DNA from: a virus
Direction: 5' to 3' (one strand)
Length of the DNA: 36,585 bases
Virus record (IMG/VR): IMGVR_UViG_3300031885_000058
Span: 1-36,585 of that record
Shown: positions 1 to 36,585 of the stretch, in pieces
How positions within the stretch are numbered: the first letter of the stretch is position 1
How the letters are laid out: each line of letters opens with the position of its first letter
Made by a program: the position numbers and the translations under genes
Notes under the pieces: generated by a model
Database searches by the model: none
Seen by the model: the letters and a program-made list of their open reading frames with translations, nothing else
What the model was told of the DNA's origin: nothing

Positions 1-74
1 TCCCCACACAATTCCCCCGCGGGGATATTGGGATCGTATCGATCAGGCGGGCTAAACCGAATCCTAATGCTCAT
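1..74 (-). CDS. Cys-rich hypothetical protein, 5' part (same as the gene at 36231-36503)
   Basis: The ATG at 74-72 overlaps the stop of the upstream gene as ATGA. The coding sequence runs off the left edge. The first 24 residues equal the start of the 90-residue protein at 36503-36231, ending in the first Cys of the first CxxC pair. If the contig is circular, this is the same gene seen twice. The ribosome-binding site AAAGGAG lies in the last codons of the upstream gene. Confidence 0.8.
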   Translation of the reverse strand, partial: MSIRIRFSPPDRYDPNIPAGELCG

Positions 75-126
75 GCCTCACGCTCCTTTGGGGGGGCCTT
101 CCACCACAGATACGCTTGAGCGGCGG
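1..126. repeat. Terminal direct repeat, left copy
   Basis: These 126 bases are identical to 36430-36555. At base 127 the left copy continues with A, while the right copy continues with C at 36556, and the sequences then differ. The simplest reading is that the contig closes into a circle at this repeat and that the last 30 bases are an alternative (variant) path. 126 is one less than 127, a k-mer size used by some assemblers, so the exact length may come from the assembly graph and not from biology. A true terminal redundancy or a duplicated gene end are alternatives. Confidence 0.9.
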
Positions 127-496
127 ATTCAGACAGCCCATTACCCCCATACCAAGGACCTTCTATCTCCGTAGGTAAATGGTGGGTTTGCCACCCCACG
201 TAGAAAGGAAAGTCGTTCATCGCACTAACCCACGATTGGAGTGAAGCACAACTGCCCCTAATATCTATAAGCACGGGCAACACTCTCAGGATCTCCTCTG
301 CGGTCGGGGCGGCACAGACGTCCTCAAAGAAGTCTTCGATACACAAGGCACTGTTATCTCCCACGACATGTACGCTAGCTGGGTGTCCCTTGTCTATCGT
401 AGACCGTTGCCATGCCAGCGCCGTGTCCTGCGGGAACCCCTTCTCCTTCAACTGCTGGCAGACAGCAAGAGGCGGAACAAGTTCAATGAGAGTCAT
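71..496 (-). CDS. Hypothetical phage protein with KEREA tail
   Basis: 141 residues, with no recognised catalytic domain. It starts with a Pro-rich segment (ELVPPLAVCQQLKEKGFPQD) and has a C-terminal block with SAAQAYLWWKA, a layout I associate with small hypothetical proteins of tailed phages. The ATG at 496 overlaps the upstream stop (ATGA) and has AAAGGAG eight bases before it. Its last codons carry AAAGGAG and the ATG of the next gene. The right window edge holds a second version of its C-terminal end that differs upstream of AAQAYLWWKA, so this gene is probably variable between relatives. Function unknown. Confidence 0.75.
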   Translation of the reverse strand: MTLIELVPPLAVCQQLKEKGFPQDTALAWQRSTIDKGHPASVHVVGDNSALCIEDFFEDVCAAPTAEEILRVLPVLIDIRGSCASLQSWVSAMNDFPFYVGWQTHHLPTEIEGPWYGGNGLSESAAQAYLWWKAPPKEREA

Positions 497-801
497 GGTT
501 CACGCTCCTTTGGGGGGGCAAGGACGGAGGCAGGAAAGTAATACCATAATTCGCCCGTCACAAACTCGCGCCCAGACTGATGCAACGAACGGTCATCGGC
601 GGCAATGCACGAACTCTCGGCCAGTATCCTCTCCCTCTCCTCTGCCACGCCTTTGGCATAAGCGCGAGCGTCAACAGCAGCAGCAAAAGCATCAAGTTCT
701 TTCGGAATGCAGATAGTCGAAAGTCCCCTGGTTCCCTCCAATATCCGTTCTCGCAATTCCTCAACCGTTAGTGTTGCCAGTAGTTCTTCAAGTTCACTCA
801 T
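493..801 (-). CDS. Hypothetical protein with helical AEERERI motif, paralog of 1048-1311
   Basis: 102 residues, charged and mainly helical. It contains AYAKGVAEERERIL near the middle and ends in ASVLAPPKEREP. The gene at 1048-1311 has the matching AHAEGAAEERERIR and ASVLAPPKGREP, so the two are paralogs or share swapped ends. The ATG at 801 lies inside the end of the upstream gene (GGAGGTGAGCCATGAGTGA), so translation is coupled. Function unknown. Confidence 0.75.
   Translation of the reverse strand: MSELEELLATLTVEELRERILEGTRGLSTICIPKELDAFAAAVDARAYAKGVAEERERILAESSCIAADDRSLHQSGREFVTGELWYYFPASVLAPPKEREP
494..532. repeat. Gene-junction repeat, copy B
   Basis: 39 bases with only two differences from 1049-1087; shorter forms occur at 72-96, 36501-36525 and 36234-36250. 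On the minus strand it encodes the protein tail LAPPKEREP and at the same time carries the Shine-Dalgarno AAAGGAG and the overlapping stop/start ATGA for the following gene. Confidence 0.85.
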
Positions 802-1051
802 GGCTCACCTCCGCCAACCATCGCCCATCCGGCAAGCGTTTCATATGGTTGCGAAGGATCCTCTCCTTTTCGGGAATGAGTGCATGCCAATACCCACCCT
901 GAGAATCGTAGTTAAACTCCTCCGCCCCACTACCGTCCATGTTGACATTGTATCGATGCGTATAACGGGTAAAAGCATCTCCCAAGAACGTATCAGGCCA
1001 TGCCTTATAAACGGGTTCCCAATGCTGGCTGCGTTTACGGAAAAAGCTCAT
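794..1051 (-). CDS. Hypothetical protein
   Basis: 85 residues, rich in aromatic residues (Trp, Tyr, Phe), with no recognised domain. The ATG at 1051 overlaps the upstream stop as ATGA and is preceded by AAAGGGGCG. The last codons (GAEVSHE-like end) contain GGAGGTGAG, the ribosome-binding site for the next gene. It sits in a run of six tightly overlapping small genes after the replication initiator. Function unknown. Confidence 0.7.
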   Translation of the reverse strand: MSFFRKRSQHWEPVYKAWPDTFLGDAFTRYTHRYNVNMDGSGAEEFNYDSQGGYWHALIPEKERILRNHMKRLPDGRWLAEVSHE

Positions 1052-1311
1052 GGCTCACGCCCCTTTGGGGGGGCAAGGACGGAGGCAACCACGCTATAGA
1101 ACGGGAATGACTGCCCTTTATCGTGAAGGGTTCCTAGCTTCCGTATCCTCTCCCTTTCCTCTGCCGCGCCTTCGGCATGGGCGGCATTCAGTCCGTAGAC
1201 GATGCGATCTTTCATAAGTCTGTACCTATCCTTCAATGGAAGTTGCGGCTCAGATATATCGAGCCATATCTTCTGCGACATACTCTCAGCAAGTTCTTCT
1301 ACCTTGGTCAT
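1048..1311 (-). CDS. Hypothetical protein, paralog of 493-801
   Basis: 87 residues from the ATG at 1311. This start is preferred over an upstream in-frame ATG because AAAGGAGG lies seven to eight bases before it. It begins MTKVEELAES and carries AHAEGAAEERERIR and the tail SVLAPPKGREP. It overlaps the end of the upstream gene by 26 bases. Helical, charged, function unknown. Confidence 0.75.
   Translation of the reverse strand: MTKVEELAESMSQKIWLDISEPQLPLKDRYRLMKDRIVYGLNAAHAEGAAEERERIRKLGTLHDKGQSFPFYSVVASVLAPPKGREP
1049..1087. repeat. Gene-junction repeat, copy A
   Basis: Second copy of the 39-base junction element described at 494-532 (two mismatches). It joins the gene at 1048-1311 to the gene at 794-1051 and provides both the end of the first protein and the start signals of the second. 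Confidence 0.85.
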
Positions 1312-1645
1312 CGATTGCCTCCTTTGCCGCAATGGTCACAACTGCACCTTCCGGCAAAACCCTTTTTAGATCCGCTAGAAGACTGCGAGTGATGCTACGC
1401 CTTGCTTCACTTTCGATATAATGCCGGACAGACACATCGCCATCAACGGCTCGCTGGCACATCTCCTTATCCAGAACAAGATCGGCGGTCATATTCTTCG
1501 GCATCCAGTCCAGATGAACAAACAAATCAATGTTGATGACGTACCCTGCAGGAGAGTCTTCACTAACCGCGCCCACAAAGACAAGCATCTTTCCATCAGC
1601 CCTTAGTTTCTTCAGGCCTTGCCTGAATCGCTCTACCTTAGTCAT
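1286..1645 (-). CDS. Hypothetical protein
   Basis: 119 residues. The ATG overlaps the stop of the replication initiator gene (ATGA, 1645-1642) and has AAAGGAAG upstream. Near its C-terminus PEGAVVTIAAKEA resembles the C-terminal PYGGSVIIVAKERE and PNGATVTITAKGTP of the Cys-rich proteins at 36043-36503, so this tail module may be shared. Its start MTKVERFRQG also resembles the next gene's MTKVEELAES. Function unknown. Confidence 0.7.
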   Translation of the reverse strand: MTKVERFRQGLKKLRADGKMLVFVGAVSEDSPAGYVINIDLFVHLDWMPKNMTADLVLDKEMCQRAVDGDVSVRHYIESEARRSITRSLLADLKRVLPEGAVVTIAAKEAIDDQGRRTC

Positions 1646-2517
1646 CTCTCTTCTTCCTTTGCTCCATCATCGTCAAGCCACTTTCGGGCTTGCTCTTTAT
1701 GTTGCCGATCCTGTTCTTCTGTCCAAATTGGCACAGGTTCGAGGGGCCCAGATTGAATCAAGGGCTCATCAAAATAGCGCGAACCCTCGTTGATATAGAC
1801 GAGCGTATCCGCCTTCACAAGGAAATCAAAATCGGCTCGCCAGCCTAGATGTGTTTTAGAGGGAGATCGCCCCAGAAGAAAATCAGATGTAATGGCCTTA
1901 CGGAAAAGAGCCTCAAGACCCTCGAGGCCATAGTCACCGATGATCCGTTTGATTGCCCGAATCCGGAAGGGAGTAAGAGCCAGAACATTCGGCAAGCCGG
2001 CGGGAACACAAATCTTGCGATAAAGGAGAACTACGGGATCGTCATCGATTTTGTTCGCGATGACGAATCTCTTAAAGACCTTTTCTGTTGGAAGTACTCT
2101 TTCTATTGAGGGCCCCTTTTTCCGTACCAGATTTGGTACGGATTTCGGTACCAGTTCTGGTACGGATTTCCGTACCCGTACGGATTTCGGTACCAGTTTC
2201 CACCCTCCAAAATGCTTGTTGAATTCATACGTTCCTGGTTTTCTGGTACGCATTTCGGTACCAGATTTGAAGATAATGTTCCTTTGAACTAATCGCTCGA
2301 TAGTATTCAAGACATGTTTCTTATCAATTCCTGTCCCATCCACGAACTGACTGAGAGGAATAAGATCGCTTTTCTTATTCCATCCATAGGTCTTGCGCCA
2401 GAGAAACCACAAAACCCTCGATTCATACCCCGATAATTGGGTACGAGCGAGGGTTTCGGCTATAGAATTGACGATCTTCAGAAAACCGTCTTCTAACTGA
2501 GGGCTTTCAAGACTCAT
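1642..2517 (-). CDS. Phage replication initiation protein, O-type
   Basis: 291 residues. The N-terminal ~95 residues (LEDGFLKIVNSIAETLA, then SGYESRVLWFLWRKTYGWNK, then a helix-turn-helix up to VQRNIIF) match the phage replication protein O N-terminal winged-helix family, which binds origin repeats and recruits the host helicase. A Val/Pro/Lys/Ser linker follows (about 108-137), then a helical C-terminal part with HLGWRADFDFLVK, typical of phage initiators. The linker is encoded by iteron-like DNA repeats, as in lambda O. No helicase loader was recognised next to it. The ATG has AGGTGA eight bases upstream and its own promoter at 2652-2625. Confidence 0.8.
   Translation of the reverse strand: MSLESPQLEDGFLKIVNSIAETLARTQLSGYESRVLWFLWRKTYGWNKKSDLIPLSQFVDGTGIDKKHVLNTIERLVQRNIIFKSGTEMRTRKPGTYEFNKHFGGWKLVPKSVRVRKSVPELVPKSVPNLVRKKGPSIERVLPTEKVFKRFVIANKIDDDPVVLLYRKICVPAGLPNVLALTPFRIRAIKRIIGDYGLEGLEALFRKAITSDFLLGRSPSKTHLGWRADFDFLVKADTLVYINEGSRYFDEPLIQSGPLEPVPIWTEEQDRQHKEQARKWLDDDGAKEEER
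2135..2264. repeat. Four iteron-like repeats, candidate replication origin
   Basis: Copies of a ~20-base unit, GGTACGGATTTCGGTACCAG, lie at 2135-2154, 2159-2177, 2178-2196 and 2245-2264. Each is a partial dyad (GGTAC, eight bases, GTACC). Three copies are read in one frame (VPKSV peptides in the linker) but the fourth is read in another frame (GTEMRT), so conservation acts on DNA and not on protein. Iterons inside the initiator gene match the lambda O/ori arrangement. Confidence 0.7.
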
Positions 2518-2556
2518 CTGTTATTTCACCTGGTCTTTCCTGCCCCATTTGAAAGA

Positions 2557-2618
2557 GTGGCGGTCCCGAGAGCAGGCGCGGGTTCATGCTATCCCGTCGG
2601 AAAGCACTAGACCGCCAC
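2557..2618. other. Inverted repeat in the leader of the replication gene
   Basis: Nine-base arms GTGGCGGTC (2557-2565) and GACCGCCAC (2610-2618) are perfectly complementary across 44 bases. The outer arm begins at the predicted transcription start (about 2618), so the mRNA 5' end would be folded into a stem. It could be a control or stability element or a pair of protein-binding sites. Confidence 0.55.
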
Positions 2619-2624
2619 GGCATT

Positions 2625-2652
2625 ATTGTACTCAATTTCATCGTGCTGTCAA
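2625..2652 (-). promoter_or_regulatory. Sigma-70-type promoter for the replication gene
   Basis: On the minus strand TTGACA (2652-2647), 16 bases, TACAAT (2630-2625). The predicted start is near 2618, about 100 bases before the initiator ATG at 2517. It lies in the 252-base gap between the endonuclease and initiator genes. Confidence 0.75.
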
Positions 2653-2653
2653 G

Positions 2654-2706
2654 CCGGGGGTATCCATTGCCGAACTACCGATCATTGCTCGGTTGTTATA
2701 CCCCGG
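2654..2706. other. Imperfect hairpin upstream of the replication promoter
   Basis: CCGGGGGTAT and ATACCCCGG pair with one bulged base, and an inner GCCGA pairs with TCGGT. It lies just upstream of the -35 box. There is no T-run on either side, so it is more likely an operator or processing site than a simple terminator. Confidence 0.4.
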
Positions 2707-2769
2707 GGGGCATGGCCTCTTTTGTGGTAACCGTAGAATGTGCTCTAACATTGGCGAGTTCACAAGTTT

Positions 2770-3285
2770 TTAGTTTGTGAACAACAAATCCAATTCCGGT
2801 CGGGATTTGCTCGAAGCTTGCCTATCTGTCTTCCTGATATACCTTGCCCCGCTAGACAAGACATCGGCGTCATCGTGCGCCATGCCAAGCATTACATTGC
2901 ATTGCAGACACAAAAGTCCCCTGACCGCGTTCGTCACGTGGTCGTGATCAACGTAGAACTTGTTATATAATTTCTTTCCACAGACAGCACAGTGATCATG
3001 CTGGCTACGATGTAGCCTCTGAATGGTTTTCTCAGAAACAAACCGCCTGATATTGCCCCTAGATTTCGGGATCTTCCCCGCCGCCACTCTCATGGCCGCG
3101 TCATCGACTTCCTGTTTCCGCCGCGCCCTTGCTTCGCACTCTTCTTTTTCTCTTTCACGATCTTTTTTCTCATAGTAATCCTTAGCCATACCGTGTCCAT
3201 CGAAGAAGGCCTTTTGATCGAAAACTCCAGAATTCTTAGTCCATATGGTGGCCTTGCGTCGGAGCTTCTCTTCGTGTGGCGTCAT
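2770..3285 (-). CDS. Endonuclease VII-like HNH nuclease
   Basis: 171 residues from the ATG at 3285 (a longer in-frame reading exists but lacks start signals). The N-terminal half is charged and coiled-coil-like (DREREKEECEARARRK). The C-terminal half has CAVCGKKL, then VDHDHVTNAVRGLLCLQCN and MLGMAHDD. This is the zinc-binding HNH layout (two CxxC pairs around DHDH) of the recombination endonuclease VII family, which cuts branched DNA or, in smaller members, DNA generally. It likely acts in recombination or packaging. Confidence 0.85.
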   Translation of the reverse strand: MTPHEEKLRRKATIWTKNSGVFDQKAFFDGHGMAKDYYEKKDREREKEECEARARRKQEVDDAAMRVAAGKIPKSRGNIRRFVSEKTIQRLHRSQHDHCAVCGKKLYNKFYVDHDHVTNAVRGLLCLQCNVMLGMAHDDADVLSSGARYIRKTDRQASSKSRPELDLLFTN

Positions 3286-3385
3286 TGTCTCGCACTTATC
3301 CTTTCTTATCCTATTTTGAAAGGCGGCAGCACCGGGGATAAGACCGGTTTTGGAGGGTCGCGAACCTATCCTAGCTGCCACCAAT

Positions 3386-3412
3386 AGTATACTCACGGGC
3401 GTAGCGATGCAA
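3386..3412 (-). promoter_or_regulatory. Possible promoter before the endonuclease gene
   Basis: On the minus strand TTGCAT (3412-3407), 15 bases, TATACT (3391-3386). The -10 is good, but the -35 and spacing are weak. It lies in the gap of about 135 bases between the gene at 3421-3582 and the endonuclease start at 3285. Confidence 0.4.
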
Positions 3413-3420
3413 GTGGCACC

Positions 3421-3582
3421 CTAGCCACGCCTCAGCAAATACCCTTCCGCCTTCTGGATTTCTAGCAACTTGCGGTATACTTTCTGGACTGACGCGGCGT
3501 TTCTGCCATCCCTCGTTACTGCCTTGACGAGGTCAACACGCAAGTCATGCTTGCGTTGCTCAAGCGATAACAATGTCCTCAT
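3421..3582 (-). CDS. Small basic hypothetical protein
   Basis: 53 residues, helical and basic (LRVDLVKAVTRDG, VQKVYRKLLEIQKAEG). The ATG at 3582 overlaps the upstream stop (ATGA), with AAAGGAGG eight bases before it, which decides the start over a longer in-frame reading. Possibly DNA-binding on charge alone; no family recognised. Confidence 0.65.
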   Translation of the reverse strand: MRTLLSLEQRKHDLRVDLVKAVTRDGRNAASVQKVYRKLLEIQKAEGYLLRRG

Positions 3583-3785
3583 ATCGCGGCCTCCTTTGCC
3601 TCTGGCAATATAAAGGTCGAGCAAATCTCAGGGCCATCCACGCCCTGTGCTTTCAATTCATCAATGATCATCTGCCGTGCCGCTTCCCTAGAAGCGGCCT
3701 TGACGATACGGTCGCCATGATAATGTTCACCATTACTGCGGTAAAACCAAAAAACGCGGTAAGTGCCGGCCGGATCTTTTCTCAT
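3579..3785 (-). CDS. Small hypothetical protein
   Basis: 68 residues with an aromatic N-terminal part (YRVFWFYRSNGEHYHGD) and a helix ASREAARQMIIDELKAQG. It ends PEAKEAAI, where the AAG GAG codons form the ribosome-binding site of the next gene. It overlaps both neighbours by four bases (ATGA). Function unknown. Confidence 0.7.
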   Translation of the reverse strand: MRKDPAGTYRVFWFYRSNGEHYHGDRIVKAASREAARQMIIDELKAQGVDGPEICSTFILPEAKEAAI

Positions 3786-4201
3786 GGCCTTCTTGCCTCG
3801 CTATAAAAGGGATGAACTGGCGGCTCGGCATTGGGCGTCCGCTCCATCTCTGCTCTAGAGTAAGCCAACGCGCTCTGGCATGCGTCGATCGTTTCCTTTC
3901 TCAGCTCTAGCGCTTCACGGGTTGCCTTGACCAGGGCTTCGGCAATATCGGCAGCTCGCTCAGAGGCAGTTACTCGTTGGGTGACTTTTGCCTTTAGTTC
4001 ATCAACAGTAACCTTCCCCTCTCCTGCCTTTTCTTCCAGCAGGACCTTGGCATAAAGTTCGTGATAGTCCGCAGACTTGTTGACTGCATCAGAAAGCAAT
4101 CCCCGATACTGGTCGGTTAACGTCCCCAGATCTGCCAAGGCCTTGAACATTTGCTCGATGTACTCATTTGCTGACGTATTGCACCCGGGCGTGGTCAGCA
4201 T
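3782..4201 (-). CDS. Coiled-coil hypothetical protein
   Basis: 139 residues from the ATG at 4201, which overlaps the stop of the upstream gene (ATGCTGA). It is almost wholly helical and charged (KVTVDELKAKVTQRVTASER, IAEALVKATREALELRKETI). It has no catalytic motif. It could be a structural or oligomerisation protein of the early operon. Function unknown. Confidence 0.7.
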   Translation of the reverse strand: MLTTPGCNTSANEYIEQMFKALADLGTLTDQYRGLLSDAVNKSADYHELYAKVLLEEKAGEGKVTVDELKAKVTQRVTASERAADIAEALVKATREALELRKETIDACQSALAYSRAEMERTPNAEPPVHPFYSEARRP

Positions 4202-4383
4202 GGCGAACCTACCAATCCAAATGCCTGGGGATCGTCGGTGACGCTGCGTTGTCCTTCGTGGTACACGTCCTCCAGAACTTTGATTGCCGGGATACCTTGC
4301 GCCAAACATAGCAAACCCACGGTAACCGCCAAGTCGTGGGGTGATGATTTGAGAATCTTGAGTTCTTCCGCTGTGATGCCCAT
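4195..4383 (-). CDS. Small hypothetical protein
   Basis: 62 residues from the ATG at 4383. This start is preferred over an ATG 15 bases upstream because GAGGCG is then well spaced. It begins MGITAEELKILK and is mostly helical. It ends with an overlap into the next gene. Function unknown. Confidence 0.65.
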   Translation of the reverse strand: MGITAEELKILKSSPHDLAVTVGLLCLAQGIPAIKVLEDVYHEGQRSVTDDPQAFGLVGSPC

Positions 4384-4384
4384 T

Positions 4385-4918
4385 TCATTTCGCCTCATTC
4401 CAACTAGGTCCCGCCCAAGTTACATGGGCTACGGCTTCTCCCTTGTTCTTATCACACCATGCTTCCGCTTCAGCAAGGGTCGGATAGCGCTCTGGTCCAA
4501 TGTCTCTGTGGGGATTGTTGTCCGTAATCAATACCCACATCTCATGCTTCGTGGGGACGGGAATCGGAACGGAGTCAAGGGCATAAACCCGCGTAACAGA
4601 GTAAGCTGGGGGGTCATGTTCCCTCGTCTGTTGTAGCGCATCGGCGAGTGCATCGACGTAGTTTTCATAAGCCGTTCCTATCCAATGTCTTGAAACCGAT
4701 ACGGCCGCCCACCCTCCATGCTTCGTGAGGACGGGAACGAGGTCTTTATCCGTTTCTTGCGTTCTCATCACGAATCCCGCATCCGTCCATGCTGACGTAT
4801 CTAGTTCGCCCACAATAAAGCCAACAATCGGATAAGACAAATTGGGCCCGTCTAGGCACAAAATCCTTACTCCGCGCCCATCGCGAGTCCGATACTTCCC
4901 CTCCATCGTAATCTGCAT
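4385..4918 (-). CDS. Conserved-looking phage protein, function unknown
   Basis: 177 residues. The N-terminus GKYRTRDGRGVRILCLDG followed by YPIVGFIVGE and WTDAGF is a layout I recognise from short uncharacterised phage proteins. The C-terminal half (EMWVLITDNN, LAEAEAWCDKNKG) looks like a second small domain, so this may be a two-module protein. The ATG overlaps the upstream TAA (TAATG) with GAAGGTGA as ribosome-binding site. Confidence 0.7.
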   Translation of the reverse strand: MQITMEGKYRTRDGRGVRILCLDGPNLSYPIVGFIVGELDTSAWTDAGFVMRTQETDKDLVPVLTKHGGWAAVSVSRHWIGTAYENYVDALADALQQTREHDPPAYSVTRVYALDSVPIPVPTKHEMWVLITDNNPHRDIGPERYPTLAEAEAWCDKNKGEAVAHVTWAGPSWNEAK

Positions 4919-5739
4919 TATGTCACCTTCCTCTCTGCCGCCGCCCGCTTTTTCTCCTCAATCCTGGCCATTTCCGCCAATGCGAAATACTGCTTGATGA
5001 TAACATTCCCGGCGGCCTGCAAGTCGTCATGGGCGAGCGAATCCATGTCCGTTGGCTCAATGAATCGTCCAGCACAAGCTTGATGAAGCCGGAGTAGCCA
5101 TTCCTCGCGGGTATAGGTTTTGCCATTGTAGAGATAGGATTCGGGCGGCTCTTCAGGAAACTCAAAGGGAACAGGGGCCTCGGCCAGGTCTTCGGGGCTC
5201 GCTTCGTCTTCGCCCCTGAACTCCTTGCTCTGCTCGATAATGGTACGAATCCACTCAGGCAACTTCTCAAATACCGCATCCTTGCCATTTTCGACATCAT
5301 AGGAAACAGCAGGATTGGATTGGTCAGGAACCTTCGTGCCCTTGGGAACCGACATCACCCCTGCTATATTGGCGAATGTTTTACCATTTGATTCCGCATG
5401 GATCACGGATAGAAGACACGGGGCCCCGAGCATTCCCCCAAGGGCAAACCCATTCTTTTCTTCTTCGATAGTAATGCCTCTTCCAAGCCAACTTTCCAGG
5501 TCTTTGCGGAGATTGGCCTTTTCGTTAACGCTCAAGGTGTACCGCTTAGAGATTGCCAGCGGGCGTCCGTCATCCATGAGCTCGTTTGGGAGTTCCCACT
5601 GGATTTGGACCTTTCTGGTAGAACTTCCAAAGCGCTCAGAATATTGAGTTCCCAGATCGATAATCCCGTAACACCGTGCAACATGCGTACCGGCGGGAAT
5701 AACGATCCTTTCCCCGCCTTCATTTTTTGCCGTTAACAC
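4918..5739 (-). CDS. Probable ssDNA-binding-like (OB-fold) phage replication/recombination protein
   Basis: 273 residues from a GTG that shares its G with the upstream TAG (TAGTG), preceded by GGAGGTGA. The first ~165 residues have the pattern IPAGTHVARCYGIIDLGTQ, KVQIQWELP, ISKRYTLSVNEKANLRKDL, ESWLGRG, GAPCLLSVIH, ANIAGVMSVPKG. I know this from a widespread phage protein usually found next to replication or recombination genes and likely to be a beta-barrel ssDNA-binding protein. An acidic segment (EDEASPEDLAEAPVPFEFPE) follows, as in SSB tails, then a helical C-terminal part. The function is inferred. Confidence 0.6.
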   Translation of the reverse strand: MLTAKNEGGERIVIPAGTHVARCYGIIDLGTQYSERFGSSTRKVQIQWELPNELMDDGRPLAISKRYTLSVNEKANLRKDLESWLGRGITIEEEKNGFALGGMLGAPCLLSVIHAESNGKTFANIAGVMSVPKGTKVPDQSNPAVSYDVENGKDAVFEKLPEWIRTIIEQSKEFRGEDEASPEDLAEAPVPFEFPEEPPESYLYNGKTYTREEWLLRLHQACAGRFIEPTDMDSLAHDDLQAAGNVIIKQYFALAEMARIEEKKRAAAERKVT

Positions 5740-6023
5740 TACTTCACCTCCTCGGGGTGCATTGCTTTAACTAGAATATCCATCGGGATTGCACCTACGA
5801 TGTCTCTTGCCGCAGTCAAGAAGATACTTTTGAGTTTCGGATCCGGCGTCATGTTTGCCAAGACAATATACCATTGCTTCCACGCCCCCTCAGGAGTTTT
5901 TGCCCACGGGAACATACGTCCTGCTGTTGGAGCATAAATCCACCAGGTTTCTCGAAGAGCATCGTGGCATAGGCGCGTTTCAGAATCGTTGCAGAATGGA
6001 ATCAGATCCGTTTCATCTAACAT
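5739..6023 (-). CDS. Hypothetical protein
   Basis: 94 residues from the ATG at 6023 (MLDETDLIPF), which has CGGAG upstream and overlaps the previous gene by 11 bases. Rich in Trp (TWWIYAP, GAWKQWYIV) and helical at the C-terminus. It ends HPEEVK, whose codons hold GGAGGTGA for the next gene. Function unknown. Confidence 0.65.
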   Translation of the reverse strand: MLDETDLIPFCNDSETRLCHDALRETWWIYAPTAGRMFPWAKTPEGAWKQWYIVLANMTPDPKLKSIFLTAARDIVGAIPMDILVKAMHPEEVK

Positions 6024-6162
6024 GGTACTCCGAAACCCGATCCGAGCAGTCTGATTTTTTACAGTTCCCGCATGCGACCGGGCAGGACCAAGGACATGGT
6101 TCAGGATATGGTTCAACGCTCAGGTTAAGATCGACGTTCCATTCGAGTTCTTTGATTTCCAC
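6013..6162 (-). CDS. Small Cys-rich protein
   Basis: 49 residues from a GTG at 6162 with GGGAG seven bases upstream. A cluster of five Cys (CPWSC, CGNC, SDC) suggests a metal-binding knuckle. It overlaps the following gene by 11 bases. Supported by its ribosome-binding site and coupling only. Confidence 0.55.
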   Translation of the reverse strand: MEIKELEWNVDLNLSVEPYPEPCPWSCPVACGNCKKSDCSDRVSEYHVR

Positions 6163-6176
6163 CGCTACGCTCCCTT

Positions 6177-6189
6177 CCCCTTGCCGGGG
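6177..6189. repeat. Leader element CCCCTTGCCGGGG, copy 1
   Basis: On the minus strand CCCC-GGCAA-GGGG, a four-base-pair hairpin just upstream of the start of the gene at 6162. Near-identical copies precede the genes starting at 6412 (6439-6451) and 35852 (35867-35878). Confidence 0.6.
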
Positions 6190-6217
6190 GATTACCAACT
6201 ACCCTATTTAAGGCGCC

Positions 6218-6412
6218 TCATTTGGTCACCTGAAACTCGATTCTTTCCATCGGACCCGACAGCCAATATTTTGCCAGCCTTGTACAGTCCGCGCCCCTGA
6301 CTCGTATTATCTCGCCATTCTTCGCGCGTCGTTTGACGTTGAGATTCCCGAGACTCATACGTCCAAACGCACCCACTTCTTTAATGTTGCCCCTATAGCG
6401 GATTGTCTTCAT
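6218..6412 (-). CDS. Small basic hypothetical protein
   Basis: 64 residues, start ATG at 6412 with GGAAGG six bases upstream. Basic and beta-rich (MKTIRYRGNIKEVG, NVKRRAKNGEIIRVRG). No family recognised. It is the first clear gene after the regulator gene and a 336-base gap. Confidence 0.65.
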   Translation of the reverse strand: MKTIRYRGNIKEVGAFGRMSLGNLNVKRRAKNGEIIRVRGADCTRLAKYWLSGPMERIEFQVTK

Positions 6413-6748
6413 TTTGTACCTTCCCAGAACTCTTTCTTCCCCTTGCCGGGGGTTCTAACTTGTGGCAGCTGCCCGCGGGCACCGTCTGCTCACAGATACG
6501 GAATTGCCGTTCCCTGTCTGGCCCTATTGTCTGCTTATCGTGAGCCAATGCAAGAGGTAATCGTGAATTAGTTGTGAAGATTGGTCATCACGAAACGCTC
6601 AAAGTGGCTTCAATCGTTGATGACAACAATCGATGTGGATATTGAGAAACATAGATATAGAACAGCGCCAATATGGGATTATGCAGATATGGAAAACGGC
6701 ATGACATTGAGCAATCATGCCGCCTCCACGGTTCTCTATCAGAATTGG
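6413..6748. other. Gap between the regulator gene and the early operon
   Basis: 336 bases. It holds the leader element at 6439-6451 and a weak 39-codon minus-strand reading beginning after GGAGG near 6717, which I do not call a gene. I see no convincing promoter or terminator. Confidence 0.5.
6439..6451. repeat. Leader element CCCCTTGCCGGGG, copy 2
   Basis: Same element as at 6177-6189, including the flanking CTT on the left and an extra G on the right (17 identical bases). It lies about 27 bases before the start at 6412. Confidence 0.6.
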
Positions 6749-6943
6749 TTATTTTGAGGGGCTTTCCTGGTCTCGAATTTCGTCCTCCAAAAGGCTCGCT
6801 AATTTCTCTCTTGCCGCCGCCTCGATGAATTTTGACATCGACAAATGATGATGAATGCACCACATGCGAAGATCGGCCTGAAAATCCTTGTCTAGACGAA
6901 TTGTGGTGAGGATAAATAGTGCCTTCGATTTGTCTCCTATCAT
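6749..6943 (-). CDS. Ribbon-helix-helix DNA-binding regulator
   Basis: 64 residues. TTIRLDKDF (13-21) forms the beta-strand, helix A covers about 19-32 and helix B about 35-50 (SMSKFIEAAAREKLASLL), as in Arc/CopG-type regulators, which bind DNA as dimers through the paired strands. The C-terminus is acidic. It has its own promoter (7001-6974) and AAAGGA before the ATG. It is encoded at the leftward exit of the main non-coding region, which carries tandem repeats and dyads it could bind, so autoregulation is likely. Confidence 0.75.
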   Translation of the reverse strand: MIGDKSKALFILTTIRLDKDFQADLRMWCIHHHLSMSKFIEAAAREKLASLLEDEIRDQESPSK

Positions 6944-6973
6944 GGGGATCCTTTCGCCGCGCAGATGAATGAT

Positions 6974-7001
6974 AGAATAATAGAGATATGGCGGAAGTCA
7001 A
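6974..7001 (-). promoter_or_regulatory. Promoter of the ribbon-helix-helix gene
   Basis: On the minus strand TTGACT (7001-6996), 16 bases, TATTCT (6979-6974). The predicted start is about 25 bases before the ATG at 6943. Confidence 0.65.
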
Positions 7002-7198
7002 TAAAGGCTATAGGGCTATTCCGAAACGGAGGCAGGGCGGGGCTAAATAAGGGTAAGTGGTGCTAGGATACGTCTCGGCTCGCGAGATTGCGAATTAGGG
7101 ACACATTCTGCATCCTATATGTCATAACGATACCAGAAGCACCAGTATCGATAGGTCAAATGCAAATAATAAACACTTCTGATAACAACCGAGCATGG

Positions 7199-7245
7199 GG
7201 TGTCCGGAGGTGTCCGGAGGTGTCCGGAGGTGTCTGGAGGTGTCT
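7199..7245. repeat. Phased 10-bp tandem repeats
   Basis: Three exact copies of GGTGTCCGGA, a fourth with one change (GGTGTCTGGA), and a partial fifth (GGTGTCT). The period is close to one DNA turn, so a bound protein would line up on one face. Possible iterons, or sites for the ribbon-helix-helix protein encoded next door. Confidence 0.85.
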
Positions 7246-7251
7246 GCCACT

Positions 7252-7265
7252 TTTACGGACGTAAA
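7252..7265. promoter_or_regulatory. Perfect dyad TTTACG-GA-CGTAAA
   Basis: Six-base perfect arms around two bases, six bases after the 10-bp repeat array. A likely dimer-binding operator. Confidence 0.5.
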
Positions 7266-7305
7266 CATGGAAGTTAGCACACTTCTGCGGAGATAACACA
7301 AACGC

Positions 7306-7325
7306 GTACACTACATGACGTGTAC
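7306..7325. promoter_or_regulatory. Dyad GTACAC-N8-GTGTAC
   Basis: Perfect six-base arms separated by eight bases, directly before an AT-rich run. Candidate operator. Confidence 0.45.
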
Positions 7326-7390
7326 AGTTGATATATATACGGTTTTGCGTATGAATCCCAAACCATGTAACACGTTGCGCGTTATCCTAC

Positions 7391-7403
7391 TAGCATAATG
7401 CTA
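7391..7403. promoter_or_regulatory. Dyad TAGCAT-A-ATGCTA
   Basis: A perfect 13-base palindrome around a central A, about 60 bases left of the opposed promoters, in the 5' part of the predicted leftward transcript. Candidate operator. Confidence 0.45.
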
Positions 7404-7460
7404 CAAGAATAATCCCGCTCTACTTTTACGCGGGTTCTCGCGCAATACCGGAGCAGGCCC

Positions 7461-7489
7461 TTGACACTTCGGGGCGCAATTGGTATATT
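7461..7489 (+). promoter_or_regulatory. Near-consensus sigma-70 promoter, plus strand
   Basis: TTGACA (7461-7466), exactly 17 bases, TATATT (7484-7489). The predicted start is near 7496. It is the only strong plus-strand promoter I found, although all genes are on the minus strand, so it probably makes a non-coding or antisense RNA. Confidence 0.75.
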
Positions 7490-7517
7490 ATATCCCTATT
7501 GCCCGCCTTTCTGTCAA
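7487..7517 (-). promoter_or_regulatory. Opposed minus-strand promoter sharing the -10 region
   Basis: TTGACA (7517-7512), 19 bases, TATAAT (7492-7487) on the minus strand. Both hexamers are perfect, but the spacer is two bases longer than ideal. Its -10 overlaps that of the plus-strand promoter, so polymerase can occupy only one of them at a time. It would drive the early genes leftward. Confidence 0.6.
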
Positions 7518-7559
7518 CCCCGTGTCCAATGTCGCCACGCAATGGTGCTATTGTCACCA

Positions 7560-7601
7560 CCAAATGACGAGAGAGGTTGTCATTTGGGCCGACCAAATGA
7601 C
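7560..7601. repeat. Three 9-bp repeats forming two alternative hairpins
   Basis: CCAAATGAC at 7560-7568, its complement GTCATTTGG at 7579-7587, and CCAAATGAC at 7593-7601. The central copy can pair with either outer copy but not both. The two outer copies extend to a 13-base direct repeat (ACCAAATGACGAG) 33 bases apart. It can act as operators in DNA or as a switch in RNA. A relic of a mobile-element end with multiple short repeats is another possibility. Confidence 0.75.
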
Positions 7602-7603
7602 GA

Positions 7604-7627
7604 GCCGCCCCCGTGGTGGCGGGCGGC
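7604..7627. other. GC-rich hairpin after the switch repeats
   Basis: GCCGCCC (7604-7610) pairs with GGGCGGC (7621-7627) around a 10-base loop. It begins three bases after the third 9-bp repeat. There is no T-run on either strand, so termination is uncertain. Confidence 0.55.
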
Positions 7628-7716
7628 AAGTTGGATGCACAGAGCAGAACTCTGGCATAACTCCTTCTACACATGGTAGGCGAGCTAATCCTGGCTGGCT
7701 CGTTCGGTCCATTTAA

Positions 7717-7732
7717 TCCCGCGATAACGGGA
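7717..7732 (-). terminator. Weak terminator-like hairpin after the late genes
   Basis: On the minus strand TCCCG, six-base loop, CGGGA followed by TTAAAT, about 95 bases after the stop of the metallophosphoesterase gene. The short stem and interrupted T-run make it a weak call. Confidence 0.3.
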
Positions 7733-7760
7733 ACCAGGGTACTGCGTCAATCTACTACGA

Positions 7761-7786
7761 CAACTTGCGCCAACAACTTGCGCCAA
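7761..7786. repeat. 13-bp tandem duplication
   Basis: CAACTTGCGCCAA occurs twice with no spacer (7761-7773, 7774-7786). It lies between the end of the late genes and the switch region. Confidence 0.8.
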
Positions 7787-7826
7787 TGCAGGATATGAGA
7801 CTTGGTTACTGTATCACTCCGCCAAA

Positions 7827-8630
7827 TCACTGACTGACATGAATATCGTGTCTGAGTCCATCTAACCTGATTCTCGGACACCCCGTATGGCTTGGCGGTA
7901 ATCCCATCTGTTCTGCATATGACCCGTCCCAGTTCAGGAATGAGCCAGAGTCAATCAAGAACACTTTGTCGACCTTTAGGATAGACTTGCCCTCTTTCGT
8001 GGCGTGGAGACGATAGCGGTCAATCGGGGCCGCAGCTTCAAGATGATTGTGCGCCCCGACAAGAAAGTCCGCTCCCTCAAACAGGTCTGTCAACTTGTAG
8101 ACCCGATTCAACTTTCCTCCCGGGGTGGAGCCTCCGCCAGTGGTGTGATGGAAATAGCCTTGGTAGGATATCCTGGTCCCCACCCATTCTCGTTCCCCAT
8201 TCTTACGGACGTTCTTGCGGGCGTTATGCCCGACCCCGATATGCAGCACGGCGGAGAAGCCACAGTAGGGAACCCCCAAGTCATCGCACAAATCCTCAAT
8301 CAAGTCACAGTCGGCATACTTGACGAGTCGGGCCTCGTGATTGCCGAGAATCATGCCAAGAATCAAATCCTTGACCGGCCGCAACCTATCTCTGAGGTAT
8401 TTCTTTGCATCTCTGAGACCCATTGTGGCCCCAAAGGGAGAGGATACCCCACCGATGACCACTGTGTCGAATAGGTCGCCCATGCCGAAGATGTACGCCT
8501 TCTCTTCTTTTGCCCATTTCAGGTAGCCCTCAAACTTGGTCAAATCCGACTGCGGACTGCCCGCATGAAGATCGCCCAGGGGCAACAAGTAACAAGCATT
8601 TCGCTTGTCCTCTATTTCAACGAGTCTCAT
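7827..8630 (-). CDS. Metallophosphoesterase (calcineurin-like)
   Basis: 267 residues. The metal-binding motifs occur in order: GDLH at 19-22, GMGD at 49-52, GNHE at 96-99, a His pair in YFHHTTGGG near 155, and GAHNH near 195. This is the complete set for a dimetal calcineurin-like phosphoesterase, so it is probably active. The substrate is unknown; phage members include nucleases and nucleotide phosphatases. The ATG overlaps the zincin stop (ATGA) with AAAGGTGA upstream. It is the last gene of the late series. Confidence 0.85.
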   Translation of the reverse strand: MRLVEIEDKRNACYLLPLGDLHAGSPQSDLTKFEGYLKWAKEEKAYIFGMGDLFDTVVIGGVSSPFGATMGLRDAKKYLRDRLRPVKDLILGMILGNHEARLVKYADCDLIEDLCDDLGVPYCGFSAVLHIGVGHNARKNVRKNGEREWVGTRISYQGYFHHTTGGGSTPGGKLNRVYKLTDLFEGADFLVGAHNHLEAAAPIDRYRLHATKEGKSILKVDKVFLIDSGSFLNWDGSYAEQMGLPPSHTGCPRIRLDGLRHDIHVSQ

Positions 8631-8923
8631 TTTTTCACCTTTCGCTTTTCCTTGAGGGCGGCCACCATGATCACATCAATCTCATTGTTGGCGGCCTCAT
8701 CCATTGCGCAGCCGGTCAGGTGCTGCAAACAATGGAATAACTCATGTGCCAGGACCAATCGGGTCCGGTACTGAGACATTTTCTCCTGAATCAAGACCTC
8801 GAGTTTCCGGAATCCGTCTGCCTCTTTCGGGGTCAGAGTCACACCGCCGGGAACCGTACCATCTTTGTTCTTGTAAATCTCCAGCAGTTTTTTCGGGACC
8901 TTCTCTACAGAAATTATGACCAA
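8627..8923 (-). CDS. Small zincin-like metalloprotease
   Basis: 98 residues from a TTG at 8923 with AAGGTGA seven bases upstream. HELFH at 60-64 is the HExxH zinc motif, followed by a helix and E81 as probable third ligand (DEAANNEIDV). It is very short for a protease and resembles minimal ImmA/SprT-type zincin cores. It lies between a lipoprotein and a phosphoesterase, so a role in host takeover or envelope processing is possible. Substrate unknown. Confidence 0.65.
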   Translation of the reverse strand: MVIISVEKVPKKLLEIYKNKDGTVPGGVTLTPKEADGFRKLEVLIQEKMSQYRTRLVLAHELFHCLQHLTGCAMDEAANNEIDVIMVAALKEKRKVKK

Positions 8924-9018
8924 AATAGTTCACCTTCGCATTTGACAAAAGCAGAATCTCTGATAATTTTCTCAATACGCGAGGCGCTACGCCCTCGCGT
9001 GAAGGCCAGGTTGCTCAA
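8914..9018 (-). CDS. Small basic protein, candidate gene
   Basis: 34 residues from a TTG at 9018 with AAGGAGG five bases upstream. Its TAA (8916-8914) overlaps the TTG start of the zincin gene by ten bases, the coupling style seen across this genome. Sequence includes SNLAFTRGRSASRIEKIIRD. The hairpin at 8977-9000 lies inside it. No family recognised. Confidence 0.45.
   Translation of the reverse strand: MSNLAFTRGRSASRIEKIIRDSAFVKCEGELFWS
8977..9000. other. Hairpin inside the small gene
   Basis: ACGCGAGG (8977-8984) pairs with CCTCGCGT (8993-9000) around eight bases. On the minus strand it is followed by ATTGAGAAAATT, so only weakly terminator-like. Confidence 0.45.
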
Positions 9019-9066
9019 AACAACCTCCTTCGCCCGTACTCAATGGTACGAGCAGCCGCTTACTAC

Positions 9067-9105
9067 GAGGGCAGAGAGCATTGCCGTGCAGATTTCTCTG
9101 CCCTC
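9067..9105. other. 11-bp stem-loop directly after the lipoprotein gene
   Basis: GAGGGCAGAGA (9067-9077) is perfectly complementary to TCTCTGCCCTC (9095-9105), loop 17 bases. It starts five bases after the lipoprotein stop. There is no T-run in the minus direction, so it may be an mRNA 3' stabiliser, a processing site or a Rho-type pause and not an intrinsic terminator. Confidence 0.65.
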
Positions 9106-9109
9106 ACCG

Positions 9110-9742
9110 TTAGTTCCAACCGCTCAGTTCTTCTCGCAATTCTCCCAGCAGTTCAAGGGGTAATTGGTCAATGATTGTGTCTGTGCCCGTAACAAGCGTC
9201 CTCCACGTGATCTCCCCGTTTGTTCGCCAGGAGAGGGCGTAAATCCCGGGCAGTCCAGGAATGACCTCGTTCACGGTCGTCTCGTAGGTTGTCCATCCGC
9301 TGCCAATTTTGACCATGCACCAGGCGTGTCCGTAGACCTGTCCACTCACAATAAGGGTTCCCACACACAGCCAGGCGTCATACCCCTGCTTCTTGAGGGC
9401 AGAGGCCAGCCATGCCGCCCCGTCCTCGCAGTCCATCGCCCGCAGGGGATTGTCGATGAGGACTTGCGTTTCAACGGGAAGCAGCCAAGTATCCGTTCCC
9501 CCGCTGATGGCCTGTCCATTCTTGTCACTGATGTACCAATCGTCGGGGCGGTAGATGTAGCCCGTTTCCAGGGCGCTCCACGCCGTTTGAATACTGCCGT
9601 ACAGTTTGACCCGCGCAGGGTCAACAAATGCCCGCACGTCCACTGGCTCGTCTCCGAACCGCTTGCCGCTAACGGTCGTGTTGCAACCGGTAGAAATGAG
9701 TAACATGACCACGAGCATGACGAACAGAAGCGTCTTCAACAC
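9110..9742 (-). CDS. Lipoprotein with transglutaminase-like cysteine protease fold
   Basis: 210 residues from a GTG at 9742 with GGGAGGGG upstream. Hydrophobic signal (residues 4-16) and lipobox LISTGC with C20 as lipid-anchored Cys. The mature part has C105 in MDCEDGAAW, H139 in VYGHAW and an acidic residue near 154 (YETT), matching the Cys-His-Asp/Glu order of transglutaminase-like proteases. It is likely exposed at the outer face of the cell membrane or in the periplasm. It lies next to the lysis genes, so a role in lysis, cell-wall remodelling or superinfection exclusion is inferred. Confidence 0.7.
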   Translation of the reverse strand: MLKTLLFVMLVVMLLISTGCNTTVSGKRFGDEPVDVRAFVDPARVKLYGSIQTAWSALETGYIYRPDDWYISDKNGQAISGGTDTWLLPVETQVLIDNPLRAMDCEDGAAWLASALKKQGYDAWLCVGTLIVSGQVYGHAWCMVKIGSGWTTYETTVNEVIPGLPGIYALSWRTNGEITWRTLVTGTDTIIDQLPLELLGELREELSGWN

Positions 9743-9770
9743 GCCCCTCCCTTACCCTGTTGGGCTTTTT

Positions 9771-9920
9771 CTAAGGTTTGAGCAATTTTTTCAGTTGTTC
9801 TTGTACTTCCGCCGGCATGCCCGTCTCGAAGACTGTCACCCCTTTTGTGAAGTGCATCGCCCCAAGACATAAGACAAAGACCAGGAACGCAAGAACTAGC
9901 CGAATGATATTGTTCCTCAT
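9771..9920 (-). CDS. Small single-span membrane protein
   Basis: 49 residues from the ATG at 9920, with AGGG eight bases upstream. One membrane segment (about 6-22: IRLVLAFLVFVLCLGAM) then a short polar tail (VFETGMPAEVQEQLKKLLKP). The topology fits a signal-anchored protein with its tail outside the membrane. Its place between a holin-like gene and a lipoprotein suggests a lysis accessory (spanin- or antiholin-like), but there is no family match. Confidence 0.6.
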   Translation of the reverse strand: MRNNIIRLVLAFLVFVLCLGAMHFTKGVTVFETGMPAEVQEQLKKLLKP

Positions 9921-9930
9921 CTCACCATCC

Positions 9931-10221
9931 CTACGGAATCACCCGCCAGGGGTACTCGACACCCAAAATAGGCCCAAAGAGGCTCGCCAGCCAATCGAGT
10001 TTTTCATTCGCGAGCCATCCATAGCGAACTGCCAATATAATCGCGATAACAACTGCTACCTTGAGCAATCTGTTTATGACCTTCCAGTGAACCTCATCCC
10101 CAAGCAGGTATTCCAGCCCCGTCCACGCGGCTTTCGCCGCATGGACAAGGGCATGACCTAATCGTTTCAGCCAATCACTCAGCCGGAGTCGGAGGAAGTT
10201 CAGACCAGAGCGTACCTTCAT
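9931..10221 (-). CDS. Small membrane protein of the lysis region
   Basis: 96 residues. A basic amphipathic N-terminal half and one membrane segment (about 52-68: LLKVAVVIAIILAVRYG). The ATG at 10221 lies inside the upstream holin-like gene (47-base overlap) and lacks a good ribosome-binding site, so the true start may be a little downstream. Possibly a second holin or antiholin. Confidence 0.6.
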   Translation of the reverse strand: MKVRSGLNFLRLRLSDWLKRLGHALVHAAKAAWTGLEYLLGDEVHWKVINRLLKVAVVIAIILAVRYGWLANEKLDWLASLFGPILGVEYPWRVIP

Positions 10222-10510
10222 CTAATTGCAGCGTCGCAAGAATAGATTCAATCAGGGTGGACAGGAATATGGGGTCAAGGCTTGGGAAGATGCGCAACAC
10301 TTGAACCACAACCCAGTCCTTGCGCTTCGTGACGTCAGGTTCAATCTTTTGTGCCGCTTTGATGGCGTCCTCAATGGCGGTACGAATCTTTAGTTGTATT
10401 GCCTCACTCCGTGTCAAGATGAAATCCTGCACCAACTTCATGCAGATACCCACGATAATGGGTGCGAGTGCGATGACGACCTGCCAAACAACCGTTGTCC
10501 AATAATCCAT
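10175..10510 (-). CDS. Holin-like protein
   Basis: 111 residues. An N-terminal membrane helix (about 5-27: TVVWQVVIALAPIIVGICMK) is followed by a charged helical region (AIQLKIRTAIEDAIKAAQKI). This resembles LLH-type phage holins, which have one N-terminal span and a cytoplasmic helical tail. It directly follows the lysin gene (stop 10514) with GGAGG six bases before the ATG. Confidence 0.55.
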   Translation of the reverse strand: MDYWTTVVWQVVIALAPIIVGICMKLVQDFILTRSEAIQLKIRTAIEDAIKAAQKIEPDVTKRKDWVVVQVLRIFPSLDPIFLSTLIESILATLQLDEGTLWSELPPTPAE

Positions 10511-10513
10511 CCC

Positions 10514-11365
10514 CTACCTCCCTGCCACTACGGGCGAGTTCTGAACCTTCCACAGCGCCCATCCTAGGCGATGGGTCGCATCATTTGACCAGTCGGTCGG
10601 CGCGTCCAGCAATCCAGTTTTATTTGCCCATCGACGCATCAACTGTTCCGGCGTCAACTTGGCCTCCAGTTCCTTGACAATAGCATCGACCCCGTTTGCC
10701 CACGCAAGGGATTCTGCACTTCCAGGACAATAGTATTTATTCATGTCCCAGAGTGTGAGACTGTAATAAGTCGCGCCCGGCTTGTAATAGAGACTGACCA
10801 ATCCCCTGACTGCAATGTACACGCCATAGGTGGCACTTGGATAGACCGTCTGGTCGGGATTGGAATCACTAACGCCCCACGACATGGGGTTGTTGTGTTC
10901 TGTTGCCCAATGCTTGCTTCCCCATCCGCTCTCGTGAGCACAGATCGCCATAACCGTCAGGGCATCAACGTAGACGCCGGTCTCTTCGTAGATGCGCCGT
11001 TCGATGTAGATGAAATCCACCCTGGAAAGCAGGGTCTTCTGGAGCAGCCTCTTCTGCTGGCTGTATGTTAGATAGGAGGGATAGAGAACGGTGACCTGAG
11101 AAGCCAGTTGCACCGCTGTCTGTTCAGGGGTTTCAACAGGAGCGACCGCGGCTTGCTCGGTAGTCCGTCCCAGGGAGAATCCACCAACCCCCAGCGTCAC
11201 ACAGAGGATCGCCACCACGAGCCATGTCGGTCCTTGCCGAACATCGGCAGGATGCAGCAGCGGACACCACTTCGGAGCCCGATCCTTGTGGCTCTCGTAA
11301 TCGCAGATCGTGAGGTGATCGGCCCCAAGCACCACATTGTCACACCCGATACAGCCTCGTTTCAT
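10514..11365 (-). CDS. Membrane-anchored lysin, glucosaminidase/lysozyme-like
   Basis: 283 residues from the ATG at 11365, which overlaps the stop of a 15-codon reading (ATGA) and has GGGGGG upstream; an in-frame ATG at 11419-11417 is possible. Four Cys at 5, 8, 21 and 34 (CIGC, TIC, KWC) suggest a zinc knuckle. A membrane span (about 47-66) follows, then a linker and a catalytic domain with ICAHESGWGS (Glu145 as probable acid) and HNNPMSWGV. This is the pattern of GH73/lysozyme-superfamily cell-wall hydrolases. The anchor would place the enzyme outside the membrane and the Cys cluster inside. Confidence 0.7.
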   Translation of the reverse strand: MKRGCIGCDNVVLGADHLTICDYESHKDRAPKWCPLLHPADVRQGPTWLVVAILCVTLGVGGFSLGRTTEQAAVAPVETPEQTAVQLASQVTVLYPSYLTYSQQKRLLQKTLLSRVDFIYIERRIYEETGVYVDALTVMAICAHESGWGSKHWATEHNNPMSWGVSDSNPDQTVYPSATYGVYIAVRGLVSLYYKPGATYYSLTLWDMNKYYCPGSAESLAWANGVDAIVKELEAKLTPEQLMRRWANKTGLLDAPTDWSNDATHRLGWALWKVQNSPVVAGR

Positions 11366-11409
11366 ATGACCCCCCAAACCCAGCAGAAAACCTTGAACCA
11401 GTAGGTCAT
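11362..11409 (-). CDS. 15-residue aromatic micro-ORF
   Basis: It starts with an ATG overlapping the upstream TGA and ends with a TGA overlapping the lysin ATG, both as ATGA. The peptide is hydrophobic with three Trp. It may be only a coupling relay that carries ribosomes to the lysin start. No homology can be judged at this length. Confidence 0.3.
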   Translation of the reverse strand: MTYWFKVFCWVWGVI

Positions 11410-11882
11410 GCCAATCCATTGAACGTCTTTCCGCTTGCAATCGCCAATCCGCTCCGCAAGGTCTTGACCGATGCAACAGCCAGACCATTGACGGTCTTGA
11501 GAAGAGCGGGGCCAGCGGCGGCAGAGACCGTCATGGTGGGCGCGTTACTTGAATACTTATCAATGGAGTTTGTAATGTCATGCGCCCACGCACGAATGAC
11601 AAAAACCCCCGCCGACTTGCAGGTGATTGTTCGGGAATAGTCTGTAATGCGCGCCGCCGCTGTCTGCGCCCCAGAATCGGCAGTAAGCCCCGTACTTCCC
11701 GAAGTCGGAATGTCAATCCATGTTCCCGTCCCTTGGTCGTACCGCCAGTGGAGCGTACAGTCGGGGGATGTGCCCGTACCTGTCGTGGCATACTGCTGGG
11801 TCATCGTGAACGTATCGTTGACATTCTTATTGGTACTTCCAGCAGGAACCGATAATGTGACATCACTGAGGATTCGGGCCAT
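11406..11882 (-). CDS. Ig-like tail/fibre accessory protein
   Basis: 158 residues. The first ~115 form an Ig-like beta-sandwich (NVNDTFTMTQQY, LHWRYDQGTGTWIDIP, YSRTITCKSAGVFVIRAWA). The same module starts the 686-residue fibre at 17060-19120. The C-terminal end is three short repeats around KTVNGLAVASVK. Probably a virion surface or tail protein. The ATG follows the upstream stop directly, with AAGGGTG before it. Confidence 0.65.
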   Translation of the reverse strand: MARILSDVTLSVPAGSTNKNVNDTFTMTQQYATTGTGTSPDCTLHWRYDQGTGTWIDIPTSGSTGLTADSGAQTAAARITDYSRTITCKSAGVFVIRAWAHDITNSIDKYSSNAPTMTVSAAAGPALLKTVNGLAVASVKTLRSGLAIASGKTFNGLA

Positions 11883-12818
11883 TTACGACACCCTTGTGAT
11901 GAAGTCCGTTGACGGGTTGAAGTAAACTGTGTTCGGTTCAGTCAGAATGGCCCAACCGCACACTCTTACGACAACGTCGGCTCCCGTAGGAATGGTTGTC
12001 GTCATATCTCCTGCGGTCTGTGAGACGTAAAGTTGGACGCCACCGGTGATGCTTGCAGGAAAGGCCGCAGAGCGCATTGTGCCAAGGAGCAGCATATTGG
12101 TTGCCTGGGTGTCGTTGCCAGCAAGAATACACAATCCGAGCGCAACGCTTCCCGAGGTTGTAGCGGCATCGGCATCGGCAAGCAGCCACTTCCATGAGGA
12201 AGCAAGGTAACACAAGTCTCCAATGGCAAGGGTAGCCCCCGCCGTTCCCGATACGGTAATTCCTGACCACTTTTCATCAGCAGAACCTGCGGGGTCAAGG
12301 GCAACAGCGGTATTCTCCCCGAGGGTCATGTCGCCCGATAGTGTACCGCCAGCAAGCGGCATCGCTCCAAGAGTCGTGAGTTGGTTAGAGGCCGCGGCAT
12401 CATCAATCAGTGCCGCTCCTGCCGCCGTGATGGTCGTATTTGCGGGTAGGACAAGGGTGGCGATGTCTGCATCAAGCCCTAGAGTAGCAATCTGTGCCGC
12501 TGCATTTGCGTCATCCAATAATGCCCGTCCCGCCGCAGTACAGGAAATCGTTTCAGGAACACCCGTAGAAGCGGTGGCTCTACCGATAATTAAGTCCTGT
12601 GCCAGGTTTGCCATCTTCGCCAGCGTGACGGCGGCAGCAGCAATGGTGACCGCACCTGCGTCTGCTATGGCAACGTCAGATGAAACCGTAACCCACTTCG
12701 CAACGCCCGCCGAATCATATTGCAGGAGTTGGGTCGTGGCACCATTGGCGGGTATGCCCGTTCCCGTATTGCCCTTGTCGCCCTTGAGTGCTAGCCCAGT
12801 TAATGCTACGTTTCCCAT
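11883..12818 (-). CDS. Tail fibre protein with collagen-like start
   Basis: 311 residues. A short Gly-X-Y stretch (GDKGNTGTG) lies near residue 13. A repeat module at about 95-165 (ALLDDANAAAQIATLGLDAD ... LIDDAAASNQLTTLGAMPLA) is shared with the next fibre upstream. It ends in a beta-rich domain (about 190-311) of the type found in virion fibre caps. Likely trimeric. SD AAGGAG before the ATG. Receptor-binding role inferred from position. Confidence 0.7.
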   Translation of the reverse strand: MGNVALTGLALKGDKGNTGTGIPANGATTQLLQYDSAGVAKWVTVSSDVAIADAGAVTIAAAAVTLAKMANLAQDLIIGRATASTGVPETISCTAAGRALLDDANAAAQIATLGLDADIATLVLPANTTITAAGAALIDDAAASNQLTTLGAMPLAGGTLSGDMTLGENTAVALDPAGSADEKWSGITVSGTAGATLAIGDLCYLASSWKWLLADADAATTSGSVALGLCILAGNDTQATNMLLLGTMRSAAFPASITGGVQLYVSQTAGDMTTTIPTGADVVVRVCGWAILTEPNTVYFNPSTDFITRVS

Positions 12819-12827
12819 ATCAACTCC

Positions 12828-14558
12828 TTATGCCCACGTTGCAATCGCAGCTCGTTCCCAAGTATTCGCTGCGGTACAGACGTAGATGTACGAAGCGTCC
12901 CATGCCATCTGACCGGGAAATCCTGCGGCTGCGGAGGCTGCGGGAGCCGTAACCCACGGTAATCCGTTCAAGGTGTAGTAGTTCGTGCCATCCCAGTAGA
13001 ACAGGACATTGGACGTTGAATTGATGGCGTGGTTGATGACGGGGGAACCCTTGACCGTTGAAGGCCATGTGACCGTTCTTCCGCCCGTGCCGTCCTGAAC
13101 GAGTTTCAGGGTGAGGAAGCAGGGAGTTGATGGGTCGGTAATTGCCCCCGTCAACAGTTCCATCTCAAGGATTTCAATGTAAGTAGTACCCGTTACGGCA
13201 GAGATGTTCAACTGATAGTACGCATAGGAGGCGACAGCGGCGAGGGAATAGGTTTTCTTTTCTTTAGTCGTGAATGACTGCCCTGACCGTGTATCCAAGA
13301 CCGTCCAATCTGCTCCGTTTGCTGAACCCTCAAGCGTCCACGCAGTTGGATAACCATAACCCGCGTTGGAGTTACAGACAAGTGAGTAGGCATCAATCTC
13401 GGTTGCCGCAGCAAATTGGTATCGAATCCATGCGGGAACACCAACTCCTTCTGAAAACCAACAGTCATAGTCATCGGTATTATTATTAAACGCTTTCCAT
13501 GCCGCATAGGTCGTATGTACCGATGAGGCAGAGCAGATGCCGGAAGGTGCGGTATTAGAGGTCATCAGGGGAACAGTATCGGTTCCTCCCGTAAACGTAA
13601 ACGTGACGTTCCCCGTCAGAGTAGACTTATGCGCCGTTCCCGTATTCCAGTTAATCGTATCGGCGGTTGAGGAGTTCCCATCGTCAATCTCTCCGTGAAG
13701 GGTCAGGAGTTTGATAAGGGTCACGTTCATGTTGTCCATGATGAGGTTGCCCGTCATGGTTCCGCCAGCGAGAGGAAGTGCGCCAAGAGTTACGAGTTGT
13801 GCTGCCGCACTCGCATCATCAATGAGAGCAGCCCCCGCAGCAGAGATGGTCGTACTGGCTGGCAGGGAAAGAGTTGCTATATCTGCGTCAAGCCCTAGGG
13901 TCGCGATCTGAGCGGTTGCGTTGGCGTCGTCCAGCAGGGCAAGACCAGCGGCAGTACATGCCCCGCCATCCTTGATGAGTTTGCCCGTTGTCGAATCAAA
14001 CACAGCAAGATGACCATCAGTGGCGGAGGAAGGGCCGATAACATCACCAGACCCCGCCGTTCCAATCTCCATGCCACGCCATGAGTAGACAATCATGGAG
14101 ACGGCGTTCTCGGTCACGATAGCGATAGGAAGGGAGATGTGCCCGACAGCCGTAGGTTCCGTTGCCGTCAGGGCACCTGCGGTACTGTCAGAGAGGAACA
14201 GAACTGTCCCGGCGGCAACGGCTGGAACGCCCGTTAACATCTTGCCGATGGCACAGTAGATAAAATCATCATTCCCAGCCACGATTGAGACAACTCCAAC
14301 GACATCGGCGGTAGCAGCAGCAGCAGCATTCGCCTTCGTATAGGCGTTGGCCCCCGAACAGTAGATAACGTTGCCCACCGAAAGACCATGGGCGACCTGA
14401 TGGACGTGGACTGAGGCCATCATCAGCTGATGGTTTGTCGCGCCATCGCCGATATAGACGACCTCAGTATCCGTCGTAAACCCTAGTTGCCCGGCCTCAA
14501 GGGTAGGGAGTGACGCGGCCACCCCCCGATAGGCTTTCATAATCGTCTGTTGCGCCAT
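12828..14558 (-). CDS. Tail fibre protein with discoidin-like carbohydrate-binding domain
   Basis: 576 residues. The N-terminal ~50 (AASLPTLEAGQLGFTTDTEV, VYIGDGATNHQL) match a common fibre-attachment module. A beta-rich part follows, then at about 205-275 the repeat module shared with 11883-12818. At about 330-480 comes an F5/8 type C-like domain (WKAFNNNTDDYDCWFS, AWIRYQFAAATEIDAYSLVC, PTAWTLEGSANGADW, YAYYQLNISAVTG). Such domains bind glycans, so this is a good candidate for host recognition. The C-terminus is a small domain with YPRG-like Trp-rich ends. Confidence 0.75.
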   Translation of the reverse strand: MAQQTIMKAYRGVAASLPTLEAGQLGFTTDTEVVYIGDGATNHQLMMASVHVHQVAHGLSVGNVIYCSGANAYTKANAAAAATADVVGVVSIVAGNDDFIYCAIGKMLTGVPAVAAGTVLFLSDSTAGALTATEPTAVGHISLPIAIVTENAVSMIVYSWRGMEIGTAGSGDVIGPSSATDGHLAVFDSTTGKLIKDGGACTAAGLALLDDANATAQIATLGLDADIATLSLPASTTISAAGAALIDDASAAAQLVTLGALPLAGGTMTGNLIMDNMNVTLIKLLTLHGEIDDGNSSTADTINWNTGTAHKSTLTGNVTFTFTGGTDTVPLMTSNTAPSGICSASSVHTTYAAWKAFNNNTDDYDCWFSEGVGVPAWIRYQFAAATEIDAYSLVCNSNAGYGYPTAWTLEGSANGADWTVLDTRSGQSFTTKEKKTYSLAAVASYAYYQLNISAVTGTTYIEILEMELLTGAITDPSTPCFLTLKLVQDGTGGRTVTWPSTVKGSPVINHAINSTSNVLFYWDGTNYYTLNGLPWVTAPAASAAAGFPGQMAWDASYIYVCTAANTWERAAIATWA

Positions 14559-14568
14559 GCGTCACCCC

Positions 14569-15006
14569 CTACTTCTTGAGCTTCTTCGGTGTGGCGATAC
14601 TCGCATGAAGCTCATCAAGGCGAAACTGCAAGTCCGCCACACGCTTCTGTTCATTCTCGACAGACTGATTCAAGAGAATGACGTTCTTCGCCGCCCCATC
14701 TGCCCGTGCGTTTGCCGCATCGAGGTCGGCCGTCTTCTTCGTCAGTTCCACGCGGATAGCCTCACGTTCCTTGCGGACTTCTGTGAGCGCCCTATCTAGT
14801 TCAATGTTCTTATCAGCCAACTGTTTATTGGATGTCTCCAGGGCGGGTTTCGCCGCCCTGAGAGCATTGACCTCTGTTGCAAGTCCCTTCGTTGTTTCAA
14901 GAGACACGCGGTAGGCGTCCAATTCCTTATTGACAGAATAGAGTTCAACTTCCTTCCTACCGATGATTTCAAACAGTTGATTGTCGGTAATCTGTATCTC
15001 GCTCAC
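14569..15006 (-). CDS. Coiled-coil protein of the fibre cluster
   Basis: 145 residues from a GTG that shares its G with the upstream TAG (TAGTG). Almost all of it is a heptad-rich coiled coil (ETSNKQLADKNIELDRAL, VRKEREAIRVELTKKTADLD). A Lys-rich C-terminus. Probably a fibre stalk, chaperone or assembly protein. The function is inferred from its place between two fibre genes. Confidence 0.65.
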   Translation of the reverse strand: MSEIQITDNQLFEIIGRKEVELYSVNKELDAYRVSLETTKGLATEVNALRAAKPALETSNKQLADKNIELDRALTEVRKEREAIRVELTKKTADLDAANARADGAAKNVILLNQSVENEQKRVADLQFRLDELHASIATPKKLKK

Positions 15007-16358
15007 TAGGCCGCCCACGTTCCACCATCGATGGTGGATGTATCAAGAAGCATCGTGCCTGTCAGGTCGGGCATGGTGATTGTTTTCAAACCACCAGCAG
15101 CAGTACCCGTAATCTTGAACTGGTTGGTTCCGGGAGTTCCACTAGCACCCGCGAGCCAGAGTGCAGCCCACGGCTTTGCAGTAGAACCGACGTCGAGCGC
15201 GCCCGCAGTTCCAGGAATCAGGGCCGCGTTGATGGCAACAGAGGCAAGGTTGTCAAGAGCAGCAGAAGCGCCAGCGCCAGCAGGACTGATTTCTTTCCAA
15301 ACTGCTGCCCCGTTCGTTGCATCAAGGCAGATGTACGCCTTGTCAGCCGTCGTATCGAGCCATAGAGAACCAATCCCATAACCCGCAGGGTCACTGTCAT
15401 CGGTCGCCCCGGGAGCCGCAGAAGCCGCGAGGTTGTTGACGAGGTTCAGGGCATTGGACAAACCGAGATCAGTCTTGACTTCGGCATACGTCCGGCCTTC
15501 AAACCCGGTCGCCGTGAACTTGGCATAATCGTTATCTTCTGCGGTCTCATCCATAATGGGGTTGTTCGTATCAGCAATACCCATCGTCAGCGCCGCCTGT
15601 GCTCCAAGGGAAGTCAAGGCAGTCGCCCCACTCTCCCACGCGAGAACGCCAGCAGACGCCGTACCAACAAGAATCTGACCATCTGAGGCCGACTCTCCAA
15701 CCGTAACGAGTCTCCCAAGAATCGTGCCTACGCCAATCGTGTTACCCGACTTGGAGAGGCCCGTCCCCGCCGTAATCTGTCCAGCCGCCGAGAACTGCGC
15801 GAACGTGATGGCGTTCGTTCCAAGAACGACGGCTTCGGGTTCAGTCGTGCACACCCAACCGGTGTTTGCGCCAGTCGTCCCGCCCGAGACGAAGACGAAC
15901 CTAGACGCGATTTCGTTCGCAACGTCCATGTCCGTGACGCGAGTGAGAACCCACTTCGTTGCGCCGTCGCCAACGATAGAGAGTTGATAGACACCGTTCT
16001 CGAACGTGTCCGCTTGGTCCTTGACCAACAACCGCTGGTTCAGGGTCAGTGTCACCCCATCTTGCGCGGCAAGAGCGCCATTTGCGGCGTCTTCGGTCAG
16101 TGTTGCGCCGACGCCGAGCGTGCCGTTGTCATACCCGCACGCAGCCAGGGCACCTGTGGTCATCGCCACGACATCACCGATAGGGTGCAGTCCCTGTGCT
16201 ACGCTGTCAACATACGCCTTCATAGCAATCTGCTGGTTGCCCGTGGTCGAGCCAATCCACACGGCACCCACTGTTACGTCATGAAATCCAAGTTCACCGA
16301 TAGCAAGTGCCCCCGCATCGGTGTTTGCGTTCCTCTTGATTTGAATCGTTACTGCCAT
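15006..16358 (-). CDS. Tail fibre protein
   Basis: 450 residues. The N-terminal IQIKRNANTDAGALAIGELG with VWIGSTTGNQ is a fibre-attachment start. The block LTLNQRLLVKDQADTFENGV followed by YQLSI...WVLTRVTDMDVANE is a recurrent phage fibre domain. A second module with PGATDDSDPAGYGIGSLWLD and a C-terminal IDGGTWAA follow; the neighbouring 108-residue protein ends in the similar DGGTWTA. SD GGAGG before the ATG. Part of the host-adsorption apparatus. Confidence 0.7.
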   Translation of the reverse strand: MAVTIQIKRNANTDAGALAIGELGFHDVTVGAVWIGSTTGNQQIAMKAYVDSVAQGLHPIGDVVAMTTGALAACGYDNGTLGVGATLTEDAANGALAAQDGVTLTLNQRLLVKDQADTFENGVYQLSIVGDGATKWVLTRVTDMDVANEIASRFVFVSGGTTGANTGWVCTTEPEAVVLGTNAITFAQFSAAGQITAGTGLSKSGNTIGVGTILGRLVTVGESASDGQILVGTASAGVLAWESGATALTSLGAQAALTMGIADTNNPIMDETAEDNDYAKFTATGFEGRTYAEVKTDLGLSNALNLVNNLAASAAPGATDDSDPAGYGIGSLWLDTTADKAYICLDATNGAAVWKEISPAGAGASAALDNLASVAINAALIPGTAGALDVGSTAKPWAALWLAGASGTPGTNQFKITGTAAGGLKTITMPDLTGTMLLDTSTIDGGTWAA

Positions 16359-16376
16359 CTCATGCCTCCATAATTA

Positions 16377-16703
16377 TTATGCCGTCCACGTCCCACCATC
16401 CACTCCTGTCAACTCTCCGCCTGCTGCCGCAATCATCGACCAGTTGACCCCCACTTCTGGGATAACGCCCGTGCAAGCCACAAGGCAGACATACGAGCTG
16501 CCGTTATAGGAAACCCCGTCATCATGGACATACGCCGTCCCTGCGGCATAGGCCCCCCTCCAAGTGATGTTCCCCGGCACCCCCTGCAGCCCCTGAACTC
16601 CTGCCGTAAGAACAATCGTGGCGGGGACGGGCGTAACGGTGACATTGACCGTCGTGGTCGTTGGAGAAACCATGACGTCGTTCTTGTTGACCGTAATGGT
16701 CAT
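16377..16703 (-). CDS. Small structural protein with carbohydrate-binding-like module
   Basis: 108 residues. A beta-rich N-terminus, then GVQGLQGVPGN (short collagen-like), then WRGAYAAGTAYVHDDGVSYN and SSYVCLVACTG. This Trp/Tyr pattern is like the chitin-binding CBM5/12-type modules on phage fibres. It overlaps the upstream gene by ATGA. Confidence 0.6.
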   Translation of the reverse strand: MTITVNKNDVMVSPTTTTVNVTVTPVPATIVLTAGVQGLQGVPGNITWRGAYAAGTAYVHDDGVSYNGSSYVCLVACTGVIPEVGVNWSMIAAAGGELTGVDGGTWTA

Positions 16704-17050
16704 GCTGGAATCGTCACGTCCGCGACAACCGTGACCGTTCCCTCGAGATACGTGGTCACGATGCTCGAGGGCGCAGGAGAGGTTAGTTGCAAGTCATAGG
16801 AGTAGACCCCGGCAGCAAGCGCAGCCGTCTGGGTTGCCGTGATAATCGGAGTGATAACCGAATCAACAGACCCTACGGCAATGGTCATCGTGGGGGGATC
16901 GGCAGTAGAAGAACAGGTCACTTTGACCGTCCTATCCGCATCCCGCCACTGCATGAGGCCAGAGTAGCTGGTGAGGAGAATAGCCACAAAGGTGAACGTC
17001 TCCGCAAACGTGTCTCCCTGTCGTATCGTGATGTTGTAACGTCCGGGCAT
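16700..17050 (-). CDS. Small beta-rich tail/baseplate protein
   Basis: 116 residues. The opening RYNITIRQGDTFAETFTF and later YDLQLTSP with a final beta hairpin resemble N-terminal domains of baseplate upper proteins. SD GGAGG five bases before the ATG. A structural role is inferred from fold and context. Confidence 0.55.
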   Translation of the reverse strand: MPGRYNITIRQGDTFAETFTFVAILLTSYSGLMQWRDADRTVKVTCSSTADPPTMTIAVGSVDSVITPIITATQTAALAAGVYSYDLQLTSPAPSSIVTTYLEGTVTVVADVTIPA

Positions 17051-17059
17051 GAATGCCTC

Positions 17060-19120
17060 CTATGCTACCTTGTGACACAATTGGAATTTACCGAGCCAGG
17101 GGAAAGAATAAACAACAGCAACGGGGGGAATAATTGCCCCGCTGGTAACACATGCTTGATTGGCCACTGCCACATACATGCCCCAACCATAGGCGATATG
17201 CCCCCATCCGCCCACTATTGGCACATATTCTTCTGTCCAGGTAATGCCGTCGGGACTTGATACAAAGGTATAGGAACTACTCTCCAAAATAACGAATCCC
17301 TCATCACCCCCGGCACCCAGAGAATCTCCAAAAACCGAACTGCCCCAAGAGCCGCTTACTGGCAAAGCCCTCTCTGTCCAGGTAATCCCATCGGGACTAG
17401 TAAAAACGCGCGATTCATTTTTTGCGGCATCAACAAACAGGCCCGCCCCACCTGCGGCCGCCCCAGACGATAATTCCTCCGGCAAATTGTGGGTTGTCCA
17501 ATCAATACCGTTCGGGCTTGTCGCCGCGATAACTCCGTAGGCAAGAGTAGATGCAAAGAACAGACCTGCGGTTTCGTTCCATGCGATCGCATTCCAGGTG
17601 GGGTTGGGGTCGTATTCAGGAAAATAGCCAAGAGACCAGTTAACTCCATCGGGGCTTACGCCAACTTCTCGTTCTCCAAGGTTGCATATGACAACAAATA
17701 GGCCATGAGCAAACGTCGATGCAGACCACTGTTTCTGTGCGGGCATCGTATTCAACGTCCAGTTAATCCCATCGGGGCTAGATATGGTATAAAGAGAGCC
17801 TCCGTACGATATTTCCTGCGTCGTATGGTGTGTGTTGGCAACAAAAACCCCATTGCCATAAGCCATTGAAGACCACGGCACATCAATTCCCACGTTTATC
17901 GGATATGTTGTCCAATCTATTCCATTGGAACTTACTGCGGCAAGATTCCCCTGCATTGACAACGCAACAAATATCCCGTTGCCAAAAGTAACACAATCCC
18001 AGTTATATCCATCGGGAACATCCCTTGAAGTCCACACCATCCTGCCGGGGTTTGTTGTTTCGGCTCCAGTTTCTACAAAGTAGATATCTTTGTAGGGGGT
18101 ATAGTCCAAAAGCGCCCCACGAGTATAGATGTCGGTTATCGCATGAGAATATATGTATACCTGTATATAGTTTGAGGAATTTCCCCCGGTACAGGTAACC
18201 TTGATGGTATATACCCTTTCGGGCATCAAGATGTACGTTCCATCAAACGTAAATGTATTAACCCCCGTTATGATGGCAGTTGCCGCTTTCACGTCAGAAG
18301 AAGCCTCAACCCCTACGTCGGTTTCAATGAATACTTGGACATCTCCGGTCGGCGCACTCACTTTCGCCAGATACAATTTAACTTTATAGATATAGTGCCA
18401 TGCTTGCGGAGTAAATGTTTGTTGTGCAATTTGCCCCGAATATACAGGTATTCCGCCGTTATAAGATGTCTGACTCTCAAATATCGTTCCGCCGATTTCG
18501 GCACTTGTTGTTTCAGTTAGTTGAGCCTCAGCCGAATCGACTCCGTTATTGGTTGCCTTGACCGCAAGATCATATTGGGTACTTGCGGTCAGCCCAGTAA
18601 ATGTATAGGAGACCGAATCGGCAGCGATAGTTTCGACGTACGCATCATTTTTGTACATCTTGAATCCAGTCTCATTGTTGCTGTTGTCTGTCCAATGCAT
18701 GACAATCTGAACATCTGTTTTACTGTCTGTATGGGCGTTGGTTGGGGCGGCTGGAATAGCTACGGCCGTAACGGTCGGTTGGTTGACGGAATCAACCGTA
18801 GTGGGGGCCGAGGAAATGCCCCTTGCGCGAATGACGTAGGCTCCCGCTGACTTGCAGGTAATGGTTCTAGAATAAGTCGTATCTACTGTGGCATTGGCCT
18901 GTGAACCCCCGCTCGCAACCAATCCCGTGGCCCCTGTCGTGGGGATGTCAATCCACGTCGAAGATCCCTGGTCAAACTGCCAGTAAAGTATAACGGTTGG
19001 CGCTTGACCATTCCCAGAGAGCGTATAATACTCTGACATGGTAAATGTCTCATCAACTGCACAAGACCCGCTCGTTGGGGGAGAAGTAAGGGGAACAGTT
19101 GCAAGAACCTTTACGGCCAC
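17060..19120 (-). CDS. Large modular fibre: Ig-like, FN3, beta-propeller-like repeats
   Basis: 686 residues from a GTG with GGAG upstream. Residues ~1-125 are an Ig-like module shared with 11406-11882. About 128-210 is a fibronectin type III domain (MHWTDNSNNETGFKMY, TFTGLTASTQYDLAVKATN). About 215-355 is a beta-rich domain. From ~358 on there are about six to seven repeats of the form W..(A/V).GNG.FVA....SPDGI.WT, a beta-propeller pattern. This gives a string of surface-binding modules suited to host recognition. Confidence 0.75.
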   Translation of the reverse strand: MAVKVLATVPLTSPPTSGSCAVDETFTMSEYYTLSGNGQAPTVILYWQFDQGSSTWIDIPTTGATGLVASGGSQANATVDTTYSRTITCKSAGAYVIRARGISSAPTTVDSVNQPTVTAVAIPAAPTNAHTDSKTDVQIVMHWTDNSNNETGFKMYKNDAYVETIAADSVSYTFTGLTASTQYDLAVKATNNGVDSAEAQLTETTSAEIGGTIFESQTSYNGGIPVYSGQIAQQTFTPQAWHYIYKVKLYLAKVSAPTGDVQVFIETDVGVEASSDVKAATAIITGVNTFTFDGTYILMPERVYTIKVTCTGGNSSNYIQVYIYSHAITDIYTRGALLDYTPYKDIYFVETGAETTNPGRMVWTSRDVPDGYNWDCVTFGNGIFVALSMQGNLAAVSSNGIDWTTYPINVGIDVPWSSMAYGNGVFVANTHHTTQEISYGGSLYTISSPDGINWTLNTMPAQKQWSASTFAHGLFVVICNLGEREVGVSPDGVNWSLGYFPEYDPNPTWNAIAWNETAGLFFASTLAYGVIAATSPNGIDWTTHNLPEELSSGAAAGGAGLFVDAAKNESRVFTSPDGITWTERALPVSGSWGSSVFGDSLGAGGDEGFVILESSSYTFVSSPDGITWTEEYVPIVGGWGHIAYGWGMYVAVANQACVTSGAIIPPVAVVYSFPWLGKFQLCHKVA

Positions 19121-19121
19121 G

Positions 19122-19400
19122 TTATACTCCTATCCCCGTCCCGATGGTGATCCAGTCCACGCTCGTTGCCCCCGTCATCACGATGTGTGCATGAGTATAG
19201 TAACCGTCCACTAGATCGATGCTGACTACCGTGGCAATCGGAGATCCCGAAGCGGCCAGGGGGGTAAGAATGACAATCGGCTTGGCAACGAACTTATGGG
19301 CAAAGGTAATCGTTGTTCCTGAGACCGTGCCATAGTCCAGGAACTTGTTGCCCGAGTGAAGGGTGGTTGCTATGAGCCGTTCGGTATCCTGGACGCTCAT
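19122..19400 (-). CDS. Small lectin-like tail protein
   Basis: 92 residues from the ATG at 19400, which overlaps the upstream stop by ATGA (an ATG nine bases earlier is also possible). TTITFAHKFVAKPIVILTP and MTGATSVDWITIGTGI are like H-type-lectin or fibre-tip beta domains. A receptor-binding tip is inferred. The last codons contain the ribosome-binding site of the next gene. Confidence 0.5.
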   Translation of the reverse strand: MSVQDTERLIATTLHSGNKFLDYGTVSGTTITFAHKFVAKPIVILTPLAASGSPIATVVSIDLVDGYYTHAHIVMTGATSVDWITIGTGIGV

Positions 19401-20446
19401 GTTCCCCATGCTTGATAGGTCGTCTTGTACTCGGATGCCGAGATATGGGTGTGGTGAGAGTAGAGGAAGTATGTCCCACCGTCCCAGATCAGGCCCAGCC
19501 CCACCATCCTGCGCGTTGCTTCATGGTCTGCCACAATAACTGTGAGATTCTTCGAGCCACCTCTGGCCAAGTCGTAGGTCTTATGAGCGATTCCTGCCAA
19601 GTGGTCTTCGGCAACCCCTACGGTCGAAGCCCAAGTGAGGTTGTTGATCCCCGTAATGGCGTAGTTCCCACCGTGCCAGTTCCCGCCTATCCCCTGCTTG
19701 CCATAGGCAACCCCCTTGCCCAGTGAGTCGTCAGAGGCAAGAACGGTCGCAGGGATAGAGGTCGCATCAAGGGAATAGGAAGCAGAAATGGTCGCATCGT
19801 CATCGGGAGTAAACGCGCCCAGAGGAAGGGCAGTCACATCTAGCAACCGCACGTCCTTGAAGGCACAGTCACAGAGCGCCCTGTAGCCAAGGTTCTGGCA
19901 TATCCGTTGGATCTCCGCCAGATAGGTGCTATTGTTGATCTCCATAATGCCGTCCTCATACATGTCGGTCACGAGCATGGCATTCGTTGGGGTCATTCCA
20001 TAAGCGGGAACCCCTGAAAGCCCCGATACAGCAGAAATCATCGCATCAAGAGCATCAGTGACTCTGTAGGTTCCCGAAACCGTCGGAGGGTCAGGATAGG
20101 TTTTGTTGGTCAAGAGAGCATCCCATGCTTGGAGACAGTCCCGCAAGGTGAAGGTTCGCATATATCCGCCCATCGTCCTTTCTACGACTAAGGGCCTACC
20201 CAAGAACCCCGTAAACCGCTGCCAACCATCCACGGAAACTTCCCATGGCACGCCGCCAAGATTCCCCGTGTTGATAGAGGAAGAACCCGGGGGGCTCCAT
20301 AAACGGATAGAACAAGAACCGCCTCTCCACAAGTCTGAGCCATAATCCAGTTCCATAACGACATGATGCCTTGGACCCGTGGTGATAAGTTCTCCGGCAT
20401 TCCCGGCGATGATAGAGATGTCAGAAGGGATCTGAATCAGCTTCAT
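19397..20446 (-). CDS. Tail tip / baseplate hub-like protein
   Basis: 349 residues from the ATG at 20446 (ATGA overlap with the upstream gene; a GTG six bases earlier is also in frame). Beta-rich with SIRLWSPPGSS, WQRFTGFLGRPLVVERTMGG and a later region ISASYSLDATSIPATVLASD. The order tape measure, small tail protein, then this protein is that of distal tail and hub proteins in siphoviruses. The assignment rests on synteny more than on motif. Confidence 0.5.
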   Translation of the reverse strand: MKLIQIPSDISIIAGNAGELITTGPRHHVVMELDYGSDLWRGGSCSIRLWSPPGSSSINTGNLGGVPWEVSVDGWQRFTGFLGRPLVVERTMGGYMRTFTLRDCLQAWDALLTNKTYPDPPTVSGTYRVTDALDAMISAVSGLSGVPAYGMTPTNAMLVTDMYEDGIMEINNSTYLAEIQRICQNLGYRALCDCAFKDVRLLDVTALPLGAFTPDDDATISASYSLDATSIPATVLASDDSLGKGVAYGKQGIGGNWHGGNYAITGINNLTWASTVGVAEDHLAGIAHKTYDLARGGSKNLTVIVADHEATRRMVGLGLIWDGGTYFLYSHHTHISASEYKTTYQAWGT

Positions 20447-20778
20447 TCCCACCTGATGAGTTCAAGCATCCCTTCATAGACATGGGAGCCGTCATACACG
20501 TCCTCAATCCAGCGGGGCTTGAAGGGAGCGGCAAGGTAATAGGTGATGCCATCCACGATGACTTCCCCGCCGTTGGCATCTGTCATGTTGGCATAGAACG
20601 TGGAAAGAGTAGCGTCTGAGCGGAACTGTACCTCGATGCTCCGTTCATAGTGTCGTTTGCAGTATCCGATCCCGCCATTGAGACCGAGCTCGGTTCCGCC
20701 AAGGACAACCGGGGAATCGCCCGTATCCGAGAGAAAGGACGTGCCCGTTGCGGTGTTATCGCGCGTTAGTGTGCTCAT
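20443..20778 (-). CDS. Small tail protein after the tape measure
   Basis: 111 residues, beta-rich (SIEVQFRSDATLSTFYANMT, EVIVDGITYYLAAPFKPRW). It follows the tape measure with a TAAATG junction and GGGAGG upstream. By position it is a distal tail or tail-tip component. No family named. Confidence 0.55.
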   Translation of the reverse strand: MSTLTRDNTATGTSFLSDTGDSPVVLGGTELGLNGGIGYCKRHYERSIEVQFRSDATLSTFYANMTDANGGEVIVDGITYYLAAPFKPRWIEDVYDGSHVYEGMLELIRWE

Positions 20779-22182
20779 TTATCCTCCCGCTCCACGCAGC
20801 GCCGCCATTGAGCCCGGCGTCCACCCCTGCCCATGAGTGACTGCTGCGGCGACAACCGGCGCAACCACAGTGGCAATCTTCTTAGCGTCAATCGCAGACA
20901 CTTTCGCGCCCGTGCCCTTGACCTCGACTTCTACTGCCAGCACGACTCTATTAACCTGTCTCAGATTGCCGATATACTTGGTCAGCTCGGAAAGATTCCC
21001 GCCCATGAGCGAGATCGGTTCCCACGCGGACTTGAAGACGCCAGACTTGAAGGTATCCGCATAGATCGCTTTCTTGGCATCCCGCACATACGTGGCAATA
21101 AGTACTTCGTCATACCCGGCCTTCCGCATGGCTGCAACTTCAAGATCGATATCATGAAGTTTCCCCTGAGTCACAGTATGGTTTAGGTCAAAAATCTTAT
21201 GGATTAGGTCCGCATTCCCCTCTGCTATTTTCTTAAGGGCGTCTTCATTGGCGCCGGTATCAACACCAAAAGACAGGGCGCGCTGTCCTTTCATTCCCAC
21301 ATCTAGCCAGTTATCGGCCCCCTGGACAGTATCGATATATCCCTTAAGCCATGCCGCGCCGTAAGTTCTCCCGCGATTTTCCATCATGGCCACAAGGTCG
21401 GGCCGATCAGGAAAAATCTTGCTTAGATCGGCCCCGATATTGAGCGAGTCTGCAATGCCATTAAAGAACTTAGTCCAGCCAGAAGCTCCCTCTGAAACCG
21501 TTTCGGCCATTGCTTCCCCAATCGCCTCTTTCAGATTGTGAAAAGAGGTTGTCACCATGCGAAGTTTGCCATCCACGGTGGTAAGATTGGTTTCCAACCC
21601 TCCCGCCATCTTCGCGCCCATTTCTTTCAAGTAGTCCATATCTGTCGCGCCGTCTCGAGTCGTCATGCCAAACTCTTTCATCGTACGGGTCATGCCCGTC
21701 ATAACCAAGTAGACCTTGTTCCCCGCCTCAGAGAGAGACATTCCCCGAGTGGCAGCTAGGTCCATCGCAACCGATAGGGCCTGTTGCGCCTTTGTCCCCG
21801 AACCCGTCTGAACGATGAGCATTCCAAGTGCCTTAGAAAGCTCGTCTCCCTTGAACCCCGACATTCTTTCTAAGGAATCAACCCACAACTGCATTCCGGC
21901 ACCCTGAATCTCGGTTCCACCCATATTGGCAATGGTATTCTTCAGGCTCGCCGCCGCAGCCTCCGCTTCAGCAAAAGCCGCAACGCTTTCCTTGGCAAAA
22001 TTGATAACGGCCCGGGCAGAAAATGCTATACCGATAGCCGGGCCAATCGCGCCCAAGGCAGACTTGAATGAAGCAGACATAGAGCCGGCAGCGGCTTTAG
22101 AAGCGGCCGCGACCTCTGCTAGCTTCGCCTTTAGGTCTGCATTCTCCCCCCTAAGCCGTACTATGAGTTCGCTATCCGCCAC
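20779..22182 (-). CDS. Tape measure protein (short)
   Basis: 467 residues from a GTG. Helical N-terminal part (LRGENADLKAKLAEVAAASK) and a hydrophobic segment (LGAIGPAIGIAFSARAVINF), then a region typical of tape measures (ELSKALGMLIVQTGSGTKAQ, MSLSEAGNKVY). At about 1.5 angstrom per residue it would set a tail of roughly 70 nm, shorter than lambda's. It lies directly after the frameshifted chaperone genes, as expected, and its start overlaps the end of the long chaperone form. Confidence 0.75.
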   Translation of the reverse strand: MADSELIVRLRGENADLKAKLAEVAAASKAAAGSMSASFKSALGAIGPAIGIAFSARAVINFAKESVAAFAEAEAAAASLKNTIANMGGTEIQGAGMQLWVDSLERMSGFKGDELSKALGMLIVQTGSGTKAQQALSVAMDLAATRGMSLSEAGNKVYLVMTGMTRTMKEFGMTTRDGATDMDYLKEMGAKMAGGLETNLTTVDGKLRMVTTSFHNLKEAIGEAMAETVSEGASGWTKFFNGIADSLNIGADLSKIFPDRPDLVAMMENRGRTYGAAWLKGYIDTVQGADNWLDVGMKGQRALSFGVDTGANEDALKKIAEGNADLIHKIFDLNHTVTQGKLHDIDLEVAAMRKAGYDEVLIATYVRDAKKAIYADTFKSGVFKSAWEPISLMGGNLSELTKYIGNLRQVNRVVLAVEVEVKGTGAKVSAIDAKKIATVVAPVVAAAVTHGQGWTPGSMAALRGAGG

Positions 22183-22620
22183 GTTTCGCCTCTTCTAGTT
22201 CTGCCAGATGCTTATGCCATTCTTCAATCGATGGCAGATTCAGGTCATCTATTGCCGCTTGCTCAGGATTCAATTGTTTTGCTATGGCCGCAATTTCGTC
22301 TAGACCTGCGTTATCGATATCGGACTTACTCCATCCGAGCCGACCGAGACCGATGTAGAGATTGGCAAACCAGTCATCGGCGTTGTGGTCTCGGTCGGCT
22401 TCTGGAAAAAACTACGCACTGCTTCCGCAAGTTCCGGTTCCTCAAAACCCTCAATGCTTTCCAGCGTGACGGTCGGGTCTTTCTGTCTGCGGAACCAGTA
22501 GATGAACCATGCCTGAGCCGCAGGATTAAATTTCTCTAGGTGCTCGGGGTCAAAGGCATAGGCCAGATTGAGGCCCGTGTCCTTATACGCTTGCTTTAAG
22601 TCTTTAACTCTACAGTACAT
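22172..22620 (-). CDS. Tail assembly chaperone, long form by -1 frameshift
   Basis: 149 residues if ribosomes slip back one base on TTTTTTC at 22411-22405. The shared N-terminus then continues into the -1 frame (DDWFANLYIGLGRLGWSKSD ... SIEEWHKHLAELEEAKRGG) and stops at 22172. This is the lambda G/GT arrangement, in which the long form binds the tape measure and the tail tube protein. The -1 frame has no good start of its own, which supports expression by frameshifting. Confidence 0.8.
22300..22620 (-). CDS. Tail assembly chaperone, short form
   Basis: 106 residues. YRVKDL-type start, with the helical AWFIYWFRRQKDPTVTLESI and FEEPELAEAVRSFFQ as in siphovirus tail assembly chaperones. It lies between the tail tube candidates and the tape measure. 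The TTTTTTC slippery site sits in the RSFFQ codons, with T22411 in the third codon position. Confidence 0.75.
   Translation of the reverse strand: MYCRVKDLKQAYKDTGLNLAYAFDPEHLEKFNPAAQAWFIYWFRRQKDPTVTLESIEGFEEPELAEAVRSFFQKPTETTTPMTGLPISTSVSVGSDGVSPISITQV
22339..22411 (-). promoter_or_regulatory. Programmed -1 frameshift signal
   Basis: On the minus strand the heptamer T TTT TTC (22411-22405) is in the correct phase. After five bases, GCCGACCGAGACC (22399-22387) is perfectly complementary over 13 bases to GGTCTCGGTCGGC (22351-22339), loop 35 bases. Slippery site, spacer and stem are those of a classical -1 frameshift stimulator. Confidence 0.9.
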
Positions 22621-22621
22621 G

Positions 22622-22966
22622 CTAGGTTAAGGTCAAGTCTTTCTCGACCGTGATGTCGTAGTACCACCAGTCATCAACTTTGCCCAAAAGAACGATGGTC
22701 TTGCATGTCCCGGCCGTCCCCATAAGCGTGACCGCCGTGTCCACCAGGGTAACGGGGGCAGTAATCGGCGTCCCGAACGCCACCTTGGCGGTCGTTGTTT
22801 CCACGGCCGGAGAGGTCATATAGGTATCCGCGACCGCAGAGGAACTATTGCCGAGCAGTTCCTTCTGGGATCCGATCTTGCCCGATTTGGTGTAAGATTC
22901 GCCGATAATCGTGGCGAGTCCGGTGAGTCCCGTCTGAGCAAAGGTGAAATCATAAGCTTTTGCCAT
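22622..22966 (-). CDS. Tail tube / major tail protein candidate
   Basis: 114 residues, beta-rich and Thr-rich (TGLATIIGESYTKSGKIGSQ, WWYYDITVEKDLTLT). It precedes the chaperone gene, the usual place of the tube protein. It shares a layout with the gene just upstream (SY..(S/V)G...KELL.N, later GK..DW...IT), so the two may be paralogs. SD GGAGG before the ATG. Confidence 0.55.
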   Translation of the reverse strand: MAKAYDFTFAQTGLTGLATIIGESYTKSGKIGSQKELLGNSSSAVADTYMTSPAVETTTAKVAFGTPITAPVTLVDTAVTLMGTAGTCKTIVLLGKVDDWWYYDITVEKDLTLT

Positions 22967-22975
22967 ATTGACCTC

Positions 22976-23356
22976 CTACGGAACGTACACGAGCTTCGTG
23001 GTAATGCTCAAGACTCCCCAGTCGCCCTTCTTGCCCTCGAGCGTGAAGTCCTGTATGATGCCGTTCGTAACCGTAATCGTAGCCGGAGCGGTATTGTCGG
23101 ACGTAACCGAAAGGGTCTTGGCATCCCCGATACAATTTTCCGACGTCAGGGTCGTTGACTCGTAGGCACAGCGGATGGTCATTTCCTCATAGGCTGCGGT
23201 AACATATTTCGTCTCAGCTGCCGGTCCTGTGCCCGGGTTATCAAGAAGCTTCTTCGTCGTTCCACCCACTGCCCGATAGCTGAAGTCAATCAGAATCGGC
23301 CCCGTAACCCCGGCAATGGTGCATCCTGTCGCGAATCCACGAACATATTGTGCCAT
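22976..23356 (-). CDS. Tail protein, relative of the preceding tube candidate
   Basis: 126 residues, beta-rich (DFSYRAVGGTTKKLLDNPG, FTLEGKKGDWGVLSITTKL). Similar in layout to 22622-22966. One of the two is probably the main tube protein, the other a minor or decorating form. SD GTAGGTG before the ATG. Confidence 0.5.
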   Translation of the reverse strand: MAQYVRGFATGCTIAGVTGPILIDFSYRAVGGTTKKLLDNPGTGPAAETKYVTAAYEEMTIRCAYESTTLTSENCIGDAKTLSVTSDNTAPATITVTNGIIQDFTLEGKKGDWGVLSITTKLVYVP

Positions 23357-23363
23357 GTCACAC

Positions 23364-23720
23364 CTACGAGGCCAGCTTAATGGCCGCTATCGTCCCACCA
23401 CTAGATTCTGTTCCCGTGATGGTGAGATTGACATAACCCGTCGCATCATTGAAATAAGAGGGACTGAACGGACCGACAATCTCCGTCTTCCCGTTAGCGA
23501 CGCTCAGACCAGTAATGCTGTGGACAACCCCGACCTCGCATGCCGTCTGCCCTACGACGGTCACAACAGTCGCCGCGGCATCAATGTTCTTGATGATGAG
23601 AAACACTCTGCCGGGAGAGGGATTGAGGAACTTCATGCCGTCCGTCTCAATCGCCTCCAGGGTATAGTCCAGCAGAGCTGTCCTGCTCGAATCCTGTACG
23701 GTAATTGTTTTTACTGCCAT
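23364..23720 (-). CDS. Small beta-rich virion protein
   Basis: 118 residues. GMKFLNPSPGRVFLIIKNID, TVVGQTACEVG and EIVGPFSPSYFND form a compact beta-sandwich pattern typical of phage head-decoration or neck proteins. SD GGAGAG before the ATG. Structural role inferred from fold and place between tail terminator and tube genes. Confidence 0.5.
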   Translation of the reverse strand: MAVKTITVQDSSRTALLDYTLEAIETDGMKFLNPSPGRVFLIIKNIDAAATVVTVVGQTACEVGVVHSITGLSVANGKTEIVGPFSPSYFNDATGYVNLTITGTESSGGTIAAIKLAS

Positions 23721-23721
23721 G

Positions 23722-24420
23722 TCACTCTCCTATGGCACGCTTGATCTCGAAGGTCATGTGTGCAATGTGATATCCAGTCTCCTTGTCACGCGAAATGGCA
23801 TAGGAGAGTTGCCGAGCATGCGTCAATGTCTCGATGCTCGCTATGATGGCGCCGATGGTGATACTCGAAGGCTCTCCATCCACAATGAGGTCAATTGTGA
23901 CCAAGTAATCCGTCCACCACGCCTGAACGTCCTCTATGACCGAATACAGGACGCAAGGGCTTGTGATGGTTGCCCCTTCCGTATCAATGCGCCAGATAGT
24001 GAGCCCCCCGGTGCAATGCAGAGCGGCCTCTACTTCAATCTCAAGAGGTCTCAGGGAGGGATAGACAATCGCCGTCCCCGTCCCCGAGCCGATACCGATG
24101 ACCGTGTAAATTGCAGTCAGAGGATAGACCGTGATCCCCGCCCCATCCTCGACCGGCATACTATCCGCAATGGAAACAATCGTTGTGGAAAGGCCACTCA
24201 GGGTCAGTGTCCGCAGGATGTCCTTGACAGTCTGTGTATCCCCCTTGGTCCATGCATTGACGGTCAACTCATGCACATCCGCTGCCGACCCCATCTTGAC
24301 CCGCTCCATGACTGAACAGACGGGATAAACGATGAACGAATCGGGGAATCCCTCATAGACATGCGTCTCGAAGGCCGTGAGTTTCAGCGCCGTGACTGCT
24401 GCGTTCAAGATGTCGGTCAT
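23722..24420 (-). CDS. Tail terminator-like protein, long form
   Basis: 232 residues, longer than usual tail terminators (about 110-150). The N-terminal ~125 residues (YPVCSVMERVKMGSAADVHE, VKDILRTLTLSGLSTTIVSI) fit the tail terminator fold. The C-terminal ~100 residues form an extra beta-rich domain (ITIGAIIASIETLTHARQLS, GYHIAHMTFEIKR) that may be a second related domain. ATGA overlap with the upstream gene. Position supports the call. Confidence 0.5.
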   Translation of the reverse strand: MTDILNAAVTALKLTAFETHVYEGFPDSFIVYPVCSVMERVKMGSAADVHELTVNAWTKGDTQTVKDILRTLTLSGLSTTIVSIADSMPVEDGAGITVYPLTAIYTVIGIGSGTGTAIVYPSLRPLEIEVEAALHCTGGLTIWRIDTEGATITSPCVLYSVIEDVQAWWTDYLVTIDLIVDGEPSSITIGAIIASIETLTHARQLSYAISRDKETGYHIAHMTFEIKRAIGE

Positions 24421-24875
24421 GTCGCCTCGATAAGTCTGTCCACGGCTTCTTTCATGTCCGCTTCCGCGAAAGGCATGGCTGACTCGACCGCAGGAATAAA
24501 GAAGGGTTGTGCGGGGTTGCCCGAGGTCGTGATGAATCCGTACTTCGCAGACTTGTAGACCCAGGGGATCTTCTTTGCCCCCGTTCCCTTTGTGGCATAG
24601 ATGCCCGTGCCATATTCGACATAAGGAGCATACTTGATGTCAGAGAGTCCACCCCCGCCGCCGGCCGAGGCATACGCCCCATCATCATACGTTCCCGCAT
24701 GGATAGACGTTTTCAGGTTCCCCGTATCGGTCGGACAGAGCTGCTTCGCCATCCGTTCAACCCTGCTCATGGTTTTGTATGCCCCTTGCCGCATGGCTTC
24801 CATCGACCCATTGGCAATCTTGACCAGGCGGGCATTCAATTCATCCCATCCTTGAATCTCGACGATAACATTCAC
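24417..24875 (-). CDS. HK97 gp10-like head-tail joining protein
   Basis: 152 residues from a GTG overlapping the upstream stop (GTGA). CPTDTGNLKTSI, then YAPYVEYGTGIYAT and GNPAQPFFIPAVE are the signature segments of the HK97-gp10-like family, a neck or joining protein. It lies between connector and tail terminator genes as in HK97-type phages. Confidence 0.8.
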   Translation of the reverse strand: MNVIVEIQGWDELNARLVKIANGSMEAMRQGAYKTMSRVERMAKQLCPTDTGNLKTSIHAGTYDDGAYASAGGGGGLSDIKYAPYVEYGTGIYATKGTGAKKIPWVYKSAKYGFITTSGNPAQPFFIPAVESAMPFAEADMKEAVDRLIEAT

Positions 24876-25387
24876 GGCAACATCAGCGAGCGATACGGTT
24901 CAATTAGCTTGGCGATTTCGCGAGGCATCCGAGTATCTGAGAGTTCCCCTGCCTGCAACTTGTCCAAGCCCTTGAAGTGATACTTGACCCACAGCCTCAT
25001 GGCCTGCTCAATCGGCTCGGGTGGCATGCTCCATCCTGCGCTATAGGTCAGGATGATGCGCGGCTCGGTACAGTAATAAGATTTCAATTGGATGTAACGT
25101 GCGAAGGCATAATAATCCACCCATGCCGTCAGGGTCGTATCTCCCGTCCCCGCTATGACCGTCAAATCGGGACGATACTTCACCACAAGAGAGGTCGCGG
25201 GAAGGTCGGTAAACGCAATTTGCGATGAGCCGACAGACTGCTGCGTCACGGCATGAGCGGCGACTGAGTAACCCAGTTCGTTGGAAATAGCAAGCAGGGC
25301 AGAATCGACGAGACTCTGGAATAAGGTATCTCTGGACGTATCGGTACTGTCAAGGCCTAAGTATTGCTTGAGTGTCGTTAAATCCAT
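24872..25387 (-). CDS. Head-tail connector protein (gp6-like)
   Basis: 171 residues, helical at both ends (LTTLKQYLGLDSTDTSRDTL, FQSLVDSALLAISNELGY; and AMRLWVKYHFKGLDKLQAGE). This is the pattern of gp6/gp15-type connector adaptors that form a ring under the portal. Located downstream of the capsid gene. Confidence 0.65.
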   Translation of the reverse strand: MDLTTLKQYLGLDSTDTSRDTLFQSLVDSALLAISNELGYSVAAHAVTQQSVGSSQIAFTDLPATSLVVKYRPDLTVIAGTGDTTLTAWVDYYAFARYIQLKSYYCTEPRIILTYSAGWSMPPEPIEQAMRLWVKYHFKGLDKLQAGELSDTRMPREIAKLIEPYRSLMLP

Positions 25388-25396
25388 GCCCGCCCC

Positions 25397-25576
25397 CTAT
25401 ATCGCCTTATGTCGTGCGTGCTTGATCATCGTGTCTTTCTTCAATTCGGCCATGTCCAGGGGTTCAAGCCAGCCCATTGAGACAAATTCCGATCCCATTT
25501 CGGGGTCATATTCCACAATGTCTCCGGGCTTCATCCCTGAACCTTTCGGCATCTTGTCTGTCACTTTATATTTCAC
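25397..25576 (-). CDS. Small post-capsid protein
   Basis: 59 residues from a GTG at 25576 with GAGG upstream. MKPGDIVEYDPEMGSEFVSM followed by GWLEPL is a small SH3-like pattern I associate with short proteins between capsid and connector genes. The C-terminus is basic. Function unknown, possibly minor head protein. Confidence 0.6.
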   Translation of the reverse strand: MKYKVTDKMPKGSGMKPGDIVEYDPEMGSEFVSMGWLEPLDMAELKKDTMIKHARHKAI

Positions 25577-25589
25577 GAAACCTCACAGT

Positions 25590-25612
25590 GGGGGCGGTAT
25601 TTAGCCGCCCCC
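25590..25612. other. Strong stem-loop after the capsid gene
   Basis: GGGGGCGG (25590-25597) pairs with CCGCCCCC (25605-25612), seven-base loop, 15 bases after the capsid stop. There is no T-run in either direction. It probably stabilises the capsid mRNA 3' end or attenuates read-through, which would give more capsid than downstream proteins. Confidence 0.65.
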
Positions 25613-25627
25613 AGAATTCACTCAGAA

Positions 25628-26740
25628 CTAGGTCAGGTACTTCAGGGCAGAGATGGCTTCCGGTAGAACCAGATGGCCATCAGAGTAAAGATTCGCAGCA
25701 ATGAACGTCTGATCTGTCGTCATCGCAGTCTTGCCTTGATCCGTGGTGGCAATAGTAATGGGGCCATCTTGGAACAGGTAGTAATACTTCATGTCGCCAA
25801 GATATGCGCAAGGAACTGTGGTGGCGGGCGCGGCAAAGCAGGCAGAAGGCATCCGGATCGTCGGGATCAACCCCATGAATTTGAAGGTATCCAGATCCAG
25901 ATACTTCTGCGTAGTCGTATTCAGGCTGGCAATCTTCGCCAACGTCGCATTTGGTGCCAAGAATACGGCCCCATCGCTATACATTCCTTCAAGTGACCAG
26001 AATAGAGCAAGCATATCTACCGCATCAAGCGCAGCGACAGTCAGGTGAGTGGAGACACAGTTGACGCCCGTAGCGGTACCAGTCATGCCCGTCATTTCCT
26101 TGCTCGCGGCAACTCCAATAGTCCATTCAATAATCTCTTTACGTGCAATTGCGCGAACCATTGCATTTTCAAGATATTCAACGGTATTGGGAGTGGCTTC
26201 CCGAATAAGTTTGTTATCAATACCCACCCAAGCCATGAGCCCAAAGGTTGCATAGTTGATTTCGGTGTGCACAACATCTGCCTGCGTAACGGCAGTTCCA
26301 CGCGTTGTCATGCGAACGGCGGCGGGAAGCGTATTCTCAGCGATCACCGTTCCCTTCGGAGAATAGGGATAGGCCGTGACTGCTTTGCGAAATGGGGTAT
26401 TATCTAGCTTTTCCACAATAGCGTTTGCTATAACGCTGGGAATCAACTCGGCGCCATAGTGAGAAACGTCTGTGCTCCATCCGCCCGTTGCGGCCTTTGA
26501 TCCCTTCTCTCCCCAGTTTTCACCATAGCCAAGAACCTGGCGATACCACATGGCCTTGCCCTCGGCTTCCTGCTTTGGAGTCAATTCACCATTTGCATCA
26601 AGATTCGGGGTAATGGTCACAGTCTTGAGTGCATCCATAATCTCGTTGTGGACATCATCGCGGGTGGCAAAGGGACCCTCTTTCTTGAGCCTCTCTGTCA
26701 CGCCGTCAATAACCTCTTGCTTTATATCAATATCAGCCAC
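25628..26740 (-). CDS. Major capsid protein, HK97 fold
   Basis: 370 residues from a GTG at 26740 with GGAGG six bases upstream; this is preferred over a longer reading that overlaps the protease gene. An N-terminal helical, charged region of about 80 residues fits the scaffold (delta) domain removed by the protease. The body has ELIPSVIANAIVEKLDNTPF, YATFGLMAWVGIDNKLIREA, GAVFLAPNATLAKIASL and LGDMKYYYLFQDGPITIATT, typical of HK97-fold capsids. It directly follows the protease gene. Confidence 0.85.
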   Translation of the reverse strand: MADIDIKQEVIDGVTERLKKEGPFATRDDVHNEIMDALKTVTITPNLDANGELTPKQEAEGKAMWYRQVLGYGENWGEKGSKAATGGWSTDVSHYGAELIPSVIANAIVEKLDNTPFRKAVTAYPYSPKGTVIAENTLPAAVRMTTRGTAVTQADVVHTEINYATFGLMAWVGIDNKLIREATPNTVEYLENAMVRAIARKEIIEWTIGVAASKEMTGMTGTATGVNCVSTHLTVAALDAVDMLALFWSLEGMYSDGAVFLAPNATLAKIASLNTTTQKYLDLDTFKFMGLIPTIRMPSACFAAPATTVPCAYLGDMKYYYLFQDGPITIATTDQGKTAMTTDQTFIAANLYSDGHLVLPEAISALKYLT

Positions 26741-26751
26741 TTCGGACCTCC

Positions 26752-27678
26752 TCAGGTCTTTACAAGTGCTCTGTGTAACGCTTCCAGCCATGTTTCAGGT
26801 TCAGGCTGCGCGTCTCCTGACGCACTCTTGCCCGAGGCTTTCAACAATGCGGTGAGCGAATCAACACAAGTTTGGAGCAAATCGCGGTCCAGCGCTCGCT
26901 CGGTATAATCGTGGGCCTTAATCCAAGCGCGAGCCTTTTCCAAATCCCATCCCTTCGCCTTCTCAAACATAAAGTTCTGCGAGGTCATGGTGCTCTCGCC
27001 TTTCAGCTTGCCCATGACGCTCAGGATGCCCTGCTCTGCTGAAATGGTCACCGTTCGCAGGGTCCCCTCCTGGAAATCGCCAGGATCACGAACCCGGATG
27101 CGGATATACTTGCCGCCCGTATCTTCAGGCTTCGTAATCATCCCGGGCAGAAGCGCCTCAAGATCGGCAATCAAATCTGCAGGCGTCGGCTCCACTGCGA
27201 GTGCCTTGACTTCTTCATCCGTAAACCCATTCAAGCGCAAAGCCTGGGGATTCGCGGGAATTGGGCAGATCGAGAACTCCAAGAGCTCAGACTTGGCAAT
27301 TACGTTATCCTCGTATTCTGCAGCCATAAAACCGATAGAGACCGTATTCAGAAAGCCCCGCTCCCACGACTTCTTGACGGCAGAAATGAGAGGCGTCACA
27401 TCATCGGCCTGCCATTCCCAATCTGCCTTGAGGCTCTTCTTGTCGCCCTCGTGGTAAATCTCCATCGAAACAGCGCGACCTACAGGGATGGACTCAATCC
27501 CACCATAGTTATGACCATAAAGAACCACGGGATTGGCAAGATAATGAGTCAGACTGATTCCGTCCGGCTCGACAATTTCACCCTGTCGGTCAAGATCATT
27601 TGTAGTAATCGTAGCTGAGGCGATATTCCCAATCGTTTGACCCTTGACCACGGGGAAATACAGCCGCTTCATATCCAT
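26752..27678 (-). CDS. Prohead protease, HK97 family, with C-terminal extension
   Basis: 308 residues. The protease domain covers about 1-165: DRQGEIVEPDG, His56 in VVLYGHNYGG, Ser114 in NTVSIGF, and FSICPIPANPQAL, matching the Ser-His layout of phage prohead proteases. It cuts the capsid scaffold domain during head maturation. The remaining ~140 residues hold YIRIRVRDPGDFQEGTLRTV and KAKGWDLEKARAWIKAHD, a module often fused to phage head proteins. SD GGAGGG before the ATG. Confidence 0.85.
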   Translation of the reverse strand: MDMKRLYFPVVKGQTIGNIASATITTNDLDRQGEIVEPDGISLTHYLANPVVLYGHNYGGIESIPVGRAVSMEIYHEGDKKSLKADWEWQADDVTPLISAVKKSWERGFLNTVSIGFMAAEYEDNVIAKSELLEFSICPIPANPQALRLNGFTDEEVKALAVEPTPADLIADLEALLPGMITKPEDTGGKYIRIRVRDPGDFQEGTLRTVTISAEQGILSVMGKLKGESTMTSQNFMFEKAKGWDLEKARAWIKAHDYTERALDRDLLQTCVDSLTALLKASGKSASGDAQPEPETWLEALHRALVKT

Positions 27679-27688
27679 GCCGCCCTCC

Positions 27689-29671
27689 TTAAATCACCGG
27701 CAGAATTGCACATCTGCAATTGATCGTATTGCCCGGGCTTCCATTCGGATCGCCGGGATACATCAGCTGTTCCCCTCCAACATCGAACGGCTCATTGACC
27801 CCCCGGACCTGGCCATCAGCAGCCAAGTGATCGTCTCTTGTCCGGTCATCATCCGTCGCCAGCCATTCATGCTCCTTGACCCCATTCTCGACATAGGTCT
27901 CCTGGGCCGCCATATTGTTGACCGAGATGACCTCTGTCCGCGCGACACGTTCTGCCCGGTATGCAATCCCGCCAAAGTATTCCTTCGTGGCTTTCACCAT
28001 ATCGGGAATCGAAGCGCCCTCTGCCCGAAGGTCAGAGAGGATCTTGTCAATCTCCTGGGCAGTCGTGTCGTTGACATATTTTGAATGGGCCCGTTCCTGC
28101 TTTTTAATCCAAGCCAGGATTGCCGAGCCGTCAGGGGCGGTCCAGTTGTAGCGAGCAGCAATCTCCTCTGCACTCTGCATCCCAAAGGCGATATAGAGCG
28201 CATGCCAGTTGTCAATCAGGTCCTCAGTCTTCAATAATTCAGCGGGCATAATCGCTTTCCAATGATTCCGCGGATCCTTATTTGCATCCTCGACTATTTC
28301 AAAGGCAAGACTGAAACCCTTACCCTCAATCCATTCGACGACTCGTTTCTCCTGCTTGTTGAACCCTCGCATCGTCGCCTGGGCAAACTTCTTTTCCTGA
28401 ATGCCCGTCTTGGCAAGAAATGCCTTGGCGATGAACAATCTCGCCTCGGGCGTATGTAATCCCTTCCCTAATGCCTTTGGCTCTTCTATAGGCACCGGAG
28501 CGGGCGGAGGCCCAGGTTCGGGCTCGATAATCTCAGCAGTCGTTACGGGCGTATTCATGGCAGACGTCCACCATGCGTCACCCCACTTGACGGGTTTCTC
28601 GCCATCCCTCAGCCGGGCTTCGTTGATTGTCATCTTGCCCGTTCGAATCTGTATCTCATCAATCTGTGCCCGTTCTAGCTTGTCCGCCTGCAATGCTTCA
28701 ATGCCCGAGTAGTCGAAACGGAACTCGAGACCCTTGAGACCAAGCAGGGGAAGCAGGAACGTGGTGATACGGTCGGCAAGTCGGTCGGCTTTCGGGCAGA
28801 CCGTGTTCGAGTAGAGAATGCGCTCTTGAATCTGAGCGTTGGAGTAGTCGACTGAATCCATATCGCCAAGAAAGATGCCGGGGACACCAAATGCCGTACC
28901 AATCTCATTCTTGGTCACGTTCGAAACTTCCAGCATCCTCATGTCGGCCGCATTGATGGCCATTTGAGTGAACTTGAACCCTGCGCCAAGGAAGGCCATC
29001 GTTCCAGCTTTCGCAATCCCGCCATATCGTTCAATCCACTTATCCTTAATGGCGGTCAATTCCTGCTCGGTAGGTTTTTGGTCGGTCGACAAAAGACCTG
29101 AAAGCATACCGCCCGAACTCATCTGGTTGTTCCACACCTGTTTCGCGTTCTCATCCATATTGGCGGCATCGATTACTGGGCTCAATTCGCTCAGTCCAAG
29201 CCAGCCAGACAATGAGAAGTTGGGAAAGACGACAATCCGCTTCTCATCAAGCTGATTCCATTGTTTGCCATCCCACTGCAGGACCCTTCCCTGAACCGTC
29301 TTGACCATATCGGCATCGAGCGCCCGCAGGTTCAGGGGTTCGGCATAGCCAATCCCATATCCCTTGAGTAACTGCCACACGACAAGCTGCTCAATGAACT
29401 CCGTCGAGGTCTGATACGGATTCGGCCGCTTCAAGACTGCCGATTTGCCCGCGACAACCTTATCGCCTTGATAGAGATCCCAAGGAAGGGAGCCGATGCG
29501 CGTACAGACCGTATTGACAGCGCGATAGACCCAGACGCTTTTCTCCATCGCAGAGCGGGCAGAAGTGATAAGGGTCTTGCCCTCATTGGCAAAGACCACG
29601 CTCATAATATCGTCCGTTGCTACGGTCTTCTTCTGTACTCCAATGCCGAATTGTCGCGTTAACCAGCTCAT
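27689..29671 (-). CDS. Portal protein fused to MuF-like head morphogenesis domain
   Basis: 660 residues, much longer than a normal HK97 portal (about 400). Residues ~1-375 are the portal (VWVYRAVNTVCTRIGSLPW, FGVPGIFLGDMDSVDYSNA, TINEARLRDGEKPV). A Pro-rich linker (EPEPGPPPAPVPIEEP) leads to a MuF-type domain: VARTEVISVNNMAAQETY, EWLATDDDRTRDDH, YPGDPNGSPGNTINCRC. MuF domains are usually a separate minor capsid protein, so here one chain makes the 12-fold portal and delivers the MuF part inside the head. Confidence 0.85.
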   Translation of the reverse strand: MSWLTRQFGIGVQKKTVATDDIMSVVFANEGKTLITSARSAMEKSVWVYRAVNTVCTRIGSLPWDLYQGDKVVAGKSAVLKRPNPYQTSTEFIEQLVVWQLLKGYGIGYAEPLNLRALDADMVKTVQGRVLQWDGKQWNQLDEKRIVVFPNFSLSGWLGLSELSPVIDAANMDENAKQVWNNQMSSGGMLSGLLSTDQKPTEQELTAIKDKWIERYGGIAKAGTMAFLGAGFKFTQMAINAADMRMLEVSNVTKNEIGTAFGVPGIFLGDMDSVDYSNAQIQERILYSNTVCPKADRLADRITTFLLPLLGLKGLEFRFDYSGIEALQADKLERAQIDEIQIRTGKMTINEARLRDGEKPVKWGDAWWTSAMNTPVTTAEIIEPEPGPPPAPVPIEEPKALGKGLHTPEARLFIAKAFLAKTGIQEKKFAQATMRGFNKQEKRVVEWIEGKGFSLAFEIVEDANKDPRNHWKAIMPAELLKTEDLIDNWHALYIAFGMQSAEEIAARYNWTAPDGSAILAWIKKQERAHSKYVNDTTAQEIDKILSDLRAEGASIPDMVKATKEYFGGIAYRAERVARTEVISVNNMAAQETYVENGVKEHEWLATDDDRTRDDHLAADGQVRGVNEPFDVGGEQLMYPGDPNGSPGNTINCRCAILPVI

Positions 29672-29685
29672 TCGCCCGCCTCCAT

Positions 29686-30987
29686 CTAAGCTATCCAGCC
29701 CATTCTTGGTGCAAATGCAAGGACAAGGCTATCGGCCATGTCTGGACTTCTGCCAAGGACCTTCTTGACAGAGTCTTTGGGTTCGATGACAATTTTCCCA
29801 ACGAGGTTATATTTGTAACTGACCATCAATTCCCGCTCCAAATCCTTATCATCTGGGATAGAAATCTCCCCATCAAGCATCCGCTGTCTCAGGGAAAACC
29901 ACAGTTCGGCCTTCAGGTTGGCATACTTGTCGTTGTTCCAGGCCGGTTTAGCGACGTTCACGCCATTGACCCCCTGCGCCCCGATTTCATTCAGCGCGTC
30001 TACCACGCCCCCGCCCACGCCAATCACGTCCACGTTAATGGTCTCAGCATGGTGCAACAGGGATTCATCATAGACGCGCTTGGCCAACTGCTGAGTATCC
30101 ATCCCCCGGAGAATAATCTGGGACAACACCTTGCGACCCTTAGCGATTGATATGACAGAGCGATCGTCTCCGAACCGCGCAACATCAACGCCGATCACGA
30201 CAGGCAAGCCTTCGAGCATGTCTCTCGTCATCGCGTCACGAATCGCTTGCAAAGGAATAACTGATTGAGACGTACTGGCTTTGTCCAGCGAACACTCATA
30301 TTCCTGAGCAAAACGAGCCTCATCGCCACCCAATTCTGCCAATTTCGCTTCTTTCCATGCGGGCGTATGAGCCGGATTGCCATGATAGTCCTGTTCCATC
30401 CTATGCCATCCGGGATTATCCAGCAGCGACTCGAACAACGCACCTTCAGGACCGGGATTGGGAGTAGATTCGGCAACAATGCTTGTACCCACAACACCGC
30501 TTCCAATAATGGCCTCCCAGCTTTCCCGCGGGTTTTGCCAGAACGCGACCTCGGAGAGAACTAGGCGCTTGGCACGGAAAGAGCGCCCTACCGTAGGTGA
30601 CATCTCGAATGCGGTGATATGCGCTCCATTTTCCAACACCATGTGAAAGTCGGTATCCTTGGTGCGCTTGGCTAGAAGGTTCCACGGCTCAGGCAGATTA
30701 TCAAGGAACACGTCAGCAACCTCAAAGAGTGCCTTTGCACTTTCCTTTTTATACGAGGCAATTCCATCATCGCCGCCATAAACCATCGCAAGAAAGGTAT
30801 CCAGAATTGTTGCAATCGTTGAACTACCAATTTCGCGCGACTTCAAGAGTGCCACGAGGTTATGTTCAAGCTTTGCATGGATATACATGCGCTGCCAAGG
30901 GAACAGAACAAGCGGAATAATGCCCCTATCCTGTGTCCGGACGTGACCGATATGCTCTAGGATAGAACACACCCGATCGACATTCAT
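29686..30987 (-). CDS. Terminase large subunit
   Basis: 433 residues. ATPase domain: Walker A-like KSREIGSST (49-57), Walker B-like LVLSEVAF (142-149), coupling motif VAEST (171-175). Nuclease domain: VIGVDVARFGDD (Asp268), VDVIGVGGGVVDAL and RSPDMADSL. It packages DNA into the prohead and cuts it. The Walker B has Ser-Glu where Asp-Glu is usual. The ATG overlaps the small-subunit stop (ATGA). Confidence 0.9.
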   Translation of the reverse strand: MNVDRVCSILEHIGHVRTQDRGIIPLVLFPWQRMYIHAKLEHNLVALLKSREIGSSTIATILDTFLAMVYGGDDGIASYKKESAKALFEVADVFLDNLPEPWNLLAKRTKDTDFHMVLENGAHITAFEMSPTVGRSFRAKRLVLSEVAFWQNPRESWEAIIGSGVVGTSIVAESTPNPGPEGALFESLLDNPGWHRMEQDYHGNPAHTPAWKEAKLAELGGDEARFAQEYECSLDKASTSQSVIPLQAIRDAMTRDMLEGLPVVIGVDVARFGDDRSVISIAKGRKVLSQIILRGMDTQQLAKRVYDESLLHHAETINVDVIGVGGGVVDALNEIGAQGVNGVNVAKPAWNNDKYANLKAELWFSLRQRMLDGEISIPDDKDLERELMVSYKYNLVGKIVIEPKDSVKKVLGRSPDMADSLVLAFAPRMGWIA

Positions 30988-31364
30988 TTAATCGCCCTCT
31001 GAATTTCTAGGCGAATGGCATCGGCGGTAAAGTGCATTTCCACTTCCTGCTTTTCTCTCCACTTGGCCGGCTGTCGATTCTTCAACCAAAAGATGCAGGC
31101 GGTCACGTCTCCCTTAGCATCCTTTATTCCAATGGCCCTCTGATAAAGCGACTGCTCTACAACGCTATCGGCTTCTTCCTTGCTCTGCTTTAAGGCCAGT
31201 AAAAACTCAGGGTGCGCATTCTTCCAATTAAAAATAGTTTTTGCAGTCACGCCAAGCAGCGCCGCAATTTCTTCTTCAGTCTTTCCTTCCCGCGCTAAAT
31301 ACCCCGCAAAAGCCGGGTGAGTATTTACCGAATAGGGAGAGGGCCGACCAATTCGCAATTTCAT
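30984..31364 (-). CDS. Terminase small subunit
   Basis: 126 residues. Helix-turn-helix at about 27-50 (GKTEEEIAALLGVTAKTIFN), then LLALKQSKEEADSVVEQSLY and CIFWLKNRQPAKWREKQ, the usual pattern of phage terminase small subunits. It recognises the packaging site and loads the large subunit. Immediately upstream of and overlapping the large-subunit gene. Confidence 0.85.
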   Translation of the reverse strand: MKLRIGRPSPYSVNTHPAFAGYLAREGKTEEEIAALLGVTAKTIFNWKNAHPEFLLALKQSKEEADSVVEQSLYQRAIGIKDAKGDVTACIFWLKNRQPAKWREKQEVEMHFTADAIRLEIQRAIK

Positions 31365-31385
31365 GGCAACCCGTCCATATTCACG

Positions 31386-31775
31386 TCAGTTTCCTCGGCT
31401 GCCCCGAGCGGCATAGACATCATCGGCCCGCTGCTTGGCTTCCGCGAAAATCGGGTGGACTGTCTCTATGATACTTTCCATCACCGCAAGTTGCCGCAAA
31501 GCGAACCTGAAATACTCGACCCCTTCGGGGCTTTCTGAGATCAGATAATCTGCATGTCCTTTGTCGTGTTCTGCCGTAAGGATCAGGCCGAGTTGCTTGC
31601 GGACTTCGGTTTTTGCTTCCCATGCTCCGGCAAGTTGATTCTGCCCCAGTTCCATCCCGCCCATGATGGCGTCCATTTCAAGTGCGGTCATAACCTTCGA
31701 CTCGCCGCCCATGTATTCCATGCTGCAATGCCCATGTTCGGGACACGTCAAGCAATCTTCTATGCCCAGATTCAT
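31386..31775 (-). CDS. Hypothetical protein with N-terminal Cys/His cluster
   Basis: 129 residues. The N-terminus has CLTCPEHGHC, a possible zinc site, and the rest is helical (FRFALRQLAVMESIIETVHP). The ATG overlaps the methyltransferase stop (ATGA). It lies directly upstream of the terminase genes. Function unknown. Confidence 0.65.
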   Translation of the reverse strand: MNLGIEDCLTCPEHGHCSMEYMGGESKVMTALEMDAIMGGMELGQNQLAGAWEAKTEVRKQLGLILTAEHDKGHADYLISESPEGVEYFRFALRQLAVMESIIETVHPIFAEAKQRADDVYAARGSRGN

Positions 31776-33205
31776 GTCATCACCTTCTCTGGAACAAACA
31801 GGTTGTCGGCATCCTCAATTCTTGCCTTGGCGATCTTGAAGTATTCAGGGTCAAGCTCTATCCCGATAAAGTTGAACCCCTCCATCTGTGCCGCCTTTCC
31901 TGTGGAACCTGAACCCATGAAGGGGTCAAGAACCGTTCCCCCTTTCGGAGTAATCAGGCGACAGAGGTAACACATCAGATCAACGGGCTTGACCGTTGGA
32001 TGCCCATTGCGAACGTCCAGCCCCTCATTCCTGTCCTGTGGTGATGCTTTGGCAGAGTAGAAGAAGCGAGCGGCGGAACCGCCAAAGTCATTATGGCTAT
32101 TGCTGGGGTCACGTCTGCCACCAAAGCCAATCCAAGTGGCACCGCTTTCGTTTCTTCGTTCATCATCAACCAAATTAGCCCTGCTTGCCCCCGTCTGCGG
32201 GAACATCTTGACCACTTCCTCACTCCCATCGGTGATGAGGTTGGCGGGGAAACGACCAAGCACTGCTGGTCCCCTAGCATAACTAACGTCGCCAATGCCA
32301 AAACAAGAGTTCAGTCCATTGGACTTTGTAGGATTGACTCGGATATTAGAATCGCCATCATCAACCCCCACCCTGCACCCGTCAATGTTCAGTCCCCCCA
32401 CACCATACTTCAGGGCGTTGGCGGCGACCGTGCCTTCCAAGGGCTTGCGGGCGAGACAGATGGGTTCATGGGCTGGCTTCAGGGCAGTACCCCAACCTTG
32501 CCATTGCTTGGCAGCGGGAGTGGAGGGGATAGTAACATCCACGCCCTTGCTAGAACTATCGCCACCATAAACTGGGCCAGCAAAGGCATGGCCAATCGGA
32601 ACTTCACGTCGCCCCACCACTTCACGTTCAGCTTCCACACGCTCAATCAAAGGCAACCATTCAGGCGATAGACCGAGCAGGGGTTGAAGAACCTGCCATT
32701 GTTTCAATGTCGGAACATTGGCCCCATTCGCCCAATTCCACACACAGCCAGTCAACCCGCCCGTCCTGCTTGGGAAATATGCGGCTACATCTTTCTGTGA
32801 TAAAGCAGATGCCGATAACCGCTCCAAAAAATGCGTGGCAAAAGCATCAAACATTCCAACCCTTGGAGCGAGCCTGTCTATCGCCTTGCTGATGTCCAGC
32901 GACTTCGGGAAGCCAGTAGAATAGATCCACAGCACTTCATCGCGTATCTCAAACCCTGCGTCCTCAATGGCACAGACCATGCGGTGATAAGTGCGAGTGC
33001 CACCAAAGGAGAGCAGATAACCGCCAGGCTTCAGGACACGCAAGCATTGCGTCCAGACAGCGGGGTCGTAAGCAATTCCCGAACGATCCCACTTCTTACC
33101 CATGAAACCTAGTTCATACGGAGAATCGGTGACGATACTATCCACGCTGTTGTCGGGAAGGTCCTTCATGCGTTCACGGCAATCACCCTCAAGAAGCGTG
33201 GTCAT
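31772..33205 (-). CDS. DNA methyltransferase, beta class, with inserted helix-turn-helix
   Basis: 477 residues. Catalytic motif IV DSPYELGF (27-34) comes before the AdoMet motif DPFMGSGSTG (near 440), so the order is that of beta-class amino-methyltransferases (N6-adenine or N4-cytosine). GHPTVKPVDLMCYLCRL precedes the AdoMet motif. Inserted at about 130-175 is an Xre-like segment (LSQKDVAAYFPSRTGGLTG, CVWNWANGANVPTLKQW) that may help target recognition. No restriction enzyme is near, so it is an orphan, probably for escape from host restriction. Confidence 0.85.
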   Translation of the reverse strand: MTTLLEGDCRERMKDLPDNSVDSIVTDSPYELGFMGKKWDRSGIAYDPAVWTQCLRVLKPGGYLLSFGGTRTYHRMVCAIEDAGFEIRDEVLWIYSTGFPKSLDISKAIDRLAPRVGMFDAFATHFLERLSASALSQKDVAAYFPSRTGGLTGCVWNWANGANVPTLKQWQVLQPLLGLSPEWLPLIERVEAEREVVGRREVPIGHAFAGPVYGGDSSSKGVDVTIPSTPAAKQWQGWGTALKPAHEPICLARKPLEGTVAANALKYGVGGLNIDGCRVGVDDGDSNIRVNPTKSNGLNSCFGIGDVSYARGPAVLGRFPANLITDGSEEVVKMFPQTGASRANLVDDERRNESGATWIGFGGRRDPSNSHNDFGGSAARFFYSAKASPQDRNEGLDVRNGHPTVKPVDLMCYLCRLITPKGGTVLDPFMGSGSTGKAAQMEGFNFIGIELDPEYFKIAKARIEDADNLFVPEKVMT

Positions 33206-33238
33206 GGCAATACCCTTATGTCAACCCATAGCGGAGTC

Positions 33239-33303
33239 CGGGACGGGGCGAGTCGAACGCTCCAAGCGCGCTTTATTTGCACAGCCTGTACCCTGACGTC
33301 CCG
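33239..33303 (-). ncRNA. tRNA-like fold (degenerate)
   Basis: A 65-base minus-strand segment. CGGGACG (33303-33297) pairs perfectly with CGTCCCG (33245-33239) as an acceptor-like stem. TTCGACT sits as a T-loop with a mostly paired stem, a central TGTGC/GCGCG stem holds a seven-base loop, and CAG/CTG forms a short D-like stem. It is ~10 bases shorter than a tRNA, lacks U33 and has no CCA. It is a remnant, a mimic or chance. Confidence 0.3.
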
Positions 33304-33338
33304 ATTGGAAGTTCCACTCGCCGTTTTCCTTAATTCTT

Positions 33339-33416
33339 CTATAGATATGCCAAAACCCCCCGCCAATGAGCAGGGGGTATGGTCACAAGATATGGATATT
33401 TTCGATAGAGGTTCAT
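33339..33416 (-). CDS. Possible 25-residue leader peptide
   Basis: An ATG at 33416, reading through the terminator hairpin and ending in TAG at 33339. It is Tyr- and Pro-rich. The 16 bases around its start (AAGTGCGAGACAATGA) are identical to those at the start of the endonuclease gene (3297-3282). Translation would cover the terminator stem, which could give translational attenuation. No clear ribosome-binding site. Confidence 0.3.
   Translation of the reverse strand: MNLYRKYPYLVTIPPAHWRGVLAYL
33352..33377 (-). terminator. Intrinsic terminator in the late leader
   Basis: On the minus strand CCCCCTGC (33377-33370), loop TCATTG, GCGGGGGG (33363-33356), then TTTT (33355-33352). Eight pairs including one G-U. 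It lies about 83 bases after the predicted start of the promoter at 33495-33467 and before the second methyltransferase and terminase genes. Confidence 0.8.
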
Positions 33417-33466
33417 TGTCTCGCACTTGCCGGTGCAGAGCTACGCGGTTTTCCATTCGCGGAGCT

Positions 33467-33495
33467 ATTTTACTACCGAAAGGACCCTAAGTCAA
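33467..33495 (-). promoter_or_regulatory. Strong promoter ahead of the late genes
   Basis: On the minus strand TTGACT (33495-33490), exactly 17 bases, TAAAAT (33472-33467). Predicted start near 33460. It sits just after the AP2-domain gene stop (33511). Together with the terminator at 33377-33352 it would make a short RNA of about 110 bases unless transcription is antiterminated. Confidence 0.75.
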
Positions 33496-33510
33496 GCCAG
33501 CACCCACTAT

Positions 33511-34011
33511 TTAAGCCGTTTTCACAAGGACCGGAAAGTTCAGCGGGGCATGAACCCCATGCTCGATGACATAGGCCTCACGAGCAACCGCAGCCTCTAT
33601 CGCAGTGGCATAGGTTCCCAGGCAGATGTTTCGTCTCCAGCCACTCTCCCACACTTTGATCCTGGCCCGAAACTGACCCCCGCGCGGATAGACCCCATAG
33701 AACTCTCTTGTCGATGGCTTCCAGTGAAAATCGGTCGCAGGTAACGGGGCCCGTCGAACCTGATTCAAGCCGACATCCCGCAATTCCCTTGTCCCATTTT
33801 CGCTCCGAACCACGATTGTCACGTGGTCAAAAGAGCGACCAGAGTGATCCCGGAAAACAAAGCGCCTGCAGGCCCTCCGAAGCATCTCCCAATTCCCATT
33901 TCCGGCAATTTCGGCACAAGACGGGCTGCGGTTGGAAATGATCCCATACCCCGCCCTAACCACCGCATCGTGGACAATCCCACCAAGGATAAATGCGGTC
34001 GAGGGAATCAT
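33511..34011 (-). CDS. AP2-domain DNA-binding protein
   Basis: 166 residues. The C-terminal ~60 residues are an AP2/ERF-type domain (FYGVYPRGGQFRARIKVWES, CLGTYATAIEAAVAREAYVI, APLNFP), a three-stranded sheet and helix that binds DNA. In phages this domain usually accompanies an HNH nuclease domain, but I see no HNH motif in the N-terminal half. The gene overlaps the upstream methyltransferase (ATGA). It may be a regulator of the promoter 16 bases downstream of its stop or a nuclease remnant. Confidence 0.7.
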   Translation of the reverse strand: MIPSTAFILGGIVHDAVVRAGYGIISNRSPSCAEIAGNGNWEMLRRACRRFVFRDHSGRSFDHVTIVVRSENGTRELRDVGLNQVRRAPLPATDFHWKPSTREFYGVYPRGGQFRARIKVWESGWRRNICLGTYATAIEAAVAREAYVIEHGVHAPLNFPVLVKTA

Positions 34012-34913
34012 ATGGACGCCTCAAACAGCGGTCCAATCATATCCGCTATTCTTCGGTCTGCCATCTTCACGTATGCTGGATTCAGTTCGCATCCGAGATA
34101 GTGCCGATGCAGTCTGACGCACTGAATAGCCGTTGTGCCACTCCCCATGAAGGGATCGAGAACAACATCACCTTCCTTGCTCCCTGCCAGAATCATCGGC
34201 TCAATCAGTTTCGGCGGGAAGGTGGCAAAGTGAGCCTCGGTACAAGGTTGAGTGGCAACCGTCCAGACATCACGCTTGTTGCGACCAGTCTGTTCTTTGT
34301 CTGGACGCTTCAAGCCACCGTTTTGTGTTGCGAGAACCTTGCCGACCATTTTCTCGCTGCTGTTCCATACCGTGCTCCCCTCTTCCTTGATTGCTTCTGC
34401 ATCGTAGTAGTACCTCTCGTTCTTCGTCAGCAGGAAGATATACTCATGGGACTTGGTGCAGCGATCTGTCACGCTCTCCGGCATAGGGTTGGGCTTGTTC
34501 CAGATGATGTCGTTCCGCAAATACCAGCCGTCTGCTCGCAGGGCAAAGGCGACCATCCACGGGATGCCAACAAGGTCTTTCTCTTTCAATCCGTCACTCA
34601 TCCGATTGATGCGATTGTCCCTACTTCCATTCCCAATAACGTTGCGTCGGCCGCTTGCCCATGCACTCGCATAGGTGTCTCCCAAGTTCAACCACAGCGT
34701 TCCATCATCCCGCAGGACGCGCTTGACTTCGTGGAACACTTCTACCAAGTCGGCAACGTAGGCTTCGGGGGTTGGTTCAAGACCGATTTGACCGTCACAG
34801 CCGTAATCCCGCAAACCCCAATATGGTGGTGAAGTGATGCAACACTGAACAGGGCCATCCTCGAGCTGCTTCAGACAGGAACGGACATCGCCCTGCAGAA
34901 TAGTGTCAGTCAT
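34008..34913 (-). CDS. DNA methyltransferase, beta class (N4-cytosine type likely)
   Basis: 301 residues. TSPPYW at 27-32 (motif IV, Ser-Pro-Pro-Tyr form common in N4-cytosine enzymes), GIPWMVAFALRADGWYLRND, KSHEYIFLLTKNERYYYD, FPPKLIEPMILAGSKEGDVV and DPFMGSGTT near 260. All core motifs are present, so it is probably active. It modifies phage or host DNA. Orphan. ATGA overlaps on both sides. Confidence 0.85.
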   Translation of the reverse strand: MTDTILQGDVRSCLKQLEDGPVQCCITSPPYWGLRDYGCDGQIGLEPTPEAYVADLVEVFHEVKRVLRDDGTLWLNLGDTYASAWASGRRNVIGNGSRDNRINRMSDGLKEKDLVGIPWMVAFALRADGWYLRNDIIWNKPNPMPESVTDRCTKSHEYIFLLTKNERYYYDAEAIKEEGSTVWNSSEKMVGKVLATQNGGLKRPDKEQTGRNKRDVWTVATQPCTEAHFATFPPKLIEPMILAGSKEGDVVLDPFMGSGTTAIQCVRLHRHYLGCELNPAYVKMADRRIADMIGPLFEASI

Positions 34914-35047
34914 TGCTTCGCCTTCTTCTTGCCCTTCTTGTGGGGCTTAGCCTTGGAGGGTTTGGTGGGTTTCTGAAGCGTTTCAAGACCTTTCTGCCAT
35001 TGGCGATAATACGGCTTGTCGATAGGCTTGAACTGATCACCAGTCAT
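34910..35047 (-). CDS. Small Lys-rich protein
   Basis: 45 residues, with about 14 Lys, mostly in the C-terminal half (KPSKAKPHKKGKKKAKQ). It joins the upstream stop and the methyltransferase start by ATGA overlaps on both sides, strong support for a real gene. Probably binds nucleic acid by charge. Confidence 0.6.
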   Translation of the reverse strand: MTGDQFKPIDKPYYRQWQKGLETLQKPTKPSKAKPHKKGKKKAKQ

Positions 35048-35313
35048 TTCTGCCACCAATGCTTGCGGGGCTTATCTTGAGCAATCGTAAATAGTGGCTC
35101 GGGCGGCTTAAACTCATAATCAGCACACGACCCAAGGTTTTTCTGATAACACCTTACCGGTCCTAGCCATTTCGGTTTTCCAGTAACATAATCGGGACTC
35201 GGTTCGCCTGGTTTATGCCAGCAATACGCCGGAAAATCGATAGGAATGAGGCCACCAAACGAGTGAATGGCTGCGGTATAGTACTTGCACTTCGCGCAGA
35301 TTGTGGGTTCCAT
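35044..35313 (-). CDS. Small Cys-rich (zinc-binding) protein
   Basis: 89 residues from the ATG at 35313, sharing its A with the upstream TGA (TGATG). CAKCKYY, then AYCWHK, RCYQKNLGSC form a four- to five-Cys pattern seen in small phage proteins. Function unknown; probably a zinc-stabilised accessory protein. Confidence 0.7.
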   Translation of the reverse strand: MEPTICAKCKYYTAAIHSFGGLIPIDFPAYCWHKPGEPSPDYVTGKPKWLGPVRCYQKNLGSCADYEFKPPEPLFTIAQDKPRKHWWQK

Positions 35314-35852
35314 CACTCCCCCCACTTGCTGCCGGTCGTCTCGAAGAACTGCTTCCGGAGGTTCTTGTTGGTTTCCCGCTTGAACTCCAGCGACTTGCCA
35401 TCCCGCCTGTTGGCTGCTTCCAATGCCAGCCATTCTGTGCGCCATGTCGGGAGGTGCCGTACCCATTCAGCAAATCCCCCGGGGTCGTTATGCGGACTCC
35501 CTGGGCCATACTTGTGATGCCAGCAACAGCGCATTTCTACGTTTGGTAACATCCAGCGCATCCAAGGATACCGAACCTGCTCCTTGGCATAGATATGGGA
35601 TATCTGCAAACTGTCCAGTGGGTGAGGACAGTCGGGTATGACACAACGCCCATCCCGCATGATTGCCAGGGCTCGAAGAATCTGGTCATTTTCGACCGTC
35701 AGCCGATTGCCCTCTGCCTTGTCTGCCTTTCGCTTCTTGGCTGCGAGAGTCAGCGGCTTTTTGATCTTCTTGATTTTGGGTTTGATTCGAGGGATCTCTT
35801 CGACCCGCACAACTTCACCCGATACCTTGCGCTTGAATACTACGCTGTTCAA
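35313..35852 (-). CDS. HNH endonuclease, NinG-like
   Basis: 179 residues from a TTG at 35852 with GGAGGTG upstream. Basic N-terminus (PKIKKIKKPLTLAAKKRKAD). Then CVIPDCP, LQISHIYAKE and MLPNVEMRCCWHHK, a Cys/His HNH-type layout close to NinG/HNH recombination nucleases, followed by a helical WVRHLP segment. It likely acts in recombination or in processing of packaged DNA. Confidence 0.7.
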   Translation of the reverse strand: MNSVVFKRKVSGEVVRVEEIPRIKPKIKKIKKPLTLAAKKRKADKAEGNRLTVENDQILRALAIMRDGRCVIPDCPHPLDSLQISHIYAKEQVRYPWMRWMLPNVEMRCCWHHKYGPGSPHNDPGGFAEWVRHLPTWRTEWLALEAANRRDGKSLEFKRETNKNLRKQFFETTGSKWGE

Positions 35853-35866
35853 TTCGCCACCTCCAG

Positions 35867-35878
35867 CCCTTGCCGGGG
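35867..35878. repeat. Leader element CCCTTGCCGGGG, copy 3
   Basis: Third occurrence of the element at 6177-6189 and 6439-6451, here 15 bases upstream of the HNH gene start. On the minus strand CCCC-GGCAA-GGG. Confidence 0.5.
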
Positions 35879-35902
35879 CTACTGCGATTTAGGGTTACTT
35901 GC

Positions 35903-36046
35903 TCAGGTTCCTCTCCGTTTCATGGGCAACCCTTGATATGCTCGATTCCACATCGCGACGTTGGGGCCGTAATTCATCCAAGCCCACGAGAAAAGATGCC
36001 ACGCACACCAATGGTTCAGGTGCTGACGCCTACGATAACGCTTCAT
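35903..36046 (-). CDS. Small aromatic/basic protein
   Basis: 47 residues from the ATG at 36046, which overlaps the upstream stop (ATGA) with AAAGGG before it. Very basic N-terminus (MKRYRRRQHLN) and a Trp-rich middle (WCAWHLFSWAWMNYG). No family recognised. Confidence 0.55.
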   Translation of the reverse strand: MKRYRRRQHLNHWCAWHLFSWAWMNYGPNVAMWNRAYQGLPMKRRGT

Positions 36047-36234
36047 GGAGTACCCTTTGCCGTGATCGTCACCGTTGCTCCGTTGGGATAGGCGGAAAGA
36101 CACTCAGGGAGACGATCTCCAAACGTAATCTGCGGCCACTCATACCGGAGAAACAGCACACAGACGAAATCATCACCACACCAATGCCCAAACCTACAGT
36201 CCTCGCACCACTTTCCTGCCGGTATCTCCATCAT
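36043..36234 (-). CDS. Small Cys-rich protein, paralog of the next gene
   Basis: 63 residues. IPAGKWCEDC at the start, further Cys in CGDDFVC and PECL, and a final PNGATVTITAKGTP. The same frame (IPAG..C..C ... CL..YP.G..V.I.AK) occurs in the 90-residue protein at 36231-36503, so the two are duplicates in tandem. The ATG overlaps the upstream stop with AAAGGAG. Probably zinc-binding, function unknown. Confidence 0.7.
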   Translation of the reverse strand: MMEIPAGKWCEDCRFGHWCGDDFVCVLFLRYEWPQITFGDRLPECLSAYPNGATVTITAKGTP

Positions 36235-36503
36235 GGCTCACGCTCCTTTGCGACAATAATCACACTACCGCCATAGGGGTAATCCTCACGGCATTTAAGA
36301 CACCGAAGTGGAACATCGGGTTCGGTGAGGTTCATCTTGAGCCAGGCGACTTCGCCCCTGCCATCGGCAGTGTACTTTCGACAAACGGCGCAGTCGGTCG
36401 GAAACACGCGCCTCGTCACAAAAAGACATTCCCCACACAATTCCCCCGCGGGGATATTGGGATCGTATCGATCAGGCGGGCTAAACCGAATCCTAATGCT
36501 CAT
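36231..36503 (-). CDS. Cys-rich (three CxxC) hypothetical protein
   Basis: 90 residues. Three CxxC pairs (CGEC, CAVC, CLKC) suggest one or two zinc sites; the last block is YPYGGSVIIVAKEREP. The ATG at 36503 overlaps the stop of the partial gene at the right edge. Its first 24 residues equal those at the left window edge (74-1), as expected for a circular genome. Confidence 0.75.
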   Translation of the reverse strand: MSIRIRFSPPDRYDPNIPAGELCGECLFVTRRVFPTDCAVCRKYTADGRGEVAWLKMNLTEPDVPLRCLKCREDYPYGGSVIIVAKEREP

Positions 36504-36555
36504 GCCTCACGCTCCTTTGGGGGGGCCTTCCACCACAGATACGCTTGAGCGGCGG
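36430..36555. repeat. Terminal direct repeat, right copy
   Basis: Exact copy of 1-126. It covers the start of the Cys-rich gene and the last codons of the gene before it. After 36555 the sequence departs from the left copy. Confidence 0.9.
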
Positions 36556-36585
36556 CTTCGGATTCTTTCTCATAATGCTTGTTGT
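36500..36585 (-). CDS. C-terminal end of a variant of the gene at 71-496 (partial)
   Basis: The last 27 residues are visible. They end AAQAYLWWKAPPKEREA like the left-edge gene, but upstream of this read KHYEKESEA where the left copy has GGNGLSES. It is either a strain variant at the same locus or a second copy of the gene. Confidence 0.65.
   Translation of the reverse strand, partial: NKHYEKESEAAAQAYLWWKAPPKEREA

Follow-up and report, generated by a model that had tools for sequence, protein, structure and literature searches.

A symmetric promoter dyad, probably read in both directions, in the noncoding control region of a phage with its recognised genes on one strand

Introduction

Transcription attenuators work through mutually exclusive hairpins, and countertranscribed RNAs are the antisense controls of plasmids and phages. 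In bidirectional promoters (Warman et al. 2021; Middlemiss et al. 2023, PMC10268837), one A/T-rich core provides the -10 element of both strands. In bacteria, the two starts of such promoters lie 7-25 bp apart, 18 bp being the commonest distance, and the noncoding divergent RNA runs antisense to its neighbours; the -35 element is poorly conserved, the promoters lie between divergent genes, and evolution is presumed to erase such symmetry (PMC10268837).

A sequence with much of this layout is described here from a virus record of 36,585 bases, the whole of which was analysed and is referred to below as the window. Like the reported bidirectional promoters, it has a single A/T-rich core that can supply the -10 of either strand, two predicted starts separated by 16-18 bp, and a divergent noncoding RNA that would be antisense to its neighbours. 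Unlike them, it has a full TTGACA as -35 on both sides, keeps its 57-bp layout between phages, and lies between gene blocks of the same strand (PMC10268837). The relatives used for comparison (L numbers) are viral contigs carrying homologues of the exonuclease gene that flanks the locus; L012 and L013 are the same as L032 and L040, respectively.

Results

All the proteins of the window that matched a family were encoded on the minus strand and no plus-strand gene was recognised, in agreement with the all-minus-strand genome of the preliminary description. The right side carries methyltransferase, terminase, portal, capsid and tail genes, and the left side the replication-side genes, among them one that encodes an O-like replication protein and itself contains iterons. 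A gap of about 880 bp without any recognised gene (6944-7826), flanked on the right by an exonuclease/phosphoesterase-like gene (7827-8630, minus strand), encloses the promoter dyad and a group of hairpin repeats, and places the dyad in a noncoding control region between the exonuclease-side and replication-side blocks. Another promoter-like site, TTGACT-16-TATTCT (7001-6974), lies nearer the replication-side genes. The iterons are 24-bp tandem repeats (2119-2194) in the style of a lambda-type origin. Tandem GGACACCTCC-type decamers in the gap (7199-7244, minus strand), with similar arrays in the corresponding region of L046 and L038, were dropped as a candidate replication origin, the lambda-O-like iterons being those of the replication gene; they are possibly a protein-binding array serving partition or regulation.

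The dyad reads TTGACA-17-TATATTATATC-17-TGTCAA and covers 57 bp (7461-7517, both strands). Rightward, a -35 TTGACA (7461-7466, plus strand) is followed after a spacer of 17 by a -10 TATATT (7484-7489, plus strand) preceded by TGG, as in an extended -10, the hexamers and spacer being exactly those of the preliminary description; from the position of the -10, an RNA would start at 7496-7498 on the plus strand. Leftward, a second TTGACA (7512-7517, minus strand) mirrors the first around base 7489, the centre of symmetry, and is followed after a spacer of 19 by TATAAT (7487-7492, minus strand), which overlaps the plus-strand -10 and would start an RNA at about 7480, 16-18 bp from the predicted rightward start. 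A single near-palindromic -10 core serves the two TTGACA hexamers. This core holds, in the window and in L040, a reciprocal register, TATTAT on the plus strand (7486-7491) and TATAAT on the minus strand (7492-7487), to which the 17-spaced TATATT is an alternative, and the reciprocal -11A/-7T coincidence of bidirectional promoters is present in both phages; a predicted start distance of 18 bp follows from this reciprocal overlap.

Scored with a general, approximate sigma70 matrix that was not trained on the host of this phage, the rightward site reached 16.9, the best value on the plus strand of the record, and the leftward TTGACA-19-TATAAT reached 14.9, the best on the minus strand; the best plus-strand and minus-strand sites of the 36.6-kb record coincide at the dyad. 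When the record was shuffled 200 times with its dinucleotides preserved, no shuffle reached 16.8, and none matched either strand's best score or the two-strand pair (0/200). The rightward site agrees with sigma70 promoters at 11 of 12 letters plus the extended TG, with a TTGACA, a spacer within 17 +/- 1 and a TATAAT-like -10, and is both above chance and conserved. Outside the hexamers, the inner symmetry of the dyad was strong in the window and in L033 (0/5000 shuffles).

Viral contigs were the only source of relatives of the exonuclease gene; a scan of one-per-species genomes with the exonuclease alignment and a scan of genome contigs with a conserved control-region 22-mer recovered none. 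Samples of two of the relatives came from permafrost mineral soils of Utqiagvik, in the Arctic (PMC9387269). Among these diverged phages, in which the neighbouring protein is 65-87% identical, TTGAYA-45-TGTCAA, always of 57 bp, was present 3' of the exonuclease gene in four distinct relatives (L032, L033, L039 and L040), the core being A/T-rich at 9-10 of 11 bases in every dyad. When up to one mismatch was allowed, the 57-bp layout was unique to this syntenic spot within about 496 kb of loci, besides two loci fetched by pattern. These two are unrelated viral contigs, retrieved with the same TTGACA...TATAATAT...TGTCAA layout of 57 bp (L016:9452-9508 and L015:8846-8902), which could be additional symmetric promoters or coincidences in A/T-rich sequence.

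In the direction of the window's plus strand, all five dyad-bearing phages have the exact TTGACA followed after 17 bases by a hexamer with 4 to 5 of the 6 TATAAT letters (TATATT in the window; TATAAA, TATATC, TATAAA and GATATT in the relatives), and the dyad is the best site of that strand in each noncoding region. Read the other way, the dyads have a poor -10 at a spacing of 17; at a spacing of 19 the -10 is TATAAT in the window and L040, and weak in L033 and L039. Because the opposite-direction -10 is poor or weak in several relatives, the rightward reading is, on sequence comparison, the better kept direction, which supports the plus-strand promoter proposed earlier; that promoter is not a lone one, however, since the second TTGACA (7517-7512) faces it on the minus strand.

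The dyad is not essential to the group, since L035 and L038 have retained TTGACA and its flank and lost the -10, and L034 and L046 are without the dyad. Neither are the dyad cases fully independent, because L033, L039 and L040 share part of the dyad region by common descent. The left half of the L039 dyad is non-homologous, coming from the end of an endonuclease VII-like gene whose stop codon it overlaps, so that the symmetry in L039 may be chance. The predicted rightward promoter faces the structured RNA described below in L033 and L040, and the endonuclease VII-like gene in L039; among the relatives it appears to be the position of the promoter that is kept, not its product. Free-standing endonuclease VII-like (HNH-type) genes lie 3' of the exonuclease gene in L033, L039, L013 and L035, with their own TTGCAT-16-TGG-TATAAT promoters and inserted at varied spots of the noncoding region; in L039 one of them separates the structured RNA from the dyad. 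A gene that looks ParA-like from its sequence, downstream of the L013 control region (L013:8981-9739), would suggest a plasmid-like state.

To the right of the dyad, the minus strand carries module A (UGGUUC-variable hairpin-GAUUAAAUGG...CCAGCCAGG, 7684-7745), which is common to seven other sequences of the group and precedes a GC hairpin (7604-7627, minus strand). By eye, the latter is replaced in most relatives by another hairpin in about the same position (AAGCCGTC...GGGCGGCTT in L032, GACCGTC...GGGCGGTC in L035); the counterpart found in L034 and L038 is a GC hairpin followed by GGGGGTCTTTT, a proper U-tract terminator on the gene strand. The GC hairpin is best read as belonging to the putative 3' end of the minus-strand operon that lies upstream, and not as part of a rightward RNA. 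Module A occurs twice in L038 and L034, the second copy just ahead of a terminator. On the other side of the dyad, downstream of the leftward promoter, a hairpin CCTGCTC...GAGCGGG (7413-7457, minus strand) is placed similarly to CGTTCCA...AACCTTAGTATTCATGGAGCAGAACG of the relatives, as seen by eye and from local blastn matches.

Directly 3' of the exonuclease gene, a structured RNA of 145 nt with strong covariation was recognised in six distinct phages, on the plus strand of each contig (L033:4841-4992, L034:4902-5049, L038:1976-2122, L039:4853-4996, L046:4856-5001 and, for L040, L013:7250-7395). Its 34 pairs are paired in 98% of cells, and changes on both sides were observed in 23 of the 34, where shuffles gave 9.5 and slid controls 1-5. 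Since G-U pairs (12) exceed A-C pairs (2), the RNA was assigned to the gene strand. Its model, R1, had no match in the window, from which the RNA is absent, and the L013 copy had none in Rfam at E values up to 2. Overall, Rfam searches at gathering and relaxed thresholds gave nothing convincing, the best weak match being Mahella-1 (21.4 bits against the 70.7 needed). The structured RNA of the relatives is apparently new to description.

Downstream of the rightward promoter, a short inverted repeat GGTGCTATTGTCACC (7544-7558, both strands; GGTGATGTTATCACC in L032) stands just before the first of three plus-strand repeats. Repeat 1, CCAAATGAC (7560-7568), lies within a 13-bp direct repeat ACCAAATGACGAG (7559-7571), and repeat 3, again CCAAATGAC (7593-7601), within its second copy (7592-7604); the inverted repeat 2, GTCATTTGG (7579-7587), can pair with either of them. 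The resulting hairpins 1-2 (-15.0 kcal/mol, z -5.4) and 2-3 (-14.8 kcal/mol, z -4.6) are of near-equal energy and, as had been noticed before, mutually exclusive, since both use repeat 2. Folding of 7496-7606 gave a z of -4.3 for the plus strand and -3.7 for the minus strand, and the small hairpins reached about -15 kcal/mol on the plus strand against -11 to -12 on the minus strand, a gain accounted for by plus-strand G-U pairs.

The switch that had been proposed from these three repeats was not borne out by the relatives: L032 has a single copy, the motif CCAAATGAC was absent from all the others, and neither the arrangement nor covariation in its support was found. In the L032 stretch, CACCAAATGACGAGCC, the single copy shares its left flank with copy 1 and its right flank with copy 3, as expected if the window had duplicated a 33-bp unit or L032 had lost one via recombination between the 13-bp direct repeats; repeat 3 with GAGCC is a 14-nt exact match to this copy. 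Because the single copy joins these two flanks, the middle arm is dispensable. The CCAAATGAC motif may be functional; an alternative-fold switch is not conserved. Ten CCAAATGAC-gap-GTCATTTGG matches in viral contigs were rejected as unrelated, two of them being terminator-like hairpins at gene ends. Like attenuators, the locus has two competing hairpins of equal stability 3' of a promoter; unlike them, it has no U-tract terminator, no downstream gene on the same strand and no conserved arrangement. No plus-strand terminator-like site was found from 7496 to 8592, in either fold, no plus-strand gene was recognised downstream, and folding was similar on both strands, so that the attenuator suggested in the preliminary description is not supported.

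Discussion

We consider it probable that the dyad is a symmetric two-way sigma70 promoter in the control region of this phage. RNA polymerase would be able to engage the common -10 core facing either way, with a separate consensus -35 for each direction. Transcription to the left, from about 7480, would yield a leader for the replication-side genes, and the rightward RNA, starting at about 7496-7498, would be a noncoding antisense of the minus-strand operon upstream, opposite its structured 3' end, with the CCAAATGAC hairpins folding near the 5' end of this RNA and not acting as a conserved switch. Rightward transcription would meet the right-hand transcripts head-on, and might either damp read-through or be a mere result of the symmetry; any effect may lie in the RNA itself or in the act of transcription.

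A promoter working in one direction only, whichever that is, with a coincidental or regulatory mirror and a far-side TGTCAA that belongs to a separate downstream element, seems unlikely to us. It would suit L035 and L038, which keep TGTCAAGTCGTTGCATCAATA on the gene strand and must do so for another reason, since both the -10 and the other half are absent, as well as L039, whose left half has a different origin; yet the exact 57-bp spacing recurs in five phages and, apart from the loci fetched by pattern, nowhere else, and hexamer and spacing persist in the window and L032 although their TGTCAA flanks differ from those of the L040 group. The rightward promoter may possibly produce a small antisense RNA. 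That this would be a dedicated antisense RNA with the alternative CCAAATGAC hairpins as its switch is quite unlikely, even if the plus-strand promoter is the better conserved reading and the hairpins are equal in energy, exclusive and stronger on the plus strand (z -4.3 for 7496-7606): good folding is seen on the minus strand of this stretch too (z -3.7), the triple repeat is reduced to one copy in L032 and to none in the others, a plus-strand terminator is absent nearby, and the sequence 3' of the promoter is different in every relative. We are likewise doubtful that the rightward RNA is an antisense of conserved position which pairs with the structured 3' end of the exonuclease operon (formed by the structured RNA in relatives and by the module in the window), and that such pairing sets a switch between the gene blocks. 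Like countertranscribed RNAs, the locus combines an opposite-strand promoter, a structured noncoding region and adjacent replication-side genes; unlike them, it shows no conserved antisense product, loop-loop targets or terminator, and its opposite strand varies among the relatives.

The symmetric block and the CCAAATGAC repeats could be operators for a dimeric DNA-binding protein, such as the ribbon-helix-helix-like product of 6749-6943, given that inverted and direct short repeats stand beside the promoter and that this 64-aa reading frame, next to the gap, matches the ribbon-helix-helix family PF01402; the match is weak, however (E 0.034, below the Pfam cut-off), the related loci have no relative of the frame and conserve the dyad nonetheless, and polymerase offers the simpler explanation for a site of 57 bp that is bounded by promoter hexamers, all of which makes operators improbable. 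The relic of a mobile-element end that the preliminary description had put forward, along with a blastn check, is hardly credible: its short repeats do lie close together, but blastn of the region against phage and plasmid collections gave no match even at relaxed settings, no transposase was present among the scanned proteins, neither terminal repeats beside a transposase nor dispersed copies were found, and the 57-bp layout holds a fixed, syntenic position in the relatives.

The control region of these phages is unstudied, and the same spot bears structured RNA modules without Rfam relatives. Bidirectional promoters are usually viewed as weak and tolerated by-products of -10 symmetry. If the two-way reading of the dyad is true, its two consensus -35 elements and fixed 57 bp would mean that two-way initiation itself has seemingly been selected.
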